Below, piece by piece: positions 1-44,716 of a DNA stretch of 44,716 nucleotides. Under the pieces are notes generated by a model. That model saw only the letters and a program-made list of their open reading frames with translations, made no database searches and was not told the origin of the DNA. The position numbers and the translations under genes were made by a program. The stretch lies in IMG/VR virus record IMGVR_UViG_3300005935_000028, positions 1-44,716 of that record; one strand, 5' to 3'. Within the stretch, counting starts at the first letter, position 1. Each line of letters starts with the position of its first letter. This DNA is from a virus.

Positions 1-69
1 TGCGATAATCTTGGGTAGAGGCACTGAATCATAATCAGTTGCAAGTAGGTTCGACTCCCACTATCGCAA
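1..69 (+). tRNA. tRNA with CAT anticodon (Met or Ile2)
   Basis: A 7-bp acceptor stem (1-7 with 62-68) closes an anticodon arm whose 7-nt loop ATCATAA reads CAT. The T-loop TTCGACT is present and the D-arm is short. No CCA is encoded. The sequence alone does not separate elongator Met from lysidine-type Ile. This is the first RNA of the block and starts at the window edge. Confidence 0.85.
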
Positions 70-77
70 CACAAATT

Positions 78-151
78 GGGCGAGCATGTACCAAGGCTGG
101 CGAGATTGCTTTGCAAGCAAACTGTGATGGGTTCGATTCCCATCTTGTCCA
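78..151 (+). tRNA. tRNA-Ala (TGC)
   Basis: The acceptor GGGCGAG pairs with CTTGTCC with two G-U pairs. The anticodon loop TTTGCAA gives TGC. The T-arm GATGGG-TTCGATT-CCCATC is canonical. The D-arm is unusual and closely resembles that of the tRNA-Trp at 2914. Confidence 0.85.
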
Positions 152-154
152 CAA

Positions 155-191
155 ATCAACTGGTTCGGTTTTAAAGCCTTACTGGATTGAT
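155..191 (+). other. weak closed-stem spacer element
   Basis: ATCAA (155-159) can pair with TTGAT (187-191), with a weak inner hairpin. It lies between tRNA-Ala and the next spacer element. No function is recognised. Confidence 0.25.
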
Positions 192-194
192 CTT

Positions 195-230
195 GGGAAG
201 TGAGATGACATATATTGTATTTTACTTCCC
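195..230 (+). other. closed-stem spacer element, 7-bp stem
   Basis: GGGAAGT (195-201) pairs perfectly with ACTTCCC (224-230) over an AT-rich interior. It ends 4 nt before tRNA-Cys. The 7-bp closing stem is acceptor-sized, but no anticodon or T-arm is visible, so it is not called a tRNA. Confidence 0.4.
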
Positions 231-234
231 CCAT

Positions 235-306
235 GACCTGTTGGCGAAGGAGAAACGCAGCTGTTTGCAAAACGGTTATGCACTGGTGCGATCCCAGTAC
301 AGGTCT
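235..306 (+). tRNA. tRNA-Cys (GCA)
   Basis: The acceptor GACCTGT pairs with ACAGGTC. The anticodon loop TTGCAAA gives GCA. The T-loop reads GTGCGAT rather than the usual TTCGAAT, so the fold is slightly atypical. Confidence 0.85.
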
Positions 307-311
307 CACAT

Positions 312-384
312 GTAAAGGTAGTCAAGTTGGTCACGACGGATGTCTGAAAAACATCAGATATTGGTTCGATTCCAATCCTTTGCA
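312..384 (+). tRNA. tRNA-Phe (GAA)
   Basis: The acceptor GTAAAGG pairs with CCTTTGC. The anticodon arm GATGT-CTGAAAA-ACATC reads GAA. The T-arm is canonical and the discriminator is A. Confidence 0.93.
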
Positions 385-389
385 CAAAC

Positions 390-461
390 TACGGAATAGT
401 GTAACGGCAACACGGAGGACTTTGACCCCTCAGATTCTAGGTTCAAATCCTAGTTCCGTAA
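390..461 (+). tRNA. tRNA-Gln (TTG)
   Basis: The acceptor TACGGAA pairs perfectly with TTCCGTA. The anticodon loop CTTTGAC gives TTG. A second Gln tRNA (CTG) lies at 2101, so both Gln codons are covered. Confidence 0.9.
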
Positions 462-467
462 CAAAAA

Positions 468-551
468 GCTGATGTAGTCTTCTAAAGAGGGAGAGCGGAC
501 TGTAAACCCGTAGCCTAATCGCCAACCTAGGAGCATTACCTAGAATCAGCA
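468..551 (+). tRNA. tRNA-Tyr (GTA), class II
   Basis: GCTGAT pairs with ATCAGC at the ends. The anticodon loop CTGTAAA gives GTA. A long variable arm follows, as expected for bacterial Tyr tRNA. The T-loop AGCATTA departs from consensus. Part of it (TGTAGTCTT and the GCGGACT..TAAA..CC block) recurs in the structured RNA at 5703. Confidence 0.85.
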
Positions 552-556
552 CACAT

Positions 557-641
557 GGAAGATTACACGCGTAATTGGCACCGCCTCTGTTTTGAAAACA
601 GCGACCGCAAGGTCTTGTAGGTTCAACTCCTACATCTTCCG
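557..641 (+). tRNA. tRNA-Ser (TGA), class II
   Basis: The acceptor GGAAGAT pairs with ATCTTCC. The anticodon loop TTTGAAA gives TGA. A long variable arm (GCGACCGCAAGGTC) supports Ser identity. Confidence 0.92.
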
Positions 642-670
642 CCCGTTTAAGTTCTTTGACAGTTAAATAT

Positions 671-742
671 AGCGGGTGGGAGGTAAGTATCTCGATAGGC
701 TCATAACCTGTCTTAACTGAGTGCGATTCTCAGATTCCGCTA
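671..742 (+). tRNA. tRNA with CAT anticodon (Met or Ile2)
   Basis: AGCGGG pairs with TCCGCT. The anticodon arm ATAGG-CTCATAA-CCTGT reads CAT and a GAG/CTC D-stem is present. The T-arm CTGAG-TGCGATT-CTCAG is followed by one extra nucleotide. The three G-C pairs of an initiator anticodon stem are absent, so it is probably not fMet. Confidence 0.8.
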
Positions 743-743
743 C

Positions 744-814
744 GGCCCTGTCGTCTAGAGGCAGGACAGATGTTTCTCAGACATCAGGCTAGGGTTCGAT
801 TCCCTACAGGGCTA
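744..814 (+). tRNA. tRNA-Glu (CTC)
   Basis: The acceptor GGCCCTG pairs with CAGGGCT. The anticodon arm GATGT-TTCTCAG-ACATC reads CTC. The T-arm TAGGG-TTCGATT-CCCTA is canonical. Confidence 0.9.
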
Positions 815-820
815 CTAAAA

Positions 821-894
821 GGCGATATAGTGTAAATGGCCAACACACTTCCCTTTCAAGGCAGAGACTATGGGTTCGATCCCCATTATCGTCA
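821..894 (+). tRNA. tRNA-Glu (TTC)
   Basis: The acceptor GGCGATA pairs with TATCGTC. The anticodon loop CTTTCAA gives TTC. With the preceding tRNA both Glu codons are covered. Confidence 0.9.
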
Positions 895-898
895 CCAA

Positions 899-980
899 GC
901 CAAATTGGTGGAATAGGTATACACGCGAGTTTTAGAAACTCGTGCCGTAAGGTATGTAGGTTCGAATCCTATATTTGGCA
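899..980 (+). tRNA. tRNA-Leu (TAG), class II
   Basis: The acceptor GCCAAAT pairs with ATTTGGC. The anticodon arm CGAGT-TTTAGAA-ACTCG reads TAG. The long variable arm and the D-arm are typical of bacterial Leu. It is the only canonical Leu tRNA in the window. Confidence 0.93.
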
Positions 981-984
981 CACA

Positions 985-1058
985 AGTAGTCTGAAAGAGT
1001 TTTTACTCTTGAAACCACGCGTAGGTTTGTAGCCTACAAGCTGGGAGACAGGCTACTA
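985..1058 (+). other. tRNA-sized closed-stem element, not a canonical tRNA
   Basis: AGTAGTC (985-991) pairs with GGCTACT (1051-1057) as an acceptor-like 7-bp stem with a following A. Inside are a hairpin AAGAG...CTCTT and a hairpin GTAGG-TTTGTAG-CCTAC whose loop could read TGT (Thr). The expected T-arm is missing, and GTAGCCT can instead pair with AGGCTAC. It ends 1 nt before the next tRNA. It may be a degenerate tRNA-Thr or a separate small RNA. Confidence 0.35.
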
Positions 1059-1059
1059 T

Positions 1060-1133
1060 GCTTCAGTAACCCAACTGGTAGAGGTAATCGGCTTAAAACC
1101 GACACAGTATAGGTTCGAATCCTATTTGAAGCA
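1060..1133 (+). tRNA. class I tRNA with TAA anticodon (Leu-type)
   Basis: The acceptor GCTTCAG pairs with TTGAAGC, the D-arm is ACC/GGT, and the anticodon loop CTTAAAA gives TAA. The variable loop is only 5 nt (ACAGT) and the T-arm is canonical. Bacterial Leu tRNAs normally have a long variable arm, so charging identity is uncertain. The discriminator A is compatible with Leu. Confidence 0.85.
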
Positions 1134-1136
1134 CAC

Positions 1137-1181
1137 GGGCATGGGGAATCTGAGGAACTCCGAAGAATCCCGAACGTGCCC
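1137..1181 (+). other. closed-stem spacer element, 45 nt
   Basis: GGGCATG (1137-1143) pairs with CGTGCCC (1175-1181). An inner GGGA/TCCC stem and a GAG/CTC mini-hairpin follow. It lies between the two class I Leu-anticodon tRNAs. It is too short to be a tRNA. Confidence 0.4.
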
Positions 1182-1186
1182 CGTTT

Positions 1187-1260
1187 GCTACTTTACCCCA
1201 ACTGGTAGAGGGATCGGATTCAAAACCCGAGTAGTGAAAGTTCGAATCTTTCAAGTAGCA
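1187..1260 (+). tRNA. class I tRNA with CAA anticodon (Leu-type)
   Basis: The acceptor GCTACTT pairs perfectly with AAGTAGC. The D-arm is nearly identical to that of the tRNA at 1060. The anticodon loop TTCAAAA gives CAA and the variable loop is only 5 nt (GTAGT). It looks like a sister of the TAA tRNA, covering TTG, and likewise lacks the class II arm expected of Leu. Confidence 0.85.
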
Positions 1261-1264
1261 CCAT

Positions 1265-1295
1265 GCTGAAGTATTACATCCGTGTTATACTCAGC
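1265..1295 (+). other. spacer hairpin
   Basis: GCTGA-A-GTAT pairs with ATAC-TCAGC (nine pairs with one bulge) around a 12-nt loop. It ends 3 nt before tRNA-Ile(GAT). Confidence 0.4.
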
Positions 1296-1298
1296 TAC

Positions 1299-1370
1299 AG
1301 ATGAGTAGCCAAGCGGTAAGGTACCTCTCTGATACAGAGGAGATCATTGGTTCGAATCCAATCTCATCTA
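1299..1370 (+). tRNA. tRNA-Ile (GAT)
   Basis: The acceptor AGATGAG pairs with CTCATCT. The anticodon arm CCTCT-CTGATAC-AGAGG reads GAT. The T-arm is canonical. Confidence 0.93.
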
Positions 1371-1376
1371 CACAGT

Positions 1377-1424
1377 CCCTACCTCGAAAGAGCGTCTGTT
1401 CACTCGTAAGGGTTTCAAGAGGGG
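1377..1424 (+). other. spacer hairpin with long interior
   Basis: CCTCGAAA (1382-1389) pairs with TTTC-AA-GAGG (1413-1422) with a small bulge, extended by flanking C-G pairs. No RNA family is recognised. Confidence 0.35.
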
Positions 1425-1430
1425 AATTAA

Positions 1431-1468
1431 CGGCGTAAATCTAAGTCGTAAGATATGGTTTATAGCCG
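1431..1468 (+). other. weak stem before the tmRNA
   Basis: CGGC (1431-1434) pairs with GCCG (1465-1468), with partial complementarity inside. It ends 5 nt before the tmRNA 5' end. It could be precursor structure of the tmRNA. Confidence 0.25.
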
Positions 1469-1473
1469 CATAT

Positions 1474-1789
1474 GGGCTTGTATAGTTTCGACAGATTACA
1501 AGTTTAATATCTGCATGTCGATTGACACATCGTTAAAGGTCCAAAGACATAATTGCAAAAACAATTAGGGGTTTCCTCGCCCAACTTAAAGAGGACGTGA
1601 AAGAAACAATCGTTTCGTTTGTGGGCATGTTTTTTTCACCAACCAACGCAAACTACGCTTTTGCTATTTGAGCTTAAAATCAAAAACGCTGATGAGGGTG
1701 TCATATACCTTACGCATCCATTAGGATACTAAACATGTAGATGATGTTAAATTAATAGTCTGGACGTGGTTTCAATACCACCAAGTCCA
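1474..1789 (+). ncRNA. ssrA: transfer-messenger RNA (tmRNA)
   Basis: tmRNA frees stalled ribosomes and tags the incomplete protein. The 5' end GGGCTTG pairs with the 3' end CAAGTCC (1782-1788) as the tRNA-like acceptor. The 5' segment GTATAGTTTCGACAG matches the conserved tmRNA start, and a T-arm GTGG-TTTCAAT-ACCAC precedes the 3' end. A tag frame ends at TGA (1669-1671); its last codons read ANYAFAI, starting with GCA at 1648. The real resume codon may lie further upstream. The 3' CCA is not encoded. About 316 nt, a normal one-piece length. Confidence 0.92.
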
Positions 1790-1793
1790 CAAT

Positions 1794-1868
1794 AGGCGAT
1801 TAACTCAGCCTGGTCAGAGTGGCGGTGTTACATACCGTTCGTCGGGGGTTCAAATCCCTCATCGCCTA
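1794..1868 (+). tRNA. tRNA-Val (TAC)
   Basis: The acceptor AGGCGAT pairs with ATCGCCT. The anticodon loop GTTACAT reads TAC, with an unusual G at position 32. The T-arm is present. Confidence 0.88.
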
Positions 1869-1872
1869 CAAT

Positions 1873-1944
1873 TGGGGATTAGCTCAATGGCTGAGCAACT
1901 CTCTTATACAGAGTAGGTTATAGGTTCGAATCCTATCTCCCCAA
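1873..1944 (+). tRNA. tRNA-Ile (TAT)
   Basis: The acceptor TGGGGAT pairs with CTCCCCA apart from the last position. The anticodon arm ACTCT-CTTATAC-AGAGT reads TAT. A direct TAT tRNA for ATA codons is uncommon in bacteria, which usually use a modified CAT tRNA. Confidence 0.9.
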
Positions 1945-1950
1945 CAAAAT

Positions 1951-2023
1951 ACTCTCGTAGCGTAGGGGACAACGCACCTGATTCCTAATCAGGCATACAT
2001 AGGTTCGATTCCTATCGAGAGTA
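1951..2023 (+). tRNA. tRNA-Arg (CCT)
   Basis: The acceptor ACTCTCG pairs perfectly with CGAGAGT. The anticodon arm CCTGA-TTCCTAA-TCAGG reads CCT. Confidence 0.93.
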
Positions 2024-2027
2024 CAAA

Positions 2028-2099
2028 GCCTCTGTAGTTCAACGGACAGAATTGCGACCTTCTAAGTCGCGGATCAAAGTTCGATTCTTTGTGGAGGCA
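2028..2099 (+). tRNA. tRNA-Arg (TCT)
   Basis: The acceptor GCCTCTG pairs with TGGAGGC. The anticodon arm GCGAC-CTTCTAA-GTCGC reads TCT. AGA is the Arg codon expected to be common in this AT-rich genome. Confidence 0.93.
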
Positions 2100-2100
2100 C

Positions 2101-2173
2101 TGCCAAGTAGTGTAATCGGCAACACGTGTGGTTCTGAGCCACAAGATTGTAGGTTCGAGACCTACCTTGGTAA
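2101..2173 (+). tRNA. tRNA-Gln (CTG)
   Basis: The acceptor TGCCAAG pairs with CTTGGTA. The anticodon arm GTGG-TTCTGAG-CCAC reads CTG. RNase P RNA begins 2 nt downstream. Confidence 0.9.
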
Positions 2174-2174
2174 C

Positions 2175-2444
2175 ATCAGAAAGCGAGATGACGCTTGAAA
2201 AAGAGGAAAGTCCAGACTGCATGGAACAGACTGCTTAGGTTAAATCCTAAGACGGGTAAAACCGCTGATTAGAGCTACAGAGACGAGCACGCCGCCTTCT
2301 ACTAGAAGGTCGCATGGTGAAACGAGCAATCTCCGTCGCAGCAACTTCCGAATTGACCGTTTGAGGATGTTCCACCAAGGTCTAAAGTTCGAAGGCATAG
2401 ACAGATGTCATCATAAAACAGAATCTGGCTTATTACTTTCTGAT
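2175..2444 (+). ncRNA. rnpB: RNase P RNA, type A-like
   Basis: RNase P RNA is the catalytic subunit that removes 5' leaders from pre-tRNAs. Helix P1 is closed by ATCAGAAAG (2175-2183) with CTTTCTGAT (2436-2444). The conserved P4 strands are both present: GAGGAAAGTCC near 2212 and ACAGAATCTGGCTTA near 2418. The ACAGAGACGAGC..CGCC block and the GGTGAAACGAGC block match other conserved regions. At 270 nt it is compact. It lies inside the tRNA array, between tRNA-Gln and tRNA-Lys. No RNase P protein gene is seen in the window. Confidence 0.9.
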
Positions 2445-2447
2445 AAC

Positions 2448-2522
2448 GGGTGCATAGCTCAGTTGGTCAAGAGCGTCTGCCTTTTAAGCAGAATGTCGGG
2501 GGTTCAAGTCCCTCTGCACTCA
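2448..2522 (+). tRNA. tRNA-Lys (TTT)
   Basis: The acceptor GGGTGCA pairs with TGCACTC. The anticodon arm TCTGC-CTTTTAA-GCAGA reads TTT. It starts 3 nt after RNase P RNA. Confidence 0.94.
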
Positions 2523-2528
2523 CAGAAT

Positions 2529-2601
2529 GGGTCATTAGCTCAGTTGGTAGAGCACCTCGCTCTTAACGAGGTTGTCGTAGGTTCGAGACCTATATGACTC
2601 A
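2529..2601 (+). tRNA. tRNA-Lys (CTT)
   Basis: The acceptor GGGTCAT pairs perfectly with ATGACTC. The anticodon arm CCTCG-CTCTTAA-CGAGG reads CTT. Confidence 0.94.
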
Positions 2602-2605
2602 CAAA

Positions 2606-2679
2606 GCTCCTATAGCTCAATGGACAAGAGCGTCGGTCTTCGAAACCGCAGGTTGCAAGTTCGAATCTTGCTAGGAGTA
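2606..2679 (+). tRNA. tRNA-Arg (TCG)
   Basis: The acceptor GCTCCTA pairs with TAGGAGT. The anticodon loop CTTCGAA reads TCG. Confidence 0.92.
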
Positions 2680-2698
2680 CTAAAATAAAGTAAGATAG

Positions 2699-2741
2699 AT
2701 GTGCTACTTTAAACACCCCAATAGGTTGGGGCGTAGCATAT
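2699..2741 (+). other. strong closed-stem spacer element
   Basis: GTGCTAC (2701-2707) pairs with GTAGCAT (2733-2739). An inner CCCCAA-TAGG-TTGGGG hairpin (2716-2731) is perfect. No U-run follows, so a terminator is unlikely. Function unknown. Confidence 0.45.
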
Positions 2742-2763
2742 AATTAAGAGCTTATAGTCGCTC

Positions 2764-2817
2764 GGCGGAACCAGACATGAGCTGTCAAACCTATCGTAAC
2801 TTATGTAAACTTCCGCC
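2764..2817 (+). other. closed-stem spacer element, 54 nt
   Basis: GGCGGAA (2764-2770) pairs perfectly with TTCCGCC (2811-2817). An inner GACA-TGAGC-TGTC hairpin follows. The closing stem is acceptor-sized with an A after it, but the body is 20 nt too short for a tRNA. Confidence 0.45.
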
Positions 2818-2825
2818 ATTGACTA

Positions 2826-2907
2826 GGAAGGTTGCCAGAGTGGTAATGGAGCGGCTTGCTAAGCCGTAACGGGCAACCGTTCATAGGTTCGAATCCTATA
2901 CCTTCCG
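2826..2907 (+). tRNA. tRNA-Ser (GCT), class II
   Basis: The acceptor GGAAGGT pairs with ACCTTCC. The anticodon loop TTGCTAA reads GCT. A long variable arm (ACGGGCAACCGT) and discriminator G fit Ser. Confidence 0.93.
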
Positions 2908-2913
2908 CAAAAT

Positions 2914-2986
2914 AAGAGCGAATGTTCCAAGGCTGGCGATGGGGACTCCAAATCCCCGTGGGTAAGTTCGATTCTTACCGTTCTTG
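2914..2986 (+). tRNA. tRNA-Trp (CCA)
   Basis: AAGAGCG pairs with CGTTCTT. The anticodon arm GGGGA-CTCCAAA-TCCCC reads CCA, and discriminator G fits Trp. A CCA rather than TCA anticodon agrees with TGA being used as a stop here. Confidence 0.92.
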
Positions 2987-3013
2987 CAAAGACAACAACA
3001 GTAATAGCTAAAA

Positions 3014-3088
3014 CAGGGTGTAGCGTAGTCTGGCCAACGCGCGTCGTTTGGGACGATGAGATCACTGGTTCAAATCCAGTCATCCTGA
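3014..3088 (+). tRNA. tRNA-Pro (TGG)
   Basis: CAGGGTG pairs with CATCCTG. The anticodon arm CGTCG-TTTGGGA-CGATG reads TGG. It is the last RNA of the block; the first protein gene starts 3 nt later. Confidence 0.9.
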
Positions 3089-3091
3089 CAC

Positions 3092-3463
3092 ATGAAATTT
3101 TTTAATACAGACGAAAACGGTTATCGCACTTTTATAGAGTGGGAAAAAGGATACGTTAAACTATCTAACGACTGGTCACAGTTTGCTCATCAACGAGGAT
3201 ATAACTGGCTTGACTTTAAGCTTATTCAGTTTGAAGTAGAGCTAGATCGTATGTGTGGAGAACACTTTTCGATAAGATTGTCTTTTCTCGGATTTGGTAT
3301 GTATATCCAGCAATATATAAGACAAAACGAAAAAGGCAGAGCTATGATGAAAGAAATAGATAAAATAGAAACGATAGAAGAAAACCATCAAACCCAAATC
3401 AATAAGTTAAAAACGAAAATTAGGGGACTAAGAAGTGAAAACCGAAAACTCAAACAAACCTGA
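3092..3463 (+). CDS. hypothetical protein with C-terminal coiled coil
   Basis: A 123-residue protein that I do not recognise. The N-terminal two thirds is rich in Trp, Tyr and Phe and looks globular. From about residue 85 it is charged and heptad-like (KEIDKIETIEENHQTQINKL), which suggests a coiled coil. The start codon lies 3 nt after tRNA-Pro without a visible Shine-Dalgarno site, so the start is uncertain; translation could be coupled to processing of the tRNA transcript. The 3' end overlaps the next gene by 29 bp. Confidence 0.6.
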   Translation: MKFFNTDENGYRTFIEWEKGYVKLSNDWSQFAHQRGYNWLDFKLIQFEVELDRMCGEHFSIRLSFLGFGMYIQQYIRQNEKGRAMMKEIDKIETIEENHQTQINKLKTKIRGLRSENRKLKQT

Positions 3464-3737
3464 AGACATCCGCAGTTTAGCTGCGGATTTAATTTATGGT
3501 CGAAATATCAAAACCCCAGAAGGTGCTATTGTAGCGTTAACAAAGCAAGCTGAGAAAGATGTTCTATGGGCGATAAAGCAATTTGAGGATGAGTTATTCG
3601 TCAATAGAATCTCCAAGATGGATCCCGAAAAGGAAGAATCCATTAAACGTAGCGTCATCTTAGACGCTGTTTTATTTTCCCTCAGACATGTAAAAGAAAA
3701 AGTTAAAGAAAAGTATAAAATTGAAATAAATTCATGA
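3435..3737 (+). CDS. hypothetical protein, 100 aa
   Basis: An acidic and lysine-rich helical protein with a GTG start. It overlaps the upstream gene by 29 bp and the downstream gene by 4 bp (ATGA), so it is probably translationally coupled. Family not recognised. The alternating charge and lack of Cys or membrane segments suggest a small soluble helical protein. An AGGGG about 8 nt before the GTG supports the start. Confidence 0.6.
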   Translation: MKTENSNKPEDIRSLAADLIYGRNIKTPEGAIVALTKQAEKDVLWAIKQFEDELFVNRISKMDPEKEESIKRSVILDAVLFSLRHVKEKVKEKYKIEINS

Positions 3738-3931
3738 GAATCTCTGTAAGAAAATTTCAACGACACGCTTCAGAATACTTAGATAAGTTACCTATAGTAT
3801 TAACGAGGTACAATAAACCAGTGGCGAAAATCACTCATATGTTTGGCTCCAAAAGAAAAAAGCCTAACGGAGAAAAAAAGACCTGTAAGCATGGATTTGC
3901 TACGGGTCTCTGTAAATTTGGGTGTAAATAG
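3734..3931 (+). CDS. Phd/YefM-like antitoxin domain with C-terminal Cys/His knuckle
   Basis: A 65-residue protein. Residues 1-33 resemble the N-terminal half of Phd/YefM antitoxins (ISVRKFQRHASEYLDKL, then VLTRYNKPVAKI), a fold that dimerises and binds operator DNA. The C-terminus carries CKHGFATGLCKFGC, a CxHGxxxGxCxxGC knuckle that the adjacent 4004-4183 protein shares exactly. No toxin gene of a familiar family lies next to it, so it may act as an autonomous DNA-binding protein. It overlaps the previous gene by an ATGA junction. Confidence 0.6.
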   Translation: MRISVRKFQRHASEYLDKLPIVLTRYNKPVAKITHMFGSKRKKPNGEKKTCKHGFATGLCKFGCK

Positions 3932-3960
3932 ACCTTGATGACCCATAATACATAAAACTG

Positions 3961-3989
3961 TTTACTTTGGGTCAACTGTGTTGTATAAT
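3961..3989 (+). promoter_or_regulatory. sigma-70-type promoter
   Basis: TTTACT (3961-3966), 17-bp spacer, TATAAT (3984-3989). The predicted start of transcription is about 7-8 nt before the ATG at 4004, giving a very short leader. A TGACCC...GGGTCA inverted repeat flanks the -35 region and could be an operator. Confidence 0.6.
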
Positions 3990-4003
3990 AAGATTATATA
4001 AAT

Positions 4004-4183
4004 ATGCTGAGATGTTCTTATTGTAAAAAACCTCTAGATCGACATGTTTTTTGTGGTGCCTCATGTAAAACGATGTATCATCGTAAAAGAAAAAATAAGG
4101 CTTCAAAATTCTTAAAGGAATCTGCTAACTCTGGTTTGTGTACTCATGGTAATAAAAAAGGGGAGTGTATTCATGGTTGCTAA
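4004..4183 (+). CDS. small zinc-ribbon protein, 59 aa
   Basis: A 59-residue protein beginning MLRCSYCKKPL. Cys-pair motifs CxxC (residues 4-7) and CxxxC (17-21) suggest a zinc ribbon. A central KNKASKFLKESANSG segment matches the KAxxFLxEA motif seen in three other proteins of the window. The C-terminus CTHGNKKGECIHGC is the CxHGxxxGxCxxGC knuckle shared with the neighbour at 3734. It stands directly after a strong promoter. The last 11 bp overlap the next gene. Confidence 0.65.
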   Translation: MLRCSYCKKPLDRHVFCGASCKTMYHRKRKNKASKFLKESANSGLCTHGNKKGECIHGC

Positions 4184-4475
4184 TTTTACACCAGATAATG
4201 AAATTTCAGAAGACTCTCTAAATTTAGCATCTGGACTGAGAACATATCCTGATGCTGTTAATATCAAAGGTCGTACTCATAGATGGTCTATATATAATGA
4301 ACAGCCTAGGGGTATGATACTAGATCAAAAGACTGGTCAATTAAGAGATATGACTAAAACAGAAAAAGCAGAAAGATTCTTAGATGAGGCAGTTAACGGT
4401 GAATATTTTTCTGGTCCAACTCTGTCTGGAATGAATTTAAACCCAAACGCTAATATTATAACAACATCATCATAA
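4173..4475 (+). CDS. hypothetical protein with KAxxFLxEA motif
   Basis: A 100-residue protein. I chose the ATG at 4173 rather than 4146 because GGGGAG lies 7 nt before it. Nothing in the N-terminal 55 residues is recognised. Residues about 64-76 (KAERFLDEAVNGEYF) carry the FLxEA motif repeated in the proteins at 4004, 4477 and 12674. The C-terminal 30 residues look disordered, rich in Ser, Asn and Gly. It is the second gene of the operon that starts at 3961. Confidence 0.6.
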   Translation: MVANFTPDNEISEDSLNLASGLRTYPDAVNIKGRTHRWSIYNEQPRGMILDQKTGQLRDMTKTEKAERFLDEAVNGEYFSGPTLSGMNLNPNANIITTSS

Positions 4476-4476
4476 T

Positions 4477-4959
4477 ATGGCATACACCCCACAAAAATCT
4501 ATTCATATGTCAGACGCAGAAAAACCTACTCAAAGTAAGCCAACTATTCGTCAGAAAACAATGGGTGGATATGTAGTTGTTCATGATGGTTTTAGAATTG
4601 ACATACCCCAACAAAAGTTTTCTTCTATCACAAAATTCCTACATGAGTTTAATATATCATCTAAGGGGAGTTCTCATCTTTTCGCTTATTGGCTTGGATA
4701 TTTAATGTCTAGGGTCAAACCTACTTATAAAAGAGCTAGATGTCGTTGGTGTGATAAGTATATTAAGAAAGAAGATTCTTACCAACGCAAACCCGATCAA
4801 TACACGCCTTCTCCTTTTCATAAAAAGTGTCACGAAATTGTTCGCAAGAAAGAAGGGGCAAAAAGATTTATTAACGAAGCCGCTAAGGATAAGGAACCAT
4901 CTGATCGAGATATTTTCAAAACATTAGGAGGATTATCAGGTACCAATACGGCTCCATAA
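4477..4959 (+). CDS. hypothetical zinc-binding protein with KAxxFLxEA-like motif
   Basis: A 160-residue protein. Residues about 88-123 contain CRWCDKY... and HKKCH, a likely CxxC/HxxC zinc site. Downstream, GAKRFINEAAKDK repeats the FLxEA motif found in its neighbours. The N-terminal part (GYVVVHDGFRIDI) looks like a small beta domain. It starts 1 nt after the previous stop (TAATATG), typical of this genome. No family is assigned. Confidence 0.6.
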   Translation: MAYTPQKSIHMSDAEKPTQSKPTIRQKTMGGYVVVHDGFRIDIPQQKFSSITKFLHEFNISSKGSSHLFAYWLGYLMSRVKPTYKRARCRWCDKYIKKEDSYQRKPDQYTPSPFHKKCHEIVRKKEGAKRFINEAAKDKEPSDRDIFKTLGGLSGTNTAP

Positions 4960-4961
4960 TT

Positions 4962-5213
4962 ATGATTGATAGCACAATGGAAAAACTACTAGGTTCTAAT
5001 CAAGAGAGTATTAGAGATAAGTTAAAGAATGACAGAGAAGATATTGATGTACTAAAGTCTAAACAGGAATCAACTGAGAAGAAGATGAGTAGATGGGAAC
5101 GTGAATTACGTAAATTAATGGTTAAAAGGAAATTTTTGACATATACGACATATGGAGTGGGTCTAGCTTATATAATTCTTATTATAATACAATACGTAAA
5201 TCTCTATAAATAA
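4962..5213 (+). CDS. small coiled-coil membrane protein with TMxKLLG motif
   Basis: An 83-residue protein. The N-terminus (STMEKLLGSNQE) carries the TMxKLLG motif seen in at least six other proteins here. Residues 15-55 are strongly charged and heptad-like, and the C-terminal 25 residues (LTYTTYGVGLAYIILIIIQY) form one membrane helix. The layout suggests a tail-anchored protein with its coiled coil in the cytoplasm. A phage-encoded membrane tether or superinfection or lysis accessory is possible but unproven. Confidence 0.6.
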   Translation: MIDSTMEKLLGSNQESIRDKLKNDREDIDVLKSKQESTEKKMSRWERELRKLMVKRKFLTYTTYGVGLAYIILIIIQYVNLYK

Positions 5214-5214
5214 T

Positions 5215-5376
5215 ATGGCTCAAAAAGATTACAACAAAAGCAAAGCATACGTTCAGGACAACTATAGCTATTGTCAAGAGTGTGGCAAGCCAATTGAGAG
5301 TAATAAACTTCTTAAGAAGCTCTGCGTAGTCGGCAAAGGTAAGATGATTCTCTATGTCTGCCCTAGTTGCTGTTGA
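5215..5376 (+). CDS. small zinc-ribbon protein, 53 aa
   Basis: A 53-residue protein beginning MAQKDYNKSKAYV. It has CQEC (20-23) and a C-terminal CPSCC, the two halves of a small zinc ribbon. The start is supported by the TAATATG junction with the upstream gene. Function is not recognised; it is one of about ten Cys-pair mini-proteins in the window. Confidence 0.6.
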   Translation: MAQKDYNKSKAYVQDNYSYCQECGKPIESNKLLKKLCVVGKGKMILYVCPSCC

Positions 5377-5400
5377 TTTTAGCTCTCTTTGTGTTATTAT
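5373..5400 (+). promoter_or_regulatory. promoter, probably giving a leaderless transcript
   Basis: TTGATT (5373-5378), 16-bp spacer, TATTAT (5395-5400). The next ATG in frame is at 5411, where transcription should begin within a few nucleotides. Confidence 0.45.
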
Positions 5401-5410
5401 AAGCTTAGTT

Positions 5411-5701
5411 ATGACATACCAAACTAACTTACTATCGTTAGCATCATACCTATATACAAAGGAGGATGTTAAATTTATTGGATTAGATAAAAGCGATCCT
5501 ACTCAGATATTCTTTAAATTTGAACCGCTAGAAGTTGCTGAAAGTATCTGTGATGAATACTTTTCAGGTGATGGTCTAGCGAACCCGCTTGAATTATTTA
5601 AAAACTATAAAGTATTAAAAGATATGGTGTTTGAGGTTAAGCGTAGCCTCAGACGAACATACGATATAATTGACAGATCAATACCGCCGCAGAGAACATA
5701 A
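5411..5701 (+). CDS. DUF5659-like protein
   Basis: A 96-residue protein. MTYQTNLLSLASYLYTKE followed by an IFFKF strand and a later ESICDEYFSG helix resembles the DUF5659 family of small phage and bacterial proteins with unknown role. An upstream ATG at 5354 is also in frame, but it would overlap the previous gene and I see no Shine-Dalgarno site there. The promoter just before 5411 favours the later start. It is followed by a 260-nt non-coding region with strong secondary structure. Confidence 0.5.
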   Translation: MTYQTNLLSLASYLYTKEDVKFIGLDKSDPTQIFFKFEPLEVAESICDEYFSGDGLANPLELFKNYKVLKDMVFEVKRSLRRTYDIIDRSIPPQRT

Positions 5702-5702
5702 G

Positions 5703-5960
5703 TGTAGTCTTAGGGCGGACTATAAATCCAGAAGACTTCGCCAAGGGGCTGATGTTATCTAGACAGCAATCTAGATTGGCGTGAGCAAGGTGTTTACCCC
5801 GACGGAATTGTCTGCCGTCGTTAAAAACAGATGGAAAAGGGCTGAAACGAATGTCCACATCGGCTATTAGATTAGCTATCTAAGATGCATGTAAGAGACG
5901 AGCAAACGTCGCACGTTTGAATTTAATAGCAAGTAACTCTAAGAGAACAAGGGGCCTCTC
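5703..5960 (+). ncRNA. unassigned structured RNA
   Basis: No protein frame fills this gap. It contains a possible pseudoknot near the 5' end (AGTCTT with AAGACT, and GGCG with CGCC, interleaved). Four hairpins follow: ATCTAGA-CAGCAA-TCTAGAT, GACGG...CCGTC, TTAGAT-TAGCT-ATCTAA and GACG-AGCAAA-CGTC. The first 40 nt resemble part of the tRNA-Tyr at 468 (TGTAGTCTT, then GCGGACT.TAAA.CC). The AGAGACGAGC stretch also occurs in the RNase P RNA at 2175, but the P4 sequences are missing. It could be a new phage RNA, a tRNA-derived relic or a leader of the downstream gene. Confidence 0.4.
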
Positions 5961-6476
5961 GTGGCGCAACCAAGCTATATGAAATTACAAGACTATAGTA
6001 AAAAATTAAATATAGATGGGGTAGAATTTATAGATTTAAAACTATTCCCAGATGAAGGTGGAGATTTTACCGAATTAGGTCGCATCCAAAAGAGTGGCAG
6101 TCTGAATTATTTTGATGACTTTAAAGTAAAGCAGATTAACTACTCAGTAATGCAACCCAATACTGTAAAGGCTTTTCACTTCCACGAGAAACAAGATGAT
6201 GTTTGGTTTGTTCCCCCAAGTTCTAGATTATTAGTAGGATTAAAAGATTTAAGATCAGGTTCTCCCACACGCTATTTAGTGATGAGATTTGTGATGGGCG
6301 GACATAAGAATCAGTTATTAAGAATTCCCAAAGGTGTTATGCATGGTTGTGCTAATTTATATCCGAAACCGTCGACGCTTATTTATTTTGTAGATAAGCA
6401 CTTTGATCCAAAAGATGAGTTTAGATTAGATCCAAATTTATTAGGTAGAAGCTTTTGGTCAATTAAGAAAGGATAA
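5961..6476 (+). CDS. RmlC-like cupin (dTDP-sugar epimerase family)
   Basis: A 171-residue cupin. The double-stranded beta-helix shows as KAFHFHEKQDDVWFV and later IPKGVMHGCANLY, as in dTDP-4-dehydrorhamnose 3,5-epimerases. These act on the nucleotide sugar made by RmlA and RmlB. The HFHEKQ and PKGVxHG segments hold the usual active-site His positions. The RmlA-like gene is at 11961, so the pair may belong to one pathway although they are 5 kb apart. A GTG start with AAGG 8 nt upstream is used; ATG at 5979 is an alternative. It could also be a sugar isomerase or ketoisomerase of the same fold. Confidence 0.7.
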   Translation: MAQPSYMKLQDYSKKLNIDGVEFIDLKLFPDEGGDFTELGRIQKSGSLNYFDDFKVKQINYSVMQPNTVKAFHFHEKQDDVWFVPPSSRLLVGLKDLRSGSPTRYLVMRFVMGGHKNQLLRIPKGVMHGCANLYPKPSTLIYFVDKHFDPKDEFRLDPNLLGRSFWSIKKG

Positions 6477-6477
6477 T

Positions 6478-7566
6478 ATGTCTACTCTTGAAAAAAGAAA
6501 TATTGCTATTGAAAAACGAGCCGATCGTGCTTTTGCCTTAGAAAAGGAGTTAATAGCCAAGAAAGAGGACATTAATTTGACCTTTCTAGATATTGGTAAG
6601 ATTTTATTCGAGATCAGAGAAGATAGACTCCATGTTGAATTAGGGTTTGAGAACATTACTGATTGGTTTTCTACTCTAGGGATTTCAGTCAGGATGGCGT
6701 GGTATCTAATTTCGATTCACGAGTTTTTTGTAGTAAAGAAGAAAGTGAAGACATCTTCACTTAAGAAGATAGATGTTACTAAGTTATTTGATATCCTTGC
6801 TATTGTTAAGAAGAAACCTAACACAACTAACGAGTGGCTCGACAAGGCTAGAGAACTAAGAACAATTGATTTACGCAAAGAGCTGAAAGAAGAAAGATTA
6901 AAATTACAACAGCAAGTAATAGATGAGCCATTAAAGACTGATATCCAGACTGATGTTGGCGATAGTGTTGGTAATAACTCGATCATATTAGGCTCGAATG
7001 CGAGTGTTTTGAATAAAATTGCCGATAACTCTATTGATGCGATGATTTTCGCTCCACCGACTATTCCAGATGAAGATGCGATTACGGTTTTCTCAGATAA
7101 GATTAAGAAATCTGGTCAAATTTTAGTATTTGTCGACCATCGTAACTGTAGGGAATATTTAGAGAGCTTAAGGGAGAAAGGATTCTCTAAAGTTAGAATC
7201 TTAGTCTGGAAAAAACCAAATTTCTCAAAGCCAGCCAATATTAATAGCCTCAGTTTTCAACACGAACTAATTTTATGTGGCTCAAGAGATAAGCTTATAT
7301 ATAATCTAAACGAAATCCGTGGCGATGTTTGGGAATATGATTCTAAATCAGTATACGGGCATGATAGAGAAAAACCAGTAGCGTTATTGGAAGAATTGAT
7401 TGAGATGTCGACTAATGTAGGCGACTTAATTTTTAACCCTTTTTCTGGTTCAGGAGAGGTGTTATCAACTGCTAAAAGATTAAATCGTAAATTTATTGGA
7501 GTAGAACCAGACAAATATTGGCACAAGATGTGTCTCAAGAGAGTTGACGAAGTGAATAAACTGTGA
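6478..7566 (+). CDS. N4/N6 DNA methyltransferase-like protein with degenerate catalytic motif
   Basis: A 362-residue protein. The N-terminal 150 residues are helical and charged, like the DUF3102 or KorB-like extensions attached to phage methyltransferases. The C-terminal half has the beta-class amino-methyltransferase fold. The SAM-binding motif NPFSGSGEV (about 320-328) and FIGVEPD are good, but the catalytic [DNS]PP[YFW] is replaced by APPT (192-195). Loss of the acidic residue and the aromatic suggests little or no methylation activity; it may bind DNA or SAM, or pair with the intact enzyme at 12674. Confidence 0.7.
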   Translation: MSTLEKRNIAIEKRADRAFALEKELIAKKEDINLTFLDIGKILFEIREDRLHVELGFENITDWFSTLGISVRMAWYLISIHEFFVVKKKVKTSSLKKIDVTKLFDILAIVKKKPNTTNEWLDKARELRTIDLRKELKEERLKLQQQVIDEPLKTDIQTDVGDSVGNNSIILGSNASVLNKIADNSIDAMIFAPPTIPDEDAITVFSDKIKKSGQILVFVDHRNCREYLESLREKGFSKVRILVWKKPNFSKPANINSLSFQHELILCGSRDKLIYNLNEIRGDVWEYDSKSVYGHDREKPVALLEELIEMSTNVGDLIFNPFSGSGEVLSTAKRLNRKFIGVEPDKYWHKMCLKRVDEVNKL

Positions 7567-7572
7567 TATTAT
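7544..7572 (+). promoter_or_regulatory. sigma-70-type promoter
   Basis: TTGACG (7544-7549), 17-bp spacer, TATTAT (7567-7572). It overlaps the end of the methyltransferase-like gene and reads into the gene at 7593. Confidence 0.5.
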
Positions 7573-7592
7573 AAGTAACTATAAGATATAAT

Positions 7593-8216
7593 ATGCAGAC
7601 TTCAAAATACAATACCGCTTTTAGTCAAAAACAGGTTGACGTATTTAAGTCTTTTGAAAAAAGACTAAAACCATGGATGGACAAGTTTTATAAGGGATTA
7701 GGCTATGAGGTTATTAGTAGATACACTAAAGATGGCGAGGTCGGTAGGGATTTATTTTTAGGGAGAGATGGTAGAAAGATTAAAATAGAGGAAAAGTTTC
7801 GCACTCATGTCTGGAATGATTTCTTGATTGAGATATTACAGGATGTTTTGCCACCTATGAGTGGATACAAACTTGGTTGGTTTTATCATTGTAAATCAGA
7901 ACAAGTAATTAATGTTTTTTGTGAATCAGTTGATGCTGAAGAACCTAAAAAGATTTATGCTGTCGACATGTCTAAATTAAAACAGCAGTTTCCGATATTG
8001 ATTAGTCCAAAAGTAGCTATGGAAGAAGCAGAGCGTACAGGCGATGGGCTAACACAACGAGATGTTACATGGTTTAGAAAAAATATGAGGGGTTACGACT
8101 CTAGTCCATCTAAACATAAATTTGTTGTTAGTGCTAAAGGGAAAGGATTATCTTTATCTGTTTGTATTCCATGGTCAACTCTTATAACTAAGGGAATAGC
8201 AAAGGAACTTTTATGA
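7593..8216 (+). CDS. possible PD-(D/E)xK-type nuclease
   Basis: A 207-residue protein. Residues about 48-70 (EVGRDLFLGRDGRKIKIEEKF) place an Asp about 15 residues before an E-E-K on adjacent strands, the pattern of the PD-(D/E)xK nuclease core, and an alpha helix precedes it. This assignment is tentative. The C-terminal region (VVSAKGKGLSLSVCIP) looks like a closing beta sheet. It lies downstream of the methyltransferase-like gene and has its own promoter. No Shine-Dalgarno site is evident. Confidence 0.45.
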   Translation: MQTSKYNTAFSQKQVDVFKSFEKRLKPWMDKFYKGLGYEVISRYTKDGEVGRDLFLGRDGRKIKIEEKFRTHVWNDFLIEILQDVLPPMSGYKLGWFYHCKSEQVINVFCESVDAEEPKKIYAVDMSKLKQQFPILISPKVAMEEAERTGDGLTQRDVTWFRKNMRGYDSSPSKHKFVVSAKGKGLSLSVCIPWSTLITKGIAKELL

Positions 8217-8398
8217 TTGATAGATGGTTTAAAACTTTATTGATGAACACTATTTGTCTATGTGCGAAGGGTTTATTCAAATACGTGGCAATCTATGTTC
8301 CAGATAAGGAAAAGGACAACGTTGAAGCAGTTGTATTCGGCAATGATGAGAAGTACATTGAACATATGTGTAAATATAAAGGAGCAAAGAAATCATGA
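8213..8398 (+). CDS. hypothetical protein, 61 aa
   Basis: A 61-residue protein with a moderately hydrophobic N-terminal half (TLLMNTICLCAKGLFKYVAIY) and a charged C-terminus. Not recognised. It has 4-bp ATGA overlaps on both sides, so it is part of a coupled run from 7593 to 8631. Confidence 0.5.
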   Translation: MIDRWFKTLLMNTICLCAKGLFKYVAIYVPDKEKDNVEAVVFGNDEKYIEHMCKYKGAKKS

Positions 8399-8631
8399 GA
8401 GTTTATAAGTATGTTTGCGATGGATGTAAAAAAGCCCTGAGTGACCCATCTGAGAACATAGCAATTAGTCATATTGTTCTGGATCTGAAAGAGTGGGGAT
8501 GGGTAGACCCAAAAGAATCTAACAAGTGGAAGTTCAGAAGTAAACTTGCCCCTACTGTGCTTCACTTTTGTAATCAAGACTGTATTAAAAAGTTTTTCAT
8601 GAAGAAGAAGTTTGAGGAGTTCATAAAGTGA
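8395..8631 (+). CDS. small zinc-finger protein, 78 aa
   Basis: A 78-residue protein with CDGC at residues 8-11 and HFCNQDC near residue 60, a likely split zinc site. This CxxC...CNxxC pattern occurs in small phage and bacterial zinc-binding proteins that often have no known role. AAGGAG 11 nt upstream supports the start, and ATGA-type overlaps couple it to both neighbours. Confidence 0.55.
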   Translation: MRVYKYVCDGCKKALSDPSENIAISHIVLDLKEWGWVDPKESNKWKFRSKLAPTVLHFCNQDCIKKFFMKKKFEEFIK

Positions 8632-9044
8632 AAACAAAAAACGAACAAGAATTAGTTGAGTTAAGGAGTAAAAGAGTGAAGAAACTTAAGTGTTGGAATC
8701 CAAATCTTAAGGAATTTAATGACTTTATGCTTAAGATTTGGATTAAAGTGATAAACGAGAAAAAAAATACTAGAGATCTAGCTCGCAAGATACGTGTTTT
8801 AGTAAAGCAGGGTGATGAAACGAAACACTATATGGGTATGGATTGGTGTTTTGGTAGATTTATAGGGAAGCCAAAGGCTGATATGGCCTTGATTCTAGTT
8901 TACAGACTTGATGTTATGGCTGTTAATTTATGGCAGAAGGATTTGATTAAAGAACATCTCTATTATATTCTCAAGCATGAATTAAGTCATTACCTTGGTA
9001 TGACTCATGGTAAGCCAGGAAAAAGTAAAAGTTACTTATCTTAA
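8628..9044 (+). CDS. small metzincin-like zinc metalloprotease
   Basis: A 138-residue protein. The C-terminal segment HELSHYLGMTH (about residues 118-128) matches the metzincin consensus HExxHxxGxxH, with three zinc-binding His, the catalytic Glu and the conserved Gly. The preceding helix (LIKEHLYYIL) packs as in minimal metallopeptidases. It begins with a GTG start 4 bp inside the previous gene. No signal peptide is seen, so it would act inside the cell. SprT-like activity is an alternative, though those lack the third His. Confidence 0.6.
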   Translation: MKTKNEQELVELRSKRVKKLKCWNPNLKEFNDFMLKIWIKVINEKKNTRDLARKIRVLVKQGDETKHYMGMDWCFGRFIGKPKADMALILVYRLDVMAVNLWQKDLIKEHLYYILKHELSHYLGMTHGKPGKSKSYLS

Positions 9045-9045
9045 T

Positions 9046-9366
9046 ATGAAATTTATCTGTGTTGATTGTGGCTATACGTTTAAAGGTAAAAAAGACAGAG
9101 CTTGGTATGAATGTCCAAAGTGTAAGGGTAGTGCTTGGTGGGAAGGTTCATCTAAATTTACTGGTGCACCTCATGTAAAGAAGTATAAAGAACCAGTAGC
9201 TTTTGGTCATGATAAAAAAACTGGTCAACCAATAGCAATTGATAAGAAGGGTAAAAGATTTGATCCATCAGAAACGAGATATAATTTGAATCGCGACCCG
9301 AAGGGTTGGAAGGCTGTTGGCAAAAAGATCAGAGATAAAGATCAATCTGGGGAAGACAATATTTGA
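9046..9366 (+). CDS. zinc-ribbon protein, 106 aa
   Basis: A 106-residue protein that starts MKFICVDCGYTF. CVDC (5-8) and CPKC (about 24-27) form a rubredoxin-type zinc ribbon. A basic tail follows, rich in Lys, Gly and Asp, with no recognised domain. I chose the ATG at 9046 because it makes the TAATATG junction common here; a longer in-frame start at 9007 would overlap the protease gene. Confidence 0.6.
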   Translation: MKFICVDCGYTFKGKKDRAWYECPKCKGSAWWEGSSKFTGAPHVKKYKEPVAFGHDKKTGQPIAIDKKGKRFDPSETRYNLNRDPKGWKAVGKKIRDKDQSGEDNI

Positions 9367-9391
9367 CTTCTTGAGTAAACTATATTATAAT
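9363..9391 (+). promoter_or_regulatory. strong sigma-70-type promoter
   Basis: TTGACT (9363-9368), 17-bp spacer, TATAAT (9386-9391). It overlaps the stop codon of the preceding gene and drives the ATPase gene at 9429. Confidence 0.7.
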
Positions 9392-9428
9392 CACTTATAT
9401 ATAAAATAGATGAGATAAAGGAAATACT

Positions 9429-10427
9429 ATGTATCTTAACGAAGCCAAAAGCCATTTAGACAATCTCTTAAAGGATACTATTCCAGTTTTTGTATGGGGA
9501 CCGCCTGGTATTGGGAAGTCTAGTATTATAAAACAGATTTGTAGTGAGAAGGGTTGGCAGTTAGTCGATTTGCGTTTATCTCTATTAAACCCTGTTGATT
9601 TAAGGGGATTGCCATATCTAGGTAAAGATAAGAATACAGCAGTGTGGCTTAAGCCAGAATTTTTGCCCACTGAAGACAATGGTTGGAAGAAACAGGGAAT
9701 TTTATTTCTAGATGAGTTGAATACCGCACCTACATCAGTTCAGATTGCCGCCTACCAGTTACTTCTAGATAGACATATTGGAAATTACTTCTTTCCTAAG
9801 AAGTGGAGAATTATTGCCGCTGGGAACAGGGAAACAGATAAGGCTGCTGTGACTACAATGCCATCTCCACTTGCTAACAGATTAATACATATTAATGTTG
9901 ATGCTAATATAGAAGACTGGAAAAAGTGGGCAGTAGGTAAGATTGACGAGAGAATTATCGCTTTCTTGAACTACAGACCGAAACTGTTATCCCACTTACC
10001 AAAAGATGAGATTAAAGCTTATCCAACACCTCGTTCATGGGAGTTTGTATCAAGAACCCTTAAAAACTATTCTGATATAGATATGGCGGAGAAAGTAGTT
10101 GATGGAATTGTGGGGGAAGGTCCGTGTAAAGAATTTTATGCCTTTTTGGGTATCTATAAGGATTTACCAGATGTAGATGGAATATTGGCTGGGAAAGTTA
10201 CAAAAATCCCCAAGAAGACAGACGTACTATATGCTCTCGTTGGTGCTTTAACAACTAAATTAAGTGATGAAAATCTAGAGAACTTCATGAAATATGTGAT
10301 TAGATTACAACCAGAGTTTTCGACACTTGCTGTTAGAGATGCCGCACGAAGCGGGTGGGCAGAGAAAATTCAAGAGGGAAAATATTGGAATAAGTGGTCT
10401 AATAAATTTGGAAATTATCTAGATTAA
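9429..10427 (+). CDS. MoxR-type AAA+ ATPase
   Basis: A 332-residue AAA+ protein. Walker A is GPPGIGKSS (24-32), Walker B is ILFLDELNTA (91-100), and a sensor-1 Asn follows in AAGNRE. This is the MoxR family, whose members work with VWA-domain partners to remodel or mature protein complexes and metal centres. Such a partner is encoded two genes downstream. AAAGGA 6-7 nt before the ATG supports the start. Confidence 0.85.
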   Translation: MYLNEAKSHLDNLLKDTIPVFVWGPPGIGKSSIIKQICSEKGWQLVDLRLSLLNPVDLRGLPYLGKDKNTAVWLKPEFLPTEDNGWKKQGILFLDELNTAPTSVQIAAYQLLLDRHIGNYFFPKKWRIIAAGNRETDKAAVTTMPSPLANRLIHINVDANIEDWKKWAVGKIDERIIAFLNYRPKLLSHLPKDEIKAYPTPRSWEFVSRTLKNYSDIDMAEKVVDGIVGEGPCKEFYAFLGIYKDLPDVDGILAGKVTKIPKKTDVLYALVGALTTKLSDENLENFMKYVIRLQPEFSTLAVRDAARSGWAEKIQEGKYWNKWSNKFGNYLD

Positions 10428-10428
10428 T

Positions 10429-10554
10429 ATGAATTGGACATATTTTTTACTTGGTATATTACTAACTTGGATTGCCAGACATGAATATCTTTATAGAACG
10501 TTAGTCTTAATATTGTTGACTATTATTATTTCAATTATGATTGTAGGAACATAA
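10429..10554 (+). CDS. tiny membrane protein, 41 aa
   Basis: A 41-residue protein beginning MNWTYFLLGILLTWIARHEY. It has two hydrophobic stretches, residues 4-15 and 23-40, with a polar ARHEYLYR turn between. It lies between the MoxR and metallopeptidase-VWA genes, with a TAATATG junction before it, so it may anchor that pair at the membrane. Function is inferred only from context. Confidence 0.5.
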   Translation: MNWTYFLLGILLTWIARHEYLYRTLVLILLTIIISIMIVGT

Positions 10555-10555
10555 G

Positions 10556-11890
10556 ATGGGAAAAGCCAAGAAGAAGCAAGTCAAGAAAGAGGAGCAAGAC
10601 AGGGATGAAGTGGCTCGTAAAAAAGCAGAGGAGAAACTAATTAAGGCGAGAATCACTTTAACTAGAAAAGAGCCTTTTTTCGGAACACTATGCCTTCATA
10701 TGTCGATGGAGGAAAACTGGTGGGTGCCAACTGCGGGAACTGATGGAGATAAACTTTATTATAATTATAAGTTCATTAATAGTTTGTCAGATCATCATCT
10801 ACTGAGTGTTTTAATTCACGAAGTTATCCATGCCGCAATGGGGCATATTTGGCGAAGAAATAAGAGACATAAACATAAGTGGAATTTTGCCGCTGATTAC
10901 GCTACTAACTTAATTATTACAGATAACGGATACGAGCTTCCCCCAGGCTGTTTGTTTAGCCAAAAATACAGGAAGATGAACGCAGAGAAGATTTATAGCA
11001 AACTTCCTGATGTTAAAGTTGTTTGTCCTTTTTGTGGCAAGGAATTAAAAGAAATTGGGCAGGGTGGTAAAGGTAAAGAAAAAAAGGGTAAGGGCGGAAG
11101 TCCTAGTAAGGGTAAGGGCAAGGGTAAGGGCAAAGATAAGGGCAAAGGTAAAAAGAGTGGTAAGCAGAGACAAAAAGCTACTACAACAAGCCACAAGTGT
11201 TGTTCTAGCCATGCTTTTTGGGATAAACCAGGAGGGAAGAAACTATCTAAAAGGCAGATGAGGCGTTTACAACGTAAGTGGAGAGCTGCGATGGAAGACG
11301 CTGTATCTAAAAGTAAAGGAGAGACTCCTGCTGGTTTCAAGAGAATTGTCGAGGATTTGAAACCTAAAGAGAATTGGAGAAAGATTTTAGCTACTTACTT
11401 ATCTTCGTCAAAAACAGATTTTGACTTTATGAGACGTGACAGACGGACATTAGGTCAGCCTTTCTATCTTCCAGATTTAGGAAACGAGGACGAGTTAAAA
11501 AACGCTGTTTTTGTTCTAGATACTAGCGGAAGCATTAGTGAACGAGAACTGAATACTTTTGTAAGTGAAATTAAAGGATTGATGAAGTATTTCCCTAATT
11601 CTAAAGGTTGGGTTATGGATTGTGATGCTGAGGTTGGACAAATATTACCACTAGAAGATATAAAGAAAACAAAAAGGTTTTATGGAGGTGGAGGTACTTC
11701 CCATGTCCCTGTTTTCAGGGCAATAAAGAAAGAAGGCTGGCAGCCAAAAGTTGTTGTTTGTTTTACAGATTTGTGGACAGATTTTCCTAGAAATAAACCT
11801 AGCTATCCCGTCTTATGGTTAGTTCCTAAGAATAATTATGATAAAGACCGTAAAGTTCCTTTTGGTAGGGTAATAGTGATGCAATCTTAG
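10556..11890 (+). CDS. DUF2201-type metallopeptidase-VWA protein
   Basis: A 444-residue protein. The N-terminal domain has a zinc metallopeptidase motif HEVIH (88-92) with a later His (AAMGH), and the C-terminal domain has a VWA MIDAS motif DTSGS near residue 321. This layout is typical of the DUF2201/VWA-like family that pairs with MoxR ATPases. A low-complexity linker of about 40 residues, rich in Lys and Gly, lies near residues 165-205 after a CPFC pair. The likely role is to remodel or cleave a protein target together with the ATPase at 9429. Confidence 0.8.
   Translation: MGKAKKKQVKKEEQDRDEVARKKAEEKLIKARITLTRKEPFFGTLCLHMSMEENWWVPTAGTDGDKLYYNYKFINSLSDHHLLSVLIHEVIHAAMGHIWRRNKRHKHKWNFAADYATNLIITDNGYELPPGCLFSQKYRKMNAEKIYSKLPDVKVVCPFCGKELKEIGQGGKGKEKKGKGGSPSKGKGKGKGKDKGKGKKSGKQRQKATTTSHKCCSSHAFWDKPGGKKLSKRQMRRLQRKWRAAMEDAVSKSKGETPAGFKRIVEDLKPKENWRKILATYLSSSKTDFDFMRRDRRTLGQPFYLPDLGNEDELKNAVFVLDTSGSISERELNTFVSEIKGLMKYFPNSKGWVMDCDAEVGQILPLEDIKKTKRFYGGGGTSHVPVFRAIKKEGWQPKVVVCFTDLWTDFPRNKPSYPVLWLVPKNNYDKDRKVPFGRVIVMQS
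11055..11160 (+). repeat. Gly-Lys-coding short tandem repeat
   Basis: Units of GGTAAG or GGCAAG/A recur many times and encode Gly-Lys dipeptides in the linker of the metallopeptidase-VWA protein. Slippage at such a tract could vary linker length between relatives. Confidence 0.7.
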
Positions 11891-11895
11891 TCTAT

Positions 11896-11923
11896 TTGAA
11901 ATCTTTGGGTTTTGTGGTATATT
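11896..11923 (+). promoter_or_regulatory. sigma-70-type promoter
   Basis: TTGAAA (11896-11901), 16-bp spacer, TATATT (11918-11923). It is the only clear promoter before the first gene of the glycan island. Confidence 0.5.
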
Positions 11924-11960
11924 GTATTTGTATATATAACAAATAGATAAGGAGACATCT

Positions 11961-12677
11961 ATGCGCGGTGTGATTTGTGCGGGTGGTCTTGGAACCCGTC
12001 TTTATCCTCTTACTCACATTACTAACAAACACTTACTTCCTGTGTACGATAAGCCGATGATATATCATCCAATCGAAACGTTGGTAAAAGCGGGGATTGA
12101 TGAGGTAGCGATTATTGCTTCTGGTCCACACGTAGGTCACTTTATTAGAGCTATTAAAAGTGGCTCTGAGCTAGGACTTCGTAGAATTGAATATCTTTAT
12201 CAGGAGAGTCCATCAGGAGGGATTGCAGATGCATTGAGTATGTCTGAGAATTTTGCTGACGATGGTAATATAACTGTAATTTTAGGGGATAACTGTACCG
12301 ATGCTGATATCTCCAAATCAGTCAAGAATTTCAAAGATGGGGCAGTAGTCTTTCTAAAACAGGTTTCTGATCCAAAAAGGTTTGGAGTACCAGTCTTTAA
12401 TGAAGATAACGACATAGTAGAAATACAAGAAAAACCACGAAAACCTAAGAGTGATTTAGCTGTTACTGGTCTTTATATTTATGATAATACTATTTGGGAT
12501 AAAATCAGACAATGTAAACCGTCAAAGCGTGGTCAGTTAGAAATTACTGATGTGAATAATTTATACGTTAAAGAAGGTAAACTTAGTTGGTCTGAGCTTG
12601 ATGGTTTCTGGAGAGATGCTGGAACGTTTGACGCTTTGTATGAGGTTGGTAGTTATTGGAATCTTAAAAAAAGATGA
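11961..12677 (+). CDS. rmlA: RmlA-like sugar-1-phosphate nucleotidyltransferase
   Basis: A 238-residue enzyme. It joins dTTP to glucose-1-phosphate to make dTDP-glucose, the entry point of deoxysugar pathways. The nucleotide-binding signature GGLGTRLYP (8-16) is followed by the KHLLPVYDKPM loop, and LGDN and FWRDAG are also family hallmarks. At 238 residues it is the shorter form (classical RmlA is about 290). AAGGAG lies 8 nt before the start. No rmlB is visible in the window, so the final sugar is not predictable. A related sugar nucleotidyltransferase with another base is possible. Confidence 0.82.
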   Translation: MRGVICAGGLGTRLYPLTHITNKHLLPVYDKPMIYHPIETLVKAGIDEVAIIASGPHVGHFIRAIKSGSELGLRRIEYLYQESPSGGIADALSMSENFADDGNITVILGDNCTDADISKSVKNFKDGAVVFLKQVSDPKRFGVPVFNEDNDIVEIQEKPRKPKSDLAVTGLYIYDNTIWDKIRQCKPSKRGQLEITDVNNLYVKEGKLSWSELDGFWRDAGTFDALYEVGSYWNLKKR

Positions 12678-13873
12678 GCAAAAAAGATAAAGCAAATAAA
12701 TTTCTAGATGAATCAGCACACGGCAGAGAATATTGGCCGATAGATTCTCTAATCCCATGGAAAGATAATCCGAGGGCGATAAAGGGAGATGACTTCAAAA
12801 GACTGAAAAAACAGATTCAAGATTTGGGTGAATATAAACCGCTAATTGTTAATAGCGGCGCCCATATTCCAGTGAAAGGTGAGATTTTGGGCGGGAACAT
12901 GAGACTTAAAGCTTATCAACAACTTGGTAAAACTAAGTGTTGGGTTTCTCCAGTACATCCTAAGACAGAAGGGGAGAAGCTGGCCTATGCGTTATCTGAT
13001 AACGATAGTGCGGGGTATTATATTGATGAAGAGTTAGCTGAGTTGCTATTCAAATATGAGGATGATTTCGATATAGAAGATTATAAAGTTAGTTTAGAAT
13101 TTCCAGAGTCGCTCGCTAAGGTAATGGATAAATTTGGACCAGACGAAGATGTGGGCGATGATGACGAAGTCCCTGAGTTATCAGGTAAAGCAGAAAGCAA
13201 ATTTGGCGAGATTTATCAATTAGGAGAACATAGATTAATGTGCGGGGATGCTTTGAAAATAGATCAGGTTGAATCTTTATTAAATTATATAAAAGTTGAT
13301 ATGGCTTTAACTGATCCTCCATATAATGTTGGATATGAATATAATTCCTACGAAGATAATAAGACCAATGAAGAGTATGAATCTTTTTGTTTTAAATGGT
13401 TCCAGATATTAGAGAAGAATAGCAATTTTCAGGTAATTACGCCTGGTACTGTTAATTTAGCGATGTGGGCAAAAATAAAACCTTGGAGGTCTGTTGCACC
13501 ATGGATTAAGAAAAACGCCATGAATAACGGAGAGATTAGCCACCTTAGACTTTGGGAGCCGATTATTTTTTATGGGATGACAAAAAAAAGACGACCAACA
13601 GATTTATTTGAGCATAATATTTCTGGTGAACATGTTAAACATACTTGCCCTAAACCCTTATCGTTATATATGGATATTATTAAGAGTTTTCAACCGAATA
13701 CTGTTTTAGATGTTTTTGGTGGAAGTGGTACTACATTGGTAGCTTGCGAGAAGTTGGGCAAAACATGTTTTATGATGGAAATTGATCCAAAATATGTCGA
13801 TGTGATAAGAAAGCGTTATGGAAAATTGATGGGAGAGGAGAAAAATTGGCAAAGTCTTTCTCCTAAAATATGA
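12674..13873 (+). CDS. ParB-domain DNA methyltransferase (N4/N6)
   Basis: A 399-residue fusion. Residues about 20-110 form a ParB/Srx-like domain (PWKDNPR, and GGNMRLKAYQQLG), which binds DNA or nucleotides. The C-terminal part is a beta-class amino-methyltransferase with intact catalytic DPPY (214-217) and SAM motif DVFGGSGTT (346-354). ParB-methyltransferase fusions are common in phages and protect their DNA from host restriction. The N-terminus (KANKFLDESAHGREY, residues 7-21) carries the FLxEA motif. It starts by an ATGA overlap with rmlA. Confidence 0.88.
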   Translation: MSKKDKANKFLDESAHGREYWPIDSLIPWKDNPRAIKGDDFKRLKKQIQDLGEYKPLIVNSGAHIPVKGEILGGNMRLKAYQQLGKTKCWVSPVHPKTEGEKLAYALSDNDSAGYYIDEELAELLFKYEDDFDIEDYKVSLEFPESLAKVMDKFGPDEDVGDDDEVPELSGKAESKFGEIYQLGEHRLMCGDALKIDQVESLLNYIKVDMALTDPPYNVGYEYNSYEDNKTNEEYESFCFKWFQILEKNSNFQVITPGTVNLAMWAKIKPWRSVAPWIKKNAMNNGEISHLRLWEPIIFYGMTKKRRPTDLFEHNISGEHVKHTCPKPLSLYMDIIKSFQPNTVLDVFGGSGTTLVACEKLGKTCFMMEIDPKYVDVIRKRYGKLMGEEKNWQSLSPKI

Positions 13874-14115
13874 AAACATCAGCCTATGTAATACTTACTA
13901 AACATGGGGTTCTATCTCTTAGAAAAGGGAAACCTAAGTTAAATAGTAATGAAGTGGCGGTCAAACTTAATTTGACAATTTCTGATAAGTTTTTCGAGAG
14001 ATTTGTACCAGAGGTTGATATAGATGTTCCAGATGACTATGTAGCTAAACCTGAAATAGGTGTAGAATTAAAAGGTGGAACTATGGATAAATTATTAGGA
14101 GAGGATGATACATGA
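13870..14115 (+). CDS. hypothetical protein with C-terminal TMxKLLG motif
   Basis: An 81-residue protein of small beta-rich character; not recognised. Its last ten residues (TMDKLLGEDDT) match the TMxKLLG motif seen at the N-terminus of other proteins in this genome, here as a C-terminal tail. ATGA-type overlaps join it to the methyltransferase and the next glycosyltransferase. Confidence 0.55.
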   Translation: MKTSAYVILTKHGVLSLRKGKPKLNSNEVAVKLNLTISDKFFERFVPEVDIDVPDDYVAKPEIGVELKGGTMDKLLGEDDT

Positions 14116-14990
14116 ATTTAACTCTTGTGATCCCAGTCTATAATCAACTTAATGACTCAAAGGGTTGTATGGGTACGTTTAGATACATGACATCAGATGA
14201 TACTGAATTTATGGTTATAGATAACGGTTCAACCGATCCAGTTGAGAACTTTTTGAGAAAATCTTTAAGACCAAAGAGATTGAATTATATCAGAAATCAA
14301 GAGAATCTAGGGATGTTGAAGACACTTCAACAGGCTTATGAAAATTGTAGTACTGATCTCATTGCTCTTTCTCATAACGATGTGTTAGTTTATGAAAAGG
14401 ATTGGGATAAGAAGGTCATCTCATATTTTGAGAAGATGCCTGATCTCGGTGGTGTTGGTTTCTTTGGTTCACAGGGTTGTGGTCCAATCGGAGAGAGAAT
14501 CCAAGATGTTCCATCTGGTATAGCTGCTGGTATGTCAAATATGCTTGAAGCGGAGATTCATGGAATGAGATTAGAACAACCATGGCGTTCAGCCGCTATC
14601 TTCGATGGATTCATGCAAGTTTTCCGTATGGAGATGTTAAAGAAATCTAATGGGTTTGACCAAAGATATCACTTTCATCACTTGTATGATAGAGATTCAG
14701 CCTTAGAGAGTCTCAAACATGGATATAAGAATATAGTGGTGGATATACCGTGTCATCACTTGTCAGGCTTGACTGCTAATCGCTCTGAATATCAGACTTG
14801 GATTGATAATAAAACCCAAAACGTTGGCTTTACTGGAGATAAGTGGACGCATGAAGAAAACACTAGATTATTTACAGAAAAGTGGAAAGATGTTCTGCCA
14901 CTATATGTAGAGGACGATTTTAGCTTTAGAGTAGGACCAGCGGGACCACACTATGATTTTAAAGGAGATGCGATATGCCCTCAAAAATAG
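14112..14990 (+). CDS. GT2-family glycosyltransferase
   Basis: A 292-residue GT-A fold enzyme. LTLVIPVYN (3-11) opens the nucleotide-binding domain, VIDNGST follows, and SHNDVLV stands at the DxD position that binds the metal-nucleotide sugar. Inverting GT2 enzymes transfer a sugar from a nucleotide donor to a polysaccharide, lipid or protein. Acceptor and sugar are not predictable. It is the first of many GT genes of this island. Confidence 0.8.
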   Translation: MNLTLVIPVYNQLNDSKGCMGTFRYMTSDDTEFMVIDNGSTDPVENFLRKSLRPKRLNYIRNQENLGMLKTLQQAYENCSTDLIALSHNDVLVYEKDWDKKVISYFEKMPDLGGVGFFGSQGCGPIGERIQDVPSGIAAGMSNMLEAEIHGMRLEQPWRSAAIFDGFMQVFRMEMLKKSNGFDQRYHFHHLYDRDSALESLKHGYKNIVVDIPCHHLSGLTANRSEYQTWIDNKTQNVGFTGDKWTHEENTRLFTEKWKDVLPLYVEDDFSFRVGPAGPHYDFKGDAICPQK

Positions 14991-15145
14991 TCAAATTAAT
15001 CTCGAAGCATAAGAAAAACAGAAAACAGATGAAGGGTAAAAAGTGGAACAAACCTTTATATAGTGCTAAGATCGGTATGGCAGAGTGTATAGTTAAATTG
15101 AAAGATGGTAGTCTAGTTACTAGACATATGAAGTATGACAAATAA
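14975..15145 (+). CDS. small basic protein, 56 aa
   Basis: A 56-residue, Lys- and Arg-rich protein beginning MPSKIVKLISKHKKNRK. It has a perfect AAAGGAG 7 nt before ATG, so I believe it is translated. The C-terminal half (AECIVKLKDGSLVTRH) looks like a small beta hairpin. It overlaps both neighbours by 11-16 bp. Function unknown; nucleic-acid binding is possible from its charge. Confidence 0.6.
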   Translation: MPSKIVKLISKHKKNRKQMKGKKWNKPLYSAKIGMAECIVKLKDGSLVTRHMKYDK

Positions 15146-15812
15146 AATTCCAATAATCATGCCAGTTAAAGACAGATTAAATTTAACTAGGCAGACAATT
15201 GAATCTCTTTTTAATAACACAAAATACCCCTTTGAGTTAATAATTATTTCTGATAATTCAGGGCAGGAAACAGTTGATTATCTAAAATCTATTTCTGGGA
15301 AAGCTAGGGTTACTTTGATGCGTGACGCAAAGGGTTGTGCTGTCGCTAGGAATGCTGGAATGGCTGTTGCTAAAAATAGTCAATATTATTATCACTCAGA
15401 TAACGATATATATTTTACAGAAGGGTGGCTTGGGAAGATGATTAAGATTATGGAAACTTCTAAGAAGATTGGAGTGTTAGGTGGCAAAGGGCATGCATAT
15501 CATGGTGCGATAGAAAGTAGAGATGTAGGAGGTTTAGGTATAGAAATTTGTTATCAACAGCCAGGTTTTTCTATGTTAATCAGGAGAGAAACTTGGTTAG
15601 ATACTGGACCATTCTTACATTATCCAACCCAAGAATTAGGCAAAGAAGATTGTAAGTTTTGTACCTTAGCATCTGAAAAAGGATGGGAAATCGCAAGGAT
15701 GAAGAATCAAGTTATTTATCATTGTGGGATAAGAAACACCTTTGGTGGTAATACTACTGGTCATGATGAAGAGGAGAAACAAAATTTCCCAGAGGGAGTA
15801 ATCACAGAATGA
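15135..15812 (+). CDS. GT2-family glycosyltransferase
   Basis: A 225-residue GT-A enzyme. IPIIMPVKDR begins the Rossmann-like domain and IIISDNSG follows. HSDNDIYF is the metal-binding loop at about residue 93. It is shorter than the average GT2 (about 250-320), so its acceptor domain is small. It overlaps the small basic protein upstream. Confidence 0.78.
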   Translation: MTNKIPIIMPVKDRLNLTRQTIESLFNNTKYPFELIIISDNSGQETVDYLKSISGKARVTLMRDAKGCAVARNAGMAVAKNSQYYYHSDNDIYFTEGWLGKMIKIMETSKKIGVLGGKGHAYHGAIESRDVGGLGIEICYQQPGFSMLIRRETWLDTGPFLHYPTQELGKEDCKFCTLASEKGWEIARMKNQVIYHCGIRNTFGGNTTGHDEEEKQNFPEGVITE

Positions 15813-15937
15813 AGGCAACTATTGTTATCCCCACAATAAGAGAAAAATCAATTAAGGGCGAATATTGGGATAAATTAACTAAAGCTATGGATTTATGGGT
15901 AACTTATGTCCATAAAGGATTTACCAAAAGAAAGTAA
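15809..15937 (+). CDS. truncated GT2 N-terminus or mini-protein, 42 aa
   Basis: A 42-residue frame that starts MKATIVIPTIREKSIKG, the usual first beta strand of GT2 enzymes, and then stops at TAA after the basic tail HKGFTKRK. It overlaps the stop of the upstream GT gene. I read it as the remnant of a deleted GT2 gene, although translation as a mini-protein cannot be ruled out. The promoter at 15920 lies inside its 3' end. Confidence 0.5.
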   Translation: MKATIVIPTIREKSIKGEYWDKLTKAMDLWVTYVHKGFTKRK

Positions 15938-15948
15938 TTGAGTATAAT
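15920..15948 (+). promoter_or_regulatory. sigma-70-type promoter, short leader
   Basis: TTTACC (15920-15925), 17-bp spacer, TATAAT (15943-15948). The ATG of the next gene is at 15961, so the 5' leader would be only about 5-6 nt. Confidence 0.6.
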
Positions 15949-15960
15949 TAATCAAATAAT

Positions 15961-17328
15961 ATGTCAAAAATATCAATAATAATACCAACATATAATTGCG
16001 GCGAACATCTAATTAGAACTTTAGTAGAGTTAGAAAGACAAGATTTTCATGACTTTGAAGTAATAGTTGTTGATGATGGTTCGACAGATGCTACTCAATT
16101 GCTTTTAGATCAGTATTTAGCACTCGTTCCGCCAATAAAGGTTACTAGAGTTAAACAAGGGCATCAGGGTTCAAACATAGCTAGAAATAGGGGTTATAAA
16201 GAAGCTAAGGGTGAATTTCTATTATTTTTGGATGCAGATAAGCTTTTAAAAGCTAACGCATTAAGCTCATTATTTAAAGAATTATTAACTAATAAGGATA
16301 AAGCATATGCTTATTGTTGGTTCGAAAGAGATGGTGTCCACAATAAGACTAAAGAGTTTGATAAAGAAAAACTTAAGACTGGAGAACTGTTGATTGATAT
16401 GTGTTCTTTAATTAGAGCTAAGTCTTTTACGGGGTTTGATGAGAATCTAAAAAGATTACAAGATCGTGATTTATGGTTATCTATTCTTGGTAAAGGCGGT
16501 AGCGGTATATTGGTGGATGAAGTTTTGTTTAATACTTCATCTAGGAATAGTGACATTACTTCTAGTGAAGACCTAAGTGAAGCAGAGGATTATATAAGAA
16601 AGAAGCACGATCATTATTTCAAGGTTAAAACCAAGAAAAAGAAGAAAGATGCGATTCCCTTAAATACAGATAATCTCGTAGATATTATTGTCATTAGGTT
16701 TAATACTACTGATATGGATAAGGCTTGCTTTAATTCTATTGTTGATAATACTAGGTACCCCAATACTAGGGTAACCTTTTATGATAATTACAAGAAGAAA
16801 GATTCTTTATCTATGATTTGGAATGACATTATTGGTAAGTCTAATGCTAAATACATCTGTTTGCTTCATAGTGATGTTAAATTGCCAAAGAGATGGTTAG
16901 AGAAATTGCTTTACGAGTTAAAACAAAAAGATGTGGGTGCTGTTGGACCATCTTTTGATAAGTGCTGGACTGCACAGAAACTAGAAAAATCATCCGTCCC
17001 AAAAAGAAGGACGGTCGTTGATTTTAAAGAAGAGTACGGCAAGGCGTTTCAGTTATCTAATATTTGTTTACTCTTTCCAAAGTATGTGTTCAATAAGGTT
17101 GGTTTCTTTAGTGATGATTTTTATCTTCATTCAGAGATGGAATGGTTACATAGAGTTCAGAAATCTAATTTCAAGACAATCTGGAGAAAAGATGTGTATT
17201 TAAAACATGTTGGTGGTGCAAGTAGTCATAAGAGGTCTAAATCTGATAAGAATTTTGATCTATTTGAGCAAAAAAGAAAAGAAAACAGATTGTATATGAA
17301 AATCGTTAACAAAAAGAAGAAATTATGA
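15961..17328 (+). CDS. two-domain GT2 glycosyltransferase
   Basis: A 455-residue protein with two tandem GT-A domains. The first begins ISIIIPTYN and has VDDGST and the metal loop FLDADKLL. The second begins near residue 240 (VDIIVIRFNT) and has LLHSDVKLP. Bifunctional GT2 fusions can add alternating sugars, as in capsule or glycosaminoglycan synthases. A charged Lys linker (KTKKKKKD) separates the domains. Its own promoter and very short leader set it apart from the operon upstream. Confidence 0.75.
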   Translation: MSKISIIIPTYNCGEHLIRTLVELERQDFHDFEVIVVDDGSTDATQLLLDQYLALVPPIKVTRVKQGHQGSNIARNRGYKEAKGEFLLFLDADKLLKANALSSLFKELLTNKDKAYAYCWFERDGVHNKTKEFDKEKLKTGELLIDMCSLIRAKSFTGFDENLKRLQDRDLWLSILGKGGSGILVDEVLFNTSSRNSDITSSEDLSEAEDYIRKKHDHYFKVKTKKKKKDAIPLNTDNLVDIIVIRFNTTDMDKACFNSIVDNTRYPNTRVTFYDNYKKKDSLSMIWNDIIGKSNAKYICLLHSDVKLPKRWLEKLLYELKQKDVGAVGPSFDKCWTAQKLEKSSVPKRRTVVDFKEEYGKAFQLSNICLLFPKYVFNKVGFFSDDFYLHSEMEWLHRVQKSNFKTIWRKDVYLKHVGGASSHKRSKSDKNFDLFEQKRKENRLYMKIVNKKKKL

Positions 17329-17741
17329 AGATAGGTTATGCATATGTTTGTGCTGATTTGATTCATGTCGGACACCTTAATCATTTAGAAGCTTGTAGTA
17401 AACTGTGTGATAAATTAGTCGTTGGAGTATTGACAGATAAATCTGTGATGGAGAATAAAGTTAAACCAGTTATCCCCTTTGATGAAAGATTGCGTCTTGT
17501 TCAAGCATTTGAGTGTGTTGATATTGCTGTATCTCAGGAGACTTATTCTCCATTAGATAATGCATCAAAGATTGCTGATATTTTGTTTGAGAGTACAAGT
17601 CATACTGATGAGGCTGTCGCTGAAGCAAAAAGAGTTATGGGAGGATTAGGTAAAAAGGTAATTGTCATGCCGTATTATGGTGGACAAAGTTCTACAAAGA
17701 TAAAAAAGAATATTAAAGATAATTGGGAGGACGGTGAATAA
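17325..17741 (+). CDS. cytidylyltransferase-like enzyme (TagD/HIGH superfamily)
   Basis: A 138-residue nucleotidyltransferase. HVGH (14-17) is the HxGH nucleotide-binding signature, PFDERLRLVQAF is typical of glycerol-3-phosphate or ethanolamine-phosphate cytidylyltransferases, and QSSTKIKKNI matches the C-terminal TTxIKxxI loop. Such enzymes activate small phosphorylated alcohols as CDP derivatives for transfer to cell-wall polymers. Neighbouring GT genes suggest a decoration step. The substrate is not certain. Confidence 0.75.
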   Translation: MKIGYAYVCADLIHVGHLNHLEACSKLCDKLVVGVLTDKSVMENKVKPVIPFDERLRLVQAFECVDIAVSQETYSPLDNASKIADILFESTSHTDEAVAEAKRVMGGLGKKVIVMPYYGGQSSTKIKKNIKDNWEDGE

Positions 17742-17744
17742 TTG

Positions 17745-18116
17745 ATGGCAACTCATAAAAGTTCAGCTTTAAAAAGTCTTGTTTGGAGAATCATGGGCGT
17801 TTTTGTTTATGCGAGTATTTTCTACTTCTTTACAAGGAAGTGGCAAATTACGCTAGGAAGCACGCTTGTTCATCACACAACTTTCTTAATAGTGTTTTAT
17901 TTACATGAGAGATTTTGGTTATGGCTTAGAAAACCAACCCATTGGATTAAGGCTATTACCTATGAAATTATTTTAGGGATGGGTCTTGGTGGTTTAATAG
18001 TCTATTTCTTTACTGGTACATGGAAATCAGTGACTTATATTACTGGAACATATACTGTTATAAAAATTATCATGTATGTATTCTATGATAGAATATGGAA
18101 TAAATTAGTAAAATAA
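17745..18116 (+). CDS. DUF2061 membrane protein
   Basis: A 123-residue membrane protein with about four hydrophobic segments. The signatures SALKSLVWRIMG and HHTTFLIVFYLHERFW match the DUF2061 family, with a second half (ITYEIILGMG, then YTVIKIIMYVFYDRIW) that looks like a repeat of the first. Members often stand next to cytidylyl- or adenylyl-transferase genes in bacterial sugar clusters; their role is unknown. TTG at 17742 is also in frame, but ATG at 17745 is preferred. Confidence 0.7.
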   Translation: MATHKSSALKSLVWRIMGVFVYASIFYFFTRKWQITLGSTLVHHTTFLIVFYLHERFWLWLRKPTHWIKAITYEIILGMGLGGLIVYFFTGTWKSVTYITGTYTVIKIIMYVFYDRIWNKLVK

Positions 18117-18118
18117 TT

Positions 18119-18760
18119 ATGTTAACATCAGGTCAACAAGAAGAATTAAATTATCATAAAAAGAAGTATAGCCAAGTAGATAATGATGGAAAGAAAATAA
18201 GAAATCCTGAAACTTGGGAAAATAGGAGTTATAAAAGAACACTTATAGAAGATTTTGAACTTAAACCAGATACGTTTGTTGGCAAGTCGGTTCTAGATAT
18301 TGGTGGTGGACCACTTAGCGGTTTACACTTTTGGCCATTCTTAGAGTCAAGCAGGAGAGTTGTTCTCGACCCATTAGCCAAAGAATTTGGAGAACTATTA
18401 AAAGGTTACAAAAATATTTCCAGTGATGTAGAGACTATTGCTGGATATGCTGAGGATATGCCTTTTACAGACGGTTCTCTTGATATGGTTTTAACCTTTA
18501 ATTCATTAGATCATTGGAATGATTGGAAGAAAGGAACAGATGAAGTAATAAGGATTCTTAAACATAATGGAGTATTCTTGCTTTATGTAAATCTGTATCG
18601 ACCAGCCAAGACTGTCGCCCACCCTCACTATATAGATGAGAAATCAATTGATTGGATTATTAGCAGAGGATTAGAATTAGAGTTTTCAAACACCAAAGAT
18701 CATGTGAAGGAGTCTGGACAAAAATTAAAGAAATATTTTGGTATTTTTAGAAAAATATGA
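18119..18760 (+). CDS. SAM-dependent methyltransferase, class I
   Basis: A 213-residue methyltransferase. Motif I is VLDIGGGPL (about 58-66), followed by RVVLDPLA, and motif IV-like DMVLTFNSLDH. This layout fits the ubiE/COQ5 type (Methyltransf_11) that methylates small molecules or sugars. In a GT island the likely substrate is a glycan or nucleotide sugar. It overlaps the next gene by 4 bp. Confidence 0.8.
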   Translation: MLTSGQQEELNYHKKKYSQVDNDGKKIRNPETWENRSYKRTLIEDFELKPDTFVGKSVLDIGGGPLSGLHFWPFLESSRRVVLDPLAKEFGELLKGYKNISSDVETIAGYAEDMPFTDGSLDMVLTFNSLDHWNDWKKGTDEVIRILKHNGVFLLYVNLYRPAKTVAHPHYIDEKSIDWIISRGLELEFSNTKDHVKESGQKLKKYFGIFRKI

Positions 18761-19476
18761 TAACAGTGATACTTCTTTGTTACAAACGATTTGATAATTT
18801 TGAAAGAGTTATTCAGTCATGGCTAGATCAGGACGAGGTCGATGAGGTTATTGTTTGCGATAACTCTGGAACTTTTAAAACTGATCTACCAGTGATTGTA
18901 TTGAATAGCAATAAAAATTATGGAACATATTTTAGATATGTTGCCCCACTTTTAGCTAAAAACAAGCTGATTATTTGGGGAGATGATGACTTGGTTGCTA
19001 AAGCCGATTTAGCTGGAGATTTACTTGGGTCTTGGACTGACAAATCACTTGTTGGGATTATGGGAAAGAAGTTTACTGGGGCAACTTACTATGATGCTAC
19101 TGGATATAGAGGTGAAAATCTCAAAGAAGATACAGATGTTGATTATCTTTGTGGGCTTTGTATCTTAGGACATAAAAAGAACTTTGTTGGGTTTGATCCT
19201 ATGAGCATTCCTACCAGGTTTTTCTCTGGTAAACAGATATTCGTTATGGGTGATTGGTGGTGGGAACACTGGCTTAAAGTGTGTGGTAAGGTTGAGAAGA
19301 TGACTGTGGTTGCTACTGATAAATATGAATTATTGAAAGAAGCGACCGATGATACAGCACTACACAAGGGGGATGAATTTCAGGAGGTTAGGGAATACTA
19401 TTTTAGAAAGTGGATTACTAAACTTGAAACAAGGAAAATTCATGAAGTGGATAACAAATTTAGCAAAAAAAGCTGA
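18757..19476 (+). CDS. GT2-like glycosyltransferase
   Basis: A 239-residue GT-A protein. MITVILLCYKR opens the fold, VIVCDNSG follows, and WGDDDLVA is the metal-binding loop at about residue 76. The middle part (FFSGKQIFVMGDWWWEHW) is unusual. The last 35 bp overlap the next gene. Confidence 0.72.
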   Translation: MITVILLCYKRFDNFERVIQSWLDQDEVDEVIVCDNSGTFKTDLPVIVLNSNKNYGTYFRYVAPLLAKNKLIIWGDDDLVAKADLAGDLLGSWTDKSLVGIMGKKFTGATYYDATGYRGENLKEDTDVDYLCGLCILGHKKNFVGFDPMSIPTRFFSGKQIFVMGDWWWEHWLKVCGKVEKMTVVATDKYELLKEATDDTALHKGDEFQEVREYYFRKWITKLETRKIHEVDNKFSKKS

Positions 19477-20113
19477 GAATATTTTAGAAAACGCTCCAAT
19501 ATGGATCGCTGGTTCTGGACCATCACTTGATGAGTATCCAGACGATTTCCTACACCATAAGTTCTCTATAGCACTACATCTAGCGTATCTTAAGTTCCCA
19601 AACACTACCTATAGATATGCTAACGAATATGATCGAGTGAAGTGGTTTAAAGAGAATCGTCCAGAGTATTTAGATAAAGATAATATTTTTGCTTTCCCCT
19701 TCTATAACAAGACAGAGAGAGAGTGTAATTCTTTGATAGACTTAGACAGAGAAAATTATTATTTCTTGGCACTTAGACCTTATCCAAAAAAGACAAGCGT
19801 TGTTAGGGCATGGCACGCAAGAGGAGTTGACTTCGGTGGTTGGGGAACATGTCTTCATGGAGCTTTATATGTAGCACTGATGATGCATGGGAAACCAATT
19901 AATATTATTGGTTGTAATCATGAATCTAAAGATGGTTTAGAACACTTTAAACTTGCTAATGATAATAACCAATATCGAGACACATCTACGCCTTATGCAA
20001 AGAAAGGCAAACTGATGAAAGAGGGAACTGAAAAGATAATTAATAGGTCTAAGTTTTATACGAAGATAAATTGGATTAAAAGTTATGATGAGGCAAAAAA
20101 ATATGTTACTTGA
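19442..20113 (+). CDS. DUF115-like protein with GSGPSLD motif
   Basis: A 223-residue protein. WIAGSGPSLDEYP (about 22-34) is the signature of DUF115-like proteins, a family of sugar-related transferases. I chose the ATG at 19442 with AAGGA 7 nt upstream, over an in-frame start at 19349. The sequence is closely similar to the C-terminal third of the 805-residue protein at 20645 (IAGSGPSLDTYPDNF), so this gene is a stand-alone paralogue of that domain. Confidence 0.6.
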   Translation: MKWITNLAKKAENILENAPIWIAGSGPSLDEYPDDFLHHKFSIALHLAYLKFPNTTYRYANEYDRVKWFKENRPEYLDKDNIFAFPFYNKTERECNSLIDLDRENYYFLALRPYPKKTSVVRAWHARGVDFGGWGTCLHGALYVALMMHGKPINIIGCNHESKDGLEHFKLANDNNQYRDTSTPYAKKGKLMKEGTEKIINRSKFYTKINWIKSYDEAKKYVT

Positions 20114-20648
20114 AGAGGCAAAAGTTCTAAGAGTACTACTTAAAGGTTTAAAAAAGAAAACGATTTTAAACATAGGAAGTATGTCAACAAAACAATTAAT
20201 AAGATACCACCCATGGTGCCTTGATGATGTTATTAACCCATTGATGTATAGAAAAAATAAGATTCATGGATTAGATATGGTTGAGGGGGAAGGCGTTGAT
20301 ATTATTTGTGATTGCCAAGATATGAGAAGAAAAGTCGGAGACAAAATCTATGATGCTGTTCTATTCACTAATACAATAGAGCATCTGTTTTATCCCCATA
20401 GTGCTATTTCTGAGATTTATAGAGTATTAAAGTCAAAGGGTGTGTGTTATGCAAGTTGTCCATCAACAGGCTATCCCTACCATGAGGATCCAATCGACAC
20501 GATGCTGAGGATTGCAACCCTTGAAGATTGGCAAAGATTTTTTATATCTGGTCGATGGGAGATAGACTTGTTTAAAGTAATTAAATCATATCGTACCAAC
20601 CTACATAGAGTCGATGAAGTAACAATCATTCGAGCAAATAAATTATGA
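20103..20648 (+). CDS. SAM-dependent methyltransferase-like protein
   Basis: A 181-residue protein of Methyltransf_11 type: TILNIGSM as a divergent motif I, GLDMVEGEGVDIICD as the SAM-adenine strand, and LFTNTIEHL followed by IYRVLKSKGVCY as the typical post-motif. The glycine-rich loop is weaker than usual. An in-frame ATG at 20085 is also possible. It overlaps the gene upstream by 11 bp. Confidence 0.65.
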   Translation: MLLEEAKVLRVLLKGLKKKTILNIGSMSTKQLIRYHPWCLDDVINPLMYRKNKIHGLDMVEGEGVDIICDCQDMRRKVGDKIYDAVLFTNTIEHLFYPHSAISEIYRVLKSKGVCYASCPSTGYPYHEDPIDTMLRIATLEDWQRFFISGRWEIDLFKVIKSYRTNLHRVDEVTIIRANKL

Positions 20649-23062
20649 ACAAATTGGCGATTGCTATTAATAGTCTAGATAGACCAGAATATCTAAAAAA
20701 GTGCTTAAGTTCTTTAGAGAAAAACTTGAGTCTTAATAAAGTTGATTTCTATTTATATCAAGATGGCGGAGTAAATTCATGCTCATGCGAGCAATACGTT
20801 GATGGCAAAACGATACAGAAGTGCGTTGATTTATTCAAAAAATCAAAATTACCTAATAGATTTGTTAGACAACATAAAGATAATATTGGGGCTGGTTTAC
20901 AACGATTGATGATATTTGGAGAGTTATTCTCCAAAGGATACGAGTATGTGGTGTCGGTAGATAACGATCTTGTTTTTAGCAAATACTATGTTCGAACTTT
21001 GTTGACTTTGTTTGAACAGTTTAGGAAAAACCCATCAGTGGGAATGATTCAAACTTCTTTAAGAAGCTACTTAGATGTTCCTTTAAAAAGCAAGAAAGTA
21101 TTAGAGTTGGAAGATCAAATTCAGTTTACGTTTTCTAGGAGATGGGAACAAGGACTATGGAAGCGTAGCTGGAAAAAGATTTGGCCTAAGTTGAAACCAC
21201 TCTATGATGAGCTTAAAAATTATGATTTTAAACAATTACTCCATGAGCCTAATTTTGGCACGATCAGGGAAAAATTACTTGAGAAATATGGCTCGTTTCA
21301 CGTTGATGAATCTATTGAAATCGCCATGATTATATCGGGGTTAAAAGGAGTATGTACTCGACTTCCTAGACATAGAGGCGTTGGCATTCATGGTTTATAT
21401 ACTTTTACTCCTGAAAAGTGGGAGGAGTCAGGGTTAGATAAAATTATTTTGCCCAAAGTGAATAATGTCAAAAAATTTAAGGTTTTTAGGAACAAGCTTT
21501 GCGTAGCGATAAGAACACTCAAGAGGGTAGAGAGGTTAAAGCTTTTATTGTCAGATATAAAAAAGAACTACCCACGTAATGTTGATTTTTATTTTTATAT
21601 AGATGGTGCTATAAACCCTTTCTCTGGGAAGAGATATGCTCAAGATGTGGATGCTTTTAAGTGTTTAAGGGCTATCCAAGTGTCACCCATACCAAACAAA
21701 ACAATTGTTTTCAAGCACGAAAATAATCAGACTGCCATTCAAAAATATGAGATGCTATCAACACTTTTTCCACAATATGAGTATGTGATGATGCTAGATA
21801 ATGATCTAAATCTTAATAGACATTATATTAAGACGATTAAGACACTATTCAAACAGTTTAAAGATAATAAAAAAGCTGGGATTTTGCAAACATCATATAT
21901 TCGAGGTAAATTTGAAGGGGATAATAGATTTGAGAAACACCTAAGAGATAAGGTTCAATATGGTTTTGCTCAAAGATGGGAACAGGGTTTTTGGAAACAA
22001 ACATGGAAAGATATTAAACCATATTTCGAGAAGTATATGGAAATCGTTAAAGATTGTGATTATAAAGATTTGATTAGTGGAGCTAGTTATTTAGCAAACA
22101 AACGCAAACAGTTATCAAAGATTGCTCCTGAACCTAATACAGACCTTGTGCTTGAATTTTGTGCTTATAGGGTTGGATATTTGGGGTTACATACTGAAAC
22201 TTTAAGATATAAAGGTGTTGGGTATGATGGTATGTATAGTTTTACAAACGAAGAGTTCTGGAAAGATCGCGGGTTTGACAAAATAATTGTAAAAGGATTT
22301 GGGGGTAATATTGATAGATATAAATTTAGAGCGAAGATGCAGTATGCAGAGGATAAGAAAAACCTTATGAGCGGGAAAGATATTTATATTGCTGGCTCAG
22401 GACCGTCTTTGGATACTTATCCAGATAATTTTTTAGATGATAAAACTGGGGTAACATTACACTTGGCTTATCTTAAATTTCCAGATGCTTCGTACCGTGG
22501 TGTTTGTGAAAGTCCGATTATTAGATATTTTCTAAAATCGAAGCCAGAATTTTTTGATAAAAAACTTATTTGTACTAATCCCTTTCATCCAGATATTCCA
22601 GTACAATATTATCTTGGTAACGATCTTGGAGCATCTTCAGGAAAACCACTCCCAATTCTGGTTAGATATACTAAAGATGAAAGTTATTTGCTTGGCACTG
22701 ATTTCAGGAAGTTGATAAGAAAGGCAATTAAGCATGAACCAGTTATTGCTGGAGCATATTCTACAGTATTACATAGCATATTATTTGCTGTTTTAACCAT
22801 GGGTGCTAGAAGAATTAATTTGATTGGAATTGACCATTCAAAGGATGGAGATAAAACATATTATTCTCTAGCCCAACAAGTTGAGTTAGAAAAAGATAAC
22901 GAACTTAGACTTCCATATAAAGAAGAAGGTCGTTGGTATAGATCAGAGATGTGTGAAAGACAGAAGTTCGGAACAGGGGAATTTGTTGACGAATGTGCTA
23001 AACATGGTATAATAATCAAACGATATAAGAACTATGATGATTGGAAGAGTCAACATGAATAA
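20645..23062 (+). CDS. three-domain protein: two GT2-like halves plus DUF115-like domain
   Basis: An 805-residue protein. Residues 1-280 and about 290-570 are two related GT-A-like domains; both hold a metal loop (SVDNDLVF and MLDNDLNL) and an RRWEQGLW or QRWEQGFW motif, evidence for internal duplication. The C-terminal third (IAGSGPSLDTYP, HLAYLKF) is a DUF115-like domain, paralogous to the gene at 19442. It may join two transfer steps and one further modification in one chain. Not a family I can name as a whole. Confidence 0.65.
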   Translation: MNKLAIAINSLDRPEYLKKCLSSLEKNLSLNKVDFYLYQDGGVNSCSCEQYVDGKTIQKCVDLFKKSKLPNRFVRQHKDNIGAGLQRLMIFGELFSKGYEYVVSVDNDLVFSKYYVRTLLTLFEQFRKNPSVGMIQTSLRSYLDVPLKSKKVLELEDQIQFTFSRRWEQGLWKRSWKKIWPKLKPLYDELKNYDFKQLLHEPNFGTIREKLLEKYGSFHVDESIEIAMIISGLKGVCTRLPRHRGVGIHGLYTFTPEKWEESGLDKIILPKVNNVKKFKVFRNKLCVAIRTLKRVERLKLLLSDIKKNYPRNVDFYFYIDGAINPFSGKRYAQDVDAFKCLRAIQVSPIPNKTIVFKHENNQTAIQKYEMLSTLFPQYEYVMMLDNDLNLNRHYIKTIKTLFKQFKDNKKAGILQTSYIRGKFEGDNRFEKHLRDKVQYGFAQRWEQGFWKQTWKDIKPYFEKYMEIVKDCDYKDLISGASYLANKRKQLSKIAPEPNTDLVLEFCAYRVGYLGLHTETLRYKGVGYDGMYSFTNEEFWKDRGFDKIIVKGFGGNIDRYKFRAKMQYAEDKKNLMSGKDIYIAGSGPSLDTYPDNFLDDKTGVTLHLAYLKFPDASYRGVCESPIIRYFLKSKPEFFDKKLICTNPFHPDIPVQYYLGNDLGASSGKPLPILVRYTKDESYLLGTDFRKLIRKAIKHEPVIAGAYSTVLHSILFAVLTMGARRINLIGIDHSKDGDKTYYSLAQQVELEKDNELRLPYKEEGRWYRSEMCERQKFGTGEFVDECAKHGIIIKRYKNYDDWKSQHE

Positions 23063-23738
23063 ATTTACTAAGAAATTCGATCAAAAGGTAGTTGATGACT
23101 ATTATTTACAAGAGCTTAAAAAGGGGAATAATTTATATGGGTCTATTCCATCTCAGATTGAAAGATTCAAGAACATATTGAGATATTTTGGTTTAGACGG
23201 GAAGAAAGTTTTAGACGTTGGTTGTGGAAGGGGAGATTTATTAAAGTATCTTGTTGATAGGGGAATTAAGCCATCTAGATTTACTGGGATTGATCCGTTA
23301 AAAGATATGATAAAAGAGGCTAAAGAACTCGATAAAGAATATGGTGGAGAAATTAACACCACTTGGGCGAAAAAGAACTATTTAGATGTTGACGTAGAAG
23401 GTGGTGTGGATGTGATAATTGCTTTTTCTATTTTTGATCGTAAGTTTGGAAATATGCCTGACACAGTTGTTTATGCTAAGAAGATGTTAGAGAAGATGGT
23501 TCACGAAGCGAGTGAGGGGGTATATGTTACCTTTTTATCGGCCTACAAAACGATTGATGAAGAAGCTCAGGCTTTGTTTTATCCAGAAAAGGTTTTTCAG
23601 TTTGCTCATACTTTGTCAGAAAGAGTGGTTATAGATCACTCATACATGCCTCACTCTTTCTCTGTAATTATATATAAAGGCAAATCGGCATGGAGAAAAT
23701 ATTGGGAGAAGGGTAAATATGGAATTACCAAGTTTTAA
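23055..23738 (+). CDS. SAM-dependent methyltransferase, class I
   Basis: A 227-residue methyltransferase. Motif I VLDVGCGRGDLLKYL (about 56-70) is excellent, FTGIDPLKDM gives the acidic residue that binds the ribose, and VDVIIAFSIFD follows. ATG at 23055 is preferred over 23034 because GGAAG lies 7 nt upstream. Substrate probably a sugar or small molecule of the island. Confidence 0.78.
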   Translation: MNKFTKKFDQKVVDDYYLQELKKGNNLYGSIPSQIERFKNILRYFGLDGKKVLDVGCGRGDLLKYLVDRGIKPSRFTGIDPLKDMIKEAKELDKEYGGEINTTWAKKNYLDVDVEGGVDVIIAFSIFDRKFGNMPDTVVYAKKMLEKMVHEASEGVYVTFLSAYKTIDEEAQALFYPEKVFQFAHTLSERVVIDHSYMPHSFSVIIYKGKSAWRKYWEKGKYGITKF

Positions 23739-24840
23739 GATTGATTTATCAAAAACACTTAAAAGTAAAATTAAGGAAAATATAAGTGATGTATTGGATT
23801 CTGGGATGTTTGCAACTGGAAAATATGTCAGGGAAGTAGAAGATCGTATTAAAGAGAAGGTTGGGGTTAAAAATTTCTTCGCTGTATCAAGTGGAACTTC
23901 TGCTCTAGAGTCAGCCGCTTATGCTTTTAGGAAAGAGCATGGTGTCGGAAAAGTTCTGATACCCGCAAATACTTTTCTAGCTACTTCTTTAGCTTTTGAG
24001 AGACTTGGATTCGAAACCGTTTTTTATTGTAACGGTTTCAATAAGATTTATGATGCTGACTTGGAGAATTACATGAAGCATTGTGTTGGTGCTGTTTTCG
24101 TTGACTTGGGTGGTAATATCCCACAGGATGTTAAGAGATTTATCCGTGCCTGTAGGAGTAATGGACTTTGGGTGTGTGAAGATGCTTGTCAAGCATATGG
24201 TAGTACTCTTAAAGGAAAACATGCGGGGACTTTCGCTGATATAGGAGCTTACTCCTTTTTTGCCACTAAAGTTGTTACTGGTGGTGAGGGTGGTGCAGTA
24301 TTAACTGATAATCCTAATTATGCATATCATGTAAAGATGTATCGTAATTTTGGGAAAGATAATCCTTGGGTGTCATATCATTATGCAAAGGGTTGGAATT
24401 GTCGTATGGGTGAATTCTCTGCTGCTGTATTACTTCCGCAGATTGAAGATGACAAGATAATCAATAATAGAAAGAAAATTAGGAAATTATATGGAAAGAA
24501 ACTTAATGCTATTACTGGGTTATCTTTTAATCCAGAGCCAAAGGGGAAACACTCTTTTAACGGCTATAAGATAATTGCCTATTTAGCATTTAATATTGAT
24601 AAGTCTAAGTTTATCGAACGATGTGCTAAAGATGGAGTTAAATTTCAAGGAAACGTTTATGATTGGACATTACCAGAACAACCAGTTTATTTGAAAGATA
24701 AGGTCATGACTAATATGAATGAAGTTTGGCTAGAGAAGATAAAAAGGATGATTTGTATGCCATCATGGTATGGCATGACTGAAAAGGAGATAAACTATGT
24801 AATCAAAATTATTAAAAAGAATATAAAGGAGCATTTATGA
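23719..24840 (+). CDS. DegT/DnrJ/EryC1 family aminotransferase
   Basis: A 373-residue PLP enzyme, the usual length of the family. SSGTSALESA binds the cofactor phosphate, CEDACQAYG is a family hallmark, and SFFATKVVTGGEGGA places the PLP Lys at residue 184. Such enzymes put an amino group on a keto-nucleotide sugar. Together with RmlA, RmlC-like and SDR proteins this points to an amino-deoxysugar. The gene overlaps the upstream methyltransferase by 20 bp. Confidence 0.88.
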   Translation: MELPSFKIDLSKTLKSKIKENISDVLDSGMFATGKYVREVEDRIKEKVGVKNFFAVSSGTSALESAAYAFRKEHGVGKVLIPANTFLATSLAFERLGFETVFYCNGFNKIYDADLENYMKHCVGAVFVDLGGNIPQDVKRFIRACRSNGLWVCEDACQAYGSTLKGKHAGTFADIGAYSFFATKVVTGGEGGAVLTDNPNYAYHVKMYRNFGKDNPWVSYHYAKGWNCRMGEFSAAVLLPQIEDDKIINNRKKIRKLYGKKLNAITGLSFNPEPKGKHSFNGYKIIAYLAFNIDKSKFIERCAKDGVKFQGNVYDWTLPEQPVYLKDKVMTNMNEVWLEKIKRMICMPSWYGMTEKEINYVIKIIKKNIKEHL

Positions 24841-24995
24841 CAGATTATAAATTTGCTAGATGGATAGCATGGAAGCTACCAGGATCAGTATTGCTTTGGG
24901 CTTTTGTAAGAGCCTATGCCTTTCTAGATAGTCCAACTAAAGATTATGAAAAGATTTATGACTTAATTGTTAAAAAATATAACTTAAGGGGTTAA
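24837..24995 (+). CDS. hypothetical protein, 52 aa
   Basis: A 52-residue protein beginning MTDYKFARWIAWKLPG. A hydrophobic stretch (SVLLWAFVRAYAFL) could lie on or in the membrane. AAAGGAG 6 nt before the ATG and an ATGA overlap make translation likely. Not recognised. Confidence 0.55.
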   Translation: MTDYKFARWIAWKLPGSVLLWAFVRAYAFLDSPTKDYEKIYDLIVKKYNLRG

Positions 24996-24997
24996 AT

Positions 24998-25933
24998 ATG
25001 AAAGTTCTAGTTACTGGCGGTTCAGGATTTATCGGCTCTCACTTAGTTGAAAAGCTGAGAGCTGCAGGGCATAAGGTAGATATTTTAGATGTTAGGAAAC
25101 CAGTCGATAGCTCTTTAATAACAAAGTGGATTAATAAAGATATTAGAGAGAATTTAGATGATGTTATTAGTGGTTATGACGCTGTTTACCACCTAGCGGC
25201 TGTTGCTAATGCTCGTGCGTGCGGACAATTTCCAAGAAAAGCATATGGAACGAACCTACAAGGCACTTTTAACGTCGCTAGTGCCTGTTTAAAGAACGAT
25301 ATACCCCGTGTTCTGTACGCATCTAGCACTTGGATGGCAGGGCTTCAGGTAGGCGATGTAGTGAGCGAATTAGATCCTTTTGAAGTTCACAAGATGAATA
25401 CAATCTATGGTGCAACGAAACTCTCTAGTGAGATGGTATTTTATGCGATGCTTGCGGAGAAAAAAGCACCTAATTTTACTATCATGCGTTACGGGATTCC
25501 CTATGGTGAGCGTATGTGGGATGGCTTAGTTGTGAGAGCTTTTATGCAACAAGCAGAGAAATATAAAGTGATTTCAATTATGGGTGATGGTCTACAGGGT
25601 AGAAACTTCCTATATGTAGGAGATATGTGTGATGCCCAAGTTAGATTGCTTGACAAAAAAGCTGATAATAAGGTTTATAACTTAGGCAGTCCTGAGTTTG
25701 TTACTATTCGCGAAATTGCTGAAGAAGTTGTCAAACACTATCCAGCTAAGATTTCCTATATTACGCAAGCTAGAGTAGAGCCTAAGCTGAAAAACGTGAC
25801 CAGTGAAGAAGTGTTAGACGATTTTGGCTGGAAACCAGAGACATCTTTCCAAGATGGCATTAAAAAGTGTGTTGATTGGTGGAAGAAAGTGCCAGCAGAT
25901 ATGAAAGATGAAGTTCCATACTTCATGATATGA
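24998..25933 (+). CDS. NAD-dependent epimerase/dehydratase (extended SDR)
   Basis: A 311-residue extended SDR. GGSGFIGS (7-14) binds NAD, the catalytic YxxxK is Tyr137 and Lys141 (YGATK), and an S/T at ASSTWMAG lies at the usual position. Close families convert UDP- or dTDP-sugars (GalE, RmlB, RmlD and others). The exact reaction is not shown by the sequence. It may fill the dehydratase or reductase step missing between the RmlA- and RmlC-like proteins. Confidence 0.85.
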   Translation: MKVLVTGGSGFIGSHLVEKLRAAGHKVDILDVRKPVDSSLITKWINKDIRENLDDVISGYDAVYHLAAVANARACGQFPRKAYGTNLQGTFNVASACLKNDIPRVLYASSTWMAGLQVGDVVSELDPFEVHKMNTIYGATKLSSEMVFYAMLAEKKAPNFTIMRYGIPYGERMWDGLVVRAFMQQAEKYKVISIMGDGLQGRNFLYVGDMCDAQVRLLDKKADNKVYNLGSPEFVTIREIAEEVVKHYPAKISYITQARVEPKLKNVTSEEVLDDFGWKPETSFQDGIKKCVDWWKKVPADMKDEVPYFMI

Positions 25934-26628
25934 TCTCTGCGGTAATTCTTAATTATTGGCCACAAAGAGTTGGTAATATAGCCAGGATTATAAAAGACTT
26001 AAATTCTGGCACTGTTAAACCAGACAGGATAATCGTTTGGAACAACGACCCAAAGTCAAAGATAGAAGCTCATCTAGACAATCAGATTTGTATTAACTCC
26101 AGTCACAATTTTCACTGTTTAGTTAGGTATGCTGTTGGGTTAATTTCTGAATCAGATCACTGTTTATTTATAGATGACGATTTGACGGTAAAAAGAGATA
26201 CGCTTGAGTTTTTAGTTAAAAAGTCTGGAATCTTCCCAGAATCTATATTGGGATTTTATGGTAAGGATATCGGTCTAGATGTAAATCATCCATACACTTC
26301 TGGTCATGATATTAAAGACGTTGATATTATGAGAAAGGTAGATATAGTCTTAGGTAGAATACACTTTTGTAAAAGAACAAAACTTGCTAACGCTTTTAAG
26401 TTAGAGACAGAGGTCGATCTATTGATTAATAGAGTTGTTGAAGAAGATATTGTGCTATCTATGGCTAATAAAATATTTGAGATGGAGAGTAATTATATTT
26501 TTCCAAATCGGGTTATAGAACTTGATGAGAAGGGTGTTGGTTATCACTACACTAAAAATCATTATCCAAGAAGGGATAAGTCTCTTAAGAGAATATTAGC
26601 ATGGAGTAGAAGGATGGGTTATGGATGA
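25930..26628 (+). CDS. GT2/GT64-like glycosyltransferase, first copy of a tandem pair
   Basis: A 232-residue GT-A enzyme. ISAVILNYWPQR starts the fold, VWNNDP follows, and FIDDDLTV is the metal loop. It is roughly 60 percent identical by eye to the next gene at 26673 (same IIVWNNDPK, HLDNQICINSSHNF and LFIDDDLTVK segments). The pair arose by tandem duplication that also included the small gene that follows. Confidence 0.75.
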   Translation: MISAVILNYWPQRVGNIARIIKDLNSGTVKPDRIIVWNNDPKSKIEAHLDNQICINSSHNFHCLVRYAVGLISESDHCLFIDDDLTVKRDTLEFLVKKSGIFPESILGFYGKDIGLDVNHPYTSGHDIKDVDIMRKVDIVLGRIHFCKRTKLANAFKLETEVDLLINRVVEEDIVLSMANKIFEMESNYIFPNRVIELDEKGVGYHYTKNHYPRRDKSLKRILAWSRRMGYG

Positions 26629-26675
26629 ATTTAAGTTTTCATTAATTCTAAAAAAGCAGAGATAACTATGGTATG
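26621..26675 (+). pseudogene. internally deleted copy of the gene at 27367
   Basis: The 5' part (ATGGATGAATTTAAG, then a TTTTCATTA segment) matches the start of the gene at 27367. The 3' part (AAAAGCAGAGATAACTATGG) matches its end, and about 220 bp between them are missing. The frame left encodes only 14 residues to TAA at 26663. It marks the duplication unit as GT gene plus small gene. Confidence 0.8.
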
Positions 26676-27374
26676 ATCTCAGTAATTATTCTGCATTATT
26701 GGCCAGAGAGAGCATCAAACGTTACTAGGTTGATTGAAGATTTAGACAAAGGAACAGTTAAACCCGATAAGATAATTGTCTGGAATAACGATCCGAAGAC
26801 AGAACTTAAACCTCATTTAGATAACCAGATTTGTATTAACTCTAGTCATAATTTTAGCTGTGTAGCTAGACATTCAATTGGGTTATTGTCTGGAACTGAA
26901 CACTGTTTATTTATAGATGATGATTTGACAGTTAAACCTAATACGCTTGAATATTTAATCGAACAGTCACAATTATTCCCAGAAGCTATTTTAGGTTTTT
27001 ATGGTAAGAATATTGGTAATAGTATAGACACTCCGTACACATCTGGGAAAGATGTTAGAGATGTTGATACACCAACGATGGTAGATATTGTGTTAGGTAG
27101 ACTACAATTCTTTAAACGATCTAAGCTTGTTCACGCACATCAGATTACCACTCAAATAGATTTGAATATAAACGGTATGATTCAAGATGACATTGTGTTG
27201 TCTATGGGGAATACTTATTTTGGACACGCTGAGAATTTTGTTTTGCCAAATATGGCTATAGAACTTGATGAGAAGGGTATTGGCTTATATCATAAACGCA
27301 AGAATCATTATGAAGACAGGAATAAAACCATAAAGGAAATAATTAGATGGAGGGAAAAAATAAGCTATGGATGA
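26673..27374 (+). CDS. GT2/GT64-like glycosyltransferase, second copy
   Basis: A 233-residue paralogue of the gene at 25930, with the same motifs (IIVWNNDPK, FIDDDLTV, FYGKNIG). The C-terminal half has diverged most, mainly around residues 140-180, so acceptor use may differ. Its last 8 bp overlap the next gene in the same way as the first copy overlaps the remnant at 26621. Confidence 0.75.
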   Translation: MISVIILHYWPERASNVTRLIEDLDKGTVKPDKIIVWNNDPKTELKPHLDNQICINSSHNFSCVARHSIGLLSGTEHCLFIDDDLTVKPNTLEYLIEQSQLFPEAILGFYGKNIGNSIDTPYTSGKDVRDVDTPTMVDIVLGRLQFFKRSKLVHAHQITTQIDLNINGMIQDDIVLSMGNTYFGHAENFVLPNMAIELDEKGIGLYHKRKNHYEDRNKTIKEIIRWREKISYG

Positions 27375-27645
27375 ATTTAAGTTCTCGCTAGATTTAATTA
27401 AGGAAGAATTAATAAAACTTAAGGGTGGTGAGTGGGCAATATTTGACAAACCAAAAAAGAACGAAATTGCTTTTGTTTATTCAAAAGGTAGAAGAAGGGG
27501 TAGCGGTAGAGTCTATTTTAACAGAGATGAGTTAAGATTTGCTTATAGTGAGAAAGAAATAGCAGAAATAGTGATTAGGAAGATGGGGGGAATACCACCT
27601 ACAAAAGCAGAGATAACTATGGTAAGATTACTGGAAGATTTATGA
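27367..27645 (+). CDS. hypothetical protein, 92 aa, with C-terminal TMxxLL motif
   Basis: A 92-residue alpha/beta protein, not recognised. Its last residues EITMVRLLEDL resemble the TMxKLLG motif found in other proteins of the window, again at the very end of the chain. A shortened, deleted copy lies at 26621. ATGA-type overlaps connect it to both neighbours. Confidence 0.6.
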   Translation: MDEFKFSLDLIKEELIKLKGGEWAIFDKPKKNEIAFVYSKGRRRGSGRVYFNRDELRFAYSEKEIAEIVIRKMGGIPPTKAEITMVRLLEDL

Positions 27646-28427
27646 AAGTAACTATTACTATACCTATCTATATCTCAGATGAGCTTCTTGCTGAGTTTAC
27701 CGAAAAGACAGTTGAGTCTATTAAGTCATCACATGATTATGAGATTGTGATAGTTAATAACTACTGTAAGTCAGAATTTATACCACGCATGAAGAAGCTT
27801 GGTACGTTTTATAATAACGATGAGAATTGCTTGTCTAAGTCTTGGAATATTGGCATTAAGCATGGTTTAAATAACAATTCTGATTACATTATTATCCCAA
27901 ACAACGATTTAATCTTTCATCCAGAAGCTATTGATAACTTAGTTAAATTTGCTGAGGATCACCCAGAGTTTATTATGTGGACATCAGCAGAACATATTGA
28001 TATGAGAACAATCAATAGTGCTCCCATTGGAGATAGTTTCGATGAGCATCCACACTTCTCATGTTTCATGATTTCACCTAAGACAGTAGAGATTCTTAGA
28101 AAGAAAGAATTAAATACAAGAGAGACATACCCAGGGCTTTTTGATGAAGGCTATAAACCAGCATATTTTGAAGATGGAGATTATCATAATCGGATTTTAA
28201 GAGCTGGACAAAAAGCTGGCAAAACAGCTTCATCTTTGTTTTATCACTTTGGGTCTAGGACTATTAAAGTAGATGAGGAGTTAGGTATTAAGAACAGACG
28301 TAGTTATGAAACTAATCGTGCCTATTTTAGAGATAAGTGGGGATTTGATCCTCACAATCGTGTTACGCCAAACGATGATTCAATAAGATTCAAATATAAG
28401 GAGCCATATGGTAAAAAAGTGTCCTAA
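27642..28427 (+). CDS. GT2-family glycosyltransferase
   Basis: A 261-residue GT-A enzyme. VTITIPIYI begins the domain, IVIVNNY follows, and IIPNNDLIF is the metal loop at about residue 87. FEDGDYHNRI near residue 181 carries the ED motif expected for the catalytic base. It overlaps the next gene by 20 bp. Confidence 0.78.
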   Translation: MKVTITIPIYISDELLAEFTEKTVESIKSSHDYEIVIVNNYCKSEFIPRMKKLGTFYNNDENCLSKSWNIGIKHGLNNNSDYIIIPNNDLIFHPEAIDNLVKFAEDHPEFIMWTSAEHIDMRTINSAPIGDSFDEHPHFSCFMISPKTVEILRKKELNTRETYPGLFDEGYKPAYFEDGDYHNRILRAGQKAGKTASSLFYHFGSRTIKVDEELGIKNRRSYETNRAYFRDKWGFDPHNRVTPNDDSIRFKYKEPYGKKVS

Positions 28428-28842
28428 AAAACGTCCACCAAAAGAAGTGATGTGTAAACTCATTGATGACCATGAGTGGAAGAAGAAAGGTAAGTTTACT
28501 AAGGTGTGTAAAAATTGTGGAAAAGAAACTGTAGATGAAGATGCCCTTAATCAGCTAATTGCTCTACTAGAAGCTAGGATTGCTGGTTTAGAAAATCAGT
28601 TGGCACAAAATACAAAGAAAGGAACTGAAGACTGGACTACTACTTACCCACAGCAGCCATGGACTACTACAACTGAGGGTACGGAGACAACTTATGTAGG
28701 TGGAGGTGGAAGTGGATCATCTGGTGTTACATTTGGAACAAATATCGGCTCGTCTACATCCTACACTATGACACCGAAAGAAGTCGGAGAAGTACTTAAA
28801 GAATATAAGTCTGAATTAGCCTCATTAAAAGATCCATTATGA
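28408..28842 (+). CDS. zinc-ribbon paralogue A with coiled coil and low-complexity tail
   Basis: A 144-residue protein, the first of four tandem paralogues (28408-29756). It shares with them an N-terminal xMxKLIDDHEW helix and a C-terminal CKNCG zinc pair (residues 33-37). A coiled coil follows (ALNQLIALLEARIAGLENQL), then a Thr-, Gly- and Ser-rich stretch typical of virion or surface proteins. Genes are joined by ATGA overlaps. Role unknown; a structural or assembly protein is possible because the terminase genes follow. Confidence 0.6.
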   Translation: MVKKCPKKRPPKEVMCKLIDDHEWKKKGKFTKVCKNCGKETVDEDALNQLIALLEARIAGLENQLAQNTKKGTEDWTTTYPQQPWTTTTEGTETTYVGGGGSGSSGVTFGTNIGSSTSYTMTPKEVGEVLKEYKSELASLKDPL

Positions 28843-29132
28843 GGAAGGTTGACTTAGTAATGCATAAGTTATTGGGGAATCATGAGTGGGAAACAGATGG
28901 TATTGATATTTCTGTCGAGATTTGTTCTATTTGTGGTGAAACTCGCAAGTCACCTATTTTTAAAGATTTTTATAGAAACTATTCTTCTACTATTTACACT
29001 GCTAATACTGGTGGTACTTTAACTTTAAAGGACATAGAAGAAGCAGTCGCAACCTTGGAAAACAATAAGCCAGTAAGTTCACCACTTTATTTATTACCGA
29101 AAAAATTAAGATTTGAGTATGACGAAACCTAA
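28839..29132 (+). CDS. zinc-ribbon paralogue B
   Basis: A 97-residue protein. LVMHKLLGNHEWE (residues 6-18) is a clear TMxKLLG-type helix, followed by CSICGE. The C-terminal part after the ribbon differs from its paralogues. It overlaps its neighbours by 4 and 14 bp. Confidence 0.6.
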   Translation: MRKVDLVMHKLLGNHEWETDGIDISVEICSICGETRKSPIFKDFYRNYSSTIYTANTGGTLTLKDIEEAVATLENNKPVSSPLYLLPKKLRFEYDET

Positions 29133-29460
29133 AAAATTCGATAAAACCATGCGTAGATTGTTAGACTGTGGTGATGATGGTCATCAACCAGTTGCTGACT
29201 TTGATAGTTATGGCAATCCAATAACTAGATGTACTAAGTGTGGCAATCTCCTTTATCCAAAAGATACATATGGTTCTGTACCTTCTTTTAGCGGATCAGG
29301 TACTTATACTACATCTGCATTAGGGACAACATCTGTTGGTTATCAATCTGGATATAGTACTAAGAAACCAAAGTCAATGAATCACTTGAGTACGGCATCT
29401 CAGTATATTAATACGCCAGTCGGTTCAGTATCTATTAGCGATTTGAGAGCGGCATCATGA
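29119..29460 (+). CDS. zinc-ribbon paralogue C
   Basis: A 113-residue protein with KTMRRLLDCGDDG near the N-terminus and CTKCG near residue 38. The tail is rich in Ser, Thr, Tyr and Gly (GSGTYTTSALGTTSVGY). I chose ATG at 29119 over an in-frame TTG at 29113. The tail resembles that of paralogue A. Confidence 0.6.
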   Translation: MTKPKKFDKTMRRLLDCGDDGHQPVADFDSYGNPITRCTKCGNLLYPKDTYGSVPSFSGSGTYTTSALGTTSVGYQSGYSTKKPKSMNHLSTASQYINTPVGSVSISDLRAAS

Positions 29461-29756
29461 TAAGAAAAGCAGATAAAACAATGCACAAGCTATTAGGGGA
29501 CCATAAGTGGAAAGCCCATGGCTTTGATTATGTGTGTGAGTGTGGAGCGGTGAAAAAGAACGCCAACACTTGTAAGGTTTTTAATGACGGAGATATAATT
29601 GGTGCTAAAGATATAAATAGTAATTTCCAAGCACTTATTGATACTACTAAAGATCAAGAGCAGCAAATAATAGTACTAAAAGATGACTCAGCAAGATTAA
29701 AATCTGAAGTTAATTATCTTAAAGCAAAATTAAAGGAGGTAGAAGATGGACGTTAA
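29457..29756 (+). CDS. zinc-ribbon paralogue D with coiled coil
   Basis: A 99-residue protein. DKTMHKLLGDHKWK is the motif in its fullest form, followed by CECG. The C-terminal third (QQIIVLKDDSARLKSEVNYLK) is a coiled coil. Its close match to B suggests recent duplication. A perfect Shine-Dalgarno for the next gene lies in its last codons. Confidence 0.6.
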   Translation: MIRKADKTMHKLLGDHKWKAHGFDYVCECGAVKKNANTCKVFNDGDIIGAKDINSNFQALIDTTKDQEQQIIVLKDDSARLKSEVNYLKAKLKEVEDGR

Positions 29757-30084
29757 TTCATCAATAGCTGATATAGCTAAGGCATTAGAAAAAGAGAAAC
29801 CAGAGGAGGGTTGTGAGCTTTGTGAGCTAGAAAAAAAGACGAAGTGGTATTTTGAATCCAAGAAGTATGTAGTACTTGACTGTGTAAAGTGTAAGTGTCC
29901 AATGATTGTATTCAGAAAGCATGTTAAAGAAGCTAGACATAGGGTTGACAGTCAGATGGTTTGGAGATTATCGGAGGTTTGTGATAAAGTATATGGAAAG
30001 GGAAAGTGGACTCTTGATAAAAATATGAGGTCTATTCCCGATCATGTCCATTATCATGGTCGACCTAAGAAAGGAAACAAATAA
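29746..30084 (+). CDS. HIT-like domain protein with N-terminal zinc pair
   Basis: A 112-residue protein. HVHYHGR near the C-terminus fits the histidine-triad pattern HxHxH, and CELC (23-26) with CVKCKC forms a likely zinc site. HIT enzymes hydrolyse or transfer nucleotides from nucleotide derivatives. A very strong AAAGGAGGT lies 6 nt before the ATG. A role in nucleotide-sugar turnover is plausible from the neighbours. Confidence 0.6.
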   Translation: MDVNSSIADIAKALEKEKPEEGCELCELEKKTKWYFESKKYVVLDCVKCKCPMIVFRKHVKEARHRVDSQMVWRLSEVCDKVYGKGKWTLDKNMRSIPDHVHYHGRPKKGNK

Positions 30085-30085
30085 T

Positions 30086-31582
30086 ATGAGTAAGAAAAAT
30101 AAAGTTAAGATAGTTTTACCAAATACTAATAAAAAAACAGATAGGATTAGATTACTTATATGGATTGATTCTCCTTCTTGTGCTACAGGGTTCGCTACGG
30201 TTGCTAGAGGAATTTTTAATTATATCGCCATGCTTAAGAAAGCAGATGGAAAGACTAGAAAGTATGATATTGATATTATTGGGGTGAACGATAGGGGTGG
30301 CTGGAAAAATCCGATTAAATATCCTTATAGAATTTTTCCTGCTAAACCTGGTGCTCAACTAGGTATAGGAGGAGATATTTATGGTAGAGCTAGACTGGTA
30401 GCAGCGTTACTAGGTAAAGATCCAGATATACTTCCCCCTTGGGATATTGTCTTTACACTTAATGATGCTTTTATCTTAGAACAGCCCCTTCCTGTTTTTA
30501 ATGTAGGAACTATGAAAGTAATTAAGAAGACGCAAAAGAGTTCAAAGGATAGTCTTCCGCCAGATTGGCACTTTAAGGTTGTTTCTTACTGGCCAGTTGA
30601 TTCTCCCCTAAAAGCTAATTGGGTTGAAAACTCGATTTCTATGGCTGATTATCCAGTGGCATACACTAAGTATGGAAAAGAGGAGATTATCAAAGCTGAT
30701 AATACTTTGGATAGACCAACTGAAGTTCCTAAGAGATTAAGAGTTATTTATCACGGTGTAGATACAGATATTTTTAATCCAATTAGTGATAAGGAAAAAG
30801 TAAAGTATAGGAAGCAGTTATTTGATGGTAAAGTCAAACCAGAGACTTTCTTAGTAACTGCCGTTGCTAGGAATCAACAGAGAAAAGACTTACCAAGAAC
30901 GATGAAAATATTTAAGGAATTTCAAAAGCGTCGACCAGATTCTTTCTTATATCTTCACTGTCAGGAAACTGATGCTTGGGGATCGCTATTAGAGTATGGT
31001 AGGCAGTTCAACCTAGAGATGGGTAAAGACTGGGCTGTTCCTGCGAAATTCTCTGCTAATACAGGATTTCCTGTAGAAGCTATGAACCTAATCTATAACG
31101 TGTCTGATATGATTATTAGTACAAGTTTGGGCGAAGGATTTGGTTTTTATAACATGGAGGGATTTGCTACTAAAACTCCTGTTTTAGCTCCTGATAATAC
31201 CGTTCATCCAGAGTTATTTAATTATGATAAGTCTGATAGTCTAGATGATATAGAATCTTTAGCCAAGAAAGTGAGGGGTATTCCATATAAGAGTGGTGCT
31301 AATAGTTCAGAGTGGGCGACATATGGCACTGCTGACTATGAAAGAATCAGACCACTTGGCAACGTTGAAGATGCGGTCAAGAAGATGATTTGGATTTACG
31401 ATAATCCAGACAAGGTAACTAAAATAACAGAGAGGGCATACAAGTGGGTACAAGATTATAGTTGGAAGAAAATTTCACCACTATGGGACAATTTATTCAC
31501 TGAGGTGTATAATAATCTTAAGGTGGAACGTAAGAATTGGAAGCCACCAAAGAAGGTAAAAAAACATGGCAACAAGAGGTAA
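30086..31582 (+). CDS. GT-B family glycosyltransferase (GT4-like)
   Basis: A 498-residue protein with GT-B fold features: the N-terminal nucleotide fold begins RLLIWIDSPSCATGFA, VIYHGVDTDIF near residue 230 is the GT4 linker signature, and SLGEGFGFYNMEG with the conserved E binds the donor nucleotide. Retaining GT4 enzymes use activated sugars. I chose the ATG at 30086 with AAAGGA upstream. The last 17 bp overlap the terminase small subunit, which links the glycan island to the packaging genes. Confidence 0.82.
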   Translation: MSKKNKVKIVLPNTNKKTDRIRLLIWIDSPSCATGFATVARGIFNYIAMLKKADGKTRKYDIDIIGVNDRGGWKNPIKYPYRIFPAKPGAQLGIGGDIYGRARLVAALLGKDPDILPPWDIVFTLNDAFILEQPLPVFNVGTMKVIKKTQKSSKDSLPPDWHFKVVSYWPVDSPLKANWVENSISMADYPVAYTKYGKEEIIKADNTLDRPTEVPKRLRVIYHGVDTDIFNPISDKEKVKYRKQLFDGKVKPETFLVTAVARNQQRKDLPRTMKIFKEFQKRRPDSFLYLHCQETDAWGSLLEYGRQFNLEMGKDWAVPAKFSANTGFPVEAMNLIYNVSDMIISTSLGEGFGFYNMEGFATKTPVLAPDNTVHPELFNYDKSDSLDDIESLAKKVRGIPYKSGANSSEWATYGTADYERIRPLGNVEDAVKKMIWIYDNPDKVTKITERAYKWVQDYSWKKISPLWDNLFTEVYNNLKVERKNWKPPKKVKKHGNKR

Positions 31583-32132
31583 GTGGAATTGGCCTAAATT
31601 GAAGCGTGAATATCTCACTGGAGATTGGTTGACGGTAAAGAAGTTTCTAGAATCTAAGAAAATTCCTACTACTAATTTTAACCAGACAGCGGGGTGGGCA
31701 TCTGAGAAGAAGGCACTTCAAGAGAGGATGACAGATGAGGCTAAGAATAAGATGGTTAGTCAAAGTGTTGATGAGGTAACTGCTGTCAGACAAAGACAGG
31801 CAAGATTGGCGAGATATCTTCAAGCTAAAGCTGCAAAGAAATTAAAAACGTTAGAGATTGAAACTATTGATGAGGCAAGACGTATGGTTATTGCTGGGAT
31901 GAAAGAAGAGCGAAAAGCTTTAGGTATGGGCGAAAGGGCTCCTCATGGTGGAGGATTAACGCAGATTAACATTGAATTACCGAATACAAATTTAGACAAA
32001 TTATTAAAGGATTCTGATTATGAAGGCGTTCTCAAGCTCCTTGCAGAAGTTAAACGAGAAAGAGCTAGCCGTGCTGGAGAAGCAACTGCTAATAAAGGCA
32101 CAGCAGAAGTTCAAGAAGGAGAAGTTGTCTGA
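31566..32132 (+). CDS. terminase small subunit-like protein
   Basis: A 188-residue protein with an N-terminal helix-turn-helix-like segment (WPKLKREYLTGDWLTVKKFLE) and a central helix rich in Lys and Arg, the make-up of phage TerS. TerS recognises the packaging site and loads the large subunit. The position directly before the large terminase gene is decisive. A C-terminal patch (NLDKLLKDSDYE) is likely to contact TerL. It overlaps the next gene by 113 bp, an unusually long overlap. Confidence 0.75.
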   Translation: MATRGKWNWPKLKREYLTGDWLTVKKFLESKKIPTTNFNQTAGWASEKKALQERMTDEAKNKMVSQSVDEVTAVRQRQARLARYLQAKAAKKLKTLEIETIDEARRMVIAGMKEERKALGMGERAPHGGGLTQINIELPNTNLDKLLKDSDYEGVLKLLAEVKRERASRAGEATANKGTAEVQEGEVV

Positions 32133-34722
32133 TTATTTCACTTGGGTAAAAGCAGTTTGGCTTACCTCAAAGGGGAAACCTCTTAAATTCTCCGACAGGA
32201 AATATTTAGTACAAATCTATACTGACCAGTATCACAATATTGTGTATACCAAGGCATCACAGATGGGATTGTCTGAGCGTGGTATTTCTGAGGCTGTGTG
32301 GATTGCTGATATTCTAGGGAAGAATGTACTCTATTGCGTAGACGAAAAAACAGAGCTTTTATCTAAAAGAGGGTGGTTAAGGTTTAATCAGATAAGAGAT
32401 GGTGAAGTTATACTTACTATGAATAAAATAACTGGAAAGAGTGAGTGGAAAAAATCTAAAGAGCTTTTTACCAAGAAGGTTAAAACTAAACTTATTTTAT
32501 TGGAGACAAATAAGTTTTCTGCACTTGTTACTAACAATCATAGATGGATAGTAAAAGATGGGTGGATCAACAAACATAAGAAGCAGGGTTTTTACTTTAC
32601 ACAAACCAAAGATATGTTTATTGGAGATAAATATATTCCTCGTGCTGTTTCTTGTGCCGATTTACCAAAGGACAAAACATACTCAAATCAATTTGTTGAA
32701 TTATGTGCTTGGGTTTGGACAGATGGACACTTTGCAAAAGCACAGGGAAAAGGAATTCGAGGCATAGGACCAAGTTTAATAGGTATAACACAATCAGAGA
32801 AAGTTAATCATGATAAAGTTCAGAAGATAAAAAGATGTCTAAAACTCAACAAACTTAGCTATAAAGAACATCTTTCCAATAACGACTCTAATTGTGTTCA
32901 GCTTATGTTTAAGGGAGAGGTAGCAAGAAAAATAAGGTTAGTAATGCCAAACAAAGTTCCATCAATAGAATTTATTTTATCTTTAACAAAAAACCAATTG
33001 AATATATTTATAGAAACATCACTAGATGCAGACGGGTGGAGAAGAAAAACAAAGAGAGGCAATCTAGTTAGAGCCTTTACACAGAAGAATAAGCAAAGAA
33101 TTGACATATGGACTATGGTTTGCTCTTTAGCTGGCATATCAACAAGGATTGTAAAAAGAAAAGACGGATCATCTAATATGCAATTATATCTATCTAATAA
33201 TATATCTGTAAGGAAGTTACATAGGAAGCATATTGACTATGATGGTATTGTTTGGTGTCCAAGAACAGATAACGGAACATTTTTAGCTAGGAGAAAGGGA
33301 TCAATTTATTGGACTGGTAACACATTCCCCGCCCAGAAGCAGTTACAAGAGTTTGTCCAAGCTCGTCTTAATCCAGTTCTTAACATGTCTGACTACTTAA
33401 AAGATCGGGTTGAGTCTGTTCAGGGAAAAAGAGTCGAGACGTTGGGTTTAAAAAAGATAGGCAAAGGAGATATTTATTTTCGTGGTAGCACAAACGAGAA
33501 ACAGATTATTTCTGTTGATGCTGATTGTGTTTTCTTAGATGAACGAGATAGGTTTGACGAAAGGAATGTTCCTTTTATTGATAAGCGTATGAACGCTTCT
33601 GATCTAAAGTGGAGACGTGAAATTTCTACTCCTACTCTACCAAAGCATGCTATTCACCAAGCCTATTTAGATAGCGATCAAAGAGTATGGCAGATTAAGT
33701 GTAAGAATTGTGGATTATGGCAAGAGTTAGATTTCTTTAAGAATATTAATTATAAAAATAAAACTTGTGTTTGCCGTCAGTGTAAAAAGAAGATGAAAAG
33801 AATTGTTGATGGTAGATGGGAAGCTCAAAACCCATCTAGTGATGTTCATGGATATAGAGTTAATGGGATGTATAATCCATCAGTAACTATTGCTGATATT
33901 GTTAAGAAATATCGGAGTGCAAAACTTATAGGTTTTTCTGCTTTACAGCAGTTTTATAATCAAGACCTTGGGCTTCCTTACGAGGTTTCAGGACAGGTTG
34001 TCCAAATTTCTGAGTTAAACGCATGTAAAAAAGAGTATGAGATTCCTATTGAATCCAAAAAGTCTTGTTTCGCTGGTATTGATATTGGTAGTAAAGTCCA
34101 TAACGTTGTTGTTGTCCAGAAAATAAAAGGCGAAGGATATCGTGTAGTTTGGGCAGGTATTGTTAGCAAATTCTTCGGACCAGCTAATAGCATTGAGAGT
34201 GTTATGGGAGCTTATGATATTAAAATTGCTGTCGTTGATAAATTGCCAGAACAGGGGTTAGTAAAAGAATTGATAGAGAAATTTCCCAGGAGGATATTTG
34301 CAGCAACCTATCCGTCATCCAAGTTTACTGTCAAAGAATATTTTAGGTGGGACAATATAAAATATGAGGTTAAACTTGACAGGACGATCAGTCTGGATTA
34401 TCTTGTAAGTGATATACAAAATAAGGTGGTAGAGCTGCCAAGGAACATAGAAACAGTTCCAGGTTTCTATAACCAGTTAAGATCGTTAACGAGAGTTACG
34501 AAGAAAAACAGAAGAACTGGTGAGGAAACTGCTTTCTGGGTTGAGACCAGGCAAGGAACTGACCACTATTTCCACGCCTTAAATTTTGCTCGTATGGCTC
34601 AATCTCGAGCGTTAACAGGAAAGGCTCTTTTGGATTACTACAGCCAACCAGGTAAGGATGAAAATCCTGGCTTGATAGATTGGATAAGAGTAAACGCCCA
34701 AAGGATAAAAGAGGTAAAATAA
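32020..34722 (+). CDS. terL: terminase large subunit (GpA-like) interrupted by an intein
   Basis: A 900-residue precursor. The ATPase motor has Walker A-like KASQMGLSE (78-86) and Walker B CVFLDERDRF (D507, E508). A zinc ribbon (CKNC, CRQC) follows, then an RNase H-like nuclease domain (AGIDIGSKVH). It packs DNA into proheads. An intein of 329 residues occupies 106-434, between LGKNVLY and TFPAQKQL; removal leaves a protein of 571 residues, a normal size. AAAGGA lies 8 nt before the ATG at 32020, inside the small subunit gene. Confidence 0.88.
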   Translation: MKAFSSSLQKLNEKELAVLEKQLLIKAQQKFKKEKLSDYFTWVKAVWLTSKGKPLKFSDRKYLVQIYTDQYHNIVYTKASQMGLSERGISEAVWIADILGKNVLYCVDEKTELLSKRGWLRFNQIRDGEVILTMNKITGKSEWKKSKELFTKKVKTKLILLETNKFSALVTNNHRWIVKDGWINKHKKQGFYFTQTKDMFIGDKYIPRAVSCADLPKDKTYSNQFVELCAWVWTDGHFAKAQGKGIRGIGPSLIGITQSEKVNHDKVQKIKRCLKLNKLSYKEHLSNNDSNCVQLMFKGEVARKIRLVMPNKVPSIEFILSLTKNQLNIFIETSLDADGWRRKTKRGNLVRAFTQKNKQRIDIWTMVCSLAGISTRIVKRKDGSSNMQLYLSNNISVRKLHRKHIDYDGIVWCPRTDNGTFLARRKGSIYWTGNTFPAQKQLQEFVQARLNPVLNMSDYLKDRVESVQGKRVETLGLKKIGKGDIYFRGSTNEKQIISVDADCVFLDERDRFDERNVPFIDKRMNASDLKWRREISTPTLPKHAIHQAYLDSDQRVWQIKCKNCGLWQELDFFKNINYKNKTCVCRQCKKKMKRIVDGRWEAQNPSSDVHGYRVNGMYNPSVTIADIVKKYRSAKLIGFSALQQFYNQDLGLPYEVSGQVVQISELNACKKEYEIPIESKKSCFAGIDIGSKVHNVVVVQKIKGEGYRVVWAGIVSKFFGPANSIESVMGAYDIKIAVVDKLPEQGLVKELIEKFPRRIFAATYPSSKFTVKEYFRWDNIKYEVKLDRTISLDYLVSDIQNKVVELPRNIETVPGFYNQLRSLTRVTKKNRRTGEETAFWVETRQGTDHYFHALNFARMAQSRALTGKALLDYYSQPGKDENPGLIDWIRVNAQRIKEVK
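32335..33321 (+). mobile_element. intein with LAGLIDADG homing endonuclease
   Basis: The intein spans residues 106-434 of the terminase precursor. It begins with Cys (block A CVDEKTELLS), has block B TNNH, and ends WTGN before Thr435, the extein nucleophile. Two LAGLIDADG-like segments lie inside (WVWTDGHFAK and TSLDADGWRR). The penultimate Gly replaces the classical His. Insertion into the terminase ATPase core at a conserved site is typical of such elements. The two endonuclease motifs look intact enough for cutting. Confidence 0.88.
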
Positions 34723-34723
34723 T

Positions 34724-36499
34724 ATGGGAATTTTTGATAATCTTTTGAAGAGAGTTATTAACCCTGTGATTGAGAAATCACTCGAAGAAACGATTGAGAA
34801 AGATGGAGAATTAAAAAAGAGATTAACGACACAGTCATTACCAATTGACACATATCCAGATGGTGCTGGTACGATTAATAGAAAGGTAGTTAAGAAGAGT
34901 TTCCCTGGCGGAATCAGTTATGGTATTTTAAGAGAGTTTGCTTTGTTCTATCCGATCCTTAGGTCTTGTGTCAATTATCGCAAAAGACAAATTACACAGT
35001 TAGATTGGGATATTGTTCCTCGTGAAGTTGTTAAAGATAAGAAGAAGAAAGATAGATTAAGAGAAGAATCTAAGACTACAAAAGATTTCTTAAAATATCC
35101 TACTGGAGATGAAACAATGAGTTTCAGAATATTTGTTAATAAAATCATTGAGGACTTGATGGTATTGGATGCTGTGTCTATCTATAAGCGTCTGAATAGG
35201 AAAGGTGATTTATATGGATATTTACCAATAGATAGTGCAACCATTAAATTGATGCTAAATAAGGATGGGACAGTTCCTGCGGCACCACGTAAAGCATACG
35301 TTCAGGTCATTGATGGGAAATTAACAGCGAAGCTATCTACAGATGAATTAATTTATAGACTTATGAACCCAAGGACTAACACCCCATATGGGTTAAGCCC
35401 AGTAGAAACACTAATTATCACAGTAACAACAGCTTTAAAACTGTCTTCTTATAACCTTGCTTACTTAACAGAAGGGAATGTTCCAGAGGGCTTTGTCGAA
35501 CTTCCAAAGGAAGTTGCTGATAGCCCAGAGCAGATGCAGGTATGGCAAAGCAAGTGGGATGCTATGTTTTCAGGTGATCCAAGATTTCAGAGAAAGATTA
35601 AATTCTTACCAGAGGGAATGCAGTGGCATCCAATTAGAAAACCAGACGATATGAAGTTTGATAGGTTTGAGAAGTGGCTATTGCTTAATACTTGTTCAGT
35701 AATGGAAGTACCACCACAGTCTATTGGTTTTCAATTTGATAGGGGCAAAGGGGCAACTGAGGCAGAGTGGGAAATCGGTAAAGAACGTGGTCTTTATCCA
35801 ACTGCTAACTTCTTGAAAGAGATCTTTGATCGCATGGTTCAGGAAGATTTAGGACAAGATGAGCTTGAATTTGTATGGACAAATATCAATCCAACTAATA
35901 AGAAAGAGGAGGCTGATGTATTCGCTAAATTGGTTGGGTATGGTGCCGTATCAGTTGACGAGTGGAGGATTGGAGAAGGTTATGAGCCGATTGGGATGGG
36001 TCACTATATTACTACGCCTACAGGTCCAGTGTTTGTTAAAGACTTGATTGAGATGTCAGAGCAAGGAACACCTATATTGCCACAATCATATTTACCTAAA
36101 GATGGAACTGGACAACCACCCGTACCGAAAGATAAACCTGGTACACCAAAAGATAAGACAGCTCCACCTAAAGATAATTCAGTTACTAGCAAGATTAAAA
36201 AAATTGCTGATAAAGAATTGTTTGAAGAGTTGAAGAGATGGAAAAAGGCAACTAAAAACGATTTCAAAAAGAATCGTGAATTTAGAGCTTTCAGTTCTGA
36301 AATAATTGATTCTAGAACTAAGAGGATTATTGGAGATGGCTTAATGACAATCAAGAAAAGAGAGGATATAGATCAATTATTTGATCCTTTCATTAGTCAT
36401 GAGAATAACATGCTAACATCTATGTTAGAGCTTTATGATAATGTGAAAGATATAGTCGATGAAAAAACAACAGTTAAAAAGGGTCAAAAGAGCAGTTGA
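34724..36499 (+). CDS. portal protein
   Basis: A 591-residue protein. YPILRSCVNYRKRQITQLDWDIV near residue 75 and the GLSPVETL helix are typical of the phage portal (SPP1 gp6/HK97 type); the ring of twelve copies forms the DNA channel of the head. A Pro- and Lys-rich linker (GTGQPPVPKDKPGTPK) starts near residue 462, followed by a helical tail. The position after the terminase supports the call. The last 41 bp overlap the next gene. Confidence 0.85.
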   Translation: MGIFDNLLKRVINPVIEKSLEETIEKDGELKKRLTTQSLPIDTYPDGAGTINRKVVKKSFPGGISYGILREFALFYPILRSCVNYRKRQITQLDWDIVPREVVKDKKKKDRLREESKTTKDFLKYPTGDETMSFRIFVNKIIEDLMVLDAVSIYKRLNRKGDLYGYLPIDSATIKLMLNKDGTVPAAPRKAYVQVIDGKLTAKLSTDELIYRLMNPRTNTPYGLSPVETLIITVTTALKLSSYNLAYLTEGNVPEGFVELPKEVADSPEQMQVWQSKWDAMFSGDPRFQRKIKFLPEGMQWHPIRKPDDMKFDRFEKWLLLNTCSVMEVPPQSIGFQFDRGKGATEAEWEIGKERGLYPTANFLKEIFDRMVQEDLGQDELEFVWTNINPTNKKEEADVFAKLVGYGAVSVDEWRIGEGYEPIGMGHYITTPTGPVFVKDLIEMSEQGTPILPQSYLPKDGTGQPPVPKDKPGTPKDKTAPPKDNSVTSKIKKIADKELFEELKRWKKATKNDFKKNREFRAFSSEIIDSRTKRIIGDGLMTIKKREDIDQLFDPFISHENNMLTSMLELYDNVKDIVDEKTTVKKGQKSS

Positions 36500-37283
36500 G
36501 GCTTTCTTTTATAAAGCTAGATTTAATATTGCCCTACATGACACCTTAGATAACAAGAAACACCACGATTTTAGAAAGAAGATTGAGAAGGCTATCCTTA
36601 AGCAGATTTTGTTTTTTTCTAAAAAGAATAAAGTTGCTCAGGTTATTGGAGTGAATAAAGCAGTTAAAGAACTTAATAATAAAGATTTACTTAAGAACAT
36701 TATATTGATATGGATTCCTTTGACTAATTTTATTACTGAAGTTGAGATAGCTTCGTATATTGAATGGGCTGGGAATAAAGGTGGTCAGTCTGGTGTTAAT
36801 AAGCTTAAGTCTGATCTTAAGTTCAAACTTGAGAATAAAGCTCTACTTGCTTCTATCAAAAAAAGACCATCAGAGTTAGTTAAATTCGTTGATGGAACAA
36901 CACAAGATTGGATTGCTAGAACAATAGAAGAGGGCGTTAATAAAGGTTTATCTGAATATGAGATTGCCTCTATGCTTAGAAGAAACGCCACTTCATCTGC
37001 TAAAGAGAGAGCTGAGGTAGTTGCCGAACAAGAGGCTGCTTTAATTATGGGAGAGATGGAAGTTGAAGTATTTAAGCGTAACAAGATCAAACTTCATAGT
37101 TGGATAACGAGTAGGGATGAGATGGTTTGTGTTGAATGTATGACCAATGAAGAAGCTGGTGATGTAAAAGTTGGTGATGAATTCCCAGGAGGGGTTTTAT
37201 CATCGCCACAACATGTTCGTTGTCGTTGTATGACAATGCCAAAATTTAGTAAAGAGGTAAAGATTTTATGGGCAGGGGAGTAG
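36459..37283 (+). CDS. minor head protein (SPP1 gp7/Mu F-like)
   Basis: A 274-residue protein. The C-terminus SRDEMVCVECMTNEEAG, GDEFPGG and QHVRCRCMTMP matches the phage head morphogenesis domain, with its two CxxC or CRC pairs. It stands right after the portal, as in SPP1-like phages, and is thought to be carried into the head and injected with DNA. N-terminal helices are charged and long. Confidence 0.8.
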   Translation: MKKQQLKRVKRAVEAFFYKARFNIALHDTLDNKKHHDFRKKIEKAILKQILFFSKKNKVAQVIGVNKAVKELNNKDLLKNIILIWIPLTNFITEVEIASYIEWAGNKGGQSGVNKLKSDLKFKLENKALLASIKKRPSELVKFVDGTTQDWIARTIEEGVNKGLSEYEIASMLRRNATSSAKERAEVVAEQEAALIMGEMEVEVFKRNKIKLHSWITSRDEMVCVECMTNEEAGDVKVGDEFPGGVLSSPQHVRCRCMTMPKFSKEVKILWAGE

Positions 37284-37627
37284 ATAATCCAGAAATTCCA
37301 AACGCTGACGACAGAAAGCAATTAAAGAAACTTTACTTTGATTTTCTTCGTGGATTAAAAGATTTCATGCCTGAGTTTTTGCGTGACGAGTGCTTAGAAC
37401 TATTAATTGGAGAAATTCCTATCAAGGGAAAAGTCAAACTTTTTGATGGATATACACAGGGTCAAGCTACTATTAAGAATCAGGGTAAATTTCCATGCTA
37501 TCTATCAACAACAGGGATGGGTGGATATAAACTTGATCCAGGTGAAGTAAGAAAATTCTTCGTTAATTCTCAAGTAATAGTTACTACTCTATCTGGTACT
37601 ACTATCCTTGGCTTTATCCGCACTTGA
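37268..37627 (+). CDS. hypothetical head-region protein, 119 aa
   Basis: A 119-residue protein. The N-terminal 55 residues are helical, the rest is beta-rich (KLFDGYTQGQATIKNQGKF, YLSTTGMGGYKLDPGE). It overlaps the minor head gene by 16 bp, so it is most likely a virion or assembly protein. Not recognised. Confidence 0.5.
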   Translation: MGRGVDNPEIPNADDRKQLKKLYFDFLRGLKDFMPEFLRDECLELLIGEIPIKGKVKLFDGYTQGQATIKNQGKFPCYLSTTGMGGYKLDPGEVRKFFVNSQVIVTTLSGTTILGFIRT

Positions 37628-37653
37628 CATAATTAGATTTATTTGTCTAGAAT
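37624..37653 (+). promoter_or_regulatory. sigma-70-type promoter of a short transcript
   Basis: TTGACA (37624-37629), 18-bp spacer, TAGAAT (37648-37653). It overlaps the stop of the preceding gene and points into a region with three hairpins, the last one a terminator. Confidence 0.55.
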
Positions 37654-37659
37654 AGTATG

Positions 37660-37733
37660 AAGGGTTTTCTTTAAGGGCATTCAGGCTCTTATTTGGAATC
37701 TAATCTATTAGAAACCGCATTGGCGGTTTTTTT
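37660..37733 (+). ncRNA. candidate small RNA between promoter and terminator
   Basis: From the predicted start (about 37660) to the U-run the RNA would be about 75 nt. It has a hairpin AAGGGC...GCTCTT, a hairpin TCTAA-TCTA-TTAGA and the terminator stem. No frame of useful length lies here. Alternatively the hairpins form an attenuator before the gene at 37755. Confidence 0.45.
37712..37733 (+). terminator. intrinsic terminator
   Basis: AAACCGC (37712-37718), loop ATTG, GCGGTTT (37723-37729), then a run of T. It ends the head operon and the short transcript from 37624. Confidence 0.85.
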
Positions 37734-37754
37734 ATTGTTTAAAAAGGAGGTTCT

Positions 37755-37976
37755 ATGTGGATAAGATATTTAGTGAATATGAAAAGTAATAAAGCTGGAG
37801 ATGTTGTCTTTGTTGACGACAAGACGGCTAAGAAAATTTTAAAGAAAGACAAGGTGGTTGAGTGTATTGACTCAACAGGTCTACCTTTGGTGGATGCTAC
37901 TCCAGAAGATCAACAAGCTTATTTAAAAGCTAAAAAAATTAGTGAGAAGAAATATATAAAAGCCAAGAAAGGCTAA
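37755..37976 (+). CDS. hypothetical protein, 73 aa
   Basis: A 73-residue Lys-rich protein beginning MWIRYLVNMKSN, with a small beta domain (KAGDVVFVDDKTAKKIL) of the kind seen in phage head-tail or major capsid-adjacent genes. AAAGGAGG 6 nt before the ATG is a strong ribosome site. Function not assigned. Confidence 0.55.
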   Translation: MWIRYLVNMKSNKAGDVVFVDDKTAKKILKKDKVVECIDSTGLPLVDATPEDQQAYLKAKKISEKKYIKAKKG

Positions 37977-38006
37977 TTTGTAATTTTGAAAGGTGGTGAA
38001 TAATAC

Positions 38007-38525
38007 ATGGCTGCTACTTTTAGTGTTGCTCAGCAATATGGATCAGATACTGGTTCTGCTTCGTTACTAGGTGCTACAGGTTCTCTTTGGAACTTCAAGC
38101 AAGCTACTAACGCTGGTACACAGAACTATAATTCTGCTGGTTCAAATATTCCTGCTGGTCAGAACTCTTTTGGTCTACACTTTAGACCTTATTTTTCTAC
38201 AAACGCAACAAATACTTTTAGTAATATTCGATTTTACCAATCAACTACATTCACAAACACAAACTATGCCGCTGTTGGCACAAGTGCTGCTGGTTATACA
38301 CAATCAACTGCATCTGCTACAGCAGCTACCGCTGGTGGTGCTAGTGATACTGGTGTTCCAACTGGTTCAGCTACCAATGCTGCTATTGCCCTAGCTACAC
38401 TTACGCTAGGAAGTGCAACAGGTTATGGACCTTCATATTTGAGAGTTCAGTTGACATCAGGTGCTTCGGCTCCTGCTGGAGACACTCCTTATGGTGGATT
38501 CACTTGGATATATGATGAATCATAA
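38007..38525 (+). CDS. virion-like protein, Ala/Thr/Ser/Gly-rich
   Basis: A 172-residue beta-rich protein with little Lys and no Cys (GSLWNFKQATNAGTQNY, FSNIRFYQSTTFTNTNY). This composition is typical of phage decoration or tail proteins exposed on the virion. It ends FTWIYDES. No family is recognised. GGTGGTG lies 9-10 nt before the ATG. Confidence 0.6.
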   Translation: MAATFSVAQQYGSDTGSASLLGATGSLWNFKQATNAGTQNYNSAGSNIPAGQNSFGLHFRPYFSTNATNTFSNIRFYQSTTFTNTNYAAVGTSAAGYTQSTASATAATAGGASDTGVPTGSATNAAIALATLTLGSATGYGPSYLRVQLTSGASAPAGDTPYGGFTWIYDES

Positions 38526-38526
38526 A

Positions 38527-38555
38527 TTGACAATATACTAGAGTCGTTATATACT
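38527..38555 (+). promoter_or_regulatory. strong promoter of the homing endonuclease gene
   Basis: TTGACA (38527-38532), 17-bp spacer, TATACT (38550-38555). Transcription should start at about 38562, at the ATG of the next gene, so the transcript would be leaderless. Confidence 0.65.
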
Positions 38556-38564
38556 CTAGTATAT
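38533..38564 (+). repeat. 12-bp perfect inverted repeat over the promoter and start codon
   Basis: ATATACTAGAGT (38533-38544) and ACTCTAGTATAT (38553-38564) flank an 8-nt loop. The right arm includes the -10 end and the first two bases of the ATG. It may be an operator or, in read-through RNA, a hairpin that hides the start codon. Confidence 0.75.
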
Positions 38565-39099
38565 GTTAAAAAGTGATCGAGATTTCTATATCTGGTTATC
38601 AGGATTAATTGACGGAGATGGTTGTTTTACTATTAGCTTGAGAAAGCAACATAATAGTAAGACTCCATCTTTATCGGTATGGTCACAAGTCTGTATAACA
38701 TCAAGGGCTGATCGTCGTTGGTATCTAGACGAGATAGCTAAGAGAGTTGGATTTGGAAAGGTTTACGAGAAACAACAGAAAGATTACTACCCAATAACTA
38801 CTTATCAGACAACGAATTACAAAGACTCTCTAGAGCTTGCAAAGAGACTATATCCATATCTACAGGTTAAGAAAAAGAAGGCTGAATTGTTTATTAAGGC
38901 GATTGATTATTGGAATTCGACTAGAGGTATTGTTAAGGGAAACGTTGCGAGGGGTGAAAGATTAAGAACAGCATCTGATGTTTTAAAGATGGTTAAGATT
39001 TCTTTAGAGATCAACGCTGATCGTCAGACTCGTAGATATAAAAATAAACTTACTTATAAACAGTGGGTACCCTTAATTAAAGAGTGGTATCCTAAGTAA
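38563..39099 (+). CDS. LAGLIDADG homing endonuclease
   Basis: A 178-residue single-motif LAGLIDADG protein; WLSGLIDGDGCF (residues 11-22) is the helix with the acidic catalytic residue. Enzymes with one motif work as homodimers and cut intron- or intein-free alleles to spread. It stands free between a virion gene and the minus-strand cassette, with its own promoter, as expected for an intergenic mobile gene. Its stop overlaps the end of the minus-strand gene by 8 bp. Confidence 0.88.
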   Translation: MLKSDRDFYIWLSGLIDGDGCFTISLRKQHNSKTPSLSVWSQVCITSRADRRWYLDEIAKRVGFGKVYEKQQKDYYPITTYQTTNYKDSLELAKRLYPYLQVKKKKAELFIKAIDYWNSTRGIVKGNVARGERLRTASDVLKMVKISLEINADRQTRRYKNKLTYKQWVPLIKEWYPK

Positions 39100-39856
39100 C
39101 GCTGTGATCTTTTATCTTGCCCTCTTGTTCGAGCTTCAATCTTTCATAGAAGTGATTTAACCATCCACGTTGCCAGTAAGATTTGAAATAATAGTTAAAG
39201 TTTTGTTGGATATCACCGAAACCGATGTGCTTAACCTTACCCGAGATTAACTCATAGATATCATATTCCCCGCTTTTCATCACATCCCATGAAAATTTCG
39301 AGTCTTCGTTGATAGAACTATCCCACTTATCTTCCTGCCATCTGATACCTTTATCCCAGATTTCTCTTTTGATTACGCATGTACCGCCAACGTTCCCCAA
39401 TCTGTTCATAGCTGTGGAGAGTGTACTTTTTCCCTTGGTTACTTTTTTAATATATTGACTGTGGAATTCAGGCTTTACTTGATATAACTCGTTCGTCAAT
39501 CCAAGTTGCCCCATGCGAGGGAAGTCTTTAAAGGCTTGTAGTGCTTCTTTATCCCAACCTTTCGTATAAATCATATCGTTATCTGACCTGTGAAGATATC
39601 TACACTTTTTATCAGCTTTTTCCCAACCCTGATTTGTTGCTTTGCCTGGATATTCGTTTTTAGTATTGAAGATGACCTCTCTAACAATCTTTTTATGCTT
39701 ATGTAACATGCTCAAGAGATATTTTTGAGTTCCGTCCGTAGAGTTATTGTCTACAATAATCAGTTCATGTGGGACAACAGTATTTTTTAGATAGGAATTA
39801 ATTGTTTTCTTGGTATAAGAAAGTCGATTGAAACAAACTATTGTTGTACTAATCAT
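39092..39856 (-). CDS. GT2-family glycosyltransferase (minus strand)
   Basis: A 254-residue GT-A enzyme. ISTTIVCFNR starts the fold, IVDNNSTDG follows, and HRSDNDMIY is the metal-binding loop near residue 92. It is the last of three genes on the minus strand, in a region otherwise transcribed on the plus strand, so it was probably acquired as a unit. Its closest relatives in the window by motif are the GT2 genes at 15135 and 14112. Confidence 0.78.
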   Translation of the reverse strand: MISTTIVCFNRLSYTKKTINSYLKNTVVPHELIIVDNNSTDGTQKYLLSMLHKHKKIVREVIFNTKNEYPGKATNQGWEKADKKCRYLHRSDNDMIYTKGWDKEALQAFKDFPRMGQLGLTNELYQVKPEFHSQYIKKVTKGKSTLSTAMNRLGNVGGTCVIKREIWDKGIRWQEDKWDSSINEDSKFSWDVMKSGEYDIYELISGKVKHIGFGDIQQNFNYYFKSYWQRGWLNHFYERLKLEQEGKIKDHSVT

Positions 39857-39858
39857 AA

Positions 39859-40053
39859 CTATTTAGGTATTGACAGAGTTGTTCCTAGTCTATTTGGAGG
39901 CCAACTGTCTTGACTATTTTTATTCTTCTTACTGACTTCATCTATCCATACTACTGCTTTTTCAGTAGGCGTTTTGGCTGATTTCATCTTTTCTTTAAAG
40001 ACATCTCTTGGCTTTGGCAATGTATCTGGAAAGTTTGTTAGAGCGTATGCCAT
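39859..40053 (-). CDS. hypothetical protein, 64 aa (minus strand)
   Basis: A 64-residue protein beginning MAYALTNFPDTLPKP. Pro-, Lys- and Trp-containing, no membrane segment; not recognised. It lies tightly between the sulfatase-like and GT2 genes (1 and 2 nt gaps), so it is part of the same transcript. Confidence 0.5.
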   Translation of the reverse strand: MAYALTNFPDTLPKPRDVFKEKMKSAKTPTEKAVVWIDEVSKKNKNSQDSWPPNRLGTTLSIPK

Positions 40054-40054
40054 A

Positions 40055-41047
40055 TCACAGTTTCTTTACAAAGGATAATTTCTTTTCAGTGGGGGAGAAA
40101 TAGTATTTCCACAATTCTCCGCTACGATGAACATAGTGATCTGTTAATATGCTTTTATATTTTTTGGTTTCTTCAATAAGAGGGATTAGACTCAACCCAT
40201 CAGTTTGAGTTTGTTTTATCCCAGCGAAATCCAATATGGTTGGAGCTACATCTATATCTCTAGTAAGCATACTTACTCGCATACGCTTATGTTCAGGCCA
40301 GTGGATTAGCAGGGGGACTCTAGCGACTTCCTCTACCATGTGTGAGCCAGCATGAGTGTGATCGTTATAATATTCATGGAATGTTTCTCCGTGATCTGAT
40401 GTGAGAATGACTAAAGCGTCTGATTTTGGTATCCAGTCTAAGATACTCCATAGATTTGCCGCTCTTGCCCAATAATCTCTCTCCCACTTCTCCATCTCGA
40501 TCAGCGTATTTGCATAGTAAACTTTAACTTTTTTAGCAAGAGCTTTGCCAAACTTTATATTATCCATAACCCTATAAGTTTTACTCCCATCTTCCAGATA
40601 GTCATGTACGTATCCATCATGGTAAAATCTAAATTCTTTCTTATCATGTGTAAATATTGGTTTATATAAATTTGTTCCGTTACCTTTATATCTTGAATCC
40701 CATACATCCCATTCACTAGATTTTCCGAATCCAAAGACGGGACCAACAAATATTCCCTCGTTTTTTGAGTAAGTAATCCATCCATCATCCTTTAGGAATT
40801 TACCTATAGTTGGAACCTTTAAACCATTAGCCAATACTTCAGATATTTCCTCAGAGAACATCTTTTTATAGTAGTTTAATCCAGTGTCTAGCATCCCTGT
40901 GAGCATTCTAGCCATCACTGGAAGCGTCCAGTTATTTGAAGTATAGTGTTGTGTAAAAATTATGTTAAAATAAGGCCAGAGGATTCGAGCGGCATCATGT
41001 CTTAAATCGTCTACGACTAATAATATAATTTTATTAGGTATTTTCAT
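40055..41047 (-). CDS. sulfatase/alkaline phosphatase superfamily enzyme (minus strand)
   Basis: A 330-residue enzyme. LLVVDDLRHDAAR gives the first metal ligands (D13, D14), NNWTLPVMA has a Thr in the position of the nucleophile, and LTSDHGETFHEYYNDHTHAGSHM gives the remaining metal-binding D and H. This is the arylsulfatase, phosphoethanolamine or phosphoglycerol transferase superfamily. No transmembrane segments are present, unlike LtaS or EptA, so it would act in the cytoplasm or on released material. A phage might use it to add or remove a sulfate or phosphate group on a glycan. Confidence 0.75.
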   Translation of the reverse strand: MKIPNKIILLVVDDLRHDAARILWPYFNIIFTQHYTSNNWTLPVMARMLTGMLDTGLNYYKKMFSEEISEVLANGLKVPTIGKFLKDDGWITYSKNEGIFVGPVFGFGKSSEWDVWDSRYKGNGTNLYKPIFTHDKKEFRFYHDGYVHDYLEDGSKTYRVMDNIKFGKALAKKVKVYYANTLIEMEKWERDYWARAANLWSILDWIPKSDALVILTSDHGETFHEYYNDHTHAGSHMVEEVARVPLLIHWPEHKRMRVSMLTRDIDVAPTILDFAGIKQTQTDGLSLIPLIEETKKYKSILTDHYVHRSGELWKYYFSPTEKKLSFVKKL

Positions 41048-41098
41048 ATATGTTTATATTATATCTCATTAAAGATATGTTTAGCAAAATCTCCACTA

Positions 41099-41125
41099 TT
41101 GAAAACACCAGAAATATAGTATACT
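41099..41125 (+). promoter_or_regulatory. possible promoter, leaderless
   Basis: TTGAAA (41099-41104), 15-bp spacer, TATACT (41120-41125). The spacer is short. The ATG at 41133 stands where transcription should start. A TATAAT on the other strand (41058-41063) points to the minus-strand genes, so the region looks divergent. Confidence 0.4.
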
Positions 41126-41132
41126 CAAAGAT

Positions 41133-41378
41133 ATGAAGGGTGATGTATTAATTAGATGTCCAGAATGCCAGAAGGGTATTAATTTATCTTTACAGATTAG
41201 AGAATTCAAAGATACTGTTGATGAAAGACTTATTCCTTCTTTCTTTTTACTTAATATTTGGTGTAATAATTGTGAAGATATGGTAATGAGGATGGAAGTG
41301 TATGAGACTCCGATTGAAGAAGAAATTAAATCTCCAGCTTTTAAACAAAAAATAATAATCAAGAAACCAAAGGAGTAA
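41133..41378 (+). CDS. small zinc-ribbon protein, 81 aa
   Basis: An 81-residue protein with CPEC (9-12) and CNNC (about 44-47), a zinc ribbon. The C-terminus is Lys-rich (KQKIIIKKPKE). Not recognised. The gene starts 5-8 nt after the predicted transcription start and is followed at once by the GT2-methyltransferase fusion. Confidence 0.6.
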   Translation: MKGDVLIRCPECQKGINLSLQIREFKDTVDERLIPSFFLLNIWCNNCEDMVMRMEVYETPIEEEIKSPAFKQKIIIKKPKE

Positions 41379-41379
41379 T

Positions 41380-43011
41380 ATGTCCTTAGAAGGAACTTTC
41401 AGATCATACTTCGGGGCAGTATGTGTCCCTATATTAGATAAAGCCGATGGTACTATCTCAAACGTAACTCATGATTGGGCTAACGCTATGGGTAGTTTAG
41501 GTGCTGGACTTGCTGTGACAACGATGCGTCTACAGATTAGAAATAAACGTGTGGATCTAGCTAAAGAGAGATTGGCCGAATTAGCTTTGAAGAACAACTG
41601 TCAGTGGGCACTTTTTGTAGACGATGATACTATCCCTCCAACAGATACACTTCTGAAGATGATTAAACTATGGAAAAGCGATCCAAAATACAAAGTGATT
41701 TCTGGTGTCTACTGGTCTAAATCTAATCCTCCAGTGCCATTGATCTTTAAGGGAGAGCTAGAGGGAAGTTTCTGGGACTGGAAAACTACAGACCTAATTA
41801 AAGCAGATGGAGCTGGTGCTGGTTGTTTATTTATAGATACAGAAATATTTAAGAAGATGCCTAAACCTTGGTTTAGTTGTAATTATGGATTTGAAGATCC
41901 ACGAACAATCTACGATATTAATAAGTGGAGAATTACAGATCAATTAGGTGCTGAGATAGTTCGCGGAAAAGACAGAGACAAGAAGAAGATTAAAAAGTTA
42001 ACAGAGGAATTGGCAGAGGTTGGAAAGAAACTTAATGAAGCTAAAGCTGGTAAGATTGATCCGAAGCTTTATAAGAATAAAAAAGCAGCCCCAGCCACAA
42101 CAGAAGATTTATTCTTATTTAAGAAGATAAAAGAATATACTGGATATGATCTATGGATTGATTGTTCAATCCAATGTCAACATCAAGATAAAAGAACTGG
42201 TAGAGTGTTTGGGATTACTCCTGATATGCCACAGGCAAGACCAAGATATGAAGGTACTATGAAGACTGGTGATGCCGTAGTACTAGACATCGGCTGTGGA
42301 GATACACAGTATTGGGTGCCAGAAGGAAAAAGAATTAGACTAGACATCAACCCAGATGTTGAACCAGATGTGATTGCAGACGCTAGAGCATTGCCTTTTG
42401 AAGACTGTTTCGCAGACATGGTTTATTCATCTCACTTACTAGAACACTTTAGCTATAGAGATACTATCGCTATATTAAGAGAGTGGGTTAGGGTGTTAAA
42501 GATTGGTGGCAAATTTGTTTTGATTGTTCCAAATTTAATATGGGCATCTAAACAAGTTTTGGATGGGGCACAAAGTCAAGAACATGCAGAACTAGCCATG
42601 AGTGTCTTTTACTCAGGACAGAGAGGAACAGTTGTAGAAGCACATGATGATGTTCATAAAGCTGGGTTTACTCCAGAAATTGTAAAGGGATTACTTGAAA
42701 GATTAGGTTGCTTTGAAGATATTGAAGTTCATACATCTGAGGCTAACTATGGGATGTGGGATGATCCAAACTTTCTCAAGAAAGATGGGACTGGTTTCAA
42801 CGTCATCGCTATCGCCAAGAAAAAGAAGCATGATTCAGCTATAAGCTTACTTCTACCTATAAAAGATCAAGAAGAAGCCAAACTCCATGTAGGAGAGAAA
42901 GCTAAGAAAGTTACTCTTAAGAAGGGTAAGTCTCCAAAAAAGAAAAAGCGTGGGAGACCAAGAAAAAATAAACGTGGTCGTCCAAAGGGAAGTAAGAATA
43001 AGAAGAAGTAA
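41380..43011 (+). CDS. GT2-methyltransferase fusion with AT-hook-like tail
   Basis: A 543-residue protein. The N-terminal part is a GT-A domain (CQWALFVDDDTIPP with DDD metal loop near residue 75, and AGCLFIDTEIF). From about residue 300 a class I methyltransferase follows (VVLDIGCGDTQYW, RLDINPDVE, DMVYSSHLLEHF). The last 30 residues are Lys/Arg-rich and hold two RGRP cores (KKRGRPRKNK and KRGRPKGSK), the AT-hook pattern of minor-groove DNA binding. AAAGGAG lies 5 nt before the ATG. The combination suggests a sugar transfer and methylation on one target; the basic tail would place it on DNA or RNA. Confidence 0.7.
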   Translation: MSLEGTFRSYFGAVCVPILDKADGTISNVTHDWANAMGSLGAGLAVTTMRLQIRNKRVDLAKERLAELALKNNCQWALFVDDDTIPPTDTLLKMIKLWKSDPKYKVISGVYWSKSNPPVPLIFKGELEGSFWDWKTTDLIKADGAGAGCLFIDTEIFKKMPKPWFSCNYGFEDPRTIYDINKWRITDQLGAEIVRGKDRDKKKIKKLTEELAEVGKKLNEAKAGKIDPKLYKNKKAAPATTEDLFLFKKIKEYTGYDLWIDCSIQCQHQDKRTGRVFGITPDMPQARPRYEGTMKTGDAVVLDIGCGDTQYWVPEGKRIRLDINPDVEPDVIADARALPFEDCFADMVYSSHLLEHFSYRDTIAILREWVRVLKIGGKFVLIVPNLIWASKQVLDGAQSQEHAELAMSVFYSGQRGTVVEAHDDVHKAGFTPEIVKGLLERLGCFEDIEVHTSEANYGMWDDPNFLKKDGTGFNVIAIAKKKKHDSAISLLLPIKDQEEAKLHVGEKAKKVTLKKGKSPKKKKRGRPRKNKRGRPKGSKNKKK

Positions 43012-43013
43012 AT

Positions 43014-43280
43014 ATGGCAAAGCTAAAAGATAAATATACAAAGGTTATGGGGAGATTGCTCTTCGGAGACGAATATCCTAAAAGAAAATTTTATCGTTCT
43101 TTAATGCCACATGAGAAGGTTATAATTAATATTAATGGGGGAGAATATAAAGCTGAAGTAATTTCAACTGAGGTTAGTAGCAAAGGAGATGGGTGGGAGG
43201 AATATAAGTTTAATTTAAGAGGTCTTGAGAATTGTCCTAGTGGAAATTTTGACATAGAAGTTGTTAATAGGATAACATAA
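43014..43280 (+). CDS. hypothetical protein with TMxKLLG-like motif, 88 aa
   Basis: An 88-residue protein; YTKVMGRLLFGDEYP near the N-terminus (residues 8-22) is a variant of the TMxKLLG motif, without the zinc ribbon seen at 28408-29756. The remainder is a small beta domain (INGGEYKAEVISTE). Role unknown. Confidence 0.55.
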   Translation: MAKLKDKYTKVMGRLLFGDEYPKRKFYRSLMPHEKVIININGGEYKAEVISTEVSSKGDGWEEYKFNLRGLENCPSGNFDIEVVNRIT

Positions 43281-43284
43281 TCAT

Positions 43285-43737
43285 ATGCATATAAAATTCA
43301 AGATTACCTATGAAGGTGGTGGCTCAATAGAGAGCCATGATGAGGTTTATAATCAAGTTAAAGATCACTGTGATGCCTTAGCACCATTCAATCATCGAAA
43401 GTGGCATAAGTATGAACTTATTACTGATGAAGGAACTTTTATTAGAATTAACTTTCAAACAGGAACTTTTAATATTAATGGACAGGTTATTCATCCAGCC
43501 ACAGGAGATGGTATTCCGCTGACTAATAGAGGCGAGAAACAGGATTTTAGAGATGTTCAGAAATCATGGGCTTTCTTATCTGATCTAAATTATTTCCCTA
43601 TTGTAGGGAGAAGACAGTTAAAGGGCGATTGGGGTGAAAAGGTTATATATTTTGCTGGATGGAAGTTTAAGTATGGCGGTAAGACAATTCAGAAGATTGC
43701 TTATATCTATCCTGATGGACAAATCGTTCTAACATAG
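43285..43737 (+). CDS. hypothetical protein, 150 aa
   Basis: A 150-residue beta-rich protein (FKITYEGGGSIESH, FIRINFQTGTFNINGQVIH) not recognised. Trp- and aromatic-rich, no Cys pairs, no signal peptide. A virion protein is possible from composition. It is followed by a promoter-terminator cassette. Confidence 0.5.
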   Translation: MHIKFKITYEGGGSIESHDEVYNQVKDHCDALAPFNHRKWHKYELITDEGTFIRINFQTGTFNINGQVIHPATGDGIPLTNRGEKQDFRDVQKSWAFLSDLNYFPIVGRRQLKGDWGEKVIYFAGWKFKYGGKTIQKIAYIYPDGQIVLT

Positions 43738-43767
43738 TTGACTAAGAATAAATAAATATGGTATGGT
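43738..43767 (+). promoter_or_regulatory. promoter of a short transcript
   Basis: TTGACT (43738-43743), 18-bp spacer, TATGGT (43762-43767). It overlaps the previous stop and reads into two hairpins and a terminator. Confidence 0.45.
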
Positions 43768-43773
43768 TTAGCT

Positions 43774-43855
43774 AGAGGTCTATCCAAAGACGAGGTTTAT
43801 CCGTAAACCGATCATTAAGTAGTTTTAAATAGACAGCCGAAAGGGCTGTTTTTTT
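43774..43855 (+). ncRNA. candidate small RNA between promoter and terminator
   Basis: About 80 nt from the predicted start to the U-run. Two hairpins stand in tandem, GTCT-ATCCAA-AGAC and GGTTTA-TCCG-TAAACC, both with a TCC loop core, before the terminator stem. No coding frame is seen. Same architecture as the cassette at 37624-37733, but a different sequence. Confidence 0.45.
43833..43855 (+). terminator. intrinsic terminator
   Basis: ACAGCC (43833-43838), loop GAAAG, GGCTGT (43844-43849), then a run of seven T. Confidence 0.88.
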
Positions 43856-43866
43856 ATTGGAGAATT

Positions 43867-44244
43867 ATGAACTATGTAGACTATAAGTTTTGGTTTATTA
43901 AGAGAGATGATGATGGATTTATTCTTGAATCAGGTATCAGGTTTTATGAAGGAAAATATAAGGATGTATCTTACTACGATTTATCTGAGAACAAAGATAA
44001 AATTATATTGAATCAATATGTAAGAATTAGAAAACTACAAGGAAAAGAATTAAGGTTCGGGAAAGGCAGTAAACTTATAAAAGATGCTCGTGGGAAGGAT
44101 GCGGTTTTATATACTCAAGAGGATTTCGGAAATATAAAAACAGATGATGAACTTCGGTTGTTTTTGAATAAAGAATTAAGAGAAAAGAAAACTCACAAAC
44201 CAGCAAAAGCTCAAGATACACTAGATATTAAAAAACTGAGGTAA
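43867..44244 (+). CDS. hypothetical protein, 125 aa
   Basis: A 125-residue charged protein with beta-strand character at the N-terminus (YVDYKFWFIKRDDDGFI) and a basic helical tail. GGAG 6 nt before the ATG supports the start. Not recognised; the virion region and the following gene suggest a tail or baseplate-associated role. Confidence 0.5.
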   Translation: MNYVDYKFWFIKRDDDGFILESGIRFYEGKYKDVSYYDLSENKDKIILNQYVRIRKLQGKELRFGKGSKLIKDARGKDAVLYTQEDFGNIKTDDELRLFLNKELREKKTHKPAKAQDTLDIKKLR

Positions 44245-44245
44245 T

Positions 44246-44716
44246 ATGGCAACACTTACAGTTTATCCAGACGCACACCCAGAAGTTACAAGTTTTGATG
44301 GTCATATAGGGAGAAATAATTTTGATGAAACTTTAACTGTTATTAGAAGCGGTGATGCTACTTATTATAGTAGTTCTTCTGCTGCTGGTTATTTTTCCTA
44401 TTTTAAAGCATCTTCAACAAACAATCAGTGGAAAGGTGTAATAAGATGGATGGGTTTATTCGATACAAGTCGTTTAGGCGGTGGAGCAAGCATCTCTACT
44501 GCTGTATTAGGTCTTTATCTTGAAACTGAAAATAATGCGGCTCTTGACACAACTAATCTGGAGGTTGTTGCTACAAATCCAACATCAAATACTGGACTTT
44601 CTGCACCTAATGACGATTATCACTCATTTGGAGCGACATCTTTCGGGAATATAGCTCAAGGGAGTATAACCTTAAATCAATATAATACTATAACCTTAAA
44701 CGAGACTGGTGAAGGT
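44246..44716 (+). CDS. DNRLRE-like virion or tail-fibre protein, cut by the window end
   Basis: At least 157 residues, incomplete at the 3' end. The pattern NQWKGVIRWMGLFDTSRLGGGASISTA, then LGLYLE, resembles DNRLRE-type beta-sandwich modules found in tail fibres and surface proteins. The composition (Ser, Thr, Asn, Gly) fits a virion adhesin. The start is a TAATATG junction. Length and domains beyond this are unknown. Confidence 0.6.
   Translation, partial: MATLTVYPDAHPEVTSFDGHIGRNNFDETLTVIRSGDATYYSSSSAAGYFSYFKASSTNNQWKGVIRWMGLFDTSRLGGGASISTAVLGLYLETENNAALDTTNLEVVATNPTSNTGLSAPNDDYHSFGATSFGNIAQGSITLNQYNTITLNETGEG

Follow-up and report, generated by a model that had tools for sequence, protein, structure and literature searches.

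Can a phage supply part of the machinery that matures its own tRNAs? RNase P RNA is a near-universal cellular ribozyme with which cells trim their tRNAs, and the maturation of phage tRNAs is usually assumed to depend on the host. The question is raised by a 44,716-nt stretch of viral DNA (IMG/VR record IMGVR_UViG_3300005935_000028, hereafter the window), in which an RNase P RNA (P RNA) lies within an array of tRNA genes.

A dense array of tRNAs, tmRNA and RNase P RNA

Positions 1-3089 of the window hold, on the plus strand, a dense array of 25 tRNA or tRNA-like genes, one tmRNA and the P RNA. The features of the array, the elements of the P RNA and the downstream phage genes are as follows.

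1-69, plus strand: tRNA with anticodon CAT (RF00005, 29.2 bits)
82-462, plus strand: tRNA-Ala(TGC), Cys(GCA), Phe(GAA) and Gln(TTG) (ARAGORN)
about 470-552, plus strand: candidate tRNA-Tyr(GTA), weak (reading and folding alone)
557-640, plus strand: candidate tRNA-Ser(TGA), weak (fold and reading, sub-threshold RF01852 match)
about 672-742, plus strand: candidate tRNA with anticodon CAT, weak (reading and folding alone)
744-1371, plus strand: tRNA-Glu(CTC), Glu(TTC), Leu(TAG), Leu(TAA), Leu(CAA) and Ile(GAT) (ARAGORN)
1474-1793, plus strand: one-piece tmRNA (RF00023)
1794-2100, plus strand: tRNA-Val(TAC), Ile(TAT), Arg(CCT) and Arg(TCT) (ARAGORN)
2101-2175, plus strand: tRNA-Gln(CTG), with a 3' tail that runs up to the start of the P RNA (ARAGORN)
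2175-2447, plus strand: RNase P RNA, compact and class-A-like (RF00010)
2204-2214, plus strand: conserved region I, GAGGAAAGTCC, the 5' strand of P4 with its bulged U (sequence and Rfam alignment)
2344-2400, plus strand: P15-P17 domain (Rfam alignment, compared with relatives)
2417-2432, plus strand: conserved region V, AACAGAATCTGGCTTA, the 3' strand of P4 (Rfam alignment)
2448-2523, plus strand: tRNA-Lys(TTT), beginning directly where the P RNA ends (ARAGORN)
2529-3089, plus strand: tRNA-Lys(CTT), Arg(TCG), Ser(GCT), Trp(CCA) and Pro(TGG) (ARAGORN)
32020-37283, plus strand: terminase large subunit, portal and head morphogenesis genes (PHROG matches)

The 25 tRNAs counted in the initial annotation were recovered as 21 ARAGORN calls between 82 and 3089, a 22nd tRNA found by Rfam at 1-69 and three weaker ones (Tyr-GTA, Ser-TGA and the second CAT), the Rfam match itself ranking with these three as weaker than the 21. 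Spacing, described there as mostly 2-10 nt, is at most 8 nt in 17 of the 26 gaps and 12-146 nt in the others, several of which are structured. The proposed one-piece tmRNA also held, with an RF00023 match at 1474-1792 well above the cut-off (98.8 bits against a gathering score of 47, E 1.6e-37), tRNA-like ends and a tag frame that, from GCA1555 on, has no stop before a TGA near 1669 (AKTIRGFLAQLKEDVKETIVSFVGMFFSPTNANYAFAI); ARAGORN did not call it in the window. None of 24 records encodes SmpB, and the tmRNA would thus need that of the host.

A compact RNase P RNA with a conserved core

The P RNA matches RF00010 at 2175-2448 over the whole model (positions 1-367 of 367), with 100.8 bits against a gathering score of 100 and an E-value of 8.7e-30, which is far beyond chance, though barely above the curated cut-off. 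The compact, complete RNase P RNA that had been read at 2175-2444 is therefore real, having passed the covariance threshold narrowly. Its P1 closing helix pairs approximately 2175-2183 with 2436-2444 (9 bp), followed by a 3' AAC tail at 2445-2447. In the alignment, the conserved core is kept (GAGGAAAGUCC, ACAGARA, AACAGAA..GGCUUA and the P4 helix with its bulged U), and so is the specificity domain, of which the P7-P12 region is aligned. P13/P14 and P18 are missing, model segments of 43 and 24 positions being without residues, and for this reason we call the RNA compact rather than canonical class A. As the sole second copy of this P RNA is 100% identical, it offers no covariation.

The consensus CGGGU that binds the 3' RCCA of pre-tRNAs reads AAGUU in the window P RNA, which thus lacks the GGU motif of L15 that pairs with RCCA. 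Most of its phage relatives keep GGU, and the motif does not define the family, being absent from the RNase P RNAs of cyanobacteria and of many CPR bacteria (PMC8172020). The idea that the GGU motif disappears strictly in step with encoded CCA was considered and rejected, since GGGU persists in several phages that have few CCA tails.

The array belongs to a tailed phage

The window is 100% identical, in every stretch compared, to IMGVR_UViG_3300025736_000014, a 76.7-kb contig in which an identical array is flanked by phage genes. Upstream, this contig extends the sequence by about 32 kb, where genes of phage type lie (Erf-like annealing protein, DnaB-like). In this longer copy the array goes on for about 1 kb upstream (Asp, Asn, Thr, an HNH ORF, Gly and His), which completes tRNAs for all 20 amino acids. 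The terminase, portal and head morphogenesis genes downstream identify the contig as that of a tailed phage. A junction of phage and host sequence at about 3 kb, which would have undermined the initial annotation, is contradicted by the identical second assembly and by the phage genes flanking the array. Bacterial genomes scanned with TerL yielded neither a prophage nor a host. The terminase Pfam model is a poor hallmark here, since it misses the window's own terminase and matches 5 of 38 records. A relative by portal, 103 kb long and with 55% identity, has few tRNAs and no P RNA, indicating that the P RNA is not essential to the lineage.

Recurrence among phages

The rarity first ascribed to a phage-borne RNase P RNA needs qualification: the window is not a one-off, and the arrangement recurs across many phage lineages, cultured isolates among them. 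Pattern scans of IMG/VR yielded 30 virus records in which a P RNA neighbours tRNAs on the same strand, two of them being the window and its longer copy; matches without nearby tRNAs were excluded. Clustering at 80% identity, cultured phages left out, gives 24 groups of array P RNAs. In 17 of the 30 records the P RNA ends within 7 nt of the next tRNA, abutting its 5' end, and in 13 it starts no more than 2 nt from the tRNA before it. The same flanking pairs (Thr-P-Gly, Cys-P-Gly, Leu-P-Arg) are found across diverged phages. Some phage copies lack P15-17. In a rough tree, phage copies fall in several places among bacterial-like P RNAs; the alignment is short and variable in length, and supports just the statement that they are not one clade.

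A similarity search with the window P RNA against annotated phages gave no match, and other phage P RNAs served as queries to reach them. An unannotated P RNA of about 216 nt, abutting tRNA-Arg genes on both sides, is present in four cultured Microbacterium phages, including A3Wally (MZ150783.1, 93855-94070), Zooman and Big4. Among these four RNAs, 99.4% of the tested pair cells are paired, and eight pairs have changed on both sides in a compensatory manner, against 0-1 in slid controls; in Zooman and Big4, two pairs of the catalytic P4 helix are altered. Microcystis phage MaAM05 (MW495066) was dropped as evidence, its record containing bacterial genes and a bacterial P RNA.

We found no report of a phage-encoded P RNA in the literature searched, nor did a term search of the main texts of PMC7162821 and PMC8172020 reveal one. 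The former names tRNAscan-SE and ARAGORN for RNA genes, neither of which searches for RNase P RNA; a phage pipeline restricted to tRNA and tmRNA leaves a blind spot in annotation.

Proposed function and alternatives

An RNase P holoenzyme, with RnpA encoded alongside the RNA, was found in none of 36 virus records with P RNA (the same search was positive in 10 of 14 controls), in line with the earlier view that the RNA would use the host protein or none. On the sequence evidence, 2175-2447 is probably a phage-borne, bacterial-type RNase P RNA that uses host RnpA on phage tRNA precursors. The array would be transcribed as one polycistronic precursor including the P RNA, which would fold within it and, the phage having no RnpA, bind that of the host. 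The ribozyme could then cleave the precursors of phage tRNAs and tmRNA at their 5' ends, and phage tRNA maturation would not depend solely on host P RNA, a presumed benefit to the phage. Because tRNA-Lys abuts the P RNA, RNase P cleavage at its 5' end would also generate the 3' terminus of the P RNA; at the other side, the P RNA would be freed when the adjoining tRNA-Gln is processed at its 3' end. The P RNA does lie, as first proposed, inside an array that it could process, flanked by tRNA-Gln and tRNA-Lys. To describe the module as self-contained was an overstatement, since the contig and its longer copy yielded neither RnpA nor SmpB nor a CCA-adding enzyme. A CCA-adding enzyme is encoded by 13 of 38 records, that of A3Wally included, which points to phage-borne maturation of tRNA ends.

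A phage P RNA could instead serve host takeover as a decoy, tying up host RnpA or tRNA precursors and starving the host enzyme while processing little itself. Every copy must indeed compete for host RnpA when the phage encodes none, and the altered P4 pairs of Zooman and Big4, like the loss of P15-17 elsewhere, could mean binding without efficient cleavage. Nevertheless, a decoy needs neither a tRNA array nor abutting tRNAs, yet most copies have such placement, and catalytic core motifs are intact in nearly all; we consider this explanation unlikely. We give the same low credence to the capture of host rnpB along with tRNA genes as a passenger persisting as a decaying, functionless relic. The scatter of phage copies in the rough tree suggests repeated capture, and the window copy and several others are compact and divergent, but decay is at odds with the compensatory changes in the Microbacterium phages, the intact core sequences and the retention of the same flanking tRNAs in phages that have diverged.

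A P RNA acting in cis, as a regulatory element tuning the order of processing or the stability of the array, would agree with the abutment of both its ends to tRNAs in many arrays. It seems quite improbable, given that most copies keep a full specificity domain and substrate-binding loops, for which a purely structural spacer has no need. Assembly artefact or host contamination of the virus collection may account for some entries, as certain pattern matches without nearby tRNAs look bacterial and MW495066 is a case in GenBank. For the window such an origin is barely conceivable: the locus occurs in two assemblies between phage genes, 16S was found in none of 37 records and RnpA in none of those searched, and the four independently isolated cultured phages already refute it for this type of array.

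Beyond the preferred reading of a phage P RNA working with host RnpA, we tentatively propose a broader scenario, whose parts have somewhat less than an even chance of all holding together. Phages would repeatedly have acquired host RNase P RNA within their tRNA arrays and remodelled it into an enzyme specific to the phage. Such an enzyme would rely on RnpA from the host, define its own 3' end by cleaving the tRNA fused to it and be suited to phage pre-tRNAs encoding C74 but not CCA; some lineages would have altered even the catalytic P4 helix by compensated changes.

That this layout recurs without annotation in many large phages, four of them in culture, suggests that at least some of the maturation of phage tRNAs may be encoded by the phages themselves. 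If so, phages would bring part of this step with them, via a ribozyme that has to share the protein subunit of the host. Natural compact P RNAs of about 200-270 nt, some without P15-P17 and some with an altered P4, also offer material for probing the requirements of the ribozyme core, and the cultured phages make the question directly approachable in the laboratory.

Comparison with known systems

The window P RNA resembles bacterial RNase P RNA (M1 RNA, rnpB; RF00010 class A) in its full-length match, its P4 core with bulged U, P1/P2, the specificity domain and P15-P17. It differs in being phage-borne, in lying in a tRNA array, where the ends of neighbouring tRNAs fix its own, in its shorter length (270 nt) without P13/P14 and P18, in its changed GGU and in having no RnpA gene alongside. 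With the huge phages, which carry tRNA arrays, tmRNA and further translation genes (PMC7162821, PMC8172020), the phages described here have in common a large size, many tRNAs and tmRNA. The tRNA arrays of T4 and its relatives, which require RNase P (reviewed for T4 in PMC11143913), likewise consist of closely spaced tRNAs without encoded CCA; those arrays rely on host P RNA, and host rnpB has been suggested to process T4 tRNAs (PMC9697503), whereas here the RNA subunit sits in the array. Finally, the theta ribozymes of gut phages are tRNA-associated, self-cleaving, HDV-like RNAs proposed to act on 3' trailers, in phages enriched in CCA-adding enzyme (PMC10879173). Both systems place beside phage tRNAs a ribozyme proposed to mature tRNA ends; unlike the self-cleaving theta ribozymes, the window P RNA would be a trans-acting enzyme of 5' ends.

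RNase P RNA within a phage tRNA array

The window opens with a single 3.1-kb cluster of RNA genes, and the RNase P RNA (P RNA) that the initial annotation had placed inside it is recovered by RF00010, the Rfam model of bacterial class A RNase P RNA, at 100.8 bits (E 8.7e-30), with the entire model covered.

Features of the array and of related loci
Window, first 3.1 kb, same strand: 21 tRNAs (ARAGORN)
Window 1-69, same strand: extra tRNA (Rfam)
Window 1474-1792, same strand: tmRNA (Rfam)
Window array: Tyr-GTA, Ser-TGA and CAT tRNA-like units (fold or sub-threshold scores only)
Window, between tRNA-Gln(CTG) and tRNA-Lys(TTT): P RNA (RF00010)
IMGVR_UViG_3300025736_000014 (L076, a longer contig) 3524-3985: HNH endonuclease ORF, within the upstream part of the array
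W01 149274-149684: CCA-adding enzyme, also in 12 other records

The close packing described at the outset holds for 17 of 26 gaps (8 nt or less), whereas the others are larger. As expected of structured RNA, G+C content is higher in the array (46%) than in the remainder of the window (35-36%). Three spacers (981-1059, 1134-1187 and 2681-2825) form stable hairpins or three-way folds that are not called as tRNAs; they might be remnants of tRNAs or small RNAs of another kind. The tmRNA tag frame (1555-1671) is unusually long, with 38 codons ending in ANYAFAI, like a normal tag joined onto a longer one.

The P RNA is closed by a fully paired P1 of 9 bp, in which about 2175-2183 pair with 2436-2444; it carries the conserved motifs GAGGAAAGUCC, ACAGAGA, GUGAAA and AACAGAAUCUGGCUUA, and forms P4, bulged U included; P3 is short, and P13/P14 and P18 are absent. 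P1 starts on the final A of the tRNA-Gln tail, and only AAC lies between P1 and the start of tRNA-Lys; with ends abutting in this way, the 3' end of the P RNA would arise by RNase P cleavage of tRNA-Lys. In L15, CGGGU is replaced by AAGUU. The usual L15 GGU pairs with the RCCA of pre-tRNAs. Nearly all window tRNAs encode C74 and 2 of 21 encode CCA, and A73 and C74 remain possible partners for the changed loop, a reading of the sequence that is suggestive only; GGGU is kept in other phages whose tRNA genes seldom encode CCA. In other phage arrays too, tRNA genes lacking CCA still nearly always encode C74.

The concern that phage and host sequence had been joined near 3 kb is answered by the window itself, which encodes a terminase large subunit, a portal and a head protein, and by the longer contig, which reaches about 32 kb further upstream and there carries phage-type genes for replication and recombination, among them that of an Erf-like annealing protein. 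The two are 100% identical in all stretches compared, which suggests a single phage population and makes the second assembly only partly independent. Upstream, it extends the array by Asp, Asn, Thr, the HNH endonuclease ORF, Gly and His; together with the weak calls, this gives tRNAs for all 20 amino acids.

Recurrence in uncultured and cultured phages

IMG/VR was scanned twice with patterns drawn from universal P RNA motifs; tRNAs were no criterion, and about 60 contigs were returned, most of them confirmed by RF00010. Counting the window and its copy, 30 records have a tRNA on the same strand no more than 150 nt from the P RNA; the next tRNA begins within 7 nt of the P RNA 3' end in 17, and the previous one ends within 2 nt of its 5' end in 13. 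At 80% identity, array P RNAs fall into 24 groups, plus one of cultured phages, and the slot is constant despite sequence divergence (Thr-P-Gly, Cys-P-Gly, Leu-P-Arg). A tmRNA above cut-off lies close to the P RNA in the window, G022, G036, G039 and G056. These counts are minima, since a very divergent P RNA spotted by eye between tRNA-Ser and tRNA-Gln in the IMG/VR locus L095 (4911-5308, minus strand) scores only 21.6 bits and would escape standard annotation; locus L083 has a similar array. A 207-nt P RNA in L137 (G062:82195-82413) exceeds the Rfam cut-off and lacks the entire P15-P17 domain. The record named Microcystis phage MaAM05 (MW495066.1, L155) was rejected as evidence, as it looks bacterial; its P RNA is a bacterial one (251.8 bits), and it also carries fliM, fabI, engB and glyS.

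Four cultured Microbacterium foliorum phages (A3Wally, Zooman, Big4 and L154; genomes of about 192-195 kb) carry a P RNA of about 216 nt between tRNA-Arg(ccg) and tRNA-Arg(cct), within an array of about 30 tRNAs, in an interval devoid of any annotation. Their alignment supports a 43-pair structure (99.4% paired) with two-sided changes at 8 pairs. This structure was drawn partly from the same four sequences, which stand for few independent events; slid-partner controls gave 0 or 1, a clear contrast. P4, the catalytic helix, holds two compensated pairs (AAG/CUU in A3Wally, AGU/GCU in Zooman and Big4). The near-universal P4 sequence is altered by compensated swaps in the latter two phages (L159 and L160, both 601-815). 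In A3Wally (MZ150783.1, L153), tRNA names conflict with those of sister phages at the same genes (e.g., Pro versus Arg), apparently through codons entered as anticodons.

Partner proteins and possible role

No RnpA, the RNase P protein subunit (PF00825), turned up in 36 P RNA records and no 16S in 37, with positive controls in both cases; SmpB was in none of 24. As many records are fragments, absences count less than presences. A CCA-adding enzyme (PF01743) occurs in 13 of 38 records (about a third), including A3Wally, and was found neither in the window nor in its longer copy. Its reported frequency is 0.08% in the phage set of PMC10879173, for which sample and method differ from those of our count.

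The placement of the P RNA, its recurrence and the compensated changes are direct observations. We infer that the array is co-transcribed upon expression by the phage, and that its P RNA would bind host RnpA and act catalytically, the holoenzyme cutting phage tRNA and tmRNA precursors as well as the junction between the P RNA and the next tRNA. The main rivals to this processing role are that the P RNA acts as an RnpA decoy or is a relic. No P RNA was found in a portal relative with few tRNAs, a contig that may be incomplete; this fits a need tied to large arrays.

Relation to known systems

We found no report of a phage-encoded RNase P RNA in the full texts searched, which include few subscription papers or preprints, so that an earlier mention elsewhere is possible. 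Term searches likewise returned none from papers on huge phages (PMC7162821) and jumbo phages (PMC7824862, PMC13282480), or from an RNase P review (PMC11143913). The nearest idea to a phage P RNA is the theta ribozyme, which adjoins phage tRNAs (PMC10879173).
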